Shown piece after piece: positions 1 through 48,748 of a stretch of 48,748 nucleotides of DNA. This DNA is from a virus. Both the position numbers and the translations under genes were made by a program. The first letter of the stretch is position 1. Each line of letters begins with the position of its first letter. The notes under the pieces are model-generated. The model made no database searches. It was not told where the DNA came from and saw only the letters and a list, made by a program, of their open reading frames with translations. The stretch is from positions 1-48,748 of IMG/VR virus record IMGVR_UViG_3300020472_000044; one strand, given 5' to 3'.

Positions 1-1
1 T

Positions 2-1642
2 ACTGGTGGAAATCTTTCAAAAGGTTCTGCTATGCCTAATGGTATAGCAATAACTCAAATGGCAAATGGTGTAGCAGAAAGTTTTGTTACACATAATTAT
101 CTCACTATTACAACTGGTGGTAGTGCTAAGTTATATCATCCTTATCCTTCTGCTTCTACTGTTGCAATTGGAACTGCTATTAGTAGAAATGATGGTAATA
201 GCACAATAACAGTATATCCTTTTAAAAAGGGAGGAACTGCAACAAACACGTTAGTATCATTAAATCAAGCCATAAATCATAGTAATGGGAATACACAAGT
301 TACTGCGACTGTTGGTGGTGGTTCTCCGCCAAACTCAGTTTTAACTGTTGATGTTGCGGGAACTACTGGTAATGGTTATACTCTTGCTAAAACAAATATG
401 GGACATATAACTGTAAATGATTTTTCTGGTGGAGAGGCTGTTAATGAAATTACTAATTGTATTACACTTGAAGATAGTGACGGAACCTCTACTAAATTTA
501 TAGCCGCACATGACACTAAATCTACTAATGCTACAAGTTCTACAATTACTTATGGTGGAAATACTTATGTTATTTATAGAATAGCAGCAGGAACAGGCAC
601 TAGAGATAACTTAACTACTGCTATTAATAGTGTTAATGCATTAGATATTACCGCAGCCAATGATGGTAGTAATCAAAATAAAGTTAACCTAACACAAGGA
701 ACTTCAGGAACCGCAGGAAATACTACCATAACAGAAAATGTTAGTAATCTAACTAAAACAAACTTTACTGGTGGTGTTACTGCTTCTACACCCGATAAAT
801 ATATACAAATTGTTAGTGCAGACAATGTTACTATTAAATATAAAGCCGCTTCATTAGGTAGCCAAACCACAGGTAGTGCTTCTGGTGGTTATACTTATTT
901 TCAATTAGGTGGTGATACTACGGCTACAGCCAATAATTTAATTACAGCGATTAATAATAGCACTAATGGACACGGTTCAAAAATAACTGCAAGTAATCCA
1001 AGTAGTAATAATGTTGTTAAAGTCCAAATGGAAACAGCAGGAAGTAGTTATTCCACAACAGATAACTATACAAATGTAACAACGGATAATACTTGGGACA
1101 CAGCAGGAGCCACAATAATTAGTAATGTAACAACAACAAATTTAGGTGCAGGTGAAAATATTTATAATTCAAGTGGAGTATTAATTGGAACTATTGCAAC
1201 GGGTACAGTTAGTGGTAGTTCTATAACTTTATCAGCAGTTCCTTCAACAACAGTAACATCAATTATATATGCGGCTCAACCAAGAGAAGCAATCTATACA
1301 TCTTCTTTATTAAACATTGCTTGTACTATGACAAGAGATGGCTTATTAAAAATGTATCTAAACAATAAATTAATAAGAACAAAAAAAGTTACATTAAATG
1401 ATAACAACTATAAAACCTTTAGGTTAGACCCAACTAATTGTTACATAGGTCAAAAGGTAACTCATATCATAGATTTTCTCGGAGGACATACAGAAACAGG
1501 CGACCCTAATACACAATTTATGGGAGAAATATATGAAATTTGTGCAACAAAAAGATTAGAACCTACTGTTTCTAATTCTACATTATCTCCGGGATATAGT
1601 GATATAATTTTCTATTATAGGTTTGGTGATAATAGTGGCTGA
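2..1642 (+). CDS. Virion surface or tail protein with LamG-like C-terminal domain, 5' end cut off by the window
   Basis: The reading frame is open to the first base, so the visible 546 residues lack the true N-terminus; the ATG at 32 is only the first internal Met. The protein is extremely rich in Thr, Ser, Asn and Gly and low in Cys. It contains about three divergent repeats in which a phrase like TTATANNLITAINN or TRDNLTTAIN is followed by KVNLTQGTSGTAGNT-type strands (about residues 60-360), a beta-rich repeat style seen in structural proteins of marine phages. The last 120 residues (SLLNIACTMTRDGLLKMYLN and what follows) look like a laminin-G/concanavalin-like sandwich, which often binds glycans. 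The stop overlaps the start of the tail hub gene. Likely role (inference): exposed tail or adhesin component. Exact identity is not recognised. Confidence 0.7.
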   Translation, partial: TGGNLSKGSAMPNGIAITQMANGVAESFVTHNYLTITTGGSAKLYHPYPSASTVAIGTAISRNDGNSTITVYPFKKGGTATNTLVSLNQAINHSNGNTQVTATVGGGSPPNSVLTVDVAGTTGNGYTLAKTNMGHITVNDFSGGEAVNEITNCITLEDSDGTSTKFIAAHDTKSTNATSSTITYGGNTYVIYRIAAGTGTRDNLTTAINSVNALDITAANDGSNQNKVNLTQGTSGTAGNTTITENVSNLTKTNFTGGVTASTPDKYIQIVSADNVTIKYKAASLGSQTTGSASGGYTYFQLGGDTTATANNLITAINNSTNGHGSKITASNPSSNNVVKVQMETAGSSYSTTDNYTNVTTDNTWDTAGATIISNVTTTNLGAGENIYNSSGVLIGTIATGTVSGSSITLSAVPSTTVTSIIYAAQPREAIYTSSLLNIACTMTRDGLLKMYLNNKLIRTKKVTLNDNNYKTFRLDPTNCYIGQKVTHIIDFLGGHTETGDPNTQFMGEIYEICATKRLEPTVSNSTLSPGYSDIIFYYRFGDNSG

Positions 1643-4600
1643 GAATTATTATTATGTATTAAATGCTGGTAAAACCCAAGGGGAAGCATTGAATTATACT
1701 TATGCTAATAGAGGAAATGCTTTTCCTAATACTGCTTTTAATAAAACTTCTATTAATCCTATTATTAAAAATCCGGGCATACCCTCATCTGGATTTGCTT
1801 CAGGAACATCTGCTAACTTCTTTGAGATTAGAAATGCACCCATTGATATAGGAGGCACGGTTGAACCAAATATATCAGCAAATGCAGATAATGGAATTGT
1901 TAATAGAATTATTCCTACGGGTGTAAGTATAACTACTTATGCTCAAAATAAACAGGAATCTAAATCCAATAGAATAAGAACTTATGATAAAAACGCTACA
2001 ACTGTCGGCTATAAATTAGCAGGTTCTGAAAAACCAGCAACGTTTTTATTTGATGAGTATGATTATTTTATATTAATTAATCCAGAAATTTCTGGTAATG
2101 ATGGCACAGTTTCAATAAGACCTCATTTTGCTAAAATTAAAGAAATCATTTCATATGATGATTACGGAGATGGGCTAGAATTTGAACCTAAATATCCTAC
2201 ATCTATTCCTGTGAATACTAATTTTGAAATATATAAAGGGCCAGCAAAAACCAATACAAATGTAATAGCAGTAAGTTATGGTTTAAGAGGAAATACTGCT
2301 ACTTCTAGTTCTCCAATTGCAGATAAATATGATGTTAGTAATGTTGTGAGTAGACCTACTTGGTACTTTTATGAAGATAGATTAATAACAAAAAACCAAT
2401 TAAATTACGATACTAAATACATGTTAACTTCTTGTAGATGGTGGAGTGATTGGACTAGTTTCGGAGGAACGGCGACACAAGACTCTGATGGAATATATCA
2501 TAGTGCTACTACAATTAACGCCTCATTAAATAATGCTTTATATCAAGGACATACTATTTGGGCTGATGTTGGAGGTATTAAAAGAAATGTAGGTAATCTT
2601 GTAACTGCTCACGCTACTGACCCAGTATTAGATGCTGTTAAGTATGATATAGCATCAACCGCAGATATATTAGGTGGAGGTACTGCTCCAACTATTTATT
2701 ATGGAAGAACAATACATCAATCTATTTTTATGACAGAAAATGAATATGGTACTACTATTTCAGATTTAGGAGGTTCTAACTTAGATGCTATGTTAATTGA
2801 TAAGATAAGAGATAAGGATACATCTAAAAATTATTATGATACAAATGACTCATTTACTTTTGACCCAACTAAATGGTGTTTAGCATTTCCTAACCATAAA
2901 AGAAGCACATTTGATAGAAATAATGACCATACAAGTTTTAATCCTACAGGTAGTTATGTAAAGAATCATGCTAACTTACAAGGTGCTAAAAGACATTTAT
3001 ATTACAAAGATTCAAATATGAAAAACAACACAATCTTTGGAGCAATAGATGTAAGAGTAAATTACCCAAAAAATAAAATCTCACAAATAGCATCTGTAAA
3101 AATATTAGACCAAACGGGTACTGCTCATCTTAAATATAAACAAGACCATACACTAAAAGTAAGAAACTCATTATATGCAGGAACATTAAGTGAATATAAA
3201 CTGCCTTATACTGCTACAACTGCATCTAATAATACAATAACCTTAAATCAAATCATTCAAGAATTTGATTGCCGTAATGATTCCTTTATTAAAGCAGGAG
3301 ATATATTAAGAATAAGAGATGATTTATTTATAGTTTCATCAATTGCTGCACCAGATTCAACTAATTTAAATCAAATTATTACTGTAAATAAAACTAAGAA
3401 ATCTACAGGTTCTACTTTTGGTAATATTAGTTCAATGCCCTCGCATACTAAACAAGACATATATGTAAGAGCATGGAATGGTGGGTTAGCCGGGGCAATA
3501 CCAATAGATACAGAAGCAGTATATAGTAGTAATAATTTCCAAAGATTAACAATAAATGGCAATACCATATCAAAATCTAATTCTGGTGTGGCCGCTACGA
3601 AATTAAGAATGCTTTCTCCAGAATATGTAGGAAAAGATATTGAAGTTGATTATGGTGATTCTGTTCATAGTTATTTGAAACTTAAGAACCCTATCACTTC
3701 TGATTATGTGCCTAGCCCAACCATTTCGCATCTATATTATTTATCAGGACAATTTTCATTAGACGAAGAAATATTCAATGGGACTGTTGAAGATGTAGTT
3801 TCAAATAATGAGAATGGTGTGGTTAGTTATACAATTACAGGTAGAGATAGATTTTCAAAACTATTAGAAAATACTGTAACAACTGATTTAAACCATAGTA
3901 ATGATATAATACATTCTTCATTAGTACCTATGTTTAATACATATACCAGTATGACATTAAGTGGTAGTTTACTTTCTACTGCAAGTTCATTTACTACAAG
4001 CACTTCTCCTGTTCCAGTAAAAAAGCATGATTTAGTTTATACAAATAGTTGGGAATTTGTAGGAGAAGTGTTATCAGTAAACAGCACAACCGTTAATTTA
4101 ACAGATGTAGCCTATACTACTTCTACATTATCAAATGGTCATGTATTTAAAGTAATAAATATCACTTCAGATAAACCATTTATTACATTGAATAAAGCAT
4201 TATTTTCTAACTTAAAGGCCACAAATTATACTACTGATTTAAGTGCAACAGGAGATAAAGGATTAGCATTTATAGATGGAGAAAAGATTGTATATGATGC
4301 CTCTAGAAATCAAACTTTATCACCACTACCTTATACTTCTGCTTCTGGTACCTATAAAGAAGATAAAGCATTAGGATATGATATTTCAGATATAAAAGGT
4401 ATTAGAGATAACGATTCTAACTTTGCTCTAAAATTAGGAGATGAGTCTAATATTATTCCAAATGTAATATCTTTACATAGCCCTTCTTCTTTAAATTATT
4501 ATACTGTTTTAGGTATTAATGAAAAATCGGGTAACGAATCATTAATGGCTGTTGCTCCTACTATGCCTTTAGTGTTAGGTACTATCGAAACAAACACAAG

Positions 4601-7600
4601 TGATACTAGATTTGCTTCAGAAAACAATGCTTATATTTATTTAGTAAATAGAAATATACCAATATCAGGATTTATCCATAGATTACAAAACAAATTTACT
4701 AATTTATATGGGCCTAAAAACACCTTTAAATATCACGATTTACAAGAATCAGATGGTAGTGATATTTTTAGTAAAAATAAAGGAAATATGTTAACCAGCA
4801 GCAATGCTTCATATCATGAGTCAATATACAATAAATTAAGAAGTCAAAATTTATTAGGAGCAGCACCCGCTTATGGAATTAAGGGGGATGGTTCTAATGT
4901 ATCAAGCGTAGTATTATCAGAAACAATGACACCTATTGAAGGTAGCAATATTATAGATAAAGAATATGATGATACCTATAACACATTAACTGGGGCATAT
5001 AAATATAAAGGTTCAGATAATGTTAGGTTTGTTCCTCCAAGAGAATTCCCAGATATTAGTTTAAGTCAAATTAATAATTATTCTTTAGAAATAGATAATT
5101 GGGGATTACAATCAACAATACATGATAATGGTGCAAGGTATTTGATAAATGTAGACCCTAAAGTAAAAAACTATGAAATCTTAAGTTTAGGAGATGTTTA
5201 CCCAGAATCTATGTTGAGACATAATCACATAGGATATAGCACAAAAGATTTTACTAATTATGGTATGTTATTAGAAGGCGAAAAAGAAAAGGGTAATAGT
5301 GTTAATCATGCAAACTATACAGGTACTTTAAATGAAGTATCAGTAAAGGATAGTGTATATCAAACTGCTCAAATTAATTCATCAACAATTACATCAAATC
5401 AAATAAAAAGATTTGGAGTCATGAGGTTAGTAGAGGCTACGTTTGATTGGCATTTTAATCCAGTAGATGCTGAAAGCATGCCCAAAACCTCTGAAATACC
5501 AAACATACCAAATTTCAAATATATTAGATGGACACCCTTTACTGATATTGATAGAGATATGAGTGTAGATAAAGAAGGTGGAGGTGGAGATTTATTATTA
5601 AGATTCTATACGAAAAATACTTCAAATGAAGTTGATACTACTGTGCAACCAAATACTGCATTTTATCGTGCCTCTAGTGGAGGACTATTAGCAGTTTACA
5701 AAGGTACAAGTGCTGTAACTTTAACTGGTGATACTGACGGAGATTGGGTTAATGGTGACTGGCTTATCTATGAAGATACGGATGGTGCAAGAGTAAGGGC
5801 TTATTCTATAGAAGCACAAAAGAATACACAAAATATTAGTGGTAATCAAGTTTTAACACATAACTTTCCCGGTATTATGCCATTTAATATATATGCTGAC
5901 GATAAAAATGGTATTGATACTTTAGATACTAACTCACTTAAATTTACTAATATGTATTTAGCAAGAGGAGAAATTGATAAGAATTATCTAGGATATGAAG
6001 ATTCATTAACAGATAACTCTACTACATTTTATACACATAACCTTTGGATTCCTATGATTTCTCAAGTAAGAAGCAATAATGGAGGCACGACTAATAGAGA
6101 AAATTTTGCAATTTCTGCTTTCCACGATGTAGCACAATGGGAAAAAGACGATTATTGGGAAGACAATAGTAACAGTCCTCCTAGTTATCATCATTCTTCT
6201 AGATTAATTAGTGCATTAGCCCATGAAACATTTGAAACTGGAAGCGGTCATGCTAAAGCCCAAGAATTTTTAATGGGTACTGGTCATCCTTATGATAACT
6301 GCACAGTAATATTTTCAGATATTAAGAACTCTTTTGCTAGTATGACAGATAAAATGATTAACACTAGTGCTTCAATAGGGTTAGATACACAGGCTAAATT
6401 TAATGCTTATAATAGTGGACAGTCTGGGCGTGACCAACATTCAAGAAATTTATTAATTAAAAGGCGAGGCACAGATGCTGCTATATTAGGTACTAGAACT
6501 GCTAATAGAATTTTAAGTGATAGTGAATCATATGATAATTATTCATCTGGTACTTATCATGCTTCTGCTAGTGGTAATGATGGAGGAAAACTTTTTAACA
6601 CTCAAGCCTTCTTTAAACCACACTTTGATTTATCTAATATAACTACATCATCTTTGGCTTCAATTGGTATTCAAAGAGATGCTGATTCAGACCAACTACA
6701 ATTTCACATGAATGATAATTCTACACATAATTGGATGGCGTTTATGCCTAACTTAAAAAATCATTACATAGTCTCTAATGAAACTACAACTGGCGCATTA
6801 CCTAGCACATCATCTACAACATTAAGTAGTGCAGTAACGAATGTTGCTGCTACAACAATTCCAGTCCTTTCAACTAATGGGTTCCCTTCATCAGGAACAA
6901 TAACAGTATGGGGTTCTTACACATATTCAGTTGGCGGTGGTTCAGCAACAGTTTATGCTTGGGAACATATATCCTATACTGGAAAAACATCTACATCTTT
7001 TACGGGTTGTTCTAGAAATACAACTGGTGTTACGGCTGGTAGTTCTGAATCTGCGGCAAGTTGGAGTCTTGCTACTGGTGCTACTGTTCTTTGTAAAAGT
7101 TTCGATAAAGAAGGAGTACCGAAATATATTGGAAAAATAACTAGTCACCTTGTTTCTGCTTCAGGTGGTAAAACATTACACACATTAAATTTAGATAAAC
7201 CTATGGATTTCACTAACAATGGATATACATATAGACTTATGAGAATATCAGACACAACATTTGATGACACACCAGAAAAAATATATTTTAATAAAATGTT
7301 TGATACAGGGTTACAATATAAAACAGAAACCGAGAATCTTCTTACAGGTTCTACTGGTAGAATTAACTCATATCAAGAACATATTTATGCAATGTATTTA
7401 GCAGTTAGTACAGATGTTATGAATAGCAATGGATTTATAGAAAGAAGAACTCTAGCAAAAGCAAATGATATAGTAACTGGTGGTGACTTCTGTGTAACAG
7501 ATGGAAAAAACACTAGGCGAGTAACAACAACAAAAGATTATACTGCTAATATAGAATTATCATTAGACTATTCAGGTAAACTAACAGGTTCAGGAATAGT

Positions 7601-8798
7601 ATCATTTGGGAAAGTATTTTTAATAACTACACCTTCTCAATTAAAGGTTAAACCTAAAAGAATATATATAGGAAATACATTATCTATTGGCACAGATGTA
7701 ACTAAAGCAATAGAAACAATACTAGAAGATAACGATATAGATATTGATAACGTTGAAAGAAACCTCACATATACAAATAACATTGTTGCTTCTACAAGTG
7801 GCACTACAATTACATTAAATGCAAATGCGAATTCTAATATAACAGTTGATGATGTGATATATAATCAAGATGGTAAATTTATAGGAAAAATAGCAACCAT
7901 AAATAATACAAATGTAACATTAGCAGAAAATGATAGTGGAGGGGCAGATATATATTATAGTCCTGTTGCAAATGATGAATTAACTATTACTTCAAGAAAA
8001 CCATTTATATTAAATACTAAATTTGTAGAAAATGATGTTTATAATGCGGTTAATTTCTTAGCCGAAAAGAATGGTTTAGAATATAAATATGTGGGAGATA
8101 AGGTTAAAGTTAAAAAACTAGATGATGCTGGTTCTGCACGAAAATATTCTTTAAGATATAAAGATAGTTCTAACCTATTATCAGTAGATAGCAATGAAAG
8201 TCTTTTTGATAAGGCTAACAAAGTTGTGGTAATAGGAGATAATATCAAAGCAACAACTCAAATACCAGACAATAAAAATTTAAAGGTTATTAAGCATATT
8301 GACCCTAATATAAAACACATTAAAGAAGCACAGATTAAAGCAGAACAATTATTAGAATTGCATAATACTCCATCAAAGAAAATTAAGTTAACAATGCAAA
8401 AAGAAGGATTTGAGTTAATGAAGCCCGGTGATTTAATTACATTAAATTTCCCTAATCATAATATTCCACCAGATGATTATGTTGTCTTTGAGATTGAAAA
8501 TGCTATGTCTAGTGTTGCAACAATTACTGTTGGTACATATAATAAATCAATAGCAGAAAGATTAAATGAATTAGCCATAACTCAAAAGACAGGATTAACA
8601 AGCACCTTCACTCAAAATGTTGTATTAGATACAACGACACAATTTAATTTTGAAAATGTTAGTATATTAGAGGAATCACTTAAGTATCAGATAACAACAG
8701 CGCAAGGCGGAACACTAGGATTCACTAACCTAATAGGGTTTTCAACAACTATGGGTATAGGTACAGATGTAAAAGAAACAAGGGAGATAGCATTATGA
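1635..8798 (+). CDS. Giant tail hub / tail-tip structural protein
   Basis: A protein of about 2387 aa. I chose the GTG at 1635 because GGTGAT lies four bases upstream; an in-frame TTG at 1623 is the alternative. Around residues 705-760 a segment reads GTVEDVV...YTITGRDRFSKLLE, and residues about 2120-2330 hold a second hub-like module (NAVNFLAEKNGLEYKYV, then KVVVIGDNI, then PGDLITLNFPNHNIPPDDYV). Both resemble domains of gpD/gp27-type baseplate or tail-tip hubs. Residues about 1715-1820 carry an IPVLSTNGFPSSGT...ISYTGKTSTSFTGC module that is common in marine phage tail proteins. The rest is Asn/Thr/Ser-rich beta structure. The gene overlaps the upstream stop and shares ATGA with the downstream gene, so the tail genes form one operon. 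The hub call rests on motif resemblance and position; the length is far above that of ordinary hubs. Confidence 0.65.
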   Translation: MAENYYYVLNAGKTQGEALNYTYANRGNAFPNTAFNKTSINPIIKNPGIPSSGFASGTSANFFEIRNAPIDIGGTVEPNISANADNGIVNRIIPTGVSITTYAQNKQESKSNRIRTYDKNATTVGYKLAGSEKPATFLFDEYDYFILINPEISGNDGTVSIRPHFAKIKEIISYDDYGDGLEFEPKYPTSIPVNTNFEIYKGPAKTNTNVIAVSYGLRGNTATSSSPIADKYDVSNVVSRPTWYFYEDRLITKNQLNYDTKYMLTSCRWWSDWTSFGGTATQDSDGIYHSATTINASLNNALYQGHTIWADVGGIKRNVGNLVTAHATDPVLDAVKYDIASTADILGGGTAPTIYYGRTIHQSIFMTENEYGTTISDLGGSNLDAMLIDKIRDKDTSKNYYDTNDSFTFDPTKWCLAFPNHKRSTFDRNNDHTSFNPTGSYVKNHANLQGAKRHLYYKDSNMKNNTIFGAIDVRVNYPKNKISQIASVKILDQTGTAHLKYKQDHTLKVRNSLYAGTLSEYKLPYTATTASNNTITLNQIIQEFDCRNDSFIKAGDILRIRDDLFIVSSIAAPDSTNLNQIITVNKTKKSTGSTFGNISSMPSHTKQDIYVRAWNGGLAGAIPIDTEAVYSSNNFQRLTINGNTISKSNSGVAATKLRMLSPEYVGKDIEVDYGDSVHSYLKLKNPITSDYVPSPTISHLYYLSGQFSLDEEIFNGTVEDVVSNNENGVVSYTITGRDRFSKLLENTVTTDLNHSNDIIHSSLVPMFNTYTSMTLSGSLLSTASSFTTSTSPVPVKKHDLVYTNSWEFVGEVLSVNSTTVNLTDVAYTTSTLSNGHVFKVINITSDKPFITLNKALFSNLKATNYTTDLSATGDKGLAFIDGEKIVYDASRNQTLSPLPYTSASGTYKEDKALGYDISDIKGIRDNDSNFALKLGDESNIIPNVISLHSPSSLNYYTVLGINEKSGNESLMAVAPTMPLVLGTIETNTSDTRFASENNAYIYLVNRNIPISGFIHRLQNKFTNLYGPKNTFKYHDLQESDGSDIFSKNKGNMLTSSNASYHESIYNKLRSQNLLGAAPAYGIKGDGSNVSSVVLSETMTPIEGSNIIDKEYDDTYNTLTGAYKYKGSDNVRFVPPREFPDISLSQINNYSLEIDNWGLQSTIHDNGARYLINVDPKVKNYEILSLGDVYPESMLRHNHIGYSTKDFTNYGMLLEGEKEKGNSVNHANYTGTLNEVSVKDSVYQTAQINSSTITSNQIKRFGVMRLVEATFDWHFNPVDAESMPKTSEIPNIPNFKYIRWTPFTDIDRDMSVDKEGGGGDLLLRFYTKNTSNEVDTTVQPNTAFYRASSGGLLAVYKGTSAVTLTGDTDGDWVNGDWLIYEDTDGARVRAYSIEAQKNTQNISGNQVLTHNFPGIMPFNIYADDKNGIDTLDTNSLKFTNMYLARGEIDKNYLGYEDSLTDNSTTFYTHNLWIPMISQVRSNNGGTTNRENFAISAFHDVAQWEKDDYWEDNSNSPPSYHHSSRLISALAHETFETGSGHAKAQEFLMGTGHPYDNCTVIFSDIKNSFASMTDKMINTSASIGLDTQAKFNAYNSGQSGRDQHSRNLLIKRRGTDAAILGTRTANRILSDSESYDNYSSGTYHASASGNDGGKLFNTQAFFKPHFDLSNITTSSLASIGIQRDADSDQLQFHMNDNSTHNWMAFMPNLKNHYIVSNETTTGALPSTSSTTLSSAVTNVAATTIPVLSTNGFPSSGTITVWGSYTYSVGGGSATVYAWEHISYTGKTSTSFTGCSRNTTGVTAGSSESAASWSLATGATVLCKSFDKEGVPKYIGKITSHLVSASGGKTLHTLNLDKPMDFTNNGYTYRLMRISDTTFDDTPEKIYFNKMFDTGLQYKTETENLLTGSTGRINSYQEHIYAMYLAVSTDVMNSNGFIERRTLAKANDIVTGGDFCVTDGKNTRRVTTTKDYTANIELSLDYSGKLTGSGIVSFGKVFLITTPSQLKVKPKRIYIGNTLSIGTDVTKAIETILEDNDIDIDNVERNLTYTNNIVASTSGTTITLNANANSNITVDDVIYNQDGKFIGKIATINNTNVTLAENDSGGADIYYSPVANDELTITSRKPFILNTKFVENDVYNAVNFLAEKNGLEYKYVGDKVKVKKLDDAGSARKYSLRYKDSSNLLSVDSNESLFDKANKVVVIGDNIKATTQIPDNKNLKVIKHIDPNIKHIKEAQIKAEQLLELHNTPSKKIKLTMQKEGFELMKPGDLITLNFPNHNIPPDDYVVFEIENAMSSVATITVGTYNKSIAERLNELAITQKTGLTSTFTQNVVLDTTTQFNFENVSILEESLKYQITTAQGGTLGFTNLIGFSTTMGIGTDVKETREIAL

Positions 8799-9145
8799 TT
8801 TTAGATGCAGGAAGAAAGGCAGTAGCCGATTTAATAAAGGGAACAAGTGGGTTTAAGTATATGGATATTGGAGATGGAAGTGATGATACTTCTGTTTCTC
8901 AAACCACATTAGACCATAGTGTGTTAAGTAGCCGAAAAACTATAACACCAACAAAAGTAGGTAAAGTGTTAATTTATGAAGTAACATTTACTGGTAGTGA
9001 ATTAGAGTCAAATACAGTATCAGAATTAGGTGTATTTGACGCGGCTACTGGCGGAAATATGTTGAGCCGCATAACATTTAAGAGCATAGGGCCGCTTGCC
9101 GCAAACGAGACTATTAGTTTCACTCTTCGATTGGGGGTAGAATAA
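8795..9145 (+). CDS. Small tail-fibre-associated structural protein
   Basis: 116 aa, started by the ATG of an ATGA overlap with the hub gene and preceded by GGGAGAT; it ends in a TAATG overlap with the fibre gene. The C-terminal half (SELGVFDAATGGNMLSRITF, then a strand ending FTLRLGVE) has the pattern of the N-terminal attachment domain of phage tail-collar fibres, where an ELG.FD....G.L..R..F motif recurs. Here that domain is a separate small protein next to a giant fibre, which suggests an adaptor joining fibre to hub. That role is inferred from position and motif; no enzymatic residues are visible. Confidence 0.6.
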   Translation: MILDAGRKAVADLIKGTSGFKYMDIGDGSDDTSVSQTTLDHSVLSSRKTITPTKVGKVLIYEVTFTGSELESNTVSELGVFDAATGGNMLSRITFKSIGPLAANETISFTLRLGVE

Positions 9146-12100
9146 TGGTAGATAACAACCCTAAATTTATTAGTACCTTAAAGGGTAGTCTAACGGCTAA
9201 TACTGATAACAATGATACTGAAAGGCTTCAAGACGGTACAGACCACATTCACTCCGCAATTATTAATAGTTTGAATATAGCCGCAACGGGTTCTTTTGTT
9301 GCCGCAGGTGGTAATATCACACAAGGCGCAGGTAGTAGTCATACTACATTTGACGCTGATTCTATTACTTACTTTAGAGATGGCAAGTTAATGCCAGCCC
9401 TAAACCCCGGAGCAATAGAACCGACATGGGTTGTGAATGCATCTAATACATGGTATGGTCTATTAGTGATTGCTTCTAATAATACGTTAGTTGCTAGAGG
9501 GGCCACCGCATTAGGCAATACAACTTCAAAATCTGCTTCACCACAAATAGGAGATATTCCACTCGCTTTAGTAGAAATATCAAAAAGTAGTGCGGCTAAA
9601 GCAATAGATAGAAAAATACAATTCCTTGGTATTGGTAAAACTAATAATGAGTTTTCAGCAGTTAATGGTGGAACAGAAACACTATTAATAAATAAAGATG
9701 GAACTATAACTAAGGGGTCAGGAACAATTACTTTCCCTGCAACAACAGGTAATGTTGTAACAACAGGAGATACAGGTACAGTTACCGCCGCAATGTTAGG
9801 CGCAAATTCAGTTGATTCTTCAGAATTAGTAGATGGTTCTATTGATACTGCACATATAGCAGATGACCAAGTTACCTATGCTAAGATGCAAAATGTTTCT
9901 GCTGATGAAAGAATACTAGGTAGAGTTTCTGGTGCTAATGGAATAGTAGAAGAACTAACAAAGGCACAAGTATTAACTATGCTAAATGTTGAAGATGGTG
10001 CTGATGTAACTGATGAAACAAACGTTAAAGCAATCTTAGCAGCATTAGATTCTAGTGATACACTATACATAGGAGATGCTGGTAATGATACTACTGTTGA
10101 CATTCGCGGTAATCTAACTGTTCACGGAACTCAAACAGTAGTTAATACTGTAACTATGAATGCCGCTAATGCTATTGTTTTTGAGGGGGCTACGGCAGAT
10201 GCTCACGAAACAACATTAACAATAGAAGACCCTGACCAAGATAATACAATCACATTACCTGATGCTTCAGGAACTGTTGTATTACACAATGTCGCTCAAA
10301 CATTAACTAATAAAACCATTGATGCAGATAACAACACTATTAGTGATTTAGTAAATGCTAACATAAAGTCAACTGCGGCTATCGCTACAAGTAAATTAAG
10401 TGGCGCAGTTACAAGTATTGCATCACATGGATTAGCGGCTTCTGCTACTACTGATACAACTAATGCTGATAATATTGGTAGTGGCACATTAGCGGCTGCT
10501 AGAGTAGGTGCTTTACCTACAAGTAAAATAACAAGCGGAACATTTGCTGATGCTAGAATATCTGCTTCTTCTGTCACTCAACACGCTATTAGTAAGACTA
10601 TTGGTGATTTAACAGAAATGACTGACTTAGCAATAGCAAGCGATAAATTAGCAGTTTATGATGATAGTGCTTCTACATGGGACAAAATGGACGTAGATGA
10701 CTTATTAAGTAAAATAACAGCAACACAATTAGTTAGTGGTGGTGGAGGAACAGGAAGTGTTTGGGCTACATTACCTGCTAGTGGTGCAGAAGTTAATGTT
10801 CAATCAGATTGGGATGCTGGAAGTGGTGACGCTCAAATATTAAATAAACCAACTATTCCTAGTGGTAATCAGATTATTGATTGGACTTCTGACCAAGGCT
10901 CAACAAACATTCATACTGGTAATTATGTTAATACAACTTATTCAGAAGCAACATCAAGTGCTGAAGGTTTAATGTCTACTGCTCACCATGATAAATTAGA
11001 TGGTATTGAAGCATCTGCTGATGTAACAGACGCAACAAATGTTACTGCCGCAGGTGCATTAATGGATTCAGAAGTAACTAATCTTGCGTTTGTAAAGGGA
11101 CTAGCATCTGGTATTTCTGATGGTAATGTTCTAGTCGCCAATGCTAATGTAGCAGATAATGACTTCTTAAGGATTGATGGAACATCTGTTGAAGGTAGAA
11201 CTGCCGCAGAAGTAAGAAGCGATTTAGGTATTGCTGATGATGAAATAATAGATTGGACAACCGACCAAGGTTCAACTAATATTCATTCTGGTAACTATAC
11301 TGATACTAACACATGGAGAACAGTTACAGCAGATAGTAATACTCTTAGCAATACTGAATCTTTAGACTTTGTTGCAGGGTCAAATGTTACTATTAGTGAA
11401 AGTGGCGGTGATATAACAATTGCTTCTACAGATACAACTTATGGTGCTACTACTGCTGGAGGTGTTGCTTTATCAGGAACTAATTTTAAATTAGATGTTG
11501 GTGGTATGAATGATATTAACGCTGCTCTTGCAAGTGATGACGAATTTGTAGTAAGGGATACTTCTGCTGGTAACACACCTGTAAAATCAGATATAAGCAG
11601 AATACAAACTTATATGCAGAACAATCTAACGTTCACGACAAACACGAATACTCAATTATCGACTGAAGAAGTCCAAGATATTGTAGGTGGTATGTTTACT
11701 GGAAATACAGAAACAAACATTACTGTAACATATCAAGATGATGATGGCACAATAGACCTTGTTGCTTCAAGTGGAGATATTGTTGATGATACAAGCCCAC
11801 AATTAGGTGGAGATTTAGATGTAAACGGTAATAAAATTATTACAGATTCATTAAACGAAAGTATTCAAATACAACCACACGGTTTAGGTGCAGTTGAAAT
11901 AATTAGCACAGATGCAACAGACGCTAGAGGCCCGACTTTAAAGTTAATAAGAGATTCTTCAAGCCCTGCTGCTGATGATAGATTAGGATATATAGAATTT
12001 AAAGGTGATGATGCTAACGGTGCTTCACAGAGATATGCTACAATTACAGCGACACTTATTGACCCTACTGCTAATAGCCTTGATGGAAAACTTGAATTTG

Positions 12101-15100
12101 CTACGATGATTAATAGTGGGCCTGAGCCTTTAATGTGGTTAGACTCAGCCGGAGTTAGTGTTGGTCAAGGGTTAGGATTAAGGTTAATTAATAATAGTGA
12201 TGATTATGTAAATATTAAACCTGCTTCTTCTATCAGTTCAGACTTTACTCTTACATTACCCGGTGATGATGGTTCTGCTAATCAGGTGTTAAAAACAGAT
12301 GGTAGCGGTGTTTTATCTTGGGTTAACCAAACTACTAATACTAACACACAATTATCACAAGCACAAGTTGAAGATTATGCAGGTGGTTTGTTTACTGGTA
12401 ATACTGAAACATTTATTACTGCTACATATCAAACTGGTGATAATACTCTTGACCTTGTTGTTCCAGTATTAGATGAAGATGATATGAGTACAGATTCTGC
12501 TACACACTTAGCAACACAACAATCTATTAAAGCATATGTTGATGCGCAAACAAGTGCTTCAACCGTAACAGTTACAGATAGCACAGCAAATACTAATTTC
12601 CCTGTTGTGTTCCATAATGAATCAAATGGTCTATTAGATGATACAGGTGCTTTAAGATATAATCCAAGCACAGGAACATTATTAGTTCCAAATCTAAATG
12701 TTGCTGGAACAACAACCCAAGTTAATACTGTAACAATGGAAGCAGCAAATGCAGTAGTGTTTGAAGGAGCAACTGCTGATGCTTATGAAACTACATTAAC
12801 TATTACAGACCCAACGGCTGATAGAACTATTACTTTACCTAATGCTACTGGGACTGTTTCATTACAAACTCTTTCAGCAGGTAATGGTTTAAACTTATCA
12901 GGAAGCACCCTTTCAATGTGGGATGCAGAAGCCGAAACGTTGTTAGGTCAAACAAGTTGGAATACCGCAGATAGATTCAATATTTATGATGCATCAGCAG
13001 ATGCTTGGAAAGTAAGCAATATCGCTCACTTAACAAACTATATGCAAGCCAATCTAACATTTACTACTAATACTGATACTACTTATTCAGCAGGAACAGG
13101 ACTTGATTTATCTTCAACTACCTTTAGTGTAGATATGTCAGAAGTAATTGCCAATGCAGGTAATAATAAAATATTAACGGCCAAATCTGCTTCTGCTACA
13201 GATGTAAATGCAGAAGGAAATCTAACCTTTGATGGTTCTGCATTACAAGTAACCGGAACAATGACAGTTGGTGTTGATGATACAGGACACGATGTAAAAT
13301 TCTTTGGTGCTACTTCTGGTTCCTATATGCTATGGGATGAATCAGCAGATGATTTAATTCTAGGTGGTGCGGCTAAATTAGGAATAGGCACTACAAGCCC
13401 TGATTATGCATTAGACGTAGCAGGTAATATTGGTGTAGATAATATTATTTATCATAATGGAGATGGTAATACTTACCTTAATTTCCAAGACGATGATTTC
13501 AGAATTGTTGTAGGAAATGACCTAGCATTTCATTATGATGAATCAGGTACTTCTGTCATGCACCTATCATATAACGGAGAAGCAGACATAAACATTGGTA
13601 ATGGTGACTTCTTATTCGGAGGCTCACAAGGTTCTTACGATGGTAAAATGGGAGTAGGCACTATCACTCCTAGAGCATTATTAGATGTAACTGCTACCAA
13701 CAACCCTACTATCTTACTCAATGCTAGAGATGCTGGCTATGCTGCTGGTGATAAGATTGGTAGTTTATTGTTCTATAACAACGAAGATTCATCTGGACAA
13801 ACTGGAAGTAGAGTAGGTGCAGGGTTAAGATTTGTTGCTACTGATGCTTACGGGCGTGGAAATTTAGAATTAACTTCAGGTACTACTAATGCAATGGGTT
13901 CTTATAACGATACTGAAGTTTATACTGATGACACCATTGCTAGATTAAAGATTAATTCTGATACAGGACATATTTATATTCCATCAGATTCACAGAAACT
14001 ATACTTTGGTGCTGATAATGATTTACAAATATATCACGATGGCACAAATGGTAATGTTGATAGCGGAACGGGTAAATTATATTTAGATGGTGAAACAGGT
14101 CAATATCATAACGTTGCAGGTTCAAATATATTTAGAGTAATGTCTGACCATATAGGGACATGGCGCGATTTAAGAATGTGGTCACAAACAGAAGTAAGAT
14201 TTTATGATTCAGACAGTTCTCATTATGTTGGTTTTGAATCACCCGGAACAGTTTCATCTAATTTAATTTGGACATTACCTGCTGCTGATGGTTCTAATGG
14301 ACAACAGTTGACAACAGATGGCTCTGGAACTTTATCTTGGGCTGCTGCGGGTTCTGGTAGTGGTGCAGTTTCAGCCGTTGCTAATGGTGCTGATAATAGA
14401 GTAGCAACCTTTAGTAGTGCTGATGCATTAAATGGTGAAGCAAACTTAACATTCGATGGAAGCGTATTAACTGCACCTGCAATAACAATGGGTAATCTGA
14501 AATTTAGAAGCACTAATGAATTTGAAACAGATAGTGGTGCAATACATATGCAGTATAATACAGGTAATGCTGTTAATATTGGTTCAAGTGGAAATGAGTC
14601 AAACTTAGTGCATTGGGGAGAATATGATTTAACTGGTAGATTACACATTGATAAAAACGTAGATTCTGGTACAGATGCAACGTCTTCTGCTGCTATATTC
14701 ATTGATTATGATACAACAGGAACAAATGTTCCCGGCTCAGATAACGAGCATTATGCAATTTATATTGACCAAGATAACGCATCAACTGCGGGTGGTTCAG
14801 GTTCAGATGAAATAGAAATGGCAGGTGTTTACGTTGACCAAAGACAAAGCGGTGATGCTAATAAACAATATGCTTTACAAACTTATCAGGAGTTTGAACC
14901 TTCTACTGCACAAACAATCCATTCATATGGAGGCACATTTCACAGCATTCATTCTGTTATGGAACACGCTAGTGCTACTGTAACCAGTTTATGGGGCAAT
15001 AAAACTGATATTAGATTATCAAAAAATGGAGTCAACACTAATACTTATGGAGAATATAACTATATTGAAATTAACAATAACAGAGAAAGCAATGTAGGAA

Positions 15101-16761
15101 ACGTATATGGTAGTTATAACGAAGTAGATGTTGAAGGTAGTAATAGCAATTCAATATCAACAGGCACATTATATGGTGCTAGATATAGAATAGACCACAA
15201 TGATGATTCAGTCAGCACATCAACTGGTTATCTAATGTATCTTGACTATGATGGTGCTGCTAACATAACTAATCCTTGGGGTTTATATGTTACTGGTGAA
15301 ACAAAGAACTATCTCTCTGGGACTGTAAGTATAGGAACAACAAGCAATAGTGCTAAACTTCATGTTAATACATCAGGAGATACAGATGCATTCCGTGTTG
15401 ATGTTGATTCTTCTGATGACCCTGATTCTTCTCCTTTCGTTATAGCAGAAGATGGTAGGGTTGGAATTGGAACTGCTTCACCACGTTCTGATATGGCATT
15501 AACTCTTAATGGAGATGGTACTTCTTATGAAGGTATATCCTTTGATGTGGGTGGTTCACAAAAGTGGAAGATGTCAACAGATTCAACATCAATGTATGTA
15601 GATGCTGCTGCAAATGGCATGGATTGGACTTTTAGATTAAGAGATGGTGCAGGAACATTAAGGCCACAACTTAGACTTGATGGTGGCGCACAGGCTATTA
15701 TCATTGGTGATGATGGTGACGGTGATTCTGACCCCGGCCCTGCAATGAATAGATTACAAGTCAATGTAGGTACAAACTCTGGTGTTCAAGATAATAACGA
15801 TGGTATTCTAATTGTTAACAATGATGAATCAATTGCAGATGGTAATTTAATTGGTGGCATAGGTTTCGATACAAGAGATGGAAACGTCCCAAGTAGCGTA
15901 CTTGAAGCATCAGCAAGTATAGCCGCTTATGCCGCAGAAGCCCAAGGAACAGGAGATAAGGGTGGAGACTTAGCATTCTTTACTTCTGCTATTGATGACA
16001 ATGATGACACCAGTTCACACGAAAGAATGAGGATTACTGATGCAGGTCATGTTATAGTAAATGCTACAAGTTGGTCTGGAACTGCAAGTCACGCTGGTTT
16101 AGAAGTTTCACACGGTACACAGGCTAACTTGAGAGTAACTGATTCTTCGGCTACTGCTTCATCTGACTTTGCACAGTCTGAGAATGATACTTACATCGTA
16201 AATAGAAAATCAGCAGGTGATATGAAGTTTAGAGTTAACAGTTCAAATGAGTTATTAACATTAGATGGTGGTGATACTGCTGCTAGATTCCCTCTAGGTG
16301 TTGAATCTACTTCTACAACAAGAGGATACAATCTTTGGGAAAGATTTAGATATGGTAAATTAGATTATGGTACTACTGCTGGAAGCGGTGCAGCATTAGC
16401 AAGTCTTACTTTTGATGATGATTCAGCAGGATTCAATAACATCGCTTTAGCAAGAGATATTACAATAAGAGCAGTATTGTTTAGAACAAATGGTGTTGTT
16501 CTTTCTGGAACAACCGCACAAGTTTGGAGGATATTCGCAAATGGAGATTCTGGTCAAGGAACATTAACTAACATATCTCTTGATTGTAGTGACTTTACTA
16601 GACAGAACTCTGAAAATGCAAATGCTACTGCTCATTGGCATCTGGTTGATGGACTGTCTGCTTCTTATGATAAAGGAGATGTTATTTCAATGAAAAGAGA
16701 ATCAGGCGCGGTTGATATGGGTAGTGTAGTAGTGGATGTATTCTTTAGTTATGACAGTTGA
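9145..16761 (+). CDS. Giant tail fibre protein
   Basis: 2538 aa, starting at the ATG of a TAATG overlap. The sequence is a chain of short beta-rich repeats typical of trimeric phage fibres: two copies of a VFEGATADA..TTLTI.DP module (residues about 330-380 and 1190-1240), two IIDWT.DQGSTNIH.GNY modules (about 578 and 702), TFTTNTNTQLS...GG.FTGNTET modules (about 830 and 1065), LTLPG.DGS..QVLKTDGSG.LSW modules (about 1035 and 1710), and YFGADNDLQIYHDG and VGIGT.SP segments common in marine phage fibres. Near the C-terminus (residues about 2400-2538) is a more globular region without repeats, the likely receptor-binding or trimer tip. I see no S74-type self-cleaving chaperone motif. Expected role: host recognition. 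Internal duplication probably drove the growth in length. Confidence 0.8.
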   Translation: MVDNNPKFISTLKGSLTANTDNNDTERLQDGTDHIHSAIINSLNIAATGSFVAAGGNITQGAGSSHTTFDADSITYFRDGKLMPALNPGAIEPTWVVNASNTWYGLLVIASNNTLVARGATALGNTTSKSASPQIGDIPLALVEISKSSAAKAIDRKIQFLGIGKTNNEFSAVNGGTETLLINKDGTITKGSGTITFPATTGNVVTTGDTGTVTAAMLGANSVDSSELVDGSIDTAHIADDQVTYAKMQNVSADERILGRVSGANGIVEELTKAQVLTMLNVEDGADVTDETNVKAILAALDSSDTLYIGDAGNDTTVDIRGNLTVHGTQTVVNTVTMNAANAIVFEGATADAHETTLTIEDPDQDNTITLPDASGTVVLHNVAQTLTNKTIDADNNTISDLVNANIKSTAAIATSKLSGAVTSIASHGLAASATTDTTNADNIGSGTLAAARVGALPTSKITSGTFADARISASSVTQHAISKTIGDLTEMTDLAIASDKLAVYDDSASTWDKMDVDDLLSKITATQLVSGGGGTGSVWATLPASGAEVNVQSDWDAGSGDAQILNKPTIPSGNQIIDWTSDQGSTNIHTGNYVNTTYSEATSSAEGLMSTAHHDKLDGIEASADVTDATNVTAAGALMDSEVTNLAFVKGLASGISDGNVLVANANVADNDFLRIDGTSVEGRTAAEVRSDLGIADDEIIDWTTDQGSTNIHSGNYTDTNTWRTVTADSNTLSNTESLDFVAGSNVTISESGGDITIASTDTTYGATTAGGVALSGTNFKLDVGGMNDINAALASDDEFVVRDTSAGNTPVKSDISRIQTYMQNNLTFTTNTNTQLSTEEVQDIVGGMFTGNTETNITVTYQDDDGTIDLVASSGDIVDDTSPQLGGDLDVNGNKIITDSLNESIQIQPHGLGAVEIISTDATDARGPTLKLIRDSSSPAADDRLGYIEFKGDDANGASQRYATITATLIDPTANSLDGKLEFATMINSGPEPLMWLDSAGVSVGQGLGLRLINNSDDYVNIKPASSISSDFTLTLPGDDGSANQVLKTDGSGVLSWVNQTTNTNTQLSQAQVEDYAGGLFTGNTETFITATYQTGDNTLDLVVPVLDEDDMSTDSATHLATQQSIKAYVDAQTSASTVTVTDSTANTNFPVVFHNESNGLLDDTGALRYNPSTGTLLVPNLNVAGTTTQVNTVTMEAANAVVFEGATADAYETTLTITDPTADRTITLPNATGTVSLQTLSAGNGLNLSGSTLSMWDAEAETLLGQTSWNTADRFNIYDASADAWKVSNIAHLTNYMQANLTFTTNTDTTYSAGTGLDLSSTTFSVDMSEVIANAGNNKILTAKSASATDVNAEGNLTFDGSALQVTGTMTVGVDDTGHDVKFFGATSGSYMLWDESADDLILGGAAKLGIGTTSPDYALDVAGNIGVDNIIYHNGDGNTYLNFQDDDFRIVVGNDLAFHYDESGTSVMHLSYNGEADINIGNGDFLFGGSQGSYDGKMGVGTITPRALLDVTATNNPTILLNARDAGYAAGDKIGSLLFYNNEDSSGQTGSRVGAGLRFVATDAYGRGNLELTSGTTNAMGSYNDTEVYTDDTIARLKINSDTGHIYIPSDSQKLYFGADNDLQIYHDGTNGNVDSGTGKLYLDGETGQYHNVAGSNIFRVMSDHIGTWRDLRMWSQTEVRFYDSDSSHYVGFESPGTVSSNLIWTLPAADGSNGQQLTTDGSGTLSWAAAGSGSGAVSAVANGADNRVATFSSADALNGEANLTFDGSVLTAPAITMGNLKFRSTNEFETDSGAIHMQYNTGNAVNIGSSGNESNLVHWGEYDLTGRLHIDKNVDSGTDATSSAAIFIDYDTTGTNVPGSDNEHYAIYIDQDNASTAGGSGSDEIEMAGVYVDQRQSGDANKQYALQTYQEFEPSTAQTIHSYGGTFHSIHSVMEHASATVTSLWGNKTDIRLSKNGVNTNTYGEYNYIEINNNRESNVGNVYGSYNEVDVEGSNSNSISTGTLYGARYRIDHNDDSVSTSTGYLMYLDYDGAANITNPWGLYVTGETKNYLSGTVSIGTTSNSAKLHVNTSGDTDAFRVDVDSSDDPDSSPFVIAEDGRVGIGTASPRSDMALTLNGDGTSYEGISFDVGGSQKWKMSTDSTSMYVDAAANGMDWTFRLRDGAGTLRPQLRLDGGAQAIIIGDDGDGDSDPGPAMNRLQVNVGTNSGVQDNNDGILIVNNDESIADGNLIGGIGFDTRDGNVPSSVLEASASIAAYAAEAQGTGDKGGDLAFFTSAIDDNDDTSSHERMRITDAGHVIVNATSWSGTASHAGLEVSHGTQANLRVTDSSATASSDFAQSENDTYIVNRKSAGDMKFRVNSSNELLTLDGGDTAARFPLGVESTSTTRGYNLWERFRYGKLDYGTTAGSGAALASLTFDDDSAGFNNIALARDITIRAVLFRTNGVVLSGTTAQVWRIFANGDSGQGTLTNISLDCSDFTRQNSENANATAHWHLVDGLSASYDKGDVISMKRESGAVDMGSVVVDVFFSYDS
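10132..10284 (+). repeat. Fibre repeat, copy 1 (VFEGATADA module)
   Basis: Encodes a module that recurs at 12715-12864, with NTVTMNAANAIVFEGATADA, TTLTIEDP and TITLPDASGTV strands. The DNA copies differ at many third codon positions while the protein stays similar, so the duplication is old and is kept by selection on the protein. Confidence 0.75.
12715..12864 (+). repeat. Fibre repeat, copy 2 (VFEGATADA module)
   Basis: Second copy of the module at 10132-10284, reading NTVTMEAANAVVFEGATADA, TTLTITDP and TITLPNATGTV. It is three bases shorter than copy 1, leaving the frame intact. Confidence 0.75.
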
Positions 16762-16773
16762 ATAGGTGATTAA

Positions 16774-17091
16774 ATGACAGATGGAAATATAGAACAAGAA
16801 GAAGAATACGTGAATCCAAATGTAACAGTAAGTTACAATGTTGGCCCCGGCCATGAATTATATGATGCAAGCGGTGCTGACGATTTTGCTTGGCAAGAGT
16901 TTAGAGAAAGAAGAAACCAACAATTAAAGAGATTAGATAAATACCAAGGCATTCTATTTTACAATACATTAACAGAAACACAACAAACTGAGTTAACAAA
17001 TTATAGGCAAGATTTACTAGATGCTACGGACTATGATACCATAGAAGAAGCATTAGAGAATTGGCCTTCTAGACCCGATTGGATGTTATAA
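16774..17091 (+). CDS. Tail-fibre assembly chaperone-like protein
   Basis: 105 aa with a strong GGTGAT two bases before its ATG, 12 bases after the fibre stop. The N-terminal half is acidic (EQEEEYVNPN) and the C-terminal half is helical, with LTETQQTELTNYRQDLLDAT and a terminal WPSRPDWML. The layout LT..Q..EL..YRQ.L followed by W[P]..P.W at the end is common in small proteins encoded directly after phage tail fibres, several of which act as fibre-folding chaperones. Last confidently recognised gene of the rightward arm. The chaperone role is inferred from position and the terminal motif. Confidence 0.6.
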   Translation: MTDGNIEQEEEYVNPNVTVSYNVGPGHELYDASGADDFAWQEFRERRNQQLKRLDKYQGILFYNTLTETQQTELTNYRQDLLDATDYDTIEEALENWPSRPDWML

Positions 17092-17098
17092 TTACATA

Positions 17099-17305
17099 AT
17101 GGTACAATGTGAAATAACGCAAAACCAAATGCTAGGAGTATATGAACCGCCGGACGATGTGGCCGAATTTATTAGTCACAGATTTGCGAATAAACACCGA
17201 ATACAAGCCCCTAACCCCCACTTGAAGGACTTATCGGGCCACCCCATTAGAGGCCGTCAGATGGCCCGCAATTGGTCATTTTTGGGGTTGCTCAAAGCCT
17301 GTTGA
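17099..17305 (+). CDS. Possible 68-aa protein or non-coding GC-rich island
   Basis: An open frame of 68 codons (with PPDDVAEFISHRFANKHRI and GHPIRGRQMARNWSFLGLLK segments) begins at an ATG 7 bases after the preceding stop, without a clear ribosome binding site. From about 17140 to 17320 the DNA is visibly GC-richer than the rest of the window and uses codons such as CCG, GCC, CGC and CTC that its neighbours avoid. It sits in the convergence zone between the two arms. It could be a recently acquired small gene, or a structured RNA or boundary element with an accidental open frame. I cannot decide between these. Confidence 0.3.
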   Translation: MVQCEITQNQMLGVYEPPDDVAEFISHRFANKHRIQAPNPHLKDLSGHPIRGRQMARNWSFLGLLKAC

Positions 17306-17334
17306 ACGGGAAGTTCGGCGGCTTGTTTTTTCTT
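17304..17334 (+). terminator. Candidate terminator of the rightward (tail) arm
   Basis: A short hairpin (GAAC, loop GGGAA, GTTC at 17304-17316) is followed by GGCGGCTTG and a six-base T run ending in TCTT. Archaeal transcription stops at T-tracts with or without a hairpin, and this is the first strong one after the tail genes. Confidence 0.45.
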
Positions 17335-17336
17335 AA

Positions 17337-17355
17337 ATTAATTCCACCAATTAAT
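17337..17355. repeat. Short palindrome between the converging arms
   Basis: A perfect seven-base inverted repeat, ATTAATT, loop CCACC, AATTAAT. It sits between the T-tracts of the two arms and could be part of a bidirectional stop or a protein-binding site. Being AT-only it may also be chance. Confidence 0.35.
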
Positions 17356-17400
17356 CTACCTAGAGTATAAATAGTCTATTTTTATTTTGGACATATAGGG

Positions 17401-17420
17401 AAAAAAATGCCAAAAAAAAA
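17401..17420 (-). terminator. T-tract terminator of the leftward array
   Basis: Read on the minus strand, the sequence just after the last stop codon (17424) is a run of nine T, GGCA, and a run of seven T. This is a strong archaeal-type oligo-T termination signal placed where the long leftward transcript should end. Confidence 0.6.
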
Positions 17421-17423
17421 CCT

Positions 17424-17594
17424 TTAGCGGGCCTCCACTAAGGAAAAGACTTTTTCAGACCAAAGAGCATTACACTCTCGGCATTCCCAAATCTTAACCT
17501 TTTGTGGAGAACCCACATAAAAACCTAGAATCCTTCTAGGAATTGTTTCATAACCACAATGGTTACATTTCTCTCTAAGTGCCACGTTTATCAT
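17424..17594 (-). CDS. Zinc-ribbon mini-protein, 56 aa
   Basis: Starts MINVALREKCNHCGYETIPR and has a second cysteine pair, CREC, about 25 residues on; CxxC...CxxC with a beta-strand spacer is a classical zinc ribbon. AGAGG lies a few bases before the ATG. The gene overlaps the upstream membrane-protein gene by 20 bases in another frame and is the last gene of the leftward array, right before its T-tracts. Likely a small nucleic-acid- or protein-binding factor; the partner is unknown. Confidence 0.7.
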   Translation of the reverse strand: MINVALREKCNHCGYETIPRRILGFYVGSPQKVKIWECRECNALWSEKVFSLVEAR

Positions 17595-17739
17595 TTTCCT
17601 CTTTAATTAAGTTATCCATGTATTCTTCAATTGTCTGGTTTGATACTTTATCCGCACCAAACGCAGCAAAGAATAACAAACTCACTCCAAGGATAAACAT
17701 AACCCACAATATTGCTTCTAATGTTCCTACCATTACCAT
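17575..17739 (-). CDS. Single-span membrane mini-protein, 54 aa
   Basis: An N-terminal hydrophobic helix (about residues 5-27, LEAILWVMFILGVSLLFFAA) is followed by a charged tail. A perfect GGAGGT precedes two candidate starts: ATG at 17739 (3-base spacing) or ATG at 17733 (9-base spacing, probably better). The gene overlaps the end of the exonuclease gene, so it is translationally coupled. Function unknown. Confidence 0.65.
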   Translation of the reverse strand: MVMVGTLEAILWVMFILGVSLLFFAAFGADKVSNQTIEEYMDNLIKEENDKRGT

Positions 17740-18329
17740 TCCACCTCCAAATTTCTTTCTTCTTCTTTTTCGTTAGAAAACCCCGATACACTCTTATGCT
17801 CTATACCATGCTTCCATAAGTCATATACTAACTGACAGTCTTTTAAACAATACTCAGCAACATCTTCATACTTTTCTTGTTTCCATAATACAGGTGCATC
17901 TTCACTATGCATGAGTTTTTCATCACCTAATGTATGTTTAACTAAATTATTTAAACTATATCTTTCCCCATATGCTTTACTAATAATTCTACTAGTGTCA
18001 ATGTAGGCTCTTTTATTTAAATAATCTCCTACACAATATATATCCAGAGAATCTCTTAAAACAGGTAAGTCGAAACCTGCTATGTTATGACCTAATAGAA
18101 TTCCACCCTTTTGTAAGTGTTCATCTAAATCAAACTTTAGTTCCCTAATAGATTTAATAATAACATTAGATTTCTTTAATCCTTCAACATTCTCATCTAC
18201 ATAGATTTTACCAATGGTTCCATCCCATGTGCAAATAACAGATGGGATAAACATATGGGTATTACCCCACCCACCTATTTCATAAGAATAGTTTTTAGTT
18301 TCAATATCTAATGCTAATACATCACTCAT
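17733..18329 (-). CDS. DEDDy 3'-5' exonuclease, DnaQ/RNase H-like
   Basis: 198 aa. The three exonuclease motifs are in order: ExoI LALDIETKN (D8, E10), ExoII GHNIAGFDLPVL (N and D), and ExoIII YCLKDCQLVYDL, where Tyr precedes the last Asp by four residues, giving the DEDDy class seen in family B polymerase proofreading domains. The length is that of a stand-alone domain. It overlaps the upstream gene by 8 bases. The polymerase N-terminal part in this genome keeps its own exonuclease motifs, so this enzyme is probably extra: an end-trimming or recombination nuclease. Confidence 0.85.
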   Translation of the reverse strand: MSDVLALDIETKNYSYEIGGWGNTHMFIPSVICTWDGTIGKIYVDENVEGLKKSNVIIKSIRELKFDLDEHLQKGGILLGHNIAGFDLPVLRDSLDIYCVGDYLNKRAYIDTSRIISKAYGERYSLNNLVKHTLGDEKLMHSEDAPVLWKQEKYEDVAEYCLKDCQLVYDLWKHGIEHKSVSGFSNEKEEERNLEVEW

Positions 18330-18555
18330 CTGAGTTTCCCCATAATTTACTTATCTTACTCTTTTTACCTTCTTCAGGGTCATCTACCACTAAATCGTAT
18401 CTACGCTTTAGAAAAGCAACCATCTGTTCAGTATCGCCTACTGTAACTATTGTGGCTAATTCCCATCCATCTTTACCATAAGTATCTAATGTTTCCATTA
18501 TGACCTTTGGCCCATTTGCTAAGTTAAATGTTACAAACTTATTTTCCCACTTCAT
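18322..18555 (-). CDS. DUF4177-like small protein
   Basis: 77 aa. The core reads FVTFNL...LDTYGKDGWELATIV followed by MVAFLKRRYD, the LG.xGWEL...LKR pattern of DUF4177-type proteins, which are small alpha/beta folds of unknown function. It starts at the ATG of an ATGA overlap with the ATPase gene upstream and ends within the exonuclease gene, so all three are probably translated together. Confidence 0.6.
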   Translation of the reverse strand: MKWENKFVTFNLANGPKVIMETLDTYGKDGWELATIVTVGDTEQMVAFLKRRYDLVVDDPEEGKKSKISKLWGNSDE

Positions 18556-20024
18556 TTATTATCCTCCTTCAATCTTATGTATACTTGACGGCCTATTTTC
18601 GTTTGTTCCCAATACTCTTCAGTTTTAGCATACCAACGATATAATGTTGCCGTTCCCTTTTTTGTTTCCTTCTGTAAGAATTGTATAAATTCAGCCTTAC
18701 TAACGTAGCCATCTTTCTTGTCCATCTTACGGTAAACTGATTTCATAACGCCTATACCCGCATTATCAATCATGGTTCGCTTCTCTTCTCGTAGTGCCTC
18801 ATCAAGCCAAGCCACTAGACTCTTATAACATTGACGAATCAAAGAAGATGCTTGAAGCACATTATTGTGTGTTACACGAAATCTTTTACTTTTATCGCTT
18901 ATACTTGGGGCTTCAGCAACACAACATAATATCGCCATCTTTTGAATATGCTTCAAAATCCTATTAATAAATGTCTCCATCGCTTCAAACACTTCGGGCC
19001 TACTATTAGTAATATACTCTTCCATTAGTTCACATTCTCTTAGTAAAGCATCGTTTGCTTCCTTCGTGATAACTACTGTCTTAAGGGGGTCACCGCCCAC
19101 TTCATCGAATCTTTCTTTAAGAGCCTCATAAAGTTTCATAAAAACCTTAGTATATTTATCTTTAGGAATACCCCTATCTTTAATAACTCCCCAATCAGCA
19201 ATTAACTTCCTACGCATTTGTCTTTGTTGGTATTGGGGTACAGTATAGATAAACATTAACATTCTCTGTAAAACTCCTTTAGTAGTAATAAGGTTAGTTA
19301 ATTCTTTTGGTATATATGTTGTAGCATATATTGACCTCCTACATCTACACTCGATAGGTTCATCTCCATCTTTTAACTTCTTAGAAATAACCCAAGTTTC
19401 ACCATGTAAAGTATTCATAAAGGTATTAAGATATACAATTGCTTGTTCTTTATGTTGAGATTGTTTAAACACTCCTGAATATTCAAACTCATCCCACATG
19501 GCTAATCCACTACCCTCTAATTGACCGGGTATGGGTCTACTAACAGTCACGTTTCTCATATTGCCGTTATCATCTTCTACTTGTTCTTGAACCTTTTCAA
19601 AAGAACCTATTAAAGCCGCATCTGTATAATCTGTAATATCAAATATATCAAAATTAGTTAGATGTTTTCTATTTATTTCTTCAAAGGCACTTCTACATAT
19701 TGGTATATACCAATTAGTTAAAGTAGATTTACCTGTTCCTGATGTTTGTAGCCACAGGAATTGAATCCTAGTATCATCTACGTTGTCACCACTAGGTATT
19801 GCTATCATATCTTTCACTAATTGTCCAAGCATTACAAAGAAACTCATTGCTGCCGGCATATTGTTGTAATTAGATGCTTGAATTGCATCTTCAACATATT
19901 GTTCAACGACAGAAGGTAATGTTAACACATCACTTTCTTCGTTATCATTTTCACTATCAATGAAACTATAATACATTTCATCTTCTAAATCAACTATCCC
20001 TTTAAATTTTACATCATCATTCAT
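18552..20024 (-). CDS. DUF3987-like P-loop ATPase, candidate replicative helicase
   Basis: 490 aa. Walker A is TSGTGKS at residues 94-100; the Walker B-like acid pair is AMWDEFEYSG at about 175-184 (D178, E179); a sensor-like strand RRSIYATTYIP and an Arg-rich LQRMLMFIY follow. The C-terminus is a winged-helix-like region (KDGYVSKAEFIQFLQKE to the end). This layout resembles DUF3987 ATPases that accompany primases in mobile elements. It sits two genes from the primase, overlaps the ERCC4 nuclease by ATGA and has GGTGAT before its start. No MCM or other replicative helicase is visible in the window, so this is the best helicase candidate. That role is inference. Confidence 0.6.
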   Translation of the reverse strand: MNDDVKFKGIVDLEDEMYYSFIDSENDNEESDVLTLPSVVEQYVEDAIQASNYNNMPAAMSFFVMLGQLVKDMIAIPSGDNVDDTRIQFLWLQTSGTGKSTLTNWYIPICRSAFEEINRKHLTNFDIFDITDYTDAALIGSFEKVQEQVEDDNGNMRNVTVSRPIPGQLEGSGLAMWDEFEYSGVFKQSQHKEQAIVYLNTFMNTLHGETWVISKKLKDGDEPIECRCRRSIYATTYIPKELTNLITTKGVLQRMLMFIYTVPQYQQRQMRRKLIADWGVIKDRGIPKDKYTKVFMKLYEALKERFDEVGGDPLKTVVITKEANDALLRECELMEEYITNSRPEVFEAMETFINRILKHIQKMAILCCVAEAPSISDKSKRFRVTHNNVLQASSLIRQCYKSLVAWLDEALREEKRTMIDNAGIGVMKSVYRKMDKKDGYVSKAEFIQFLQKETKKGTATLYRWYAKTEEYWEQTKIGRQVYIRLKEDNK

Positions 20025-20701
20025 ACTATCACCTTATCTTCATTATTTAGGGTTTCTATTATTCTTTTTGCTATTGTTGTTCCTATTCCATCTATTATCG
20101 CTAGTTCATTTGGTTCTGCTTCTCCTATTTCCATTATAGAACCAAACACTTCTAATAATTTCTGTGCTTTAGTTTCGCTTACTCCTTTAATATTACATAA
20201 CATATTTACTCTTAGGTCTTCTGTTGTTATCCTTTTTAATAGTGTTGGTTTTATTATTTTTCTATCTATGGGTCTCATTTTACATATTGTTGTTATTATC
20301 TTTGCCGCCTTTCTTGGGCTTTCTACCCAAAAAAGTTTACAGTCTGTGTCTAATGTTATCTTACCAATAGCCCCATAAAACTTATTTTGAAGCATTTGTT
20401 CTGATATTTGCATATTCAGATATGCGGGGTAAGCCATCGCTTGATGTATTGACCCATGTATGATAACAATAGAATGGTCAAAATGCCTATCCATATTATC
20501 TATTTGATTCCACAACCGCTTGTTAATTACAGATTGTAGAAAGTCAATAGTAGATTTTGCTTCAAAGCATACATCATGATACACATAGTCACCTATTTCT
20601 AACCATGCTTTTTCTACTGGTATGTTTAACCTACTAGATTCAGACATAGTATATTCTGCTAAATCAGATGTTTCTCTACTATCAATATATAACTTATCCA
20701 T
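20021..20701 (-). CDS. ERCC4/XPF-type structure-specific nuclease with helix-hairpin-helix tail
   Basis: 226 aa from the ATG at 20701, which forms TAATG with the upstream stop; a GTG nine bases earlier is possible. The nuclease core has IDSRE (D7, E10), EIGDY (D38) and FEAKSTIDF (E47, K49, D53), a variant of the GDx...ERKxxxD signature of the XPF/Mus81 family. The tail (about residues 165-222, with CNIKGVSETKAQKLLEVFGS and IDGIGTTIAKRI) is a tandem helix-hairpin-helix. No helicase domain is present, as in euryarchaeal and viral short forms. Expected role: cutting branched or flap DNA at replication forks or recombination intermediates. Confidence 0.85.
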   Translation of the reverse strand: MDKLYIDSRETSDLAEYTMSESSRLNIPVEKAWLEIGDYVYHDVCFEAKSTIDFLQSVINKRLWNQIDNMDRHFDHSIVIIHGSIHQAMAYPAYLNMQISEQMLQNKFYGAIGKITLDTDCKLFWVESPRKAAKIITTICKMRPIDRKIIKPTLLKRITTEDLRVNMLCNIKGVSETKAQKLLEVFGSIMEIGEAEPNELAIIDGIGTTIAKRIIETLNNEDKVIV

Positions 20702-20832
20702 TAAAACCACCCAAATATCTTTATCATAATTATTACACCAACCATTAGATTAACAAACCCAACAATAGTTCTTGTTAGTGCTAAAGTACCAAAGTGTTTT
20801 TCAGACCAATGTTCTACATCATCACCATTCAT
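20701..20832 (-). CDS. Single-span membrane mini-protein, 43 aa
   Basis: Starts MNGDDVEHWSEKHFGTLALT, then one hydrophobic helix (about residues 22-40, VGFVNLMVGVIIMIKIFG). The ATG is in an ATGA overlap with the primase stop, and its TAA overlaps the nuclease ATG, so it is coupled on both sides. Function unknown. Confidence 0.6.
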   Translation of the reverse strand: MNGDDVEHWSEKHFGTLALTRTIVGFVNLMVGVIIMIKIFGWF

Positions 20833-21827
20833 TCACAATACCTCCAACACTTTCCTACACAATAACCTTGAGGGATTAATCTATCCTTACAACTAGGAGC
20901 ATGATAACCACCATTAACTATATACCATACATTTTTTCTTGTTACAGGTTCATCCCAATCTAACCATATTTCATCTAGAGATGCAATCCTTTTTAATTCA
21001 TTCATAATAATCCCAACTATTTCCTGTTTCTTTTCCATAGGTATATTTCTCTTACGCATTGTTAGTATATCTCTATACCATTGAACCAAATAAACCCTTG
21101 CAAAATGTCCCGGATTCTCTACCATAATCGCATTATGTAAGCATGGTAATATAGGTAATCCTCCATCTATTTGCGGTGCTTCTATTTCAACATCAGACAC
21201 TTCTATTGGTTTTAGTTTGGGCCACTTCATTAAATCTCTAGATATTGTTTTAGATTTTTGTCTAGGTTCTTTAGCCAATCTCAAAATAGCACTAAGTTTA
21301 TAATAATTAACATCGCTATCATTAATGGGAATACAAAAATAATTTTCTTCACTACTGAGATTAACAGTATTAGGTATTCTACGAAGTCTATTAGTTTGGA
21401 TTCCGCTTCTATCAAGAGTAGGATAATTCTTAGCCAATTCGGTAAAATACGCTTGAATGTTTCTAATATCATTTGTTCTCTCACCATATACTATAATATG
21501 AAATCCTTTACCAGAAAAGAATGCATCAAAGGTCATACCCGCACTAAACAGTTTTTCATAAACATCTTTAAAATCAATCCATGCATTTAATAACGGTTCT
21601 CCGTGTGCATCAAAATCTAAAAAGGCTCTATCTATAATCACAGAATCTTCTACCTTTGCCGTTTCAGCGAAATGTTCAAAATCATATACTGTTGTATAAC
21701 AATTCATTATTCCATTAAAGGAGTTTACCCATGTAACAAACTCTTCTTTACTCTTCACTATCTGTCTTTTCATTTGTGGCGCGTTTTTTATGTGACTTCC
21801 CGCCCACACTTCTCTTGGAAATTTCAT
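20829..21827 (-). CDS. Archaeo-eukaryotic primase, PriS core fused to a PriL-like cysteine domain
   Basis: 332 aa from the ATG at 21827 (GAGG upstream); an in-frame start at 21842 is also possible. The catalytic core shows IDRAFLDFDAHG (D71, D73), FFSGKGFHII (S105 to H110, the nucleotide-binding SGKGxH motif) and LDRSGIQTNRLRRIPNT with the third acid D139. The C-terminal third has cysteines at 229 (LPCLHNA), 313 (APSCKD), 323 and 327 (GYCVGKC) plus 331. With the helices between the first two, this resembles the iron-sulfur domain of PriL. So one polypeptide may carry both primase functions. The 5' end overlaps the previous gene by 80 bases. Role: primer synthesis for the viral polymerase. Confidence 0.8.
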   Translation of the reverse strand: MKFPREVWAGSHIKNAPQMKRQIVKSKEEFVTWVNSFNGIMNCYTTVYDFEHFAETAKVEDSVIIDRAFLDFDAHGEPLLNAWIDFKDVYEKLFSAGMTFDAFFSGKGFHIIVYGERTNDIRNIQAYFTELAKNYPTLDRSGIQTNRLRRIPNTVNLSSEENYFCIPINDSDVNYYKLSAILRLAKEPRQKSKTISRDLMKWPKLKPIEVSDVEIEAPQIDGGLPILPCLHNAIMVENPGHFARVYLVQWYRDILTMRKRNIPMEKKQEIVGIIMNELKRIASLDEIWLDWDEPVTRKNVWYIVNGGYHAPSCKDRLIPQGYCVGKCWRYCE

Positions 21828-22116
21828 CTTTATCATCCTCATTAAAATTTATTTTTGCATTTATTAATTGCGTTCTTATTATTACTGCTACATTTTCAGA
21901 TAACACATCTGTTACAGTCTTTTGAAATAATTCTCCAAAAGTCATGCTATCATCATAAAGAGGAGAATCCCAAACCAAGTCTAATTTTCCTTTGGCATCT
22001 AATTCTCCATATACTTCTTGTGTTATTGCTGATATTAACTTATTAAAATCTGTTAACTCAGCAAATGACCAAACCTTTCCCTTTAATTTCTTTTCTACTA
22101 TTTCTTCTATTTTCAT
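21748..22116 (-). CDS. Hypothetical protein between Cas4-like nuclease and primase
   Basis: 122 aa starting MKIEEIVEKKLKGKVWSFAE at the ATG of an ATGA overlap with the nuclease gene. It is mostly helical and charged, with a basic-acidic tail (KRSVGGKSHKKRATNEKTDSEE region) that looks disordered. Not recognised. Its placement and overlap with the primase suggest a replication accessory factor, which is inference. Confidence 0.55.
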   Translation of the reverse strand: MKIEEIVEKKLKGKVWSFAELTDFNKLISAITQEVYGELDAKGKLDLVWDSPLYDDSMTFGELFQKTVTDVLSENVAVIIRTQLINAKINFNEDDKDEISKRSVGGKSHKKRATNEKTDSEE

Positions 22117-22994
22117 AAAAATTGTCCCTCCAAATATGCTGGACACATTTCTTTAAAACTACAATACTCACAAGTCTTATAGTAATATTTAGTATCAAAA
22201 TCTTCGCCTCTATTATGGAAGTCTTCATATGCTTTAATTAATTGAGTTATTCCTCTATAAACTGCGGTCATACTAGACTTCTTTGCCGGCTCTATTTGTA
22301 AGTAATTTGATACAGGGTAATACCAACCCCAATGTGTAATAGGTATGTTTCTATCTATACCTGCCGCTTCTAATACTTCATCGGTAGCATTCTCCACTAA
22401 TAACTTATAGAAAGATAATTCCTTTCTCATACCTGTTAATTTATAATCTTTCCAAGGGCCAGTCTTTAATTCAAGAGGTACATACTTACCATCATCAATA
22501 AACATTCTATCAACAATACCTTGTAAATGTACAATATAATCTCTTTCTAATTCTACTTTAGGATTAATATTTTGAGGTATTACAATCTCAGCATCTAACA
22601 TTACTTCATTGACTACTGGAAGGTAGTCATCTAATGTCTCCATTTCTCTAGCCTCTATAAACCTATTGGCTTCAAAGGTTGCTATATTTTGATATATTTC
22701 TCCGTAGTCATCTATTGGGTGTAATCCCAAATTATATTGAACTAACTCATCAAAGGACATATGTTCTGCCTTTTTTACATCAAACTCATTAAAGAAATCT
22801 TCTCTTACGTTATGCACTACTGTTCCTTTAATCATAGCCTCAGTAGTATCTTGAGGTAATCGCTCATAATATGAGTAATAATACTTCTTAGGACACCATT
22901 GAAACGAGCCAAACGAAGATTTAGTTATCTTCAATATTGGTTCATTTGGGTCATCGAATGTATTAGGATTCCATTGATATGTATATTCTCTCAT
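22113..22994 (-). CDS. Cas4/RecB-like PD-(D/E)XK nuclease with iron-sulfur cysteines
   Basis: 293 aa. An N-terminal KITKSSFGSFQWCPKKYYY holds the first cysteine (C34); HNVRED follows; the nuclease core is HLQGIVDRMF then YVPLELKTG (D and ExK of the PD-(D/E)XK fold); the C-terminus has CEYCSFKEMCPAY, giving the other three cysteines. The four-cysteine arrangement around the nuclease core is that of Cas4 and AddB-type Fe-S nucleases. AGGAGG lies 8 bases before the ATG. No cas1 or CRISPR array is nearby, so a role in processing viral DNA ends or recombination, not spacer acquisition, is likely. Confidence 0.85.
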   Translation of the reverse strand: MREYTYQWNPNTFDDPNEPILKITKSSFGSFQWCPKKYYYSYYERLPQDTTEAMIKGTVVHNVREDFFNEFDVKKAEHMSFDELVQYNLGLHPIDDYGEIYQNIATFEANRFIEAREMETLDDYLPVVNEVMLDAEIVIPQNINPKVELERDYIVHLQGIVDRMFIDDGKYVPLELKTGPWKDYKLTGMRKELSFYKLLVENATDEVLEAAGIDRNIPITHWGWYYPVSNYLQIEPAKKSSMTAVYRGITQLIKAYEDFHNRGEDFDTKYYYKTCEYCSFKEMCPAYLEGQFL

Positions 22995-23062
22995 TCTTTT
23001 GGCCTCCTATAATACATACTTTTTGACCACCATTTTTTTAATAATTTATCTATCATTTTCAT
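22991..23062 (-). CDS. Possible 23-aa basic micro-ORF
   Basis: Fills the gap between the polymerase C-part and the Cas4-like gene: MKMIDKLLKKWWSKSMYYRR and a short tail. It begins two bases past the polymerase stop, has GGTGG before the ATG and ends in an ATGA overlap with the nuclease. It could be a real coupled peptide or only a spacer carrying the nuclease ribosome binding site. Confidence 0.35.
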   Translation of the reverse strand: MKMIDKLLKKWWSKSMYYRRPKE

Positions 23063-23063
23063 T

Positions 23064-23972
23064 TTACCACCATTCATCTAATTGTGTTTGACTTACATCT
23101 TGTTTTATTGGGTCTGTGTCCCAATTCATAGCCTTGTAAATAGGCAATGCTTTCTTAATTATAGATTCTGCGTAATGATGTAAGTCAGGCTTACACAAAT
23201 CTATTAATTCATCCATAGTTTGAGCCGCTATATATGTTGGTCTTTTAGCAACTCCTGTTATTGGGTGAATATACTTTTCTCTTTTAATGTCATCTCTTGC
23301 TTTAATATATACAAACGAGTCATCTATTGAATTACTCATGACTTGATTATACCATACAATGCCTTCAACCCCTGCACCAATGCTAGGATTCTTACCTTGT
23401 TCTGTAACTAAGACTAAGGGTTCTCCACACTTACTACAATAAGATGCACTAAATACTTTATGTTGGTTAATTGCTGATTGCATATCATACTTCTTATTAC
23501 ATTTCTTGCACTTATATTCAAATCGTTCTGGTCTAAATCTAGACCTATTAATTAACTTTTTAACATCATACTTACCATTCAATACATGGTTGTATTGAGT
23601 TTTCAAATCAGTAGTTATTTCTTCTTCTGATTTACCTCCAACCCAATCTTTCAATATCTGTAATTGGGTTTCTTTTGCTAAACCTGTTATTGCTACTCTC
23701 TTAGCAGAAAAACCTGTCATAACAAATTCCGGCTCATCTAAATATTTTCCATCTTTCCAAGATATTAAACCTGCATTTCTATTCTTAGTAATACCTACAC
23801 CTAATGATTGGTAATACTTTTCAAACTCTAATGTGACGGGGTGTTCTTCTAAACCCAACAAATTAGGAAATAATCCCCTAACATGGTTATTCAAAATAGC
23901 CAAAGTCTCAGCAGTTTTATCCATAGGCATTTCTACATATATAGAATCAGTATGTCCATAGACCACTTTCAT
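23064..23972 (-). CDS. polB: DNA polymerase family B, C-terminal fragment (motif C, thumb, PIP box)
   Basis: 302 aa starting MKVVYGHTDSIYVEMP at an ATG with AGGAGG seven bases upstream and an ATGA overlap with the preceding mini-gene. It begins a few residues before motif C, which reads YGHTDS instead of the usual YGDTDS; the second Asp (D9), the one that binds catalytic metal in the family, is kept. Thumb elements follow (GFSAKRVAITGLAK). A four-cysteine zinc ribbon lies at about residues 155-182 (CKKC, SKC). The last eight residues QTQLDEWW match a PCNA-interacting box. It should associate with the N-terminal fragment encoded at 24335-26002. Confidence 0.9.
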   Translation of the reverse strand: MKVVYGHTDSIYVEMPMDKTAETLAILNNHVRGLFPNLLGLEEHPVTLEFEKYYQSLGVGITKNRNAGLISWKDGKYLDEPEFVMTGFSAKRVAITGLAKETQLQILKDWVGGKSEEEITTDLKTQYNHVLNGKYDVKKLINRSRFRPERFEYKCKKCNKKYDMQSAINQHKVFSASYCSKCGEPLVLVTEQGKNPSIGAGVEGIVWYNQVMSNSIDDSFVYIKARDDIKREKYIHPITGVAKRPTYIAAQTMDELIDLCKPDLHHYAESIIKKALPIYKAMNWDTDPIKQDVSQTQLDEWW

Positions 23973-24076
23973 TCTAAAACCTCCTGTTTGCAATAGGTAC
24001 ATCTACCTTTAGTATCAACACACCTTTGCACCTTATTAAATTGACATTGACAATAATATTTATATTTATGTTTCAT
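23969..24076 (-). CDS. Zinc-finger mini-protein in the polymerase break, third of three (35 aa)
   Basis: MKHKYKYYCQCQFNKVQRCV then a RCTYCK pair: cysteines C9, C11, C19, C26 and C29. Start and stop are both in ATGA overlaps with its neighbours. It immediately precedes, and its 3' end carries the ribosome binding site of, the polymerase C-terminal fragment. Only distantly like the two mini-proteins before it. Confidence 0.6.
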   Translation of the reverse strand: MKHKYKYYCQCQFNKVQRCVDTKGRCTYCKQEVLE

Positions 24077-24198
24077 TTTAATCCTTTCTCCTTTCTTTCA
24101 TTTCTTTTAAAGTCCATATAACATTTTTTACAGGTAGTATATGAACCTGCTAGACTACCTCTAAGGTATTCATTACAATTTCTACATCTTTTATTCAT
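24073..24198 (-). CDS. Zinc-finger mini-protein in the polymerase break, second of three (41 aa)
   Basis: MNKRCRNCNEYLRGSLAGSY then TCKKCYMDFKRNER: two CxxC pairs 14 residues apart with a basic tail. It is clearly a paralogue of the mini-protein encoded just upstream at 24201-24338 (shared RC..CN...R.LSGS/SLAGS and C.KCYM.[FY]KR). ATGA overlap with the third mini-gene. Probably nucleic-acid binding; function unknown. Confidence 0.65.
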   Translation of the reverse strand: MNKRCRNCNEYLRGSLAGSYTTCKKCYMDFKRNERKEKGLK

Positions 24199-24200
24199 AC

Positions 24201-24338
24201 CTATTTACTCCTTTGTTTTCTTTTATATTCCATGTAGCATTTACCACATGTATCTGGTTTACTACCACTTAAAGTCCTCATAAGCACATTACATTCTTTA
24301 CATCTTCTATGCCAAGGTTTTTGTCTTATTCTATTCAT
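24201..24338 (-). CDS. Zinc-finger mini-protein in the polymerase break, first of three (45 aa)
   Basis: MNRIRQKPWHRRCKECNVLM then a TCGKCYMEYKRKQR finger: two CxxC pairs and a strongly basic tail. The ATG overlaps the stop of the polymerase N-terminal fragment (ATGA), and two bases separate its stop from the next mini-gene. Together with the second mini-gene it forms a tandem duplicate pair placed inside the broken polymerase gene. Confidence 0.65.
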   Translation of the reverse strand: MNRIRQKPWHRRCKECNVLMRTLSGSKPDTCGKCYMEYKRKQRSK

Positions 24339-26002
24339 AATTCCATCACTTTAAATGCGGCTTCTCTAATAGCCTGTCTTGCGCTTGCAGTAATACTTGC
24401 GGCTAAATCTACATCAGCCCACCCAAATCCTTGATAGGCAACAATACCGTAAAATGAAGCCATCAGTCTTTTAACTGCTAATTGATTATTGTTCCACTTC
24501 GCATACTCATCCTTTGTAGTGGACTCCTTCATGTTTTTCTTATAAGTGTTTCTAAGAGTCTTCAAATGCAATAAAGCACTTGGCAACATTCCCAATTTAT
24601 CAGTCTTATAATATCTGAAATCAAAATCTTCTTCTATGCTAAAATCTCTTGGCGTAGCAATATTCACCGCAAATGCAGTAGGACTGTCTGATTTAGTTTC
24701 CCATGATATATTCCTTGCAATAATCATACTAGGATATAGACCTGCGAAATCAAATGCAGCAACATTAAGATGTAGGCCATTTGTTCCTTCAGTCATAGGG
24801 TCATAAATCATTGCCCCTTGATAATCAGTCTTTGGCCCTTGCACACCTGTTGGTGCTTTCCAATTAGCGTTTCTCATAAAATATACACTACCCATATTAC
24901 TTGCATAAAAACAAGCATCAAATGGTGCAATTAGTAATCGTTGTAATGCCAATACAGATTCTGAAATATAATTTTCTTCATCAATCCTAGCAATTAATTC
25001 AACATCTTTTTTAGCATAGTCCATGTAGGTTTGTGAATCTTCAAGCCAAGCCTTGGCGAAAAACTCATTTTTATCTGGGAACTTCTCACTCACCATTTTC
25101 TTCTCACCCAATACAGTTTCAGCCACATAATCTAATGCTAAAGAAGGGAGTGTCCCTTTTTGTGCATCATTCCATTGGCGTTCAAACGCTAAATCTAAAT
25201 TTAGTAAGATTCTTCCCCTAATAGGTTGAGCAATCGGAGAATAATTTTGAACCTTTCTCGATAATTTCAAGCCTTCATTGTAATAGACTCCATCAACGTC
25301 ACCATAAGGTGATAGTTTTCTGGGGTCTAATCCATTAGCATGAAGTCTTTCTATTAATTTTGGCAGGTCGAATTTAGAACCGAACCAAGAAATCATCATA
25401 TCGGGGTCACATCTATCTAACCAAGATACAAAACTCCTTAACATTTCTATCTCGGACTCATGCCTAAACATAGTATCGGAATAATCTCCTACGGCAGTAG
25501 GCGGGAACCAATGAAAATTCCACATTTTTTCTTCATGGTTATCATAAACTACGATACAAGTAATCATTTCATCGAATTCGCCACCTTGTTGCCACTCCAT
25601 ATCCCAATACCACTTCTTTAGTGTGTATTCGGGTATTTCATTTATTTCATCTACCATATATCTATAATGAAAAGGTACATCTGCTTCAAAGGTTTCATCC
25701 CATTCATTCCGTAATGCCTTACAATGGTAAGGTGCGGGAGGATTCCATGTCACTTTTTTTAACAATCTCCCATCAAGAGATACAGAACCATCTCTTTCAT
25801 AGAATAACTCTATCTTCTGACTAAAACTACCAAACCCACTTTTTGTTGTATACTTAACAAATGGCATCTCTCTTGCCGTTTCTAAAATATAAAAGTACGG
25901 GTTGAAGTTATGATAAGATACAGTCTTATCTATTCTATTTCCATCTTTATCTCGGTATCTAATACCGAATTTTAAATCCTTATCTATTGCATTTATAATC
26001 AT
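24335..26002 (-). CDS. polB: DNA polymerase family B, N-terminal fragment (exonuclease, palm motifs A and B)
   Basis: 555 aa. Proofreading motifs: ExoI WYWDMEW (D134, E136), ExoII WFGSKFDLPKL (Asp kept, the usual Asn not obvious) and ExoIII YMDYAKKD. Polymerase motif A is DFAGLYPSMI and motif B is VKRLMASFYG (the usual Asn of KxxxNSxYG is Ala). The frame ends ...REAAFKVMEL and stop, just where an intact enzyme would run into ..FKVVYGDTDS. No intein sequence is present at the junction. It follows PCNA with a one-base gap. With the fragment at 23064-23972 it would make a full-length replicative polymerase of about 857 aa, a normal size for the family. Confidence 0.92.
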   Translation of the reverse strand: MIINAIDKDLKFGIRYRDKDGNRIDKTVSYHNFNPYFYILETAREMPFVKYTTKSGFGSFSQKIELFYERDGSVSLDGRLLKKVTWNPPAPYHCKALRNEWDETFEADVPFHYRYMVDEINEIPEYTLKKWYWDMEWQQGGEFDEMITCIVVYDNHEEKMWNFHWFPPTAVGDYSDTMFRHESEIEMLRSFVSWLDRCDPDMMISWFGSKFDLPKLIERLHANGLDPRKLSPYGDVDGVYYNEGLKLSRKVQNYSPIAQPIRGRILLNLDLAFERQWNDAQKGTLPSLALDYVAETVLGEKKMVSEKFPDKNEFFAKAWLEDSQTYMDYAKKDVELIARIDEENYISESVLALQRLLIAPFDACFYASNMGSVYFMRNANWKAPTGVQGPKTDYQGAMIYDPMTEGTNGLHLNVAAFDFAGLYPSMIIARNISWETKSDSPTAFAVNIATPRDFSIEEDFDFRYYKTDKLGMLPSALLHLKTLRNTYKKNMKESTTKDEYAKWNNNQLAVKRLMASFYGIVAYQGFGWADVDLAASITASARQAIREAAFKVMEL

Positions 26003-26003
26003 T

Positions 26004-26792
26004 TTAATTCGCCCTTATATATGGTGCCATTACTAACTTTTTACTATCCCCAATTAGTAATAGCGGTTTGTCATCTTGTAAATAAAATAACATTGTTCCT
26101 TCGCAGAATTTACCTATGGGTGCAGTAAATTCAACGGTTGCGGGTTCACCTACTCCGCGTATAATTGGAATGGTAGTTCTATACTTATCTGTTTTATGGA
26201 AATTACTTGATGTAATTTCAAAGACTTCCCCCACTCCTTCATAATTTATTTTGTATGTAGCACTACCAACACTTTGTAGTTTTTTAATGGCCTTTGCCAA
26301 TAAACTACCCTCAAATACTATACAAGTATCTAATAATGTTTTACCAAACATAGCAGTATCACCACTAATTGACATAGACTTTAATCTACTAACAAAGTTA
26401 ATATTTCTATGTTCAACAGAAAGCGGCATAGTAAAACTACTACCGTCTTGATGTATGAATAAATCATCACCTTTCGATATATTAATATTGCTTTGTTTAT
26501 CCATAGTCTTAAGATACTTTAAACACTTTTCAATATCAAAAAAGAACATTCCCGGTTCAAAGGCATGTTCAATAGGAGTTCCTACAAAATTATATTCGGC
26601 GGCTATGGTGGCCCCTGCATTAGACAATGTAATTAAACATTCATTTTCTATTACAGAGGATTCCACCATACACACAACAGTACTATTAATCACATCAGTC
26701 TTTGAGACATTTAATGATTTATACTTACCCTTTAATAGCACTAATTCTAAACCATGAATAAAATCTTGAATATGACAAGAAAAGGTAATCAT
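26004..26792 (-). CDS. pcn: Sliding clamp, PCNA-like
   Basis: 262 aa, the usual length of an archaeal PCNA. The N-terminus MITFSCHIQDFIHGLELVLL, alternating strands and helices in two halves, and the C-terminal strand pair GTMLFYLQDDKPLLLIG followed by MAPYI (the equivalent of the ..L.YYLAPRI end) match the clamp fold. It is divergent, so the call also leans on context: it lies directly upstream of polymerase B and in the same array as an RFC subunit. The ATG is in an ATGA overlap with the ATPase gene before it. Confidence 0.8.
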   Translation of the reverse strand: MITFSCHIQDFIHGLELVLLKGKYKSLNVSKTDVINSTVVCMVESSVIENECLITLSNAGATIAAEYNFVGTPIEHAFEPGMFFFDIEKCLKYLKTMDKQSNINISKGDDLFIHQDGSSFTMPLSVEHRNINFVSRLKSMSISGDTAMFGKTLLDTCIVFEGSLLAKAIKKLQSVGSATYKINYEGVGEVFEITSSNFHKTDKYRTTIPIIRGVGEPATVEFTAPIGKFCEGTMLFYLQDDKPLLLIGDSKKLVMAPYIRAN

Positions 26793-27625
26793 ATATTCCC
26801 CTCACGTAATTCGGGTATTCCGTGCCAAACTACATCAGGGGCTTTACCATCTCTAGTAATCCATGTCTTTCCTACTAAACTCCCATTTGTTCGGCTTGCT
26901 ACTAATTGAGCATGAAACTTAACTTCACCTTTCTTAATGGTTCTCCATGTTCTAATTTCTTGCTCTAACTTACCTCCCCAATTCTTCCAAGCAGGAATTT
27001 TACCGGTTGCTACATCATTAATATAACTATCAGTTTCGTGAGTAATATATATTACATCACACTCTAAAGAATAAACCGCTTCCATTAAGAATGAAAAGGT
27101 CTTATTCCTTTCCCCATATTGCCAAGGCATAATTTTTGTGACCTTTGTTGGGTCAGGATTAACCTTTAACAAACAGGACTCTAACCAAGTATCAACACCA
27201 TCAAACACAAATACAGGTTTCTCTCCTGCCTGAATTTGTTGCCTAACCATGTTAATAAACATCAAAGAGTTCTTCTCTGAGACATTAATATCAGTTACAT
27301 TTTTCTTATTCTTCTTAATAGGACAGTATATCTTTATCCTATCTGTTGCATCGTGGTGTTCTCTCCAAGTGGATTCAACACCCCTATCCCAATCAAGAAC
27401 ATAAATAGGTCTATTAGGAAAATCAAGAGAAAGACCAGTCTTTCCGGTCTTTTCTATTCCCCAAATACCTAATACAAGTCTTGATGAAGATTCTTGTTTC
27501 TTCAAGAATGTCTTAGCATATTGCTTATTCCATTCTTCTTGTTCTTTACCAAAGTCTATTTCTTCGGCTACTTCTAACTTTTCTTTACTAACTGCTTCTG
27601 TTGTTTTTTCAGTTGTCCAACTCAT
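26789..27625 (-). CDS. Sak4/RadA-like recombination ATPase
   Basis: 278 aa from the ATG at 27625, preceded by GGTGAT. A RecA-fold core has Walker A GIEKTGKT (residues 56-63), then PIYVLDWDRGVESTW, a strand VFVFDGVDTW as the Walker B region, CDVIYITHE and later strands. The single-domain size and the GxxxxGKT...LD.D.G pattern fit the Sak4 group of viral RecA-like recombinases used in annealing and recombination-dependent replication. It overlaps a small upstream gene by 17 bases and PCNA by ATGA. Confidence 0.75.
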   Translation of the reverse strand: MSWTTEKTTEAVSKEKLEVAEEIDFGKEQEEWNKQYAKTFLKKQESSSRLVLGIWGIEKTGKTGLSLDFPNRPIYVLDWDRGVESTWREHHDATDRIKIYCPIKKNKKNVTDINVSEKNSLMFINMVRQQIQAGEKPVFVFDGVDTWLESCLLKVNPDPTKVTKIMPWQYGERNKTFSFLMEAVYSLECDVIYITHETDSYINDVATGKIPAWKNWGGKLEQEIRTWRTIKKGEVKFHAQLVASRTNGSLVGKTWITRDGKAPDVVWHGIPELREGNI

Positions 27626-27851
27626 TATAATCACCTAATTCTAATTCATATTGTCCATTATAGATTTCATCTACAATATCTCGTAAGTCCATATCACTTA
27701 CTTTTATTCTAATTTCCTTACCGGAGGGTAAATGTAATTTCACCCAATAATCGCCAGTATCATCATTCTTTCTCCATGTCACAAACTCTACACTATCTAA
27801 CGATACTGCAAAGGAAACGTCATGAATCATTCTATTTTCTATTTTAAACAT
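27609..27851 (-). CDS. Hypothetical beta-rich protein, 80 aa
   Basis: MFKIENRMIHDVSFAVSLDS, then strands with VEFVTWRKNDDTGDYWVKLH and an acidic tail (NGQYELELGDYNELDN). AGAGGAA precedes the ATG, directly after the twin hairpins. Not recognised. Position between an SSB-like gene and a recombinase hints at a DNA-metabolism role. Confidence 0.55.
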   Translation of the reverse strand: MFKIENRMIHDVSFAVSLDSVEFVTWRKNDDTGDYWVKLHLPSGKEIRIKVSDMDLRDIVDEIYNGQYELELGDYNELDN

Positions 27852-27866
27852 TTTAATTCCTCTTTT

Positions 27867-27906
27867 GTGGGCCTCGCACCCACCTGTCGGTCACTACCAC
27901 CGATAG
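27867..27906 (-). promoter_or_regulatory. Twin hairpin element in an otherwise gap-free operon
   Basis: In the 66-base gap between the SSB-like and 80-aa genes, the minus strand forms two adjacent hairpins: CTATCGGT with ACCGACAG (one mismatch, loop GGTAGTG) and GTGGG with CCCAC (loop TGCGAGG). Both loops are seven bases. This GC-rich stretch stands out in an AT-rich operon. It may be an attenuator, an RNA-processing or stability element, or a protein-binding site. The second hairpin looks like a tRNA T-arm, but no complete tRNA can be folded. Confidence 0.5.
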
Positions 27907-27917
27907 GATATTTAACT

Positions 27918-35575: not shown

Positions 35576-35884
35576 TCATTCCTCTTCTATTATCCCAAAC
35601 CCGGGCATAAATGTTCCACTTTTATAAAATTTATAATGTGGGTAATCTTTCAATATTTGTTTTATTACCACTAAAAGTGTGTCTTTAACCCTTGGAGTTC
35701 TTTCTGCTGTTTCAATTAGCATTTCTATTAACTCTACTACATCAGTAGGCATAAAATTATATTTAATACCATCATCCAATTTATCCCATTCTGAACTTTC
35801 TAGTTGTTCACACAATTCAAGTTGTTCTTTAAACTTTGCTGATGATTTTTCCCATCTCAAATCACGCACTTCTTCATCCTTCAC
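35576..35884 (-). CDS. Hypothetical helical protein, 102 aa
   Basis: Begins at a GTG (35884) with GGAGGG eight bases upstream. Helical and acidic, with LELCEQLESSEWDKLDDGIK and TDVVELIEMLIETAERTPRV segments, then LLVVIKQILKDYPHYKFY and an EEE end. No family recognised. Confidence 0.5.
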   Translation of the reverse strand: MKDEEVRDLRWEKSSAKFKEQLELCEQLESSEWDKLDDGIKYNFMPTDVVELIEMLIETAERTPRVKDTLLVVIKQILKDYPHYKFYKSGTFMPGFGIIEEE

Positions 35885-36293
35885 GACTCATTCCCTCCTT
35901 AAACGCCATTAGGGTTTGATGTGAATAGAAATATCTAGGTGATTCAAATTCATCTAATCTATTTGCTATCCACACCACTCCACCAATGCTACTAATCTGT
36001 ACAATTTCATACTGACCCATTTCAGAATCAATAACTTCTGCTGTATTAACTTCGGGTACAAGCCCAGAAATTCTAGTTAATTCAGATGCAACCGCACTTA
36101 AGTTTTGAGACACATACTTAACAATATGCGCTCTTTGAATAGGTATTTTGGCATCAACTGTTATTCCTAGTTTCCCTTCAAACTCACAGACTTTACAGCC
36201 CCTACCCCTTTTACCGGCACTATCCTCACAAACTGGGCAAGGAATTTCTGCCGGTAATGGGGCAGGAAACTTAACAGTTATTATATTTTTCAT
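35874..36293 (-). CDS. Protein with DnaJ-like zinc finger, 139 aa
   Basis: The N-terminal IPCPVCEDSAGKRGRGCKVC and EFEGKLG form two cysteine pairs with Gly-rich spacing, like one half of a DnaJ zinc centre. The rest is alpha/beta (IVKYVSQNLSAVASELTRIS, VQISSIGGVVWIANRLDEFE). It starts directly after the lipoprotein stop (TAGATG). No J domain is present; a folding or adaptor role is possible. Confidence 0.5.
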   Translation of the reverse strand: MKNIITVKFPAPLPAEIPCPVCEDSAGKRGRGCKVCEFEGKLGITVDAKIPIQRAHIVKYVSQNLSAVASELTRISGLVPEVNTAEVIDSEMGQYEIVQISSIGGVVWIANRLDEFESPRYFYSHQTLMAFKEGMSREG

Positions 36294-36728
36294 CTAACCA
36301 ACCCATTCTCGATATATGATAGTATATTCTACCGTAATATCATATGGAAATACAGGTGTATGTAATGTAGCATTACCTAAATTGGGTGCATACCCAATAA
36401 ACATATTTCCATCCTGTACTAAATACCCATCTAATTCAAAAGAATAGTTAGAAAATACAATAGTATTATTAACTACCTCAAATGATAGATGCGTTGCGTT
36501 TAATACAACGCTATGCACTTCTAACCAAGTGCTATGGTTTCCAACAACAATTGTTGGCTCGGTTGAGTTATTATCTCCAACCATAACAGTATATGTTCCA
36601 TTAACATTATCCCATCCTTGGGGTGTAATTATCACATTATCTGTTTCTTCTCCGGGCGCATCAGGAATTGCTTCCGCGCAACCACTCAATAAACTTGCTA
36701 CTAATAGCAATACTATTACTCTTTTCAT
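36294..36728 (-). CDS. Secreted lipoprotein rich in N-glycosylation sequons
   Basis: 144 aa from ATG 36728 with GGTGAT upstream. MKRVIVLLLVASLLSGC is a signal peptide with lipobox and lipidated Cys17. The mature part is beta-rich and holds at least seven N-x-S/T sites (NGT, NNS, NHS, NAT, NNT, NYS, NAT), the archaeal N-glycosylation signal. It should end up outside the host membrane, anchored by lipid. Such a viral protein could block superinfection or modify the host surface; that is inference. Confidence 0.75.
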   Translation of the reverse strand: MKRVIVLLLVASLLSGCAEAIPDAPGEETDNVIITPQGWDNVNGTYTVMVGDNNSTEPTIVVGNHSTWLEVHSVVLNATHLSFEVVNNTIVFSNYSFELDGYLVQDGNMFIGYAPNLGNATLHTPVFPYDITVEYTIIYREWVG

Positions 36729-36732
36729 TTTA

Positions 36733-36861
36733 TCACCCATTTAATTCTAGCATTTCATTAACAACTGCTAGATTTGCTCTTATCGCATTCATAGAGGCTA
36801 CCAAAATAGCCTTATCTTTTTTACTTAAAGTCATTCCTTCTCTCTTATCATTACTTATCAT
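36733..36861 (-). CDS. Helical mini-protein, 42 aa
   Basis: MISNDKREGMTLSKKDKAIL then VASMNAIRANLAVVNEMLEL: soluble, mostly one or two helices. GGTGAG precedes the ATG, and its stop lies five bases before the lipoprotein start. Function unknown. Confidence 0.55.
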   Translation of the reverse strand: MISNDKREGMTLSKKDKAILVASMNAIRANLAVVNEMLELNG

Positions 36862-36869
36862 TTTCTCAC

Positions 36870-36932
36870 CTAATCAAAAATCCAAAAGAATACTGTTATG
36901 ATTACAAACCACATCAGCATCTCTTGAATCAT
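36870..36932 (-). CDS. Single-span membrane micro-protein, 20 aa
   Basis: MIQEMLMWFVIITVFFWIFD: essentially one transmembrane helix. The ATG overlaps the stop of the JAMM protease gene (ATGA). Its 3' end carries the ribosome binding site of the next mini-gene. Short enough that it could be chance. Confidence 0.4.
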   Translation of the reverse strand: MIQEMLMWFVIITVFFWIFD

Positions 36933-37408
36933 TCTTCTTCCTCACCATGTATTTTAACTTTTGTGTGAGTTTCATATGCTCTATCTACACTCCCATTTCT
37001 AGGTTCAAACGTTGCTCTTTCGTTATTACCTAATACGGTAGCCTTTTCCATGTTGTGTTGCCACATATTAATGGTCATCCAATCAGTTCCACTAAAATAC
37101 GCGTGACCAAAAGGATGGGTATGAATCCATTCTACAATAGGTAATTTCATCTTTCTTTCCCTATTATATAGTTCGGCATCCTGTCCTTCAAAAGAAACGA
37201 AGCCGGGATTACCAACACTCATAAACAATTGATTGTTAACATCAATAATCACCTGCACTTCTCTTGGCATATCAAATGCGGTTTGAGATTGAATCCAAAT
37301 TTCTTCATAGAATTCTTCAATAGAACATAATGGATTATCAAATACATCTTCTATATCACTTTTCCAATTATAATTGATTACTTCTAATCCTTCATGTAAT
37401 TCGCTCAT
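36929..37408 (-). CDS. JAMM/MPN metalloprotease (JAB domain), candidate deubiquitinase-like enzyme
   Basis: 159 aa, the size of a single JAB domain. The zinc motif is intact: EWIHTHPFGHAYFSGTDW has H96, H98, S106 and D109, exactly HxHx7SxxD; E50 is the likely upstream catalytic acid. Proteins of this family remove or mature ubiquitin-like proteins in archaea and eukaryotes, and some phage tail proteins carry the domain as a peptidase. Here it lies two genes from an E1-like enzyme, not in the tail module, and the virus also encodes a ubiquitin-like protein ending in GGY. It may trim the last Tyr and reverse conjugation (inference). The start is an ATGA overlap. Confidence 0.88.
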   Translation of the reverse strand: MSELHEGLEVINYNWKSDIEDVFDNPLCSIEEFYEEIWIQSQTAFDMPREVQVIIDVNNQLFMSVGNPGFVSFEGQDAELYNRERKMKLPIVEWIHTHPFGHAYFSGTDWMTINMWQHNMEKATVLGNNERATFEPRNGSVDRAYETHTKVKIHGEEEE

Positions 37409-38187
37409 AGATTTTTCAGCCTCTCTTCAATAAGCAATTGTTTCTCAATTAATTGTTCTAATTGTGCTTGTGCTTCTGCAATAGATTGTTCTCTATTTTT
37501 CTTGTTTGCAGTTTCTTTAGCCAATAGCAACTGTGCTTTCTTCTGTGCCTTAGCCTCTAACTTTCTCTGATTTCTGTCATGTAGCCAACTCACAAACCTA
37601 CTGAATAGACCACCTCTCGGCACATTCACAGTTAGGTCAGTAGATGGTTGCATTAAATCAGTCATATATTTATTGCCCTTCTTTCTTTTGATAGAAGAAT
37701 ACTTACCAACACAGGACGATATTGTTCTACCCAGATGATTTGCAATATCTTCTCGGTCATCATCATTTGCCGTCCAATTATTTAGTAGGTATTTTTCTTC
37801 CGAGATAGACCAAGACTTTCCAGAATTTCTCGTTTTTACTCTTGCCCATTTCTTCTTAGGCTTCTTAACCTTCTTTTCTACAACATCTTCATATTGCTTC
37901 ACTATTTCTTCAGGCTTCTTTGCTTTGCCATCGTGCTGATTTCCACTATAAACCATATGTCTTGATTTTATCGTTCCATCTTTTGCTAGTTTACCTAACT
38001 TTATCTTTACGGCCTTAGCACTTCTAGCCGAATAATCTTCACCATACAAATTAATGAAGTAGTTATTGAAGAATATATGGATAGCCGCAGATGGGAATGG
38101 TTTCCCGTCTGCCATCTTAACTTCCGTCAATTCCTTCAAATACTCTACTTCTTCATTTGTCCATTTTCCTTTACTTCCTCTTTTCAT
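37405..38187 (-). CDS. Double Myb/SANT-like protein with coiled-coil tail
   Basis: 260 aa. An N-terminal module GKWTNEEVEYLKELTEVKMA and a second at about residue 124 (SWSISEEKYLLNNWTANDDD, then IANHLGRTISSCVGKYSSIK) each have the W..EE...L / W / R...S.. pattern of Myb/SANT helix-turn-helix domains. A basic linker (VEKKVKKPKKKWARVK) lies between. The last 60 residues are a Glu/Gln/Lys-rich coiled coil. It sits between the E1-like and JAMM genes with ATGA overlaps on both sides. Probably DNA-binding; it could be the target or adaptor of the modification system. Confidence 0.6.
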   Translation of the reverse strand: MKRGSKGKWTNEEVEYLKELTEVKMADGKPFPSAAIHIFFNNYFINLYGEDYSARSAKAVKIKLGKLAKDGTIKSRHMVYSGNQHDGKAKKPEEIVKQYEDVVEKKVKKPKKKWARVKTRNSGKSWSISEEKYLLNNWTANDDDREDIANHLGRTISSCVGKYSSIKRKKGNKYMTDLMQPSTDLTVNVPRGGLFSRFVSWLHDRNQRKLEAKAQKKAQLLLAKETANKKNREQSIAEAQAQLEQLIEKQLLIEERLKNL

Positions 38188-38759
38188 ATATTTATCACCA
38201 TTTTATCTTTTACTTGTTCGTCATTGAACCATCGTTGAACCCATTGTGCGCCTATACCGGCTATTGCCACATGAGTCCAATGAATCTGTGTTGTGTCTTT
38301 ACCATCATTGAAGGATTCCCCTTGACAGGAGAATGAACCTTCCGGCCCTGCTAAAAACGTATCAGAATACTTTGGGTCAGCCATATAACTAATTAACGCA
38401 CCATTTCTGCCTTGCGCCCTCAAGTCTAACCACTTCCCCTTACACTCCGATTGAAAGCCTAACCTATAAACCAGTCGTCTTACATCTAAATTATCTGCAC
38501 AACAAATAACCAAATCATATCCTTTGATTTGTTTCGCCGTAAGAATCTCATACCTACTTTTGGTAGGAGAACCCCAGTTTAAGCAATCTACCTTATAATT
38601 ACCAACGTCTTCTGCATAGAAGTTTTGATAATAGGTATTCTTTATTTCTACAGTATCGGGGTCGGCAATTGTTATTGTATAATTATTAGTCTTAGCCAAT
38701 ATTTCAAACAAAAAACTACCGATACCTCCGACACCTATTATTAATATTTTTCTAACCAT
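38184..38759 (-). CDS. E1/ThiF/MoeB-like adenylating enzyme
   Basis: 191 aa, a minimal E1 adenylation domain. It shows the nucleotide loop GVGGIG (residues 9-14), IADPDTVE (D33, D35), NTYYQ (N41, Q45), DVGNYK (K56) and CADNLDVRR (D89, R94), all in family order. A candidate catalytic cysteine is C145 (GSFSCQGESF). No zinc CxxC pairs or rhodanese domain are visible, so it is shorter than MoeB or UbaA. Family role: adenylates the C-terminal Gly of a ubiquitin-like or sulfur-carrier protein. It overlaps TFB by 8 bases and the Myb-like gene by ATGA. Confidence 0.88.
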   Translation of the reverse strand: MVRKILIIGVGGIGSFLFEILAKTNNYTITIADPDTVEIKNTYYQNFYAEDVGNYKVDCLNWGSPTKSRYEILTAKQIKGYDLVICCADNLDVRRLVYRLGFQSECKGKWLDLRAQGRNGALISYMADPKYSDTFLAGPEGSFSCQGESFNDGKDTTQIHWTHVAIAGIGAQWVQRWFNDEQVKDKMVINI

Positions 38760-39702
38760 ATCTTACACCTGATACATATTCGTCTATTGTCATTTTTGTT
38801 AATGTATTTTTATCTACATTAGTTATAGCAAACAGTTTGTTTTGCGTGTTTCTAACTGATACTTCTGAACAATTGAATTGTTTAGCAATCTCTCGTTGTG
38901 TTAATTCAGTTTTACCAGTGGTTTTTCTCAATAGACAAGTAAACCATAAACCACTAGCCATAAACGTATTAGTAAAAGTCATATCATGTGCTTCTACCGC
39001 TTGTTCTAAAAACTGCACAACTGTTTTGTAATCTGTTCTTAAACTATCACTAACTTTCAAGTCAGAACAGGTCTTATCTGCCCAAGGTTGAACCGGCATC
39101 TTATGTAGAAGCCAAGGTTTTCCTAATGATTTAGCAATTTTTCTAGCACATTTTGATACTCTAGCAGGATTAACTTCATTACTCTTAGATAATTCCTTCA
39201 AAGAAATTGGAATCCCATTTTCTCTTAAAATATACAATACTATTGCTACTGCCCTTACAGGGTAAGAATATCCAGTAAGTTGATGAGCCAAATATAATTG
39301 CTTATAGTATGTATTTATTCTCTCTTTTAGATTAGCATTAGGCAACCAAGGAGATGCCACAAAGATACATTCCATAACACCATTAGAGATGCTTTTTTCA
39401 CTTGTTCCTTTAGAAAACTTAGCAGTTCGGATTAACCGACCTGCATTTCTTGTATTAATGGTTCTCCCTTGACTATCTTTTGAACCTGCTTTAATAATAG
39501 AACCTAAAACTCCATTATCAGGCTCAACATTACCAAAATTATGACCTCTTCCTCCTATTCCTCTGGATGATTCCATAAATCCTTTTTCTGTTGTAGACTC
39601 ATACATTGAGGATACCATAACATATCCACAATCGTCACAAACTCTTTCTCCTAATCTATCATTAATTGAATTTTCTTCACTATTACAATTTTCACATTTC
39701 AC
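38752..39702 (-). CDS. tfb: Archaeal transcription initiation factor TFB
   Basis: 316 aa, full TFB length. I use the GTG at 39702 (GTGA overlap with the upstream stop, GGAG before it). The N-terminal zinc ribbon is KCENCNSEENSINDRLGERV followed by CDDCG; a B-reader region and then two cyclin folds follow (about 90-190 and 200-300), the second ending in a helix-turn-helix (TQREIAKQFNCSEVSVRNTQ). A viral TFB can steer host RNA polymerase to viral promoters. Divergent linker residues suggest it has its own promoter preference (inference). Confidence 0.92.
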   Translation of the reverse strand: MKCENCNSEENSINDRLGERVCDDCGYVMVSSMYESTTEKGFMESSRGIGGRGHNFGNVEPDNGVLGSIIKAGSKDSQGRTINTRNAGRLIRTAKFSKGTSEKSISNGVMECIFVASPWLPNANLKERINTYYKQLYLAHQLTGYSYPVRAVAIVLYILRENGIPISLKELSKSNEVNPARVSKCARKIAKSLGKPWLLHKMPVQPWADKTCSDLKVSDSLRTDYKTVVQFLEQAVEAHDMTFTNTFMASGLWFTCLLRKTTGKTELTQREIAKQFNCSEVSVRNTQNKLFAITNVDKNTLTKMTIDEYVSGVRYG

Positions 39703-41048
39703 ATTATCACACTCCAATCTACACTATCTTGACTCATATTTTCAAAGTCAAACCTAGATTCACCGCTACCTTCTTGAATTTCTTTCGGTATATATTTAGC
39801 AATAGTATTAACTAACTTAAATGTCGTTTTATCGTTTAGTAAGGCTAATGCTCTAGTCACATATTGGTCACCTAAACTTGAATTGTCGTGTACGTTATCA
39901 ATACAAATTGGCCCACGTAATGCACCATTACCAAAAGTAGGTAATGGTTTAAGACCTTCTTTATCTTCTCGGAAGAATTCTCTATCAATATATACATAAG
40001 TTTTCACTTTTTGAATATTACTCTTATATGCTGAATCTACAATAAGCCAATCACATGCTTTACCTCTTACTAACATAACTTCATACTCTCTCTTTTCTTT
40101 AGAATCCATGATTGGAATAATCTTAATTTTATCTGGGTATCTGTCTACCATGCTTAACATTAATTGTTGCGCTCTGTCTTCAACAATCTTTTGTGTTCTA
40201 TTTTGAATCAGAAACTCAACCATCAGTTTTTGTTGACTACTATTTGGTTTTTCATCCATCAATTCTTCCCACAATTTCTTAGGGGAAAGAGCCTTAAATC
40301 TTTCAGTTCTGTTATGACCGTGATAATAATAGTTAATGAATATATCTAAATCTTTTACAGTAATTGGAGCCCAAATACCATCAGATATTTCTAATGCACA
40401 CTCATCGTTATCAATTAGTTTGGTGTTAAGCCTAACTTCCATCTTTATCATCGAATCATTTACTCTAGTGAAGAACCAAAACGGCGTTCTATTCTCTAGA
40501 GCATATGTTACATTTTCGGGAAGATTAATCATTTTAAAGTGATATTTTAATAAAGTAGACCCATCATCCTCAAAGCAAGAACGATATAATGTTCTGCTTA
40601 TGATAGTAAGCAACTGTTTTTTCTTAGTCCTAATTCCACCCAATGTATAGTATGGGTCGTTCTTTTCGACTACCCATCCTATTCCAGTATCGGGTAAATG
40701 AAATCCTATTTTAAATGTCTTAGGTGCTATTTTCCATCCTCTTCCTCCCCAACCAAATAAATGTTGAAGGATTCTATTCATATTAGTAATTAGAGGGTCA
40801 CCTTTACTACCATTTTGTCTAACCATTTCAACTTGAATATGATGTAATTTATCACCATCTTGTGTGTGTGACTTTCCTAATCCTATCTGACTTGCTCTAG
40901 CATATTTGTCAAAATATCTATATCCTCTAGTCGGTAATTCATAATCAGCATAAACATCAACTCTAGTTCTGTGTATGGTGTTTCTATTATCATCTGGTGA
41001 TGCTATATGTAATAGCAAACACGTTTTATTTCCAATACTATCCCACAT
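39699..41048 (-). CDS. Unrecognised 449-aa protein
   Basis: Start chosen at ATG 41048 (MWDSIGNKTCLLLHIASPDD; GGGGAAG upstream). It is an alpha/beta protein with HHIQVEMVRQNGSKGDPLIT, a Gly/Trp-rich LFGWGGRGWKIAPKTFKIGF, a central strand-rich region (FWFFTRVNDSMIKMEVRLNT), and a helical segment rich in Gln/Arg. No P-loop, nuclease or zinc motif is seen. It sits directly before TFB with a GTGA overlap. Possible roles include transcription or DNA processing, but nothing in the sequence decides this. Confidence 0.6.
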   Translation of the reverse strand: MWDSIGNKTCLLLHIASPDDNRNTIHRTRVDVYADYELPTRGYRYFDKYARASQIGLGKSHTQDGDKLHHIQVEMVRQNGSKGDPLITNMNRILQHLFGWGGRGWKIAPKTFKIGFHLPDTGIGWVVEKNDPYYTLGGIRTKKKQLLTIISRTLYRSCFEDDGSTLLKYHFKMINLPENVTYALENRTPFWFFTRVNDSMIKMEVRLNTKLIDNDECALEISDGIWAPITVKDLDIFINYYYHGHNRTERFKALSPKKLWEELMDEKPNSSQQKLMVEFLIQNRTQKIVEDRAQQLMLSMVDRYPDKIKIIPIMDSKEKREYEVMLVRGKACDWLIVDSAYKSNIQKVKTYVYIDREFFREDKEGLKPLPTFGNGALRGPICIDNVHDNSSLGDQYVTRALALLNDKTTFKLVNTIAKYIPKEIQEGSGESRFDFENMSQDSVDWSVIM

Positions 41049-41406
41049 TTTTTCTTCCCCTTTTCTTTCTTGGTTCTGGTTTCTTAACAAAATGACCATT
41101 GATATATACATGGTCGGTGTAATCTCTAGGCTTAAAGAAACCCTTTTTCGTTAGGTTCTCTAAATACCGAGAGTCACAACCCTCAGTAAATACATGGACA
41201 ATTACTGACTCCTTTGGGAGTTTAGCAAATTGTCTCCAAGAATAAACTTCACCGTTAATCTTAGGTCTTTCTAGATTACAATAGTTTTTCTTGCCAAAGC
41301 CATCATTTTTCTTTCGCCATCTCTTGTTTGTTTTTAGATAGTGGCGGTACGCTTTTATGATTTTTGACTTAGGTGTGCTTTTGAATATGCTAACAGCCTT
41401 ACTCAT
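41038..41406 (-). CDS. Basic hypothetical protein, 122 aa
   Basis: Strongly basic at both ends (KAYRHYLKTNKRWRKKNDGF and KKPEPRKKRGRKNVG), with a central strand-helix core ESVIVHVFTEGCDSRYLENL. Overlaps both neighbours by 8-11 bases. Probably binds nucleic acid. Family not recognised. Confidence 0.5.
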   Translation of the reverse strand: MSKAVSIFKSTPKSKIIKAYRHYLKTNKRWRKKNDGFGKKNYCNLERPKINGEVYSWRQFAKLPKESVIVHVFTEGCDSRYLENLTKKGFFKPRDYTDHVYINGHFVKKPEPRKKRGRKNVG

Positions 41407-41827
41407 TGAAGACCACCTTCACAAATTCTACATCTTTATGAAACTTTGTTGACATTCTATTTCTTCTAGTAATACTCAACATTGTTAATTCCATTCGCTT
41501 TCTATACTTATTCCAAAACATTTTCCAGTAGATATGCCTATTACCATAGACACACGCTTGGACTTTATTCTTGGTTGCCAATTTCTGAATCTTCATACAA
41601 TCTTCCACTAAATCTTCATCAGACTTATTTGGGAAGTGTTCATCCCATCTTTCAATAAAGTGTGGGGTCATAATAACCCAAAACTTCTTTTTACCATCAG
41701 GTAAGTCACACTTATAATGCATAGACGAGAATGGATTGAATGTCTTACCACACTCTTCGCATTCCATTTTTCCAGCCATTGTCATTTTAAAATTGTTACA
41801 TCCACATTTACATTTATTAAACTTCAT
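41399..41827 (-). CDS. Zinc-ribbon protein with C-terminal alpha/beta domain, 142 aa
   Basis: An N-terminal zinc ribbon KCKCGCNNFKMTMAGKMECE through CGKTF (CxC and CxxC pairs) is followed by a basic-aromatic domain (HFIERWDEHFPNKSDEDLVE, VYGNRHIYWKMFWNKYRKRM). The second part has the strand order of small RelE-like or PD-type folds, but no active site can be named. Overlaps the upstream gene by 11 bases. Confidence 0.5.
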   Translation of the reverse strand: MKFNKCKCGCNNFKMTMAGKMECEECGKTFNPFSSMHYKCDLPDGKKKFWVIMTPHFIERWDEHFPNKSDEDLVEDCMKIQKLATKNKVQACVYGNRHIYWKMFWNKYRKRMELTMLSITRRNRMSTKFHKDVEFVKVVFNE

Positions 41828-42167
41828 CTTTATTTCTCTCCATATATGTTGCTAATTCTTTCATTTCTATTATCTTCTTATCGAAGTGTTTGTCATCCTC
41901 TACTAATCCAGATACTATATAGAGTCTCCGGCAAAAGTGAATAAACGACTTAACCCACGAAGGGTCGTCTTTTTGCTTAACTACTTCCTCATAAAAAGCA
42001 TTAAGCGCAGATACTGCCGTCTTAGCATCTCTATACGCAAATCTTGTGTCTACGTATGCTAAAGACGGCAATATCTTCTTTTCCTCTGTTATATTAATAG
42101 TTATGTCTTCTTTCAAAGTCGGCCATATTAATATAACGTCATTGTATGTGAGTTTCTTATATCTCAC
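41817..42167 (-). CDS. Hypothetical protein, 116 aa
   Basis: Begins at GTG 42167, four bases after GGTGAT and inside the end of the reductase gene. RYKKLTYNDVILIWPTLKED, then a helical region KTAVSALNAFYEEVVKQKDD with FIHFCRRLYIVSG. Helical bundle; no family recognised. Tight coupling to the reductase does not by itself imply a shared function. Confidence 0.5.
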   Translation of the reverse strand: MRYKKLTYNDVILIWPTLKEDITINITEEKKILPSLAYVDTRFAYRDAKTAVSALNAFYEEVVKQKDDPSWVKSFIHFCRRLYIVSGLVEDDKHFDKKIIEMKELATYMERNKDEV

Positions 42168-44061
42168 AGTTATCACCTGCACAAGCGGGATTGTTACCAA
42201 AATCGGTATTATCATCATCCTCAAACACTTGTGTCAAGTCTACTTGTTTTAAGGATTTTATCATTTTATCATATGTTTCCTTATCACAGGCTTCAAATGG
42301 GGCTTGGTCATATGCTTTATCATTATATGGGAAACAGGCTAATCCATTATAGAAATGCCTGTTAAGCCACATCCATTCTCCCACTTCATCCCATTGATTG
42401 TCTTTAACATAGACGGTAGCCGATACATTATGACTATTCTGCCCATTTGTATGGCCGGGATTAACCCATCTAATTGTTGCGTCCTTTACTCTTTCTAGGA
42501 AAGCAAACGCATCTTCTCTTTCCTTAGTTAGTGCATTTTTTGGAGACATTTGAGGTATCTCAATAATTGCACCATCTTTCTTGTTAAACATATCATCTAC
42601 TATCAATTCCGGGTGGTTAGCCGCTAGATAGTAGTATATAGGTTCAGTCTTATTTACTCTAACTCTCCTAATATAATAAGGGGCATGCCAAGCATGAATA
42701 CCTGACGATGAACCTAATACACAAGAAGCAGTTCCTGAAGGTTTAATACAAGTTAAACGAGCCGCAGGTTTTGTTCCTATAATACTTGCTACTCTAGAAT
42801 TTTCAGCCTTAGCCAAATAAACTGCACCTGTTATATCTAAACCTAGTTCCTTTACTTTATTACTTGCTATGCCTGTCATTGATATACCAAGTAGTGCATC
42901 CTTTTCTGTTGTTGATTGCCATACATCTCTAAGATAATGGAAATCAGTATAAGATGCTTGTAGTGAACCTAAGAAGGTTGCCGCTTTAACTCTAGCATTT
43001 AAATCTTCTTGGCTATCTATATCAGAAGCATTTATTTCTGTTAAATTACAAAACTGATAAGGTCTTAATGCAATTTCGCAACAGGGGTTAGTTCCCCAAT
43101 CCTTATCATTAGAGAAGTAAATACCGGGTTCGCCAGTTCCACCTACTCTAATCCTATCCCAAACTGTATTAAAGAATGGTTTGTTAATCTTATGCCTCAA
43201 TAATACAACTGAATTGTTTGCTCTCATCCTTTGAGGATTCTTAGACCAAAACTGTCCAGCCTTACAATCAATCATTTCTTGGTCATCAGCACTAAATAAT
43301 GAAATTAGTGCGGCCCTTCTAATACCACCAGATAATACTGCATCAGCAATGTGACACATTATATCATGACATTGAAGAGATGATAGTTTTGCACCATCAT
43401 TCATGTCTTGAAGCATTCCTTCTATAATAACCATAGCCTTTCTTAAAGGGGCAGGGCCGGGTGCTTTACCACCACTTGTTTTTAGTCTTGCTCCTTTTGG
43501 TCTAATATCATCATAAATAAATCTGGGAGTTTGTGTTAACTCACCAGTATAAGACCTAAATAATTCCTTAATTGCGTCAGCCCAACCTACGATAGAATCT
43601 TCAATTACTATCTTTCTAGTTCTTGTTGGATTAGGCTTACGAATTTCAGGTAATAGTCTAACGTGGTGTCTTTGAACAGAATAACCAACTCCTGTTCCAC
43701 CTAATAATAGAAACATGGCTTCGTTAAAACAAGCCACATCATCTATTGGCATATAAGCACAATTATAAATCCTGTTAGGGGATATTTCAATTGACTTACC
43801 TGCAAACTGCATGGAACGCATTGAAGGCAATACCTTTAACTTCTTAACAAAGTTTTCATATACATCTATGATTTGGTCTAAAAATGATTGATTACTAACA
43901 TTGTTATCATCATCAAATTCTCTAAACTTCTCAAGGTGCATATTCATGTTCCTATCGCATACTTCTTCCCATGTTTCTCTTCTTCCTAATTCAGGGATAT
44001 ATTTGGCATACTTCATATGCACAGTAATATCACTCAATATCTTATTACTTACTGTCATCAT
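42157..44061 (-). CDS. nrdJ: Class II (adenosylcobalamin-dependent) ribonucleotide reductase
   Basis: 634 aa. Key sites: redox cysteine in RIYNCAYMP (about residue 101), GGIRRAALISLF, the catalytic Asn-Cys-Glu in TNPCCEIALRPYQFCNLTEI, the second-half motif KPSGTASCVLGSSSGIHAWH, and a C-terminal redox pair CAGDNC right before the end. Sequence layout is that of the single-chain B12-dependent type related to the Lactobacillus triphosphate reductase. It makes deoxynucleotides for viral replication without oxygen or a second subunit. The glutaredoxin-like protein at 46395-46676 could re-reduce its cysteines. GGTGAAG precedes the ATG pair. Confidence 0.93.
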   Translation of the reverse strand: MMTVSNKILSDITVHMKYAKYIPELGRRETWEEVCDRNMNMHLEKFREFDDDNNVSNQSFLDQIIDVYENFVKKLKVLPSMRSMQFAGKSIEISPNRIYNCAYMPIDDVACFNEAMFLLLGGTGVGYSVQRHHVRLLPEIRKPNPTRTRKIVIEDSIVGWADAIKELFRSYTGELTQTPRFIYDDIRPKGARLKTSGGKAPGPAPLRKAMVIIEGMLQDMNDGAKLSSLQCHDIMCHIADAVLSGGIRRAALISLFSADDQEMIDCKAGQFWSKNPQRMRANNSVVLLRHKINKPFFNTVWDRIRVGGTGEPGIYFSNDKDWGTNPCCEIALRPYQFCNLTEINASDIDSQEDLNARVKAATFLGSLQASYTDFHYLRDVWQSTTEKDALLGISMTGIASNKVKELGLDITGAVYLAKAENSRVASIIGTKPAARLTCIKPSGTASCVLGSSSGIHAWHAPYYIRRVRVNKTEPIYYYLAANHPELIVDDMFNKKDGAIIEIPQMSPKNALTKEREDAFAFLERVKDATIRWVNPGHTNGQNSHNVSATVYVKDNQWDEVGEWMWLNRHFYNGLACFPYNDKAYDQAPFEACDKETYDKMIKSLKQVDLTQVFEDDDNTDFGNNPACAGDNCEI

Positions 44062-44062
44062 C

Positions 44063-44611
44063 TTAACACTTCACCTGTTTTCTATATGGCATTTCTGCTA
44101 GATTAGTGAATGCTGCCACCCATTCATTATCGCTATTCTTTTTAATAGCCCATTGCTTTTCAATACGAATTTCCCAATCTGGGAATGTTTCGTAAGCATC
44201 TTCGCCGTATAATTCTAGCAATTCTTCAAAGTCGCTAAATGTGCGACCTCTATATACAACGTTCATTTCTCCGTCACAGATAATATAGGCTTTATCACTT
44301 ACACCTATTATATGTCCCAAAGGATAGAAATCTGCTCTAATTACTGCTAAATTTTTATAGCATCGAAAATCATCTACAAGTCTCCAACCAAAGACAGTCA
44401 TTAAATCTGAGAATACGGTTTTATTAGTAAAATTAATATTATCACATAAATCCATTAAATCACCTTTTGGGAGAAAGGGGGGTGGCCCTGCGCCCACCTT
44501 CCCAATCTCCGCTTTTATTTTCTTGGGTTCTCTTTTCCCATTGGGTTTAGGAAGATACCGGATATGGTTACTGTTTCTAGAAACCCCGGTAATACTCTTA
44601 CTATTACCCAA
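44063..44611 (-). CDS. Hypothetical protein of 182 aa, or 130 aa with a structured leader
   Basis: The longer frame begins at a TTG (44611) seven bases after the ubiquitin-like gene and adds a basic Pro-rich part (RYLPKPNGKREPKKIKAEIG, GAGPPPFLPKGD). A better ribosome signal, GGTGAT three bases before ATG 44455, would give 130 aa starting MDLCDNINFTNKTVFSDLMT. The shared core is alpha/beta (FGWRLVDDFRCYKNLAVIRA, GEMNVVYRGRTFSDFEELLE, WEIRIEKQWAIKKNS) with no known motif. The 44475-44500 part is unusually GC-rich and can pair GGTGG with CCACC, so it might be an RNA leader ahead of the shorter gene. Confidence 0.5.
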   Translation of the reverse strand: MGNSKSITGVSRNSNHIRYLPKPNGKREPKKIKAEIGKVGAGPPPFLPKGDLMDLCDNINFTNKTVFSDLMTVFGWRLVDDFRCYKNLAVIRADFYPLGHIIGVSDKAYIICDGEMNVVYRGRTFSDFEELLELYGEDAYETFPDWEIRIEKQWAIKKNSDNEWVAAFTNLAEMPYRKQVKC

Positions 44612-44617
44612 TCGAGT

Positions 44618-44818
44618 CTAATATCCACCGACTACTGCCGGGGTCAACTCCACCATTTCAACCGTGTCCCAATTTACAACCGTAATATCCTCACGGCTCA
44701 TTAGTTCACCATCAACAAACACCCAATGTGTAGGGTGGTCGTTAATTTGGTCTAAAACCTCTTCTTTCACTACTTCTAATTCAGTATGTCCTGTTTCATT
44801 TTGTATAATCAATTTCAT
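44618..44818 (-). CDS. Ubiquitin-like/MoaD-ThiS-type beta-grasp protein ending in GGY
   Basis: 66 aa from ATG 44818 with AGGAGTG eight bases upstream; an in-frame start at 44866 would add 16 residues and lacks such a signal. The order is beta hairpin MKLIIQNETGHTELEV, helix VKEEVLDQINDHP, strands HWVFVDGELMSRED and ITVVNWDTVEMVELTPAVVG, closing GGY. This is the beta-grasp layout and the ..V.L.PAV.GG end of sulfur carriers and ubiquitin-like proteins, with one extra residue after the Gly pair, as in precursors that need trimming. The virus also has an E1-like enzyme and a JAMM protease 6-8 kb away. Likely a protein modifier or sulfur carrier. Confidence 0.75.
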   Translation of the reverse strand: MKLIIQNETGHTELEVVKEEVLDQINDHPTHWVFVDGELMSREDITVVNWDTVEMVELTPAVVGGY

Positions 44819-44862
44819 GTTATTCACACTCCTTGGTATTTTTTCTAGTGCCGCTACCCTTA

Positions 44863-45057
44863 TCAAGGTTGCGCTCTAGCCTCCAAAAGTCTAGCCGTCA
44901 ATAAATTGATGGTTTCTTCATATTTCTGGGTTAACATAGTTAATGAATTATTTACATTCACAACCTGCTGATACCCTACACTCACTTTTTGCAACTGTTC
45001 TTCAAGTTCAGCCACTTTCTCTTCTAACTCTTTCTTATTCAATGCTTTATCAGTCAT
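44863..45057 (-). CDS. Coiled-coil protein, 64 aa
   Basis: A long heptad-patterned helix: KALNKKELEEKVAELEEQLQ, then VNNSLTMLTQKYEETINLLT and an Arg/Ala end. The ATG is in an ATGA overlap with the 383-aa gene. Likely a dimeric structural or adaptor helix. The 44 bases after it, before the ubiquitin-like gene, are one of the few intergenic gaps in the array. Confidence 0.6.
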   Translation of the reverse strand: MTDKALNKKELEEKVAELEEQLQKVSVGYQQVVNVNNSLTMLTQKYEETINLLTARLLEARAQP

Positions 45058-46205
45058 CTCATTCTCTCCTGTTTTATCTCGCTTATTGCCACGCTTGCTT
45101 CTGCTTTAGTTATTTCGTCTATATCGCCTTCGTAGCCTAAGCGAATTAGATAGTTTTTCTGCTTCTCCGTTGCAGGTACGGTAACAGCCTTATTAGTTCT
45201 TAGAACGTCCCACAATTTTTGTGCTTGTTTTTCTGTTAAAACATTTCCGTCAATCATTCTTTTCTTAATATCTGTTAGGAATTTTACTTCCCAAGCATCT
45301 TTTCCTTCTTCAGGAACGAATGGTTTTACGTCATAGTATTCACACGCTTCAACAAATACAGGTAAATGCTGAATCTCTTGAACGGTGGCTACCATTTTCT
45401 TACGTTCTTCAAATTTCTTTCTCTTTTCTATGGCGGCATCGTCAATATTTTTCAATTCCACCAGTCGGTCAGCGTTAATTTTATCCTGTTTTTCGCACCA
45501 ATCCTTAGCATCATTGATAGTATAATAGAACATTAATATGTCATTATACAATCTGCCGTTAGGCCAACCTTTGCGGTTTGCTTGAGCCTTTGGATTATCA
45601 GGATGATTCCATCGCCATACGATAGATGCCATCTTATATCCGGGTTTCCCAAACTCTCCTTCTGCTCTCTTTCTAATAAAGGTTTTAGGTCTATACTCTC
45701 TAAACTGAGAATCATAATACTTACCATCTTCTCTAACATTTACTCTCAAGTCTAAATCCTTAACTGCATCAAACATCTCAGTAAAATGTTCACCGTTGTT
45801 TCTCCACCATACAGTTTTCTTTAGTGCTTCGACCCTTACTTCAATCCATTCTTCAATCATCTCATCTGTGATGTGTTCATCAGAAAGACCAGTCTCTTCA
45901 CGAATAGCCCTCAAAATGAGATAAGAATTGATATGGTCAGAACCTACTGCTTCTCTAACATCAGTTTCAGTATTATGAATCTCAAAGTGATACACTATAT
46001 CATGCCCACAAAGACATTTAAACGGTGTATTACACCAATGAGGCATAGCACCAACACCTTCCCACCAAACTTCTCCAGTAGCAACCCATTCGTGTTTTGC
46101 CTCATTATAATCATCTGCTTTAGATAATGCAACCATTCTTTCTTTTAACTTCCTATCCCAACGACCATTACCTAATGCTCGCTTGGGGCTAATCTCTTTT
46201 ACCAT
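45054..46205 (-). CDS. Unrecognised 383-aa protein with CxC-H zinc-like site and C-terminal KQ..YL domain
   Basis: N-terminal part has MPHWCNTPFKCLCGHDIVYH, a probable zinc site that recalls a primase- or CHC2-type knuckle, then Trp-rich helical stretches (VWWRNNGEHFTEMFDAVKDL). The middle is charged coiled coil (DRLVELKNIDDAAIEKRKKF). The end, VPATEKQKNYLIRLGYEGDI followed by DEITKAEASVAISEI, is a small domain found at the C-terminus of many viral and bacterial proteins of unknown role (TxKQ..yi..Lg...d...lTk.eAs..I). GAGG precedes the start. Function not assigned. Confidence 0.55.
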   Translation of the reverse strand: MVKEISPKRALGNGRWDRKLKERMVALSKADDYNEAKHEWVATGEVWWEGVGAMPHWCNTPFKCLCGHDIVYHFEIHNTETDVREAVGSDHINSYLILRAIREETGLSDEHITDEMIEEWIEVRVEALKKTVWWRNNGEHFTEMFDAVKDLDLRVNVREDGKYYDSQFREYRPKTFIRKRAEGEFGKPGYKMASIVWRWNHPDNPKAQANRKGWPNGRLYNDILMFYYTINDAKDWCEKQDKINADRLVELKNIDDAAIEKRKKFEERKKMVATVQEIQHLPVFVEACEYYDVKPFVPEEGKDAWEVKFLTDIKKRMIDGNVLTEKQAQKLWDVLRTNKAVTVPATEKQKNYLIRLGYEGDIDEITKAEASVAISEIKQERMR

Positions 46206-46206
46206 T

Positions 46207-46398
46207 TTAATTCCTCTTTCTTTTTTCTTCTAAGATTGCACAAAGACCGTGCATCTCTGTTTTGACATTATCACCTAATGTGTAAACCTTACCATTAGAC
46301 CTAACCATGTCCCAACCCGCTTCAATCCACACTCCACCTGCAAATTCACTCTTTCCACATACAGGGCAGAATCTTTCTTTCTTTACTTTCCGGGTCAT
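46207..46398 (-). CDS. Zinc-binding mini-protein, 63 aa
   Basis: KKERFCPVCGKSEFAGGV then GLCAILEEKRKRN: one CPVC pair plus a distant His-x2-Cys (MHGLC), a possible zinc site. The start is in an ATGA overlap with the redoxin gene. Function unknown. Confidence 0.6.
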   Translation of the reverse strand: MTRKVKKERFCPVCGKSEFAGGVWIEAGWDMVRSNGKVYTLGDNVKTEMHGLCAILEEKRKRN

Positions 46399-46676
46399 TC
46401 TTCTTCATCTCCCTTATTTAGGGAATGAATATGCCTTAAACACGCATCAAAGCCTACACCTACTAATTTATACTCTTCAAATCCCCTATTTCTAGTGACT
46501 TTTACGAGAGCAGGTACTTGCATAACTCCCATGAGTTCAAAAAACTCTGGGCTTGACTCATGAAATCTTGATTGATGATACTTAACCTCATAATTAAGGC
46601 TTTTACCTTCCATAAATTTAATCAATTGCTTACAAGACATACAACTGTCTGTTGTCATAACAATCCAATCATTCAT
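46395..46676 (-). CDS. Glutaredoxin/NrdH-like redoxin
   Basis: 93 aa. A beta strand leads into the active site TTDSCMSCKQLIKFM (CxxC), followed by YEVKYHQSRF, a helix, the cis-Pro segment MGVMQVPALVKV, and GFEEYKLVGVGFD: the thioredoxin-fold order of small redoxins. It ends in an acidic tail. Likely reduces the viral class II reductase encoded about 2.3 kb downstream. The start is near the stop of a 22-aa micro-gene. Confidence 0.75.
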   Translation of the reverse strand: MNDWIVMTTDSCMSCKQLIKFMEGKSLNYEVKYHQSRFHESSPEFFELMGVMQVPALVKVTRNRGFEEYKLVGVGFDACLRHIHSLNKGDEEE

Positions 46677-46737
46677 CTAAATGCCACCCTTGATTATACA
46701 AGATTTCCCATGCTATTTTAATAGTGAAATGATTCAT
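46669..46737 (-). CDS. Possible 22-aa micro-ORF
   Basis: MNHFTIKIAWEILYNQGWHL and a two-residue acidic end. The ATG overlaps the upstream stop (ATGA), and it overlaps the redoxin start by eight bases, filling the gap exactly. It may serve only to carry ribosomes to the redoxin start. Confidence 0.4.
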   Translation of the reverse strand: MNHFTIKIAWEILYNQGWHLDE

Positions 46738-46910
46738 TCTTCTTCCCTCACTAATGCACTACCAAAACTATGATACAGAAGATGATAAATCGCATCATCT
46801 AACCATTCTTCGTCTTTGATATTATAACCAACGAGTAGTTCTATTATCTGTTCCATACCCTCGTCAATCTCGCCTTTCTTAATTGCGGCTCTAATCAGTT
46901 CTTTGTTCAA
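46734..46910 (-). CDS. Helical mini-protein, 58 aa
   Basis: Starts at TTG 46910, seven bases after a perfect GGAGGT; an ATG at 46931 has no such signal. LNKELIRAAIKKGEIDEGME then IIELLVGYNIKDEEWLDDAI: a soluble helical protein with an acidic end. Overlaps the membrane mini-gene upstream by 20 bases. Function unknown. Confidence 0.55.
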   Translation of the reverse strand: MNKELIRAAIKKGEIDEGMEQIIELLVGYNIKDEEWLDDAIYHLLYHSFGSALVREEE

Positions 46911-47034
46911 GATACAACCTCCATGCCGCATAACTACCTAATACTAACAAAAATCCTGCTAATATCCATATAGGGAGGAAATCTCCCCACTCATATTCAA
47001 TATCATCTATAAAACTTACATTTACTTCAATCAT
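46891..47034 (-). CDS. Single-span membrane mini-protein, 47 aa
   Basis: MIEVNVSFIDDIEYEWGDFL, then a helix PIWILAGFLLVLGSYAAWRL and a short charged tail, so the N-terminus is acidic and probably outside. GGAGG lies six bases before the ATG, and its start overlaps the end of the zinc-finger mini-gene. Function unknown. Confidence 0.6.
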   Translation of the reverse strand: MIEVNVSFIDDIEYEWGDFLPIWILAGFLLVLGSYAAWRLYLEQRTD

Positions 47035-47137
47035 TTAAATCCTCCTTTTTTCTGCATTTTGCACACCCTCTTTTACCTTTATGGATTGAGCCTTGTGCTA
47101 TACCAAATCCACATTCTTCACAGTAAAACTTAGCCAT
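47027..47137 (-). CDS. Zinc-finger mini-protein, 36 aa
   Basis: MAKFYCEECGFGIAQGSIHK then RGCAKCRKKEDLND: two CxxC pairs with a basic middle. The start is a TAATG overlap with the gene before it. Like the other zinc-finger mini-proteins here in size and spacing, but not a close paralogue. Confidence 0.65.
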   Translation of the reverse strand: MAKFYCEECGFGIAQGSIHKGKRGCAKCRKKEDLND

Positions 47138-47337
47138 TATTTGCCACCTACTCCGGTATCTTTGCAGAAGTAGTACCATGATAAAAACCTATTGACGTCT
47201 TCATGTAATACCGTAAATATTGTTCCGCTACACAAATGCACATCTACTAAATCATTATCACATATCGTGATTGCGGCTATTTGTTTAAAATTAAATTCTG
47301 TTAATCCTTCTCTTGTTCTATATTTTTCTCTTTCCAT
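47137..47337 (-). CDS. Hypothetical protein, 66 aa
   Basis: MEREKYRTREGLTEFNFKQI, then strands AITICDNDLVDVHLCSGTIF and an aromatic helix NRFLSWYYFCKD. Alpha/beta, GAGG before the start. Not recognised. Confidence 0.5.
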   Translation of the reverse strand: MEREKYRTREGLTEFNFKQIAAITICDNDLVDVHLCSGTIFTVLHEDVNRFLSWYYFCKDTGVGGK

Positions 47338-47340
47338 ATT

Positions 47341-47451
47341 TTATTCCTCTTCTATTCTAATTTGAATAACTCTACATTCATCACATAGGTCATTCATTTT
47401 TGTCATCCATTCTTTACAAATTGGACATTTGATGGTCACCCGACCACTCAT
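47341..47451 (-). CDS. Zinc-finger mini-protein, 36 aa
   Basis: MSGRVTIKCPICKEWMTKMN then LCDECRVIQIRIEEE: CPIC and CDEC pairs with an acidic end. One base separates its ATG from the stop of the gene before. Another member of the small zinc-finger set at the early end of the array. Confidence 0.65.
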   Translation of the reverse strand: MSGRVTIKCPICKEWMTKMNDLCDECRVIQIRIEEE

Positions 47452-47452
47452 T

Positions 47453-47704
47453 TTATTCCATCCTCTCATACATTCGTTGTTCAGTTAGATGGTCTGTTAA
47501 TAGTTCATCTATCTTTTCATACAAGGCTTCTGCACAACCACCAATGGTCTTTCTGTGCAAAGATAGCCAAATCGAATGTTGGCGGTTAATTACTACTTTT
47601 GGTGCATCATCTTCTCCCATTGTAATTACAATAGGAGGCATATCATCATCATTCACCAATCTAAATTCTACTTTCTTTTTATTTTCTGTTTCTGCCATTC
47701 TCAT
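47453..47704 (-). CDS. Hypothetical protein, 83 aa
   Basis: Charged N-terminus, strands VEFRLVNDDDMPPIVITMGE and APKVVINRQHSIWLSLHRKT, then a helix GCAEALYEKIDELLTDHLTE. Starts directly after the upstream stop (TAAATG). An alpha/beta fold with a basic helix, possibly a DNA- or protein-binding early factor; not recognised. Confidence 0.5.
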   Translation of the reverse strand: MRMAETENKKKVEFRLVNDDDMPPIVITMGEDDAPKVVINRQHSIWLSLHRKTIGGCAEALYEKIDELLTDHLTEQRMYERME

Positions 47705-48043
47705 TTATCCCCACTCCAAATATCTTACATAATTAATTCCAAATGCCCAAGGGTCACCAATGTATTCAACATCATCATCCTCTTCACCCATCCTAATATA
47801 TCCAAAAGTACGTGTGCTACCATCAAGTTGTTGACCACTCATCATCTGTAATAAACCTTCAAAATCAGTTGTGTCTGAAGTATAACCCCATTTAACACCA
47901 TTCCATTCACAACAAAAATACTCTTCGTCCTCACTTGTTTCTTTACCATATGTAACATCTGGTTCTAATTCTGTTGCAGCCAATATTAATTCATGTTGGT
48001 CATGCAGACAAGCAAAGAATACGGTACTATAATATCCCATCAT
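47705..48043 (-). CDS. Hypothetical acidic protein, 112 aa
   Basis: MMGYYSTVFFACLHDQHELI opening, acidic middle (TYGKETSEDEEYFCCEWNGV), then DTTDFEGLLQMMSGQQLDGS and a Trp/Tyr-rich end. It is strongly acidic, as many early anti-host proteins are, but no family is recognised. Start in an ATGA overlap. Confidence 0.5.
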   Translation of the reverse strand: MMGYYSTVFFACLHDQHELILAATELEPDVTYGKETSEDEEYFCCEWNGVKWGYTSDTTDFEGLLQMMSGQQLDGSTRTFGYIRMGEEDDDVEYIGDPWAFGINYVRYLEWG

Positions 48044-48369
48044 TCCACATCCGTGTCTCTAGTTTCTTTGGCCCTCTTTTCTTGTTCAAAGTTATTCAAT
48101 TGAACTTCAAGTTCATTATCAAGGTTTAACTTACGAACCTTTGCTGAATTAACTACTTGGTCTTGCGTTACAAGGTTCCACTTAGGCATTCCGTGAAATA
48201 CTATCTTTTGAACTAAATCTCTAGATATACTAATCCATTCATTTTCTACTTCAATGTTAACAAAAGTTCCTAATGTTGGGTTATTAATATAAGCCCAATA
48301 TCCGGTCACTTCTTCAACGGCATTCTCTTCTCCTTCTCTATACTTATCTAAAGTATATGTTACAGTCAT
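48040..48369 (-). CDS. Hypothetical protein, 109 aa
   Basis: Starts at ATG 48369 (MTVTYTLDKYREGEENAVEE); a Met 11 codons earlier is possible. Beta-rich centre (GYWAYINNPTLGTFVNIEVE, NEWISISRDLVQKIVFHGMP) and a charged tail (NFEQEKRAKETRDTDVE). Not recognised. About 70 bases separate it from the zinc-finger mini-gene before it; I see nothing clear in them. Confidence 0.5.
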   Translation of the reverse strand: MTVTYTLDKYREGEENAVEEVTGYWAYINNPTLGTFVNIEVENEWISISRDLVQKIVFHGMPKWNLVTQDQVVNSAKVRKLNLDNELEVQLNNFEQEKRAKETRDTDVE

Positions 48370-48439
48370 TTTAATCCTGTTTTCTTTTCTCCAGTTTTTC
48401 ATCTTATCACTTCCATTTTTTTTGTGTCAGAAGCACTAC

Positions 48440-48589
48440 TTAAGCACTCCGTTTGACTATTTTGAACCAGTTAGCATATCTTCTTTCATGCTCTTTAATT
48501 ACACAATCGCAGGGAATTGGTTCATATTCTGCTATTGCTATTTGTTTCATTATTACTCCATTAATACATTTATCACATTTCATGTTCAT
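48440..48589 (-). CDS. Zinc-finger mini-protein, 49 aa
   Basis: MNMKCDKCINGVIMKQIAIA then IPCDCVIKEHERRYANWFKI: CxxC and CxC cysteine groups and a basic C-terminus. GTGAT precedes the start. First protein-coding gene after the tRNA at this end of the array. Confidence 0.6.
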   Translation of the reverse strand: MNMKCDKCINGVIMKQIAIAEYEPIPCDCVIKEHERRYANWFKIVKRSA

Positions 48590-48613
48590 TTTAATCACTT
48601 TCGTTTATTGAAT

Positions 48614-48700
48614 TGGTTGCGAGAGTGGGATTTGAACCCACGAAGCACTACGCACCGAATCTTAAGTCCGGCCCCTTTGACCATACTTGGGAATCTCGCA
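48614..48700 (-). tRNA. tRNA-Leu (anticodon UAA), CCA encoded
   Basis: On the minus strand a full cloverleaf can be drawn: acceptor TGCGAGA with TCTCGCA, D-arm with CCC/GGG, anticodon stem CCGGA/TTCGG with loop CTTAAGA (anticodon TAA), a long class II variable arm (13 bases), and T-arm GTGGG, TTCAAAT, CCCAC. Discriminator A and CCA follow. Leu identity agrees with the long variable arm. It stands at the upstream end of the leftward array. UUA is a codon this AT-rich virus uses heavily, so the tRNA could support viral translation, or mark an integration target. Confidence 0.9.
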
Positions 48701-48748
48701 TTATTATTCGATTGTGGGGGAAAAGTGTTAGTAGCACCACAAGCAACT

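Follow-up and report, generated by a model that had tools for sequence, protein, structure and literature searches.

Three zinc-finger-like mini-genes at the break of a magrovirus split DNA polymerase B gene are probably exchangeable cargo

Introduction

Magroviruses are tailed viruses of Poseidoniales (PMC10768690), and the ICTV genome map of Aoguangviridae labels a PolB-NTD and a PolB-CTD (PMC10768690), so the split of the magrovirus DNA polymerase B (PolB) itself is already known. In the T4-like Aeromonas phages 25 and 44RR, gp43 (PolB) is also split, and nrdA/mobE of phage Aeh1 is another gene in pieces (PMC2988022); the halves of the phage 25 split gp43 co-purify and are active (PMC2988022). 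Among small cysteine-rich proteins, several haloarchaeal zinc-finger micro-proteins affect stress adaptation, biofilm formation or swarming (PMC11241148, PMC6562870), while not all haloarchaeal four-cysteine mini-proteins bind zinc (PMC11241148). The literature searched, which did not cover Philosof 2017 and Prabhu 2025, yielded no description of variable cargo at the polymerase junction, nor of an unsplit sister clade.

In this study, a 48.7-kb virus record with a magrovirus-like (Poseidoniales virus) replication module, analyzed over its whole length and hereafter called the window, was compared with its relatives at the PolB break.

Results

Three coupled mini-genes between the PolB parts

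The replication module of the window carries genes for PolB, PCNA, a RecA-like ATPase, primase, an ERCC4-type nuclease, an AAA protein, clamp loader, TFB and ligase, all names except PolB being read from the sequence. The closest relatives found are IMG/VR contigs with 56–77% identity in the N-terminal PolB part (polN; n = 80 relatives), and megablast of window positions 20000–29000 against phage records gave no match. A first-pass annotation had placed three coupled ORFs of 45, 41 and 35 codons with paired cysteines between the two polymerase parts, the first two as tandem paralogues, and each of these points was borne out. The coordinates were confirmed, and the three ORFs fit exactly between polN and the C-terminal part, polC (Table 1).

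Table 1. Genes at the PolB break of the window
Feature	Coordinates	Strand	Length	Description
PolB N-terminal part (polN)	24335..26002	-	555 aa	Exonuclease domain, motifs A and B; ends ...AAFKVMEL(stop); Pfam DNA_pol_B 3.6e-21, exo1 8.8e-8
ORF1	24201..24338	-	45 aa	Putative zinc-finger mini-gene, family A1 (CxxC...CGKCY..KR..R); ATGA overlap with polN
ORF2	24073..24198	-	41 aa	Putative zinc-finger mini-gene, family A1, paralogue of ORF1; Shine-Dalgarno aaaggag upstream
ORF3	23969..24076	-	35 aa	Putative zinc-finger mini-gene, family A2 (CxCQ.N...C..C); ATGA overlaps with ORF2 and polC
PolB C-terminal part (polC)	23064..23972	-	302 aa	ATG at 23972; starts MKVVYGHTDS (motif C); Pfam DNA_pol_B 2.6e-10

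Three of the four joins (polN/ORF1, ORF2/ORF3 and ORF3/polC) are ATGA overlaps, and ORF1 and ORF2 are spaced by 2 nt. Shine-Dalgarno-like sequences precede ORF2 (aaaggag), ORF3 (gaaaggag) and polC (caggagg), with a weak one only for ORF1. Those of ORF2, ORF3 and polC sit within the tail codons of the preceding gene, so the K/R/E-rich tails may be partly shaped by that need. BLASTP aligned ORF1 and ORF2 with an E value of 1e-9 (41% identity over 34 aa), and their similarity score was reached by 0 of 5000 shuffles with fixed cysteines; by sequence comparison, the two are paralogues (family A1), and ORF3 belongs to a separate family (A2).

Conservation and predicted fold of the A1 and A2 families

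The four cysteines are invariant across 11 diverged A1 members, and those of A2 are invariant as CxC...CxxC. The window's own ORF pair is too diverged (saturated), so that its dN/dS is unusable, whereas five independent close A1 pairs, one of them away from the break, gave hand-pooled values of 27/568 for pN (0.048) and 28/128 for pS (0.22). The ratio near 0.22 points to purifying selection on A1. The basic tail is likewise kept in A1 members outside the break.

An AlphaFold2 model of ORF1 (pLDDT 76) contains a beta-hairpin (strands 10–12 and 19–21) and a C-terminal helix (32–44), with the second cysteine pair at the start of the predicted helix, while a Foldseek search with this model returned no match below an E value of 0.1. 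Profile searches against Pfam and PDB gave only sub-threshold or generic zinc-finger matches for ORF1 and ORF2, and none for ORF3. The model would agree with a minimal treble clef; ORF1 and ORF2 are probably small zinc fingers of this kind, which would bind zinc. Compared with the C(P)XCG micro-proteins, the three products are within the length of <70 aa, but their motifs (CKEC/CGKC, CRNC/CKKC and CQC/CTYC) lack the following G. A search of cellular genomes for A1 produced 43 pattern matches, 0 of which were confirmed, and nothing convincing was found among INPHARED phages.

A single split site and an unsplit sister group

PolB is divided at one and the same residue, immediately ahead of motif C, in every one of the 128 relatives that have both halves. 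An alignment that included unsplit halovirus PolBs placed the end of polN after the helix following motif B and the start of polC just before YGHTDS; the two adjacent frames jointly make a complete PolB with nothing essential lost, PF00136 being matched on both parts. Stop codons were absent from the polN and polC alignments (89 of 89 distinct junctions clean), and an SD-like motif lies before polC in 69/89 junctions.

One A1-like protein pointed to an unsplit PolB, and from there to an unsplit sister group of 60 loci (L182–L241). These are marine viral contigs, many of 60–65 kb, whose PolB shares about 35% identity with the polN product of the window. The split site is crossed in one frame, with YGHTDS kept, by all 57 loci that span it, the other 3 of the 60 being cut short. 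In the tree, split and unsplit PolBs form two clades with a support of 100. Because the split PolBs group together and the unsplit sister has the same YGHTDS, one PolB fission in the ancestor of the sampled magroviruses is likely. In the closest unsplit sisters, the residue at the split position is Met (RGM-EVIYGHTDS), suggesting that the start codon may have pre-existed. An intein or split-intein origin was rejected, as polN ends with KVMEL and a stop codon and polC begins with MKVVYGHTDS, without any extra sequence.

Several features of the polymerase itself were also observed. Motif C is YGHTDS or YAHTDS, not YGDTDS, in 89/89 split junctions (23943–23972 in the window), that is, the first Asp of this catalytic motif is changed to His in all of them, as also in the 57/57 unsplit sisters. 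A zinc-ribbon insertion of the CxxC...CxxC type (Zn_ribbon_SprT, 1.3e-5, just short of the Pfam cut-off) in the window's PolB-C (23064–23972) is absent from the PolB-C of L078. The window's polN (24335–26002) is nearest to L001 and its polC (23064–23972), by identity, to L008, which hints at an exchange at the break. Although the window takes different positions in the polN and polC trees, an AU test did not reject a common clade (p 0.167), so a recombinational exchange of polymerase halves is not claimed.

Turnover of genes at the junction

The polN/polC gap was assayed at 89 distinct junctions from metagenomic contigs with automatic ORF calls; near-duplicate contigs occur among the loci, so these junctions are not independent. 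The gap ranges from 2 to 1356 nt; in the comparison with other gaps of the replication operon, it has a median of 362 nt and a maximum of 1353 nt, and is ≥100 nt in 94% of junctions. It has the largest median of these gaps and one of the widest spreads: most other operon neighbors have a median spacing of 0–80 nt, and two other long gaps, which vary little in length, each hold one mid-sized gene in the window. The junctions together contain 253 chained ORFs in about 63 mini-gene clusters, many being filled by hydrophobic or other unrelated mini-proteins, while 4 are empty with both PolB halves intact.

Pairs of close relatives display this turnover directly. L055 is empty, its halves joined by TAATG, while L048 has 362 nt with one 120-aa gene, and both flanks are 89% identical. 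Clean single-gene indels separate L094 from L095 (the ORF3 family) and L036 from L031 (a 114-aa Rep-type HUH gene, L036 5410–5754; Pfam Viral_Rep 4.4e-17), and L039 and L045 differ by another clean gain or loss. The HUH endonuclease of L036, not present in its close relative L031, is of a kind seen in small ssDNA viruses.

Some of the clusters also occur elsewhere in the replication operon. In the window, break mini-gene families of the relatives were seen at two other junctions, at 20701–20832 and 34976–35131, namely a hydrophobic peptide with an FxTLAL motif and a CxxC...CxxC protein (MKPCFNC...); mini-genes thus appear to recur at several slots.

Distribution of A1, A2 and other double-CxxC mini-genes

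HMM searches of the 89 distinct junctions detected A1 in 15 (L031 and L047 among them) and A2 in 8; both occur in 5, either in 18, and neither in 71. A1 and A2 stand together at the break in the window, L004, L005/L006 and L094, and L142, like the window, has a tandem pair of A1 genes. Regarding the conservation of the mini-genes in relatives, no stops or lost cysteines were found where they occur, but they are absent from most relatives with a split PolB. Both families persist over a deep clade, and this persistence with the co-occurrence in 5 junctions makes a lineage-specific link to the polymerase possible.

In the 20 whole records searched, strong A1 matches in G001, G004 and G018 lie within break regions that are among the loci, as do strong A2 matches in G002 and G018, and only G019 has an A1 outside. 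In the cargo-free relatives G005, G006 and G007, no convincing A1 or A2 match was found elsewhere in the record, a weak kind of evidence for absence as these records may be fragments. A1 relatives are also present in viral contigs without a recognizable split PolB.

More generally, double-CxxC mini-ORFs occur in the sense frame at 42/89 homologous junctions vs. 0/89 in antisense. Near the unsplit PolBs, they occur in 57/60 loci in sense vs. 3/60 in antisense, and the window has 7 on the replication strand and 0 on the opposite strand. In a halovirus, annotated zinc-finger mini-genes adjoin an intact PolB.

Endonuclease genes at the break

An HNH-like ORF lies in the break of one lineage (L145/L146/L152; phrog_7785, E 9e-4), and the break of L127 holds a zinc finger of HNH type (phrog_15471, E 0.004), so that HNH-like junctions amount to at most 4 of 89. 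A Pfam search found no endonuclease ORF in the window's break, and profile searches detected no nuclease motif in ORF1–ORF3. These searches gave no clear match to homing-endonuclease zinc fingers either, the best E values being 0.91 for Pfam HNH_5 (ORF2) and 0.073–0.075 for PHROG HNH, and no nuclease fusion was seen. Endonuclease genes do visit the slot, and nothing in the sequences ties them to ORF1–ORF3.

Discussion

The findings above are probably best explained if the magrovirus PolB gene was cut once and the break then served as a slot for changing mini-genes, with ORF1–ORF3 as cargo, neither the cause of the cut nor obligate subunits. A single fission would have fallen in the short link between the post-motif-B helix and the motif C strand, in the common ancestor of the magroviruses sampled. 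Both halves would be translated off one message by termination-reinitiation, and presumably assemble to one polymerase, as reported for the T4-like split gp43. As only a stop/start pair would form the join, the enzyme could tolerate there the insertion of a small gene that brings its own start and, in its tail, the next Shine-Dalgarno site, and in this way the junction may have become a turnover slot whose mini-genes would be expressed along with the replication operon. In the window, the cargo would consist of two paralogous minimal treble-clef-like zinc fingers plus an unrelated CxC/CxxC mini-protein, which selection would keep in one clade. Rather than being subunits of the polymerase, they would most likely work in trans, as small regulators of infection that bind nucleic acids or proteins.

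The first-pass annotation had instead suggested that the mini-genes either arrived with the element that split the gene or bridge the split polymerase. As to the former, the zinc fingers could be remnants of a homing endonuclease that split polB and has since lost its nuclease domain, given that endonucleases sit inside split genes of T4-like phages (PMC2988022), that HNH-like sequences occupy the L145/L146/L152 and L127 breaks, and that three A1 members weakly match an HNH family (best E 0.073–0.075). This is improbable, since ORF1–ORF3 lack a nuclease motif but possess conserved cysteines, coupling signals and starts of their own; the split is clade-wide (128/128) while A1 or A2 occurs in 18/89 junctions, with other genes in most of the remaining ones and 4 empty; and A1 genes are also found away from a split PolB. 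As HNH-like genes visit the junction, a distant role in the first break or in the delivery of cargo is nevertheless possible. A role of the mini-proteins as additional subunits, bridging or stabilizing the split polymerase in the window's lineage, would agree with the position of ORF1–ORF3 between both halves, with their translational coupling signals and with the joint retention of A1 and A2 in the window, L004, L005/L006 and L094. This is no more probable, in view of the empty junctions with intact halves, the 71/89 junctions without A1 and A2, the clean loss or gain of the ORF3 family between L095 and L094, the unrelated mini-proteins elsewhere in the slot and the A1 genes apart from split PolB. 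Turnover of cargo alone does not prove each cargo irrelevant to the polymerase.

It is least credible that ORF1–ORF3 are spurious, or a spacer whose protein sequence is irrelevant, with, e.g., only the ribosome-binding tails mattering: the K/R/E-rich tails do coincide with the next gene's Shine-Dalgarno sequence, which may impose part of their conservation, but the cysteines are invariant in 11 diverged A1 members, double-CxxC ORFs are in sense at 42/89 junctions vs. 0 in antisense, pN is well under pS in close pairs, and the basic tail is kept away from the break. Rather unlikely, although ahead of these readings, is that the fission point is a dedicated dock with directed recruitment, for example by visiting HUH/HNH endonucleases or by recombination between the conserved motif B and motif C flanks, and that some of its interchangeable cargo modulates the split polymerase or host takeover in a lineage-specific way.

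If the single cut and the exchangeable cargo hold, one break in an essential enzyme gene gave rise to a permissive site of gene capture throughout a large, abundant group of ocean viruses. Its empty, filled and pre-fission states are all at hand for comparison, and the system offers both a library of some 60 uncharacterized mini-gene clusters from Poseidoniales viruses and a simple way to learn if split replicative polymerases depend on helpers.

Compared with known systems, ORF1–ORF3 resemble the haloarchaeal micro-proteins by features alone (<70 aa, four cysteines in two pairs and an archaeal setting), but are without the strict C(P)XCG signature. Similar to the zinc fingers of HNH/GIY-YIG homing endonucleases (I-TevI type), they are small Cys-rich modules, with the weak HNH profile similarity of A1, but they are free-standing, have no nuclease domain and are not tied to the split. 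The PolB arrangement of the window is the same as the PolB-NTD/CTD of Aoguangviridae (PMC10768690). As in the split gp43 and Aeh1 nrdA/mobE, an essential replication enzyme is encoded by two neighboring pieces that are separated by foreign or untranslated sequence. In contrast to those phage genes, the magrovirus fission is fixed in every relative examined, and its junctions, where not empty, hold about 63 turning-over clusters rather than one endonuclease.

Follow-up and report, generated by a model that had tools for sequence, protein, structure and literature searches.

Described systems for activating and processing ubiquitin-like proteins

Haloferax encodes an archaeal trio of a Gly-Gly ubiquitin-like protein (SAMP), an E1 homologue (UbaA) and a JAMM protease (HvJAMM1). 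Its sampylation has been demonstrated to be a reversible form of protein tagging (PMC4443979), with the TATA-binding protein among the tagged proteins (PMC4895103). A second archaeal solution is the ubiquitin/Rpn11/E1/E2 cascade of Caldiarchaeum, in which a ubiquitin-like protein (Ubl) is served by a dedicated JAMM protease and which includes an E2 and a small RING E3 (PMC5654768). Among mobile elements, the PRTRC system of plasmids is an operon with Ubl, E1 and JAB components, made up of a ThiF protein, protein A (JAB), protein B (E2 family D) and protein C (Prok_Ub), while bacteria harbour compact Ubl-type conjugation sets in their E1/E2/JAB operons (type 6 of Iyer 2006; CBASS Cap2/Cap3; Bil; Bub). 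Operons of a ThiS/MoaD-like Ubl, an E1 and a JAB protease are also found in the PDTC and quinolobactin pathways, where they carry out sulfur transfer (PMC1779556).

Viruses have entered this picture in part. The crAss-like phage crAss001 has adjacent genes for a ThiF protein (31% identity to the E1 described below) and a JAB protein with an HxHx7SxxD motif (gp76 and gp77), and the RaFAH paper (PMC8276007), which mentions ubiquitination, reports MoeB/ThiF to be among the auxiliary genes found most often in genomes of archaeal viruses. In the following, a locus is described from a virus related to the magroviruses, a kind assigned to Poseidoniales (Marine Group II archaea), in which a Ubl, an E1 and a JAMM protease are found together with a fourth, candidate partner, here termed the GDQ protein.

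The gene block and its setting

The window (the whole stretch of DNA analysed, 48,748 nucleotides of IMG/VR record IMGVR_UViG_3300020472_000044) is a magrovirus-like contig, the opposed arrays of which fit the ICTV descriptions of Magrovirales; the traits compared were opposed replication and morphogenesis arrays, PolB in two pieces, RFC, PCNA, TFB and ligase, most of the replication genes being named by resemblance. The original prediction placed Ubl, E1 and JAMM reading frames in this contig, and all three are found at those positions on the minus strand (table 1). The block to which they belong lies among replication and transcription genes (the early/replication array); the plus-strand array that had been read as the tail module (1-17 kb) is about 20 kb away. 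E1 and JAMM had been proposed to form a unit with the Ubl standing apart; the unit exists, but it extends beyond the trio to include the 470-aa gene at 39699-41111. The gene reported as Myb-like between E1 and JAMM is present, but its Myb match is weak and it differs between viruses. Indeed, other genes occupy its place in related viruses and, therefore, it is probably not a core part of the system.

Table 1. Positions in the window of the genes and motifs discussed in the text.
Feature	Position	Strand	Basis
JAMM/MPN+ metalloprotease, 159 aa	36929..37408	-	invariant residues; PDB profile and fold matches
JAMM motif HTHPFGHAYFSGTD (HxHx7SxxD)	37082..37123	-	read from sequence
Gene between E1 and JAMM	37405..38187	-	weakly Myb-like, E 0.88 (Pfam)
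E1/ThiF-like adenylating enzyme, minimal, 191 aa	38184..38759	-	Pfam ThiF 7e-17
E1 Cys145 codon (SFSCQGE)	38325..38327	-	aligned with Cys of PRTRC ThiF and of most ThiF-family proteins compared
TFB (transcription factor B)	38752..39717	-	conserved neighbour; NCBIfam TFIIB 9e-17
GDQ protein, 470 aa, candidate fourth component	39699..41111	-	in 48/49 large records; host homologues adjoin Ubl/E1/JAMM
GDQ motif GPICIDN(x7)GDQ, invariant Cys403	39864..39914	-	alignment of relatives
Ubl, 66 aa, ubiquitin-like beta-grasp, ends VGGY	44618..44818	-	AF2 model, Foldseek, conserved Gly-Gly
Ubl C-terminal Gly-Gly-Tyr codons	44621..44629	-	residue(s) past GG variable among viruses

Properties of the four proteins

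The Ubl had been predicted to be a beta-grasp protein ending in GGY. Sequence searches of Pfam, NCBIfam, PHROGs and the PDB returned no family match, and the assignment comes from structure: the AF2 model built from 78 relatives (pLDDT 85) adopts the beta-grasp fold (bb-a-bb-short helix-b), and in Foldseek the top 50 places go to ubiquitin, NEDD8 and related Ubls, with probabilities mostly of 0.8-0.99 and modest TM-scores (0.39-0.49). All 104 distinct relatives keep the Gly-Gly, after which come 0-3 variable residues, Cys being present in the tails of many viruses. These tails, mostly of one or two residues, would need a processing protease.

For the putative JAMM protease, profile and fold searches agree on the assignment despite a score of 18.3 bits with Pfam Prok-JAB, under the cut-off of 25. 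The HxHx7SxxD motif is perfect, as had been claimed, and E50, H96, H98, S106 and D109 are invariant in 74 relatives. A profile of these relatives matches, in the PDB, AMSH-like deubiquitinases (1.2e-5) and the Caldiarchaeum Rpn11-like enzyme (1.1e-3), and the fold model (pLDDT 88.8) finds Rpn11-like proteins and PfJAMM1 as its best structure matches, at TM-scores below about 0.5.

The E1 scores 61.7 bits with Pfam ThiF (PF00899; curated cut-off 28.1), 41.7 bits with the NCBIfam model of PRTRC ThiF (cut-off 144.75) and 31.3 bits with the UbaA model NF047750 (cut-off 450). That this minimal enzyme has kept its nucleotide-binding and Lys/Asp residues holds: the G-x-G-G-I-G motif, D33, D35, N41, Q45, K56, D89, R94 and C145 are invariant in 81 relatives, and these include the catalytic Asp and Lys and the crossover-loop Cys (D35, K56, D89 and C145). 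It does not hold for the arginine of the N-x-x-R-Q motif, which is replaced by Tyr in this virus, by Tyr or Thr across viruses, by His in the hosts and by Gly in crAss, while Arg is found in PRTRC and the ThiF-family proteins compared; among the catalytic residues tested in E1 and JAMM, it is the only one missing.

The GDQ protein carries a Cys (Cys403) that is invariant in 71 relatives, and most of the host homologues keep the I-C-I/H motif. Its true start may be internal to the reading frame of table 1, since the upstream frame overlaps it. No similarity to E2 enzymes (UBC/Prok-E2) was detected in Pfam searches of 71 members, in a PDB profile search or by hhalign, the latter including PRTRC protein B, and an identity as E2 by homology was rejected on these results. 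An E2-like role of the GDQ protein is, therefore, one that we can only infer.

Conservation among related viruses

The Ubl, E1 and JAMM genes occur together in 47 of the 49 related records of at least 79 kb, the two remaining records having gaps at contig ends, and the GDQ protein is found in 48 of the 49. In a second set, of 14 records chosen by their DNA polymerase (PolB), the trio is present in nine, and in the other five the contig ends where the block would be expected. In all the loci with all four genes (176/176, where loci of one contig can overlap), the order Ubl > GDQ > E1 > JAMM and the strand are identical. Thus, the possibility that relatives would keep an E1 but no Ubl or JAMM was checked and the three genes were found to stay together; co-occurrence and constant order also rule out a chance assembly of genes. 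From their sequences, the viruses of Marine Group II seem all to carry a Ubl, an E1, a JAMM protease and the fourth partner.

A homologous system on Poseidoniales chromosomes

A homologous four-gene system is encoded on Poseidoniales chromosomes, where GDQ homologues adjoin the Ubl, E1 and JAMM genes and GDQ-Ubl-E1-JAMM operons are found among the loci. When 8,698 reading frames of host loci were searched (E < 10) with a profile of the viral GDQ C-terminal domain, matches were confined to system-bearing loci or to virus contigs binned in MAGs, and none was obtained against reversed sequences. The host Ubl was found in 68 of the 146 genomes of the order, 47 of which have 2-5 Ubl matches, most of them in tandem, often as 2-4 copies in the manner of polyubiquitin, and one precursor (locus L422) has four Ubl units. 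Fusions are also present, namely a Ubl-Ubl-E1 tandem in a single reading frame (one genome; a frame of the same length in a second genome agrees with this), E1-JAMM (two genomes) and Ubl joined to a GDQ2-like domain that resembles the fourth component (one genome). The proposal that Ubl, E1 and JAMM act together is strengthened both by the relatives that keep the trio and by the Ubl-E1 and E1-JAMM fusions of the hosts. TFB-like genes adjoin the host system in two or three loci only.

Viral and host Ubls share only about 30% identity. In the E1 tree, viral and host enzymes form separate groups (support 85/98 and 96/90, which applies to those groups and not to the deep forks), so that a recent capture from the host is not favoured.

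Possible function and alternative readings

By comparison of sequences and models, the Ubl, E1-like enzyme, JAMM protease and GDQ partner have been shown to be one conserved set. The explanation that we favour, and regard as reasonably likely, is that the virus encodes a ubiquitin-like modifier system with a homologue on the Poseidoniales chromosomes. The set would be an ancient system of Ubl activation, processing and, probably, conjugation, common to host and virus. The JAMM protease would cut past the Gly-Gly, exposing the C-terminus of the Ubl; E1, which would adenylate the Gly-Gly, may carry the Ubl on its Cys145; in the GDQ protein, acting as an E2, Cys403 would accept or direct the Ubl; and JAMM would later take it off its targets. 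Adenylate, thioester and conjugate are all computational predictions here. As these lytic viruses have the set as a core trait, in their early/replication array and beside TFB, its likeliest use would be to tag, reversibly, proteins of viral or host transcription or replication while infection proceeds; the host Ubl pathway might, in addition, be competed with or redirected. The presence of related sets on host chromosomes and in viruses suggests that protein tagging may be core to the working of these viruses. Counting against this explanation, as far as sequences and models tell, are an E1 that lacks the N-x-x-R-Q Arg, a GDQ protein with no E2 similarity and TM-scores below about 0.5; a search for an E3 in the system found none.

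The main rival reading is sulfur transfer, in which JAMM would trim the Ubl, E1 would adenylate it and, once thiocarboxylated, the Ubl would pass its sulfur on to an RNA, a cofactor or a small molecule, as happens in siderophore pathways of Pseudomonas. The quinolobactin carrier QbsE ends with Gly-Gly and two further residues, which its JAB protease removes, and the one- or two-residue tails of the viral Ubls, often with a Cys, resemble it. The Ubl-E1-JAB operons of the PDTC and quinolobactin pathways (PMC1779556) are a precedent. This reading is, however, considered unlikely, given that neither the block nor the genes beside it include a recognisable rhodanese, other sulfurtransferase or metabolic enzyme target, that the hosts have tandem, polyubiquitin-like precursors and that the trio always comes with a fourth protein, in which a Cys is invariant. 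We infer protein conjugation instead.

The viral set might also mainly sabotage or mimic the host Ubl system, with JAMM stripping host tags and Ubl and E1 competing. Interference with a host SAMP system had, indeed, been suggested. The homologous system of the host makes interference with a Ubl system there more plausible, but the SAMP label misfits because the E1 reaches 31 bits where the UbaA model requires 450. A similar reading has been given to the JAMM-like 'deSAMPylases' of Borg elements (PMC12660748), and bacterial Ubl systems act against phages (PMC10097602; Hor et al. 2024 as cited in PMC12660748). A saboteur, however, could do with JAMM alone, whereas all four parts are kept with active-site residues intact; together with the low identity of viral and host Ubls, and with a Ubl in under half of the host-order genomes sampled (some absences may be explained by search sensitivity or incomplete genomes), this makes counter-defence as the main purpose rather improbable. 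Very improbable indeed is a non-catalytic role of the Ubl/JAMM pair in particle assembly, as proposed for the lambda tail proteins TAPI and TAPK: lambdoid phages do combine a tail protein bearing a Ubl domain with a JAB peptidase (PMC1779556), but such clusters are without E1, which is fully conserved here, and the block sits with replication and transcription genes on the strand opposite to the distant array read as the tail module.

Implications and comparison with described systems

If the favoured reading, a modifier system, is extended to its full scope, Marine Group II archaea and their viruses would share a complete, undescribed Ubl conjugation system with polyubiquitin-like precursors in the host, the GDQ protein would be a new class of cysteine conjugating enzyme unrelated in sequence to known E2s, and the virus would run its own copy during infection; this is put forward tentatively, as somewhat less than an even prospect. 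With its tandem Ubl precursors and its Ubl-E1 and E1-JAMM fusions, the host system extends the archaeal ubiquitin-like systems by a new branch and bears on the origin of ubiquitin conjugation; the GDQ protein, if it does conjugate, would be a new kind of conjugating enzyme. As magroviruses are abundant in the surface ocean, yet to our knowledge none is cultured, a core gene set with testable biochemistry is also a route into their biology.

The original prediction that no such system had been described in these viruses agrees with the literature searched, which excludes Philosof 2017, Zhou 2023 and Prabhu 2025. No work joining 'magrovirus' and 'ubiquitin' was found, the titles and abstracts on Poseidoniales and ubiquitin were off-topic, and the passages covered on magroviruses and archaeal viruses do not mention Ubl or JAMM; those of the RaFAH paper (PMC8276007) contain no Ubl, JAMM, fourth gene or host system. 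Ubl/E1/JAMM sets are known from cells and plasmids, and a virus universally carrying a whole set, with a homologous system in its host, was not found in this literature.

Each described system shares some features with the viral set. The crAss001 E1 has an additional N-terminal part of about 160 aa and forms a separate branch of the E1 tree, and no Ubl was recognised adjacent to it. By fold, the viral JAMM matches the Rpn11 homologue of Caldiarchaeum best, but the E2 and small RING E3 of that cascade were not recognised in the viral set. The viral E1 domain matches PADLOC E1-E2 models and the BubCD and Cap2 chains; unlike in the bacterial operons, it is a separate minimal domain without E2 fusion, and no E2 is recognisable. 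With PRTRC the viral E1 is related (hhalign E 3.6e-20, Cys aligned), while JAMM and protein A are matched at E 5.5e-4 with a probability of 30%, the Ubl is not detectably PRTRC_C/Prok_Ub (Pfam, NCBIfam, hhalign), the GDQ protein is not detectably protein B (E2-D), and none of the 15 window proteins scanned with NCBIfam is PRTRC protein B, ParB, E or F; membership of PRTRC was, thus, rejected, the E1 being related and the other parts not. Compared with the SAMP system, finally, the viral E1 falls far under the UbaA cut-off and the viral Ubl, with residues past its Gly-Gly, has no SAMP, MoaD or ThiS match; the viral genes are clustered, virus-borne and accompanied by the GDQ protein.

The gene set in the window and in related viruses

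The window, a virus record of 48,748 bases (35% G+C), has one gene array on the plus strand, at 1-17 kb, and another on the minus strand, with genes for replication, transcription and nucleotide functions. Family hits identify TFB and a B12-type ribonucleotide reductase; the two-piece polymerase B, PCNA, RFC and ATP ligase are named by resemblance. This organization and gene content appear to fit what the ICTV describes for magroviruses, a group of viruses assigned to Poseidoniales (PMC12999244, PMC10768690). A glutaredoxin/NrdH-like protein (E 0.0016) is encoded in the same array as the reductase.

The original prediction held that this one virus encodes a ubiquitin-like protein (Ubl), a ThiF-like adenylating enzyme (E1) and a JAMM metalloprotease. 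All three ORFs are present: the E1 exceeds the Pfam ThiF cut-off, the JAMM protein contains an exact HxHx7SxxD, and the Ubl ends in VGGY. In the AF2 model of the Ubl, strands and helices follow one another as in ubiquitin, in agreement with the proposed beta-grasp fold. The observation is genuine, and wider in extent than stated.

Features of the window and of the loci compared with it
Record	Positions	Strand	Feature
Window	36929-37408	-	JAMM
Window	38184-38759	-	E1
Window	38752-39717	-	TFB
Window	39699-41111	-	GDQ protein, 470 aa, between Ubl and TFB/E1
Window	42157-44061		B12-dependent ribonucleotide reductase
Window	44618-44818	-	Ubl, 66 aa
Window	46395-46676	-	Glutaredoxin/NrdH-like protein
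L003	11903-13432		GroEL-like chaperonin
L323	2256-4654		crAss001 gp77, gp76
L333	6463-6699		Helical-looking protein
L337	8004-8591		Minimal E1
L344	7938-8525		Minimal E1
L420	3681-4922		Ubl-Ubl-E1 fusion
L421	2759-3841	-	Ubl joined to GDQ2-like domain
L422	3826-4680		Four Ubl units, 284 aa
L423	4643-5932		E1-JAMM fusion
L424	4196-5404		E1-JAMM fusion
L425	4573-4881	-	Ubl with 18 residues past GG

Co-occurrence in related viruses is nearly complete. When IMG/VR was scanned with E1 alone, four records were obtained, and three of them had Ubl, E1 and JAMM together; the contig of the viral locus L004 begins at the E1. Candidates from alignment-based scans numbered 90 for E1, 169 for Ubl and 277 for JAMM, of which the top 80 per gene were used. 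Among the 49 records of 79 kb or more drawn from these lists, i.e. selected for carrying at least one gene, E1 and Ubl are each found in 48 and JAMM in all; the two absences are contig ends, with the E1 of record G005 sitting 4 kb from the end on the Ubl side, and record G035 being cut inside JAMM with the Ubl near the opposite end. The gene of the 470-aa GDQ protein is found in 48 of the 49, the exception being G035. Because these records had been chosen by gene, a second set of 14 was picked by DNA polymerase B (a few already in the earlier lists): nine carry Ubl, E1 and JAMM, and the other five have a contig end at the expected place of the missing genes. Order and strand of the four genes are identical in 176/176 four-gene loci, among which those from one contig can overlap. 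A GroEL-like gene lies downstream of JAMM in the viral locus L003, with no counterpart at that place in the window.

Properties of the four proteins

The Ubl was recognized by sequence in none of the libraries searched. Its alignment with 78 relatives has nine invariant columns, including G10-H11-T12, W32 and G64-G65. A fold search of the PDB ranked ubiquitin, NEDD8 and related Ubls in all of its first 50 places, with TM scores of only 0.39-0.49 and no E-value below 0.001. Past the GG, the 104 distinct sequences compared have no (n = 11), one (33), two (58) or three (2) further residues, of varying type.

Every nucleotide-site residue tested in the E1, as well as C145, is invariant across 81 sequences, and C145 aligns with the cysteine of PRTRC ThiF and of most ThiF-family sequences compared. 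A real departure from canonical E1s is the arginine of N-x-x-R-Q, replaced by Tyr or Thr in viruses and by His in hosts. The Glu, both His, Ser and Asp of JAMM are invariant in 74 relatives; its nearest solved relatives are AMSH-like proteases and a Caldiarchaeum Rpn11-like enzyme by profile, and Rpn11-like enzymes and PfJAMM1 by fold. In crAss-like phages (L323) the gene of a ThiF-domain protein adjoins that of a JAB protease containing HxHx7SxxD; there the ThiF-domain protein has an extra N-terminal part of approximately 160 aa, and no Ubl partner of the pair was found.

The GDQ protein has an invariant cysteine within G-P-I-C-I-D-N ... G-D-Q ... R-A ... N-D, resembling the G-x-I-C-L-D of E2 enzymes; since none of the searches made returned E2 homology, an E2-like role is one that we infer.

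The system of Poseidoniales

When bacterial and archaeal genomes were scanned with the E1 alignment, the list was headed by two contigs of viral appearance from a Maricaulis MAG, followed by Poseidoniales MAGs (31-33% over most of the length) and then by Methanosarcinales relatives. The Maricaulis-binned contigs (L331, L332) carry viral-type GDQ, E1 and JAMM genes and look like mis-binned magrovirus contigs. Methanosarcinales METP1 and Methanoperedens have a related minimal E1 (L337, L344); DNA-ligase-like, Ku-like and reverse-transcriptase-like neighbours at L337 suggest a mobile element.

In Poseidoniales genomes a JAMM gene with the same motif comes after the E1, and MAGs including UBA501 and ANT-128 have the order GDQ - Ubl - (GDQ2) - E1 - JAMM. 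The viral Ubl profile matches Ubls in these E1-JAMM genomes and, overall, in 68 of the 146 genomes sampled from the order. Of these 68, 47 give 2-5 matches, mostly about 200-220 bases apart within one frame. Such tandem precursors, which are like polyubiquitin, hold 2-4 units per ORF (four in the host locus L422), and every unit ends with GG or a near variant of it. In L427 a Ubl pair lies within a single 2.06-Mb contig, and the gene is therefore chromosomal. Gene fusions tie the Ubl, E1, JAMM and GDQ2-like parts together: Ubl-Ubl-E1 in L420 (a second genome has a frame of the same length), E1-JAMM in L423 and L424, and Ubl with a GDQ2-like domain in L421. L420 and L423 also have TFB-like genes adjoining the system, an arrangement shared with the virus. 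Many Poseidoniales loci have a helical-looking protein of 78-81 aa after JAMM (L333 and equivalents). The long-tailed Ubl of L425 neighbours GDQ, E1 and JAMM genes on a contig that also holds phosphatase-like and other genes, and that may be mobile.

Viral and host GDQ proteins are linked by weaker numbers (hhalign E 1.9e-4, probability 47%), yet the link is specific: the profile of the viral C-terminal part, searched against 8,698 host-locus ORFs, gave matches with E < 10 only for genes in system loci or virus-like contigs, and it had zero matches in the reversed sequences. In an E1 tree of 40 sequences, viruses (85/98) and hosts (96/90) form separate groups, with the deep forks unresolved, and the Ubls of virus and host are about 30% identical, which favours an ancient common origin over a recent capture.

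Possible function and relation to known systems

The four-gene set is conserved, its active-site residues are intact save for the E1 arginine, and host fusions join some of its parts. JAMM would expose the GG by cutting off whatever follows it, a short tail or, in host precursors, the next unit; the Ubl would then be activated by the E1, handed on via the cysteine of the GDQ protein and, afterwards, taken off its targets by JAMM. Transcription proteins are a fair guess as targets because of the adjacent TFB and of the precedent of an archaeal TATA-binding protein, which is SAMP-tagged and degraded (PMC4895103). The main rival is sulfur transfer, which Ubl-E1-JAB operons perform in siderophore synthesis (PMC1779556); protein conjugation is the likeliest function predicted.

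According to the RaFAH paper, which also mentions ubiquitination, MoeB/ThiF genes are prevalent among archaeal viruses (PMC8276007). Numerous JAMM-like 'deSAMPylases' are found in Borg elements, one of which also has a SAMP gene (PMC12660748). The Ubl-JAMM linkage described here stands out because archaeal Jab genes are seldom linked to Ubl genes, as noted by Makarova and Koonin (PMC2948915). The literature searched, several key magrovirus papers lying outside the coverage, yielded no description of either the complete viral set or the Poseidoniales system. The system is worth experimental work, and the viral and Poseidoniales set belongs among the prokaryotic Ubl systems, as a new variant.
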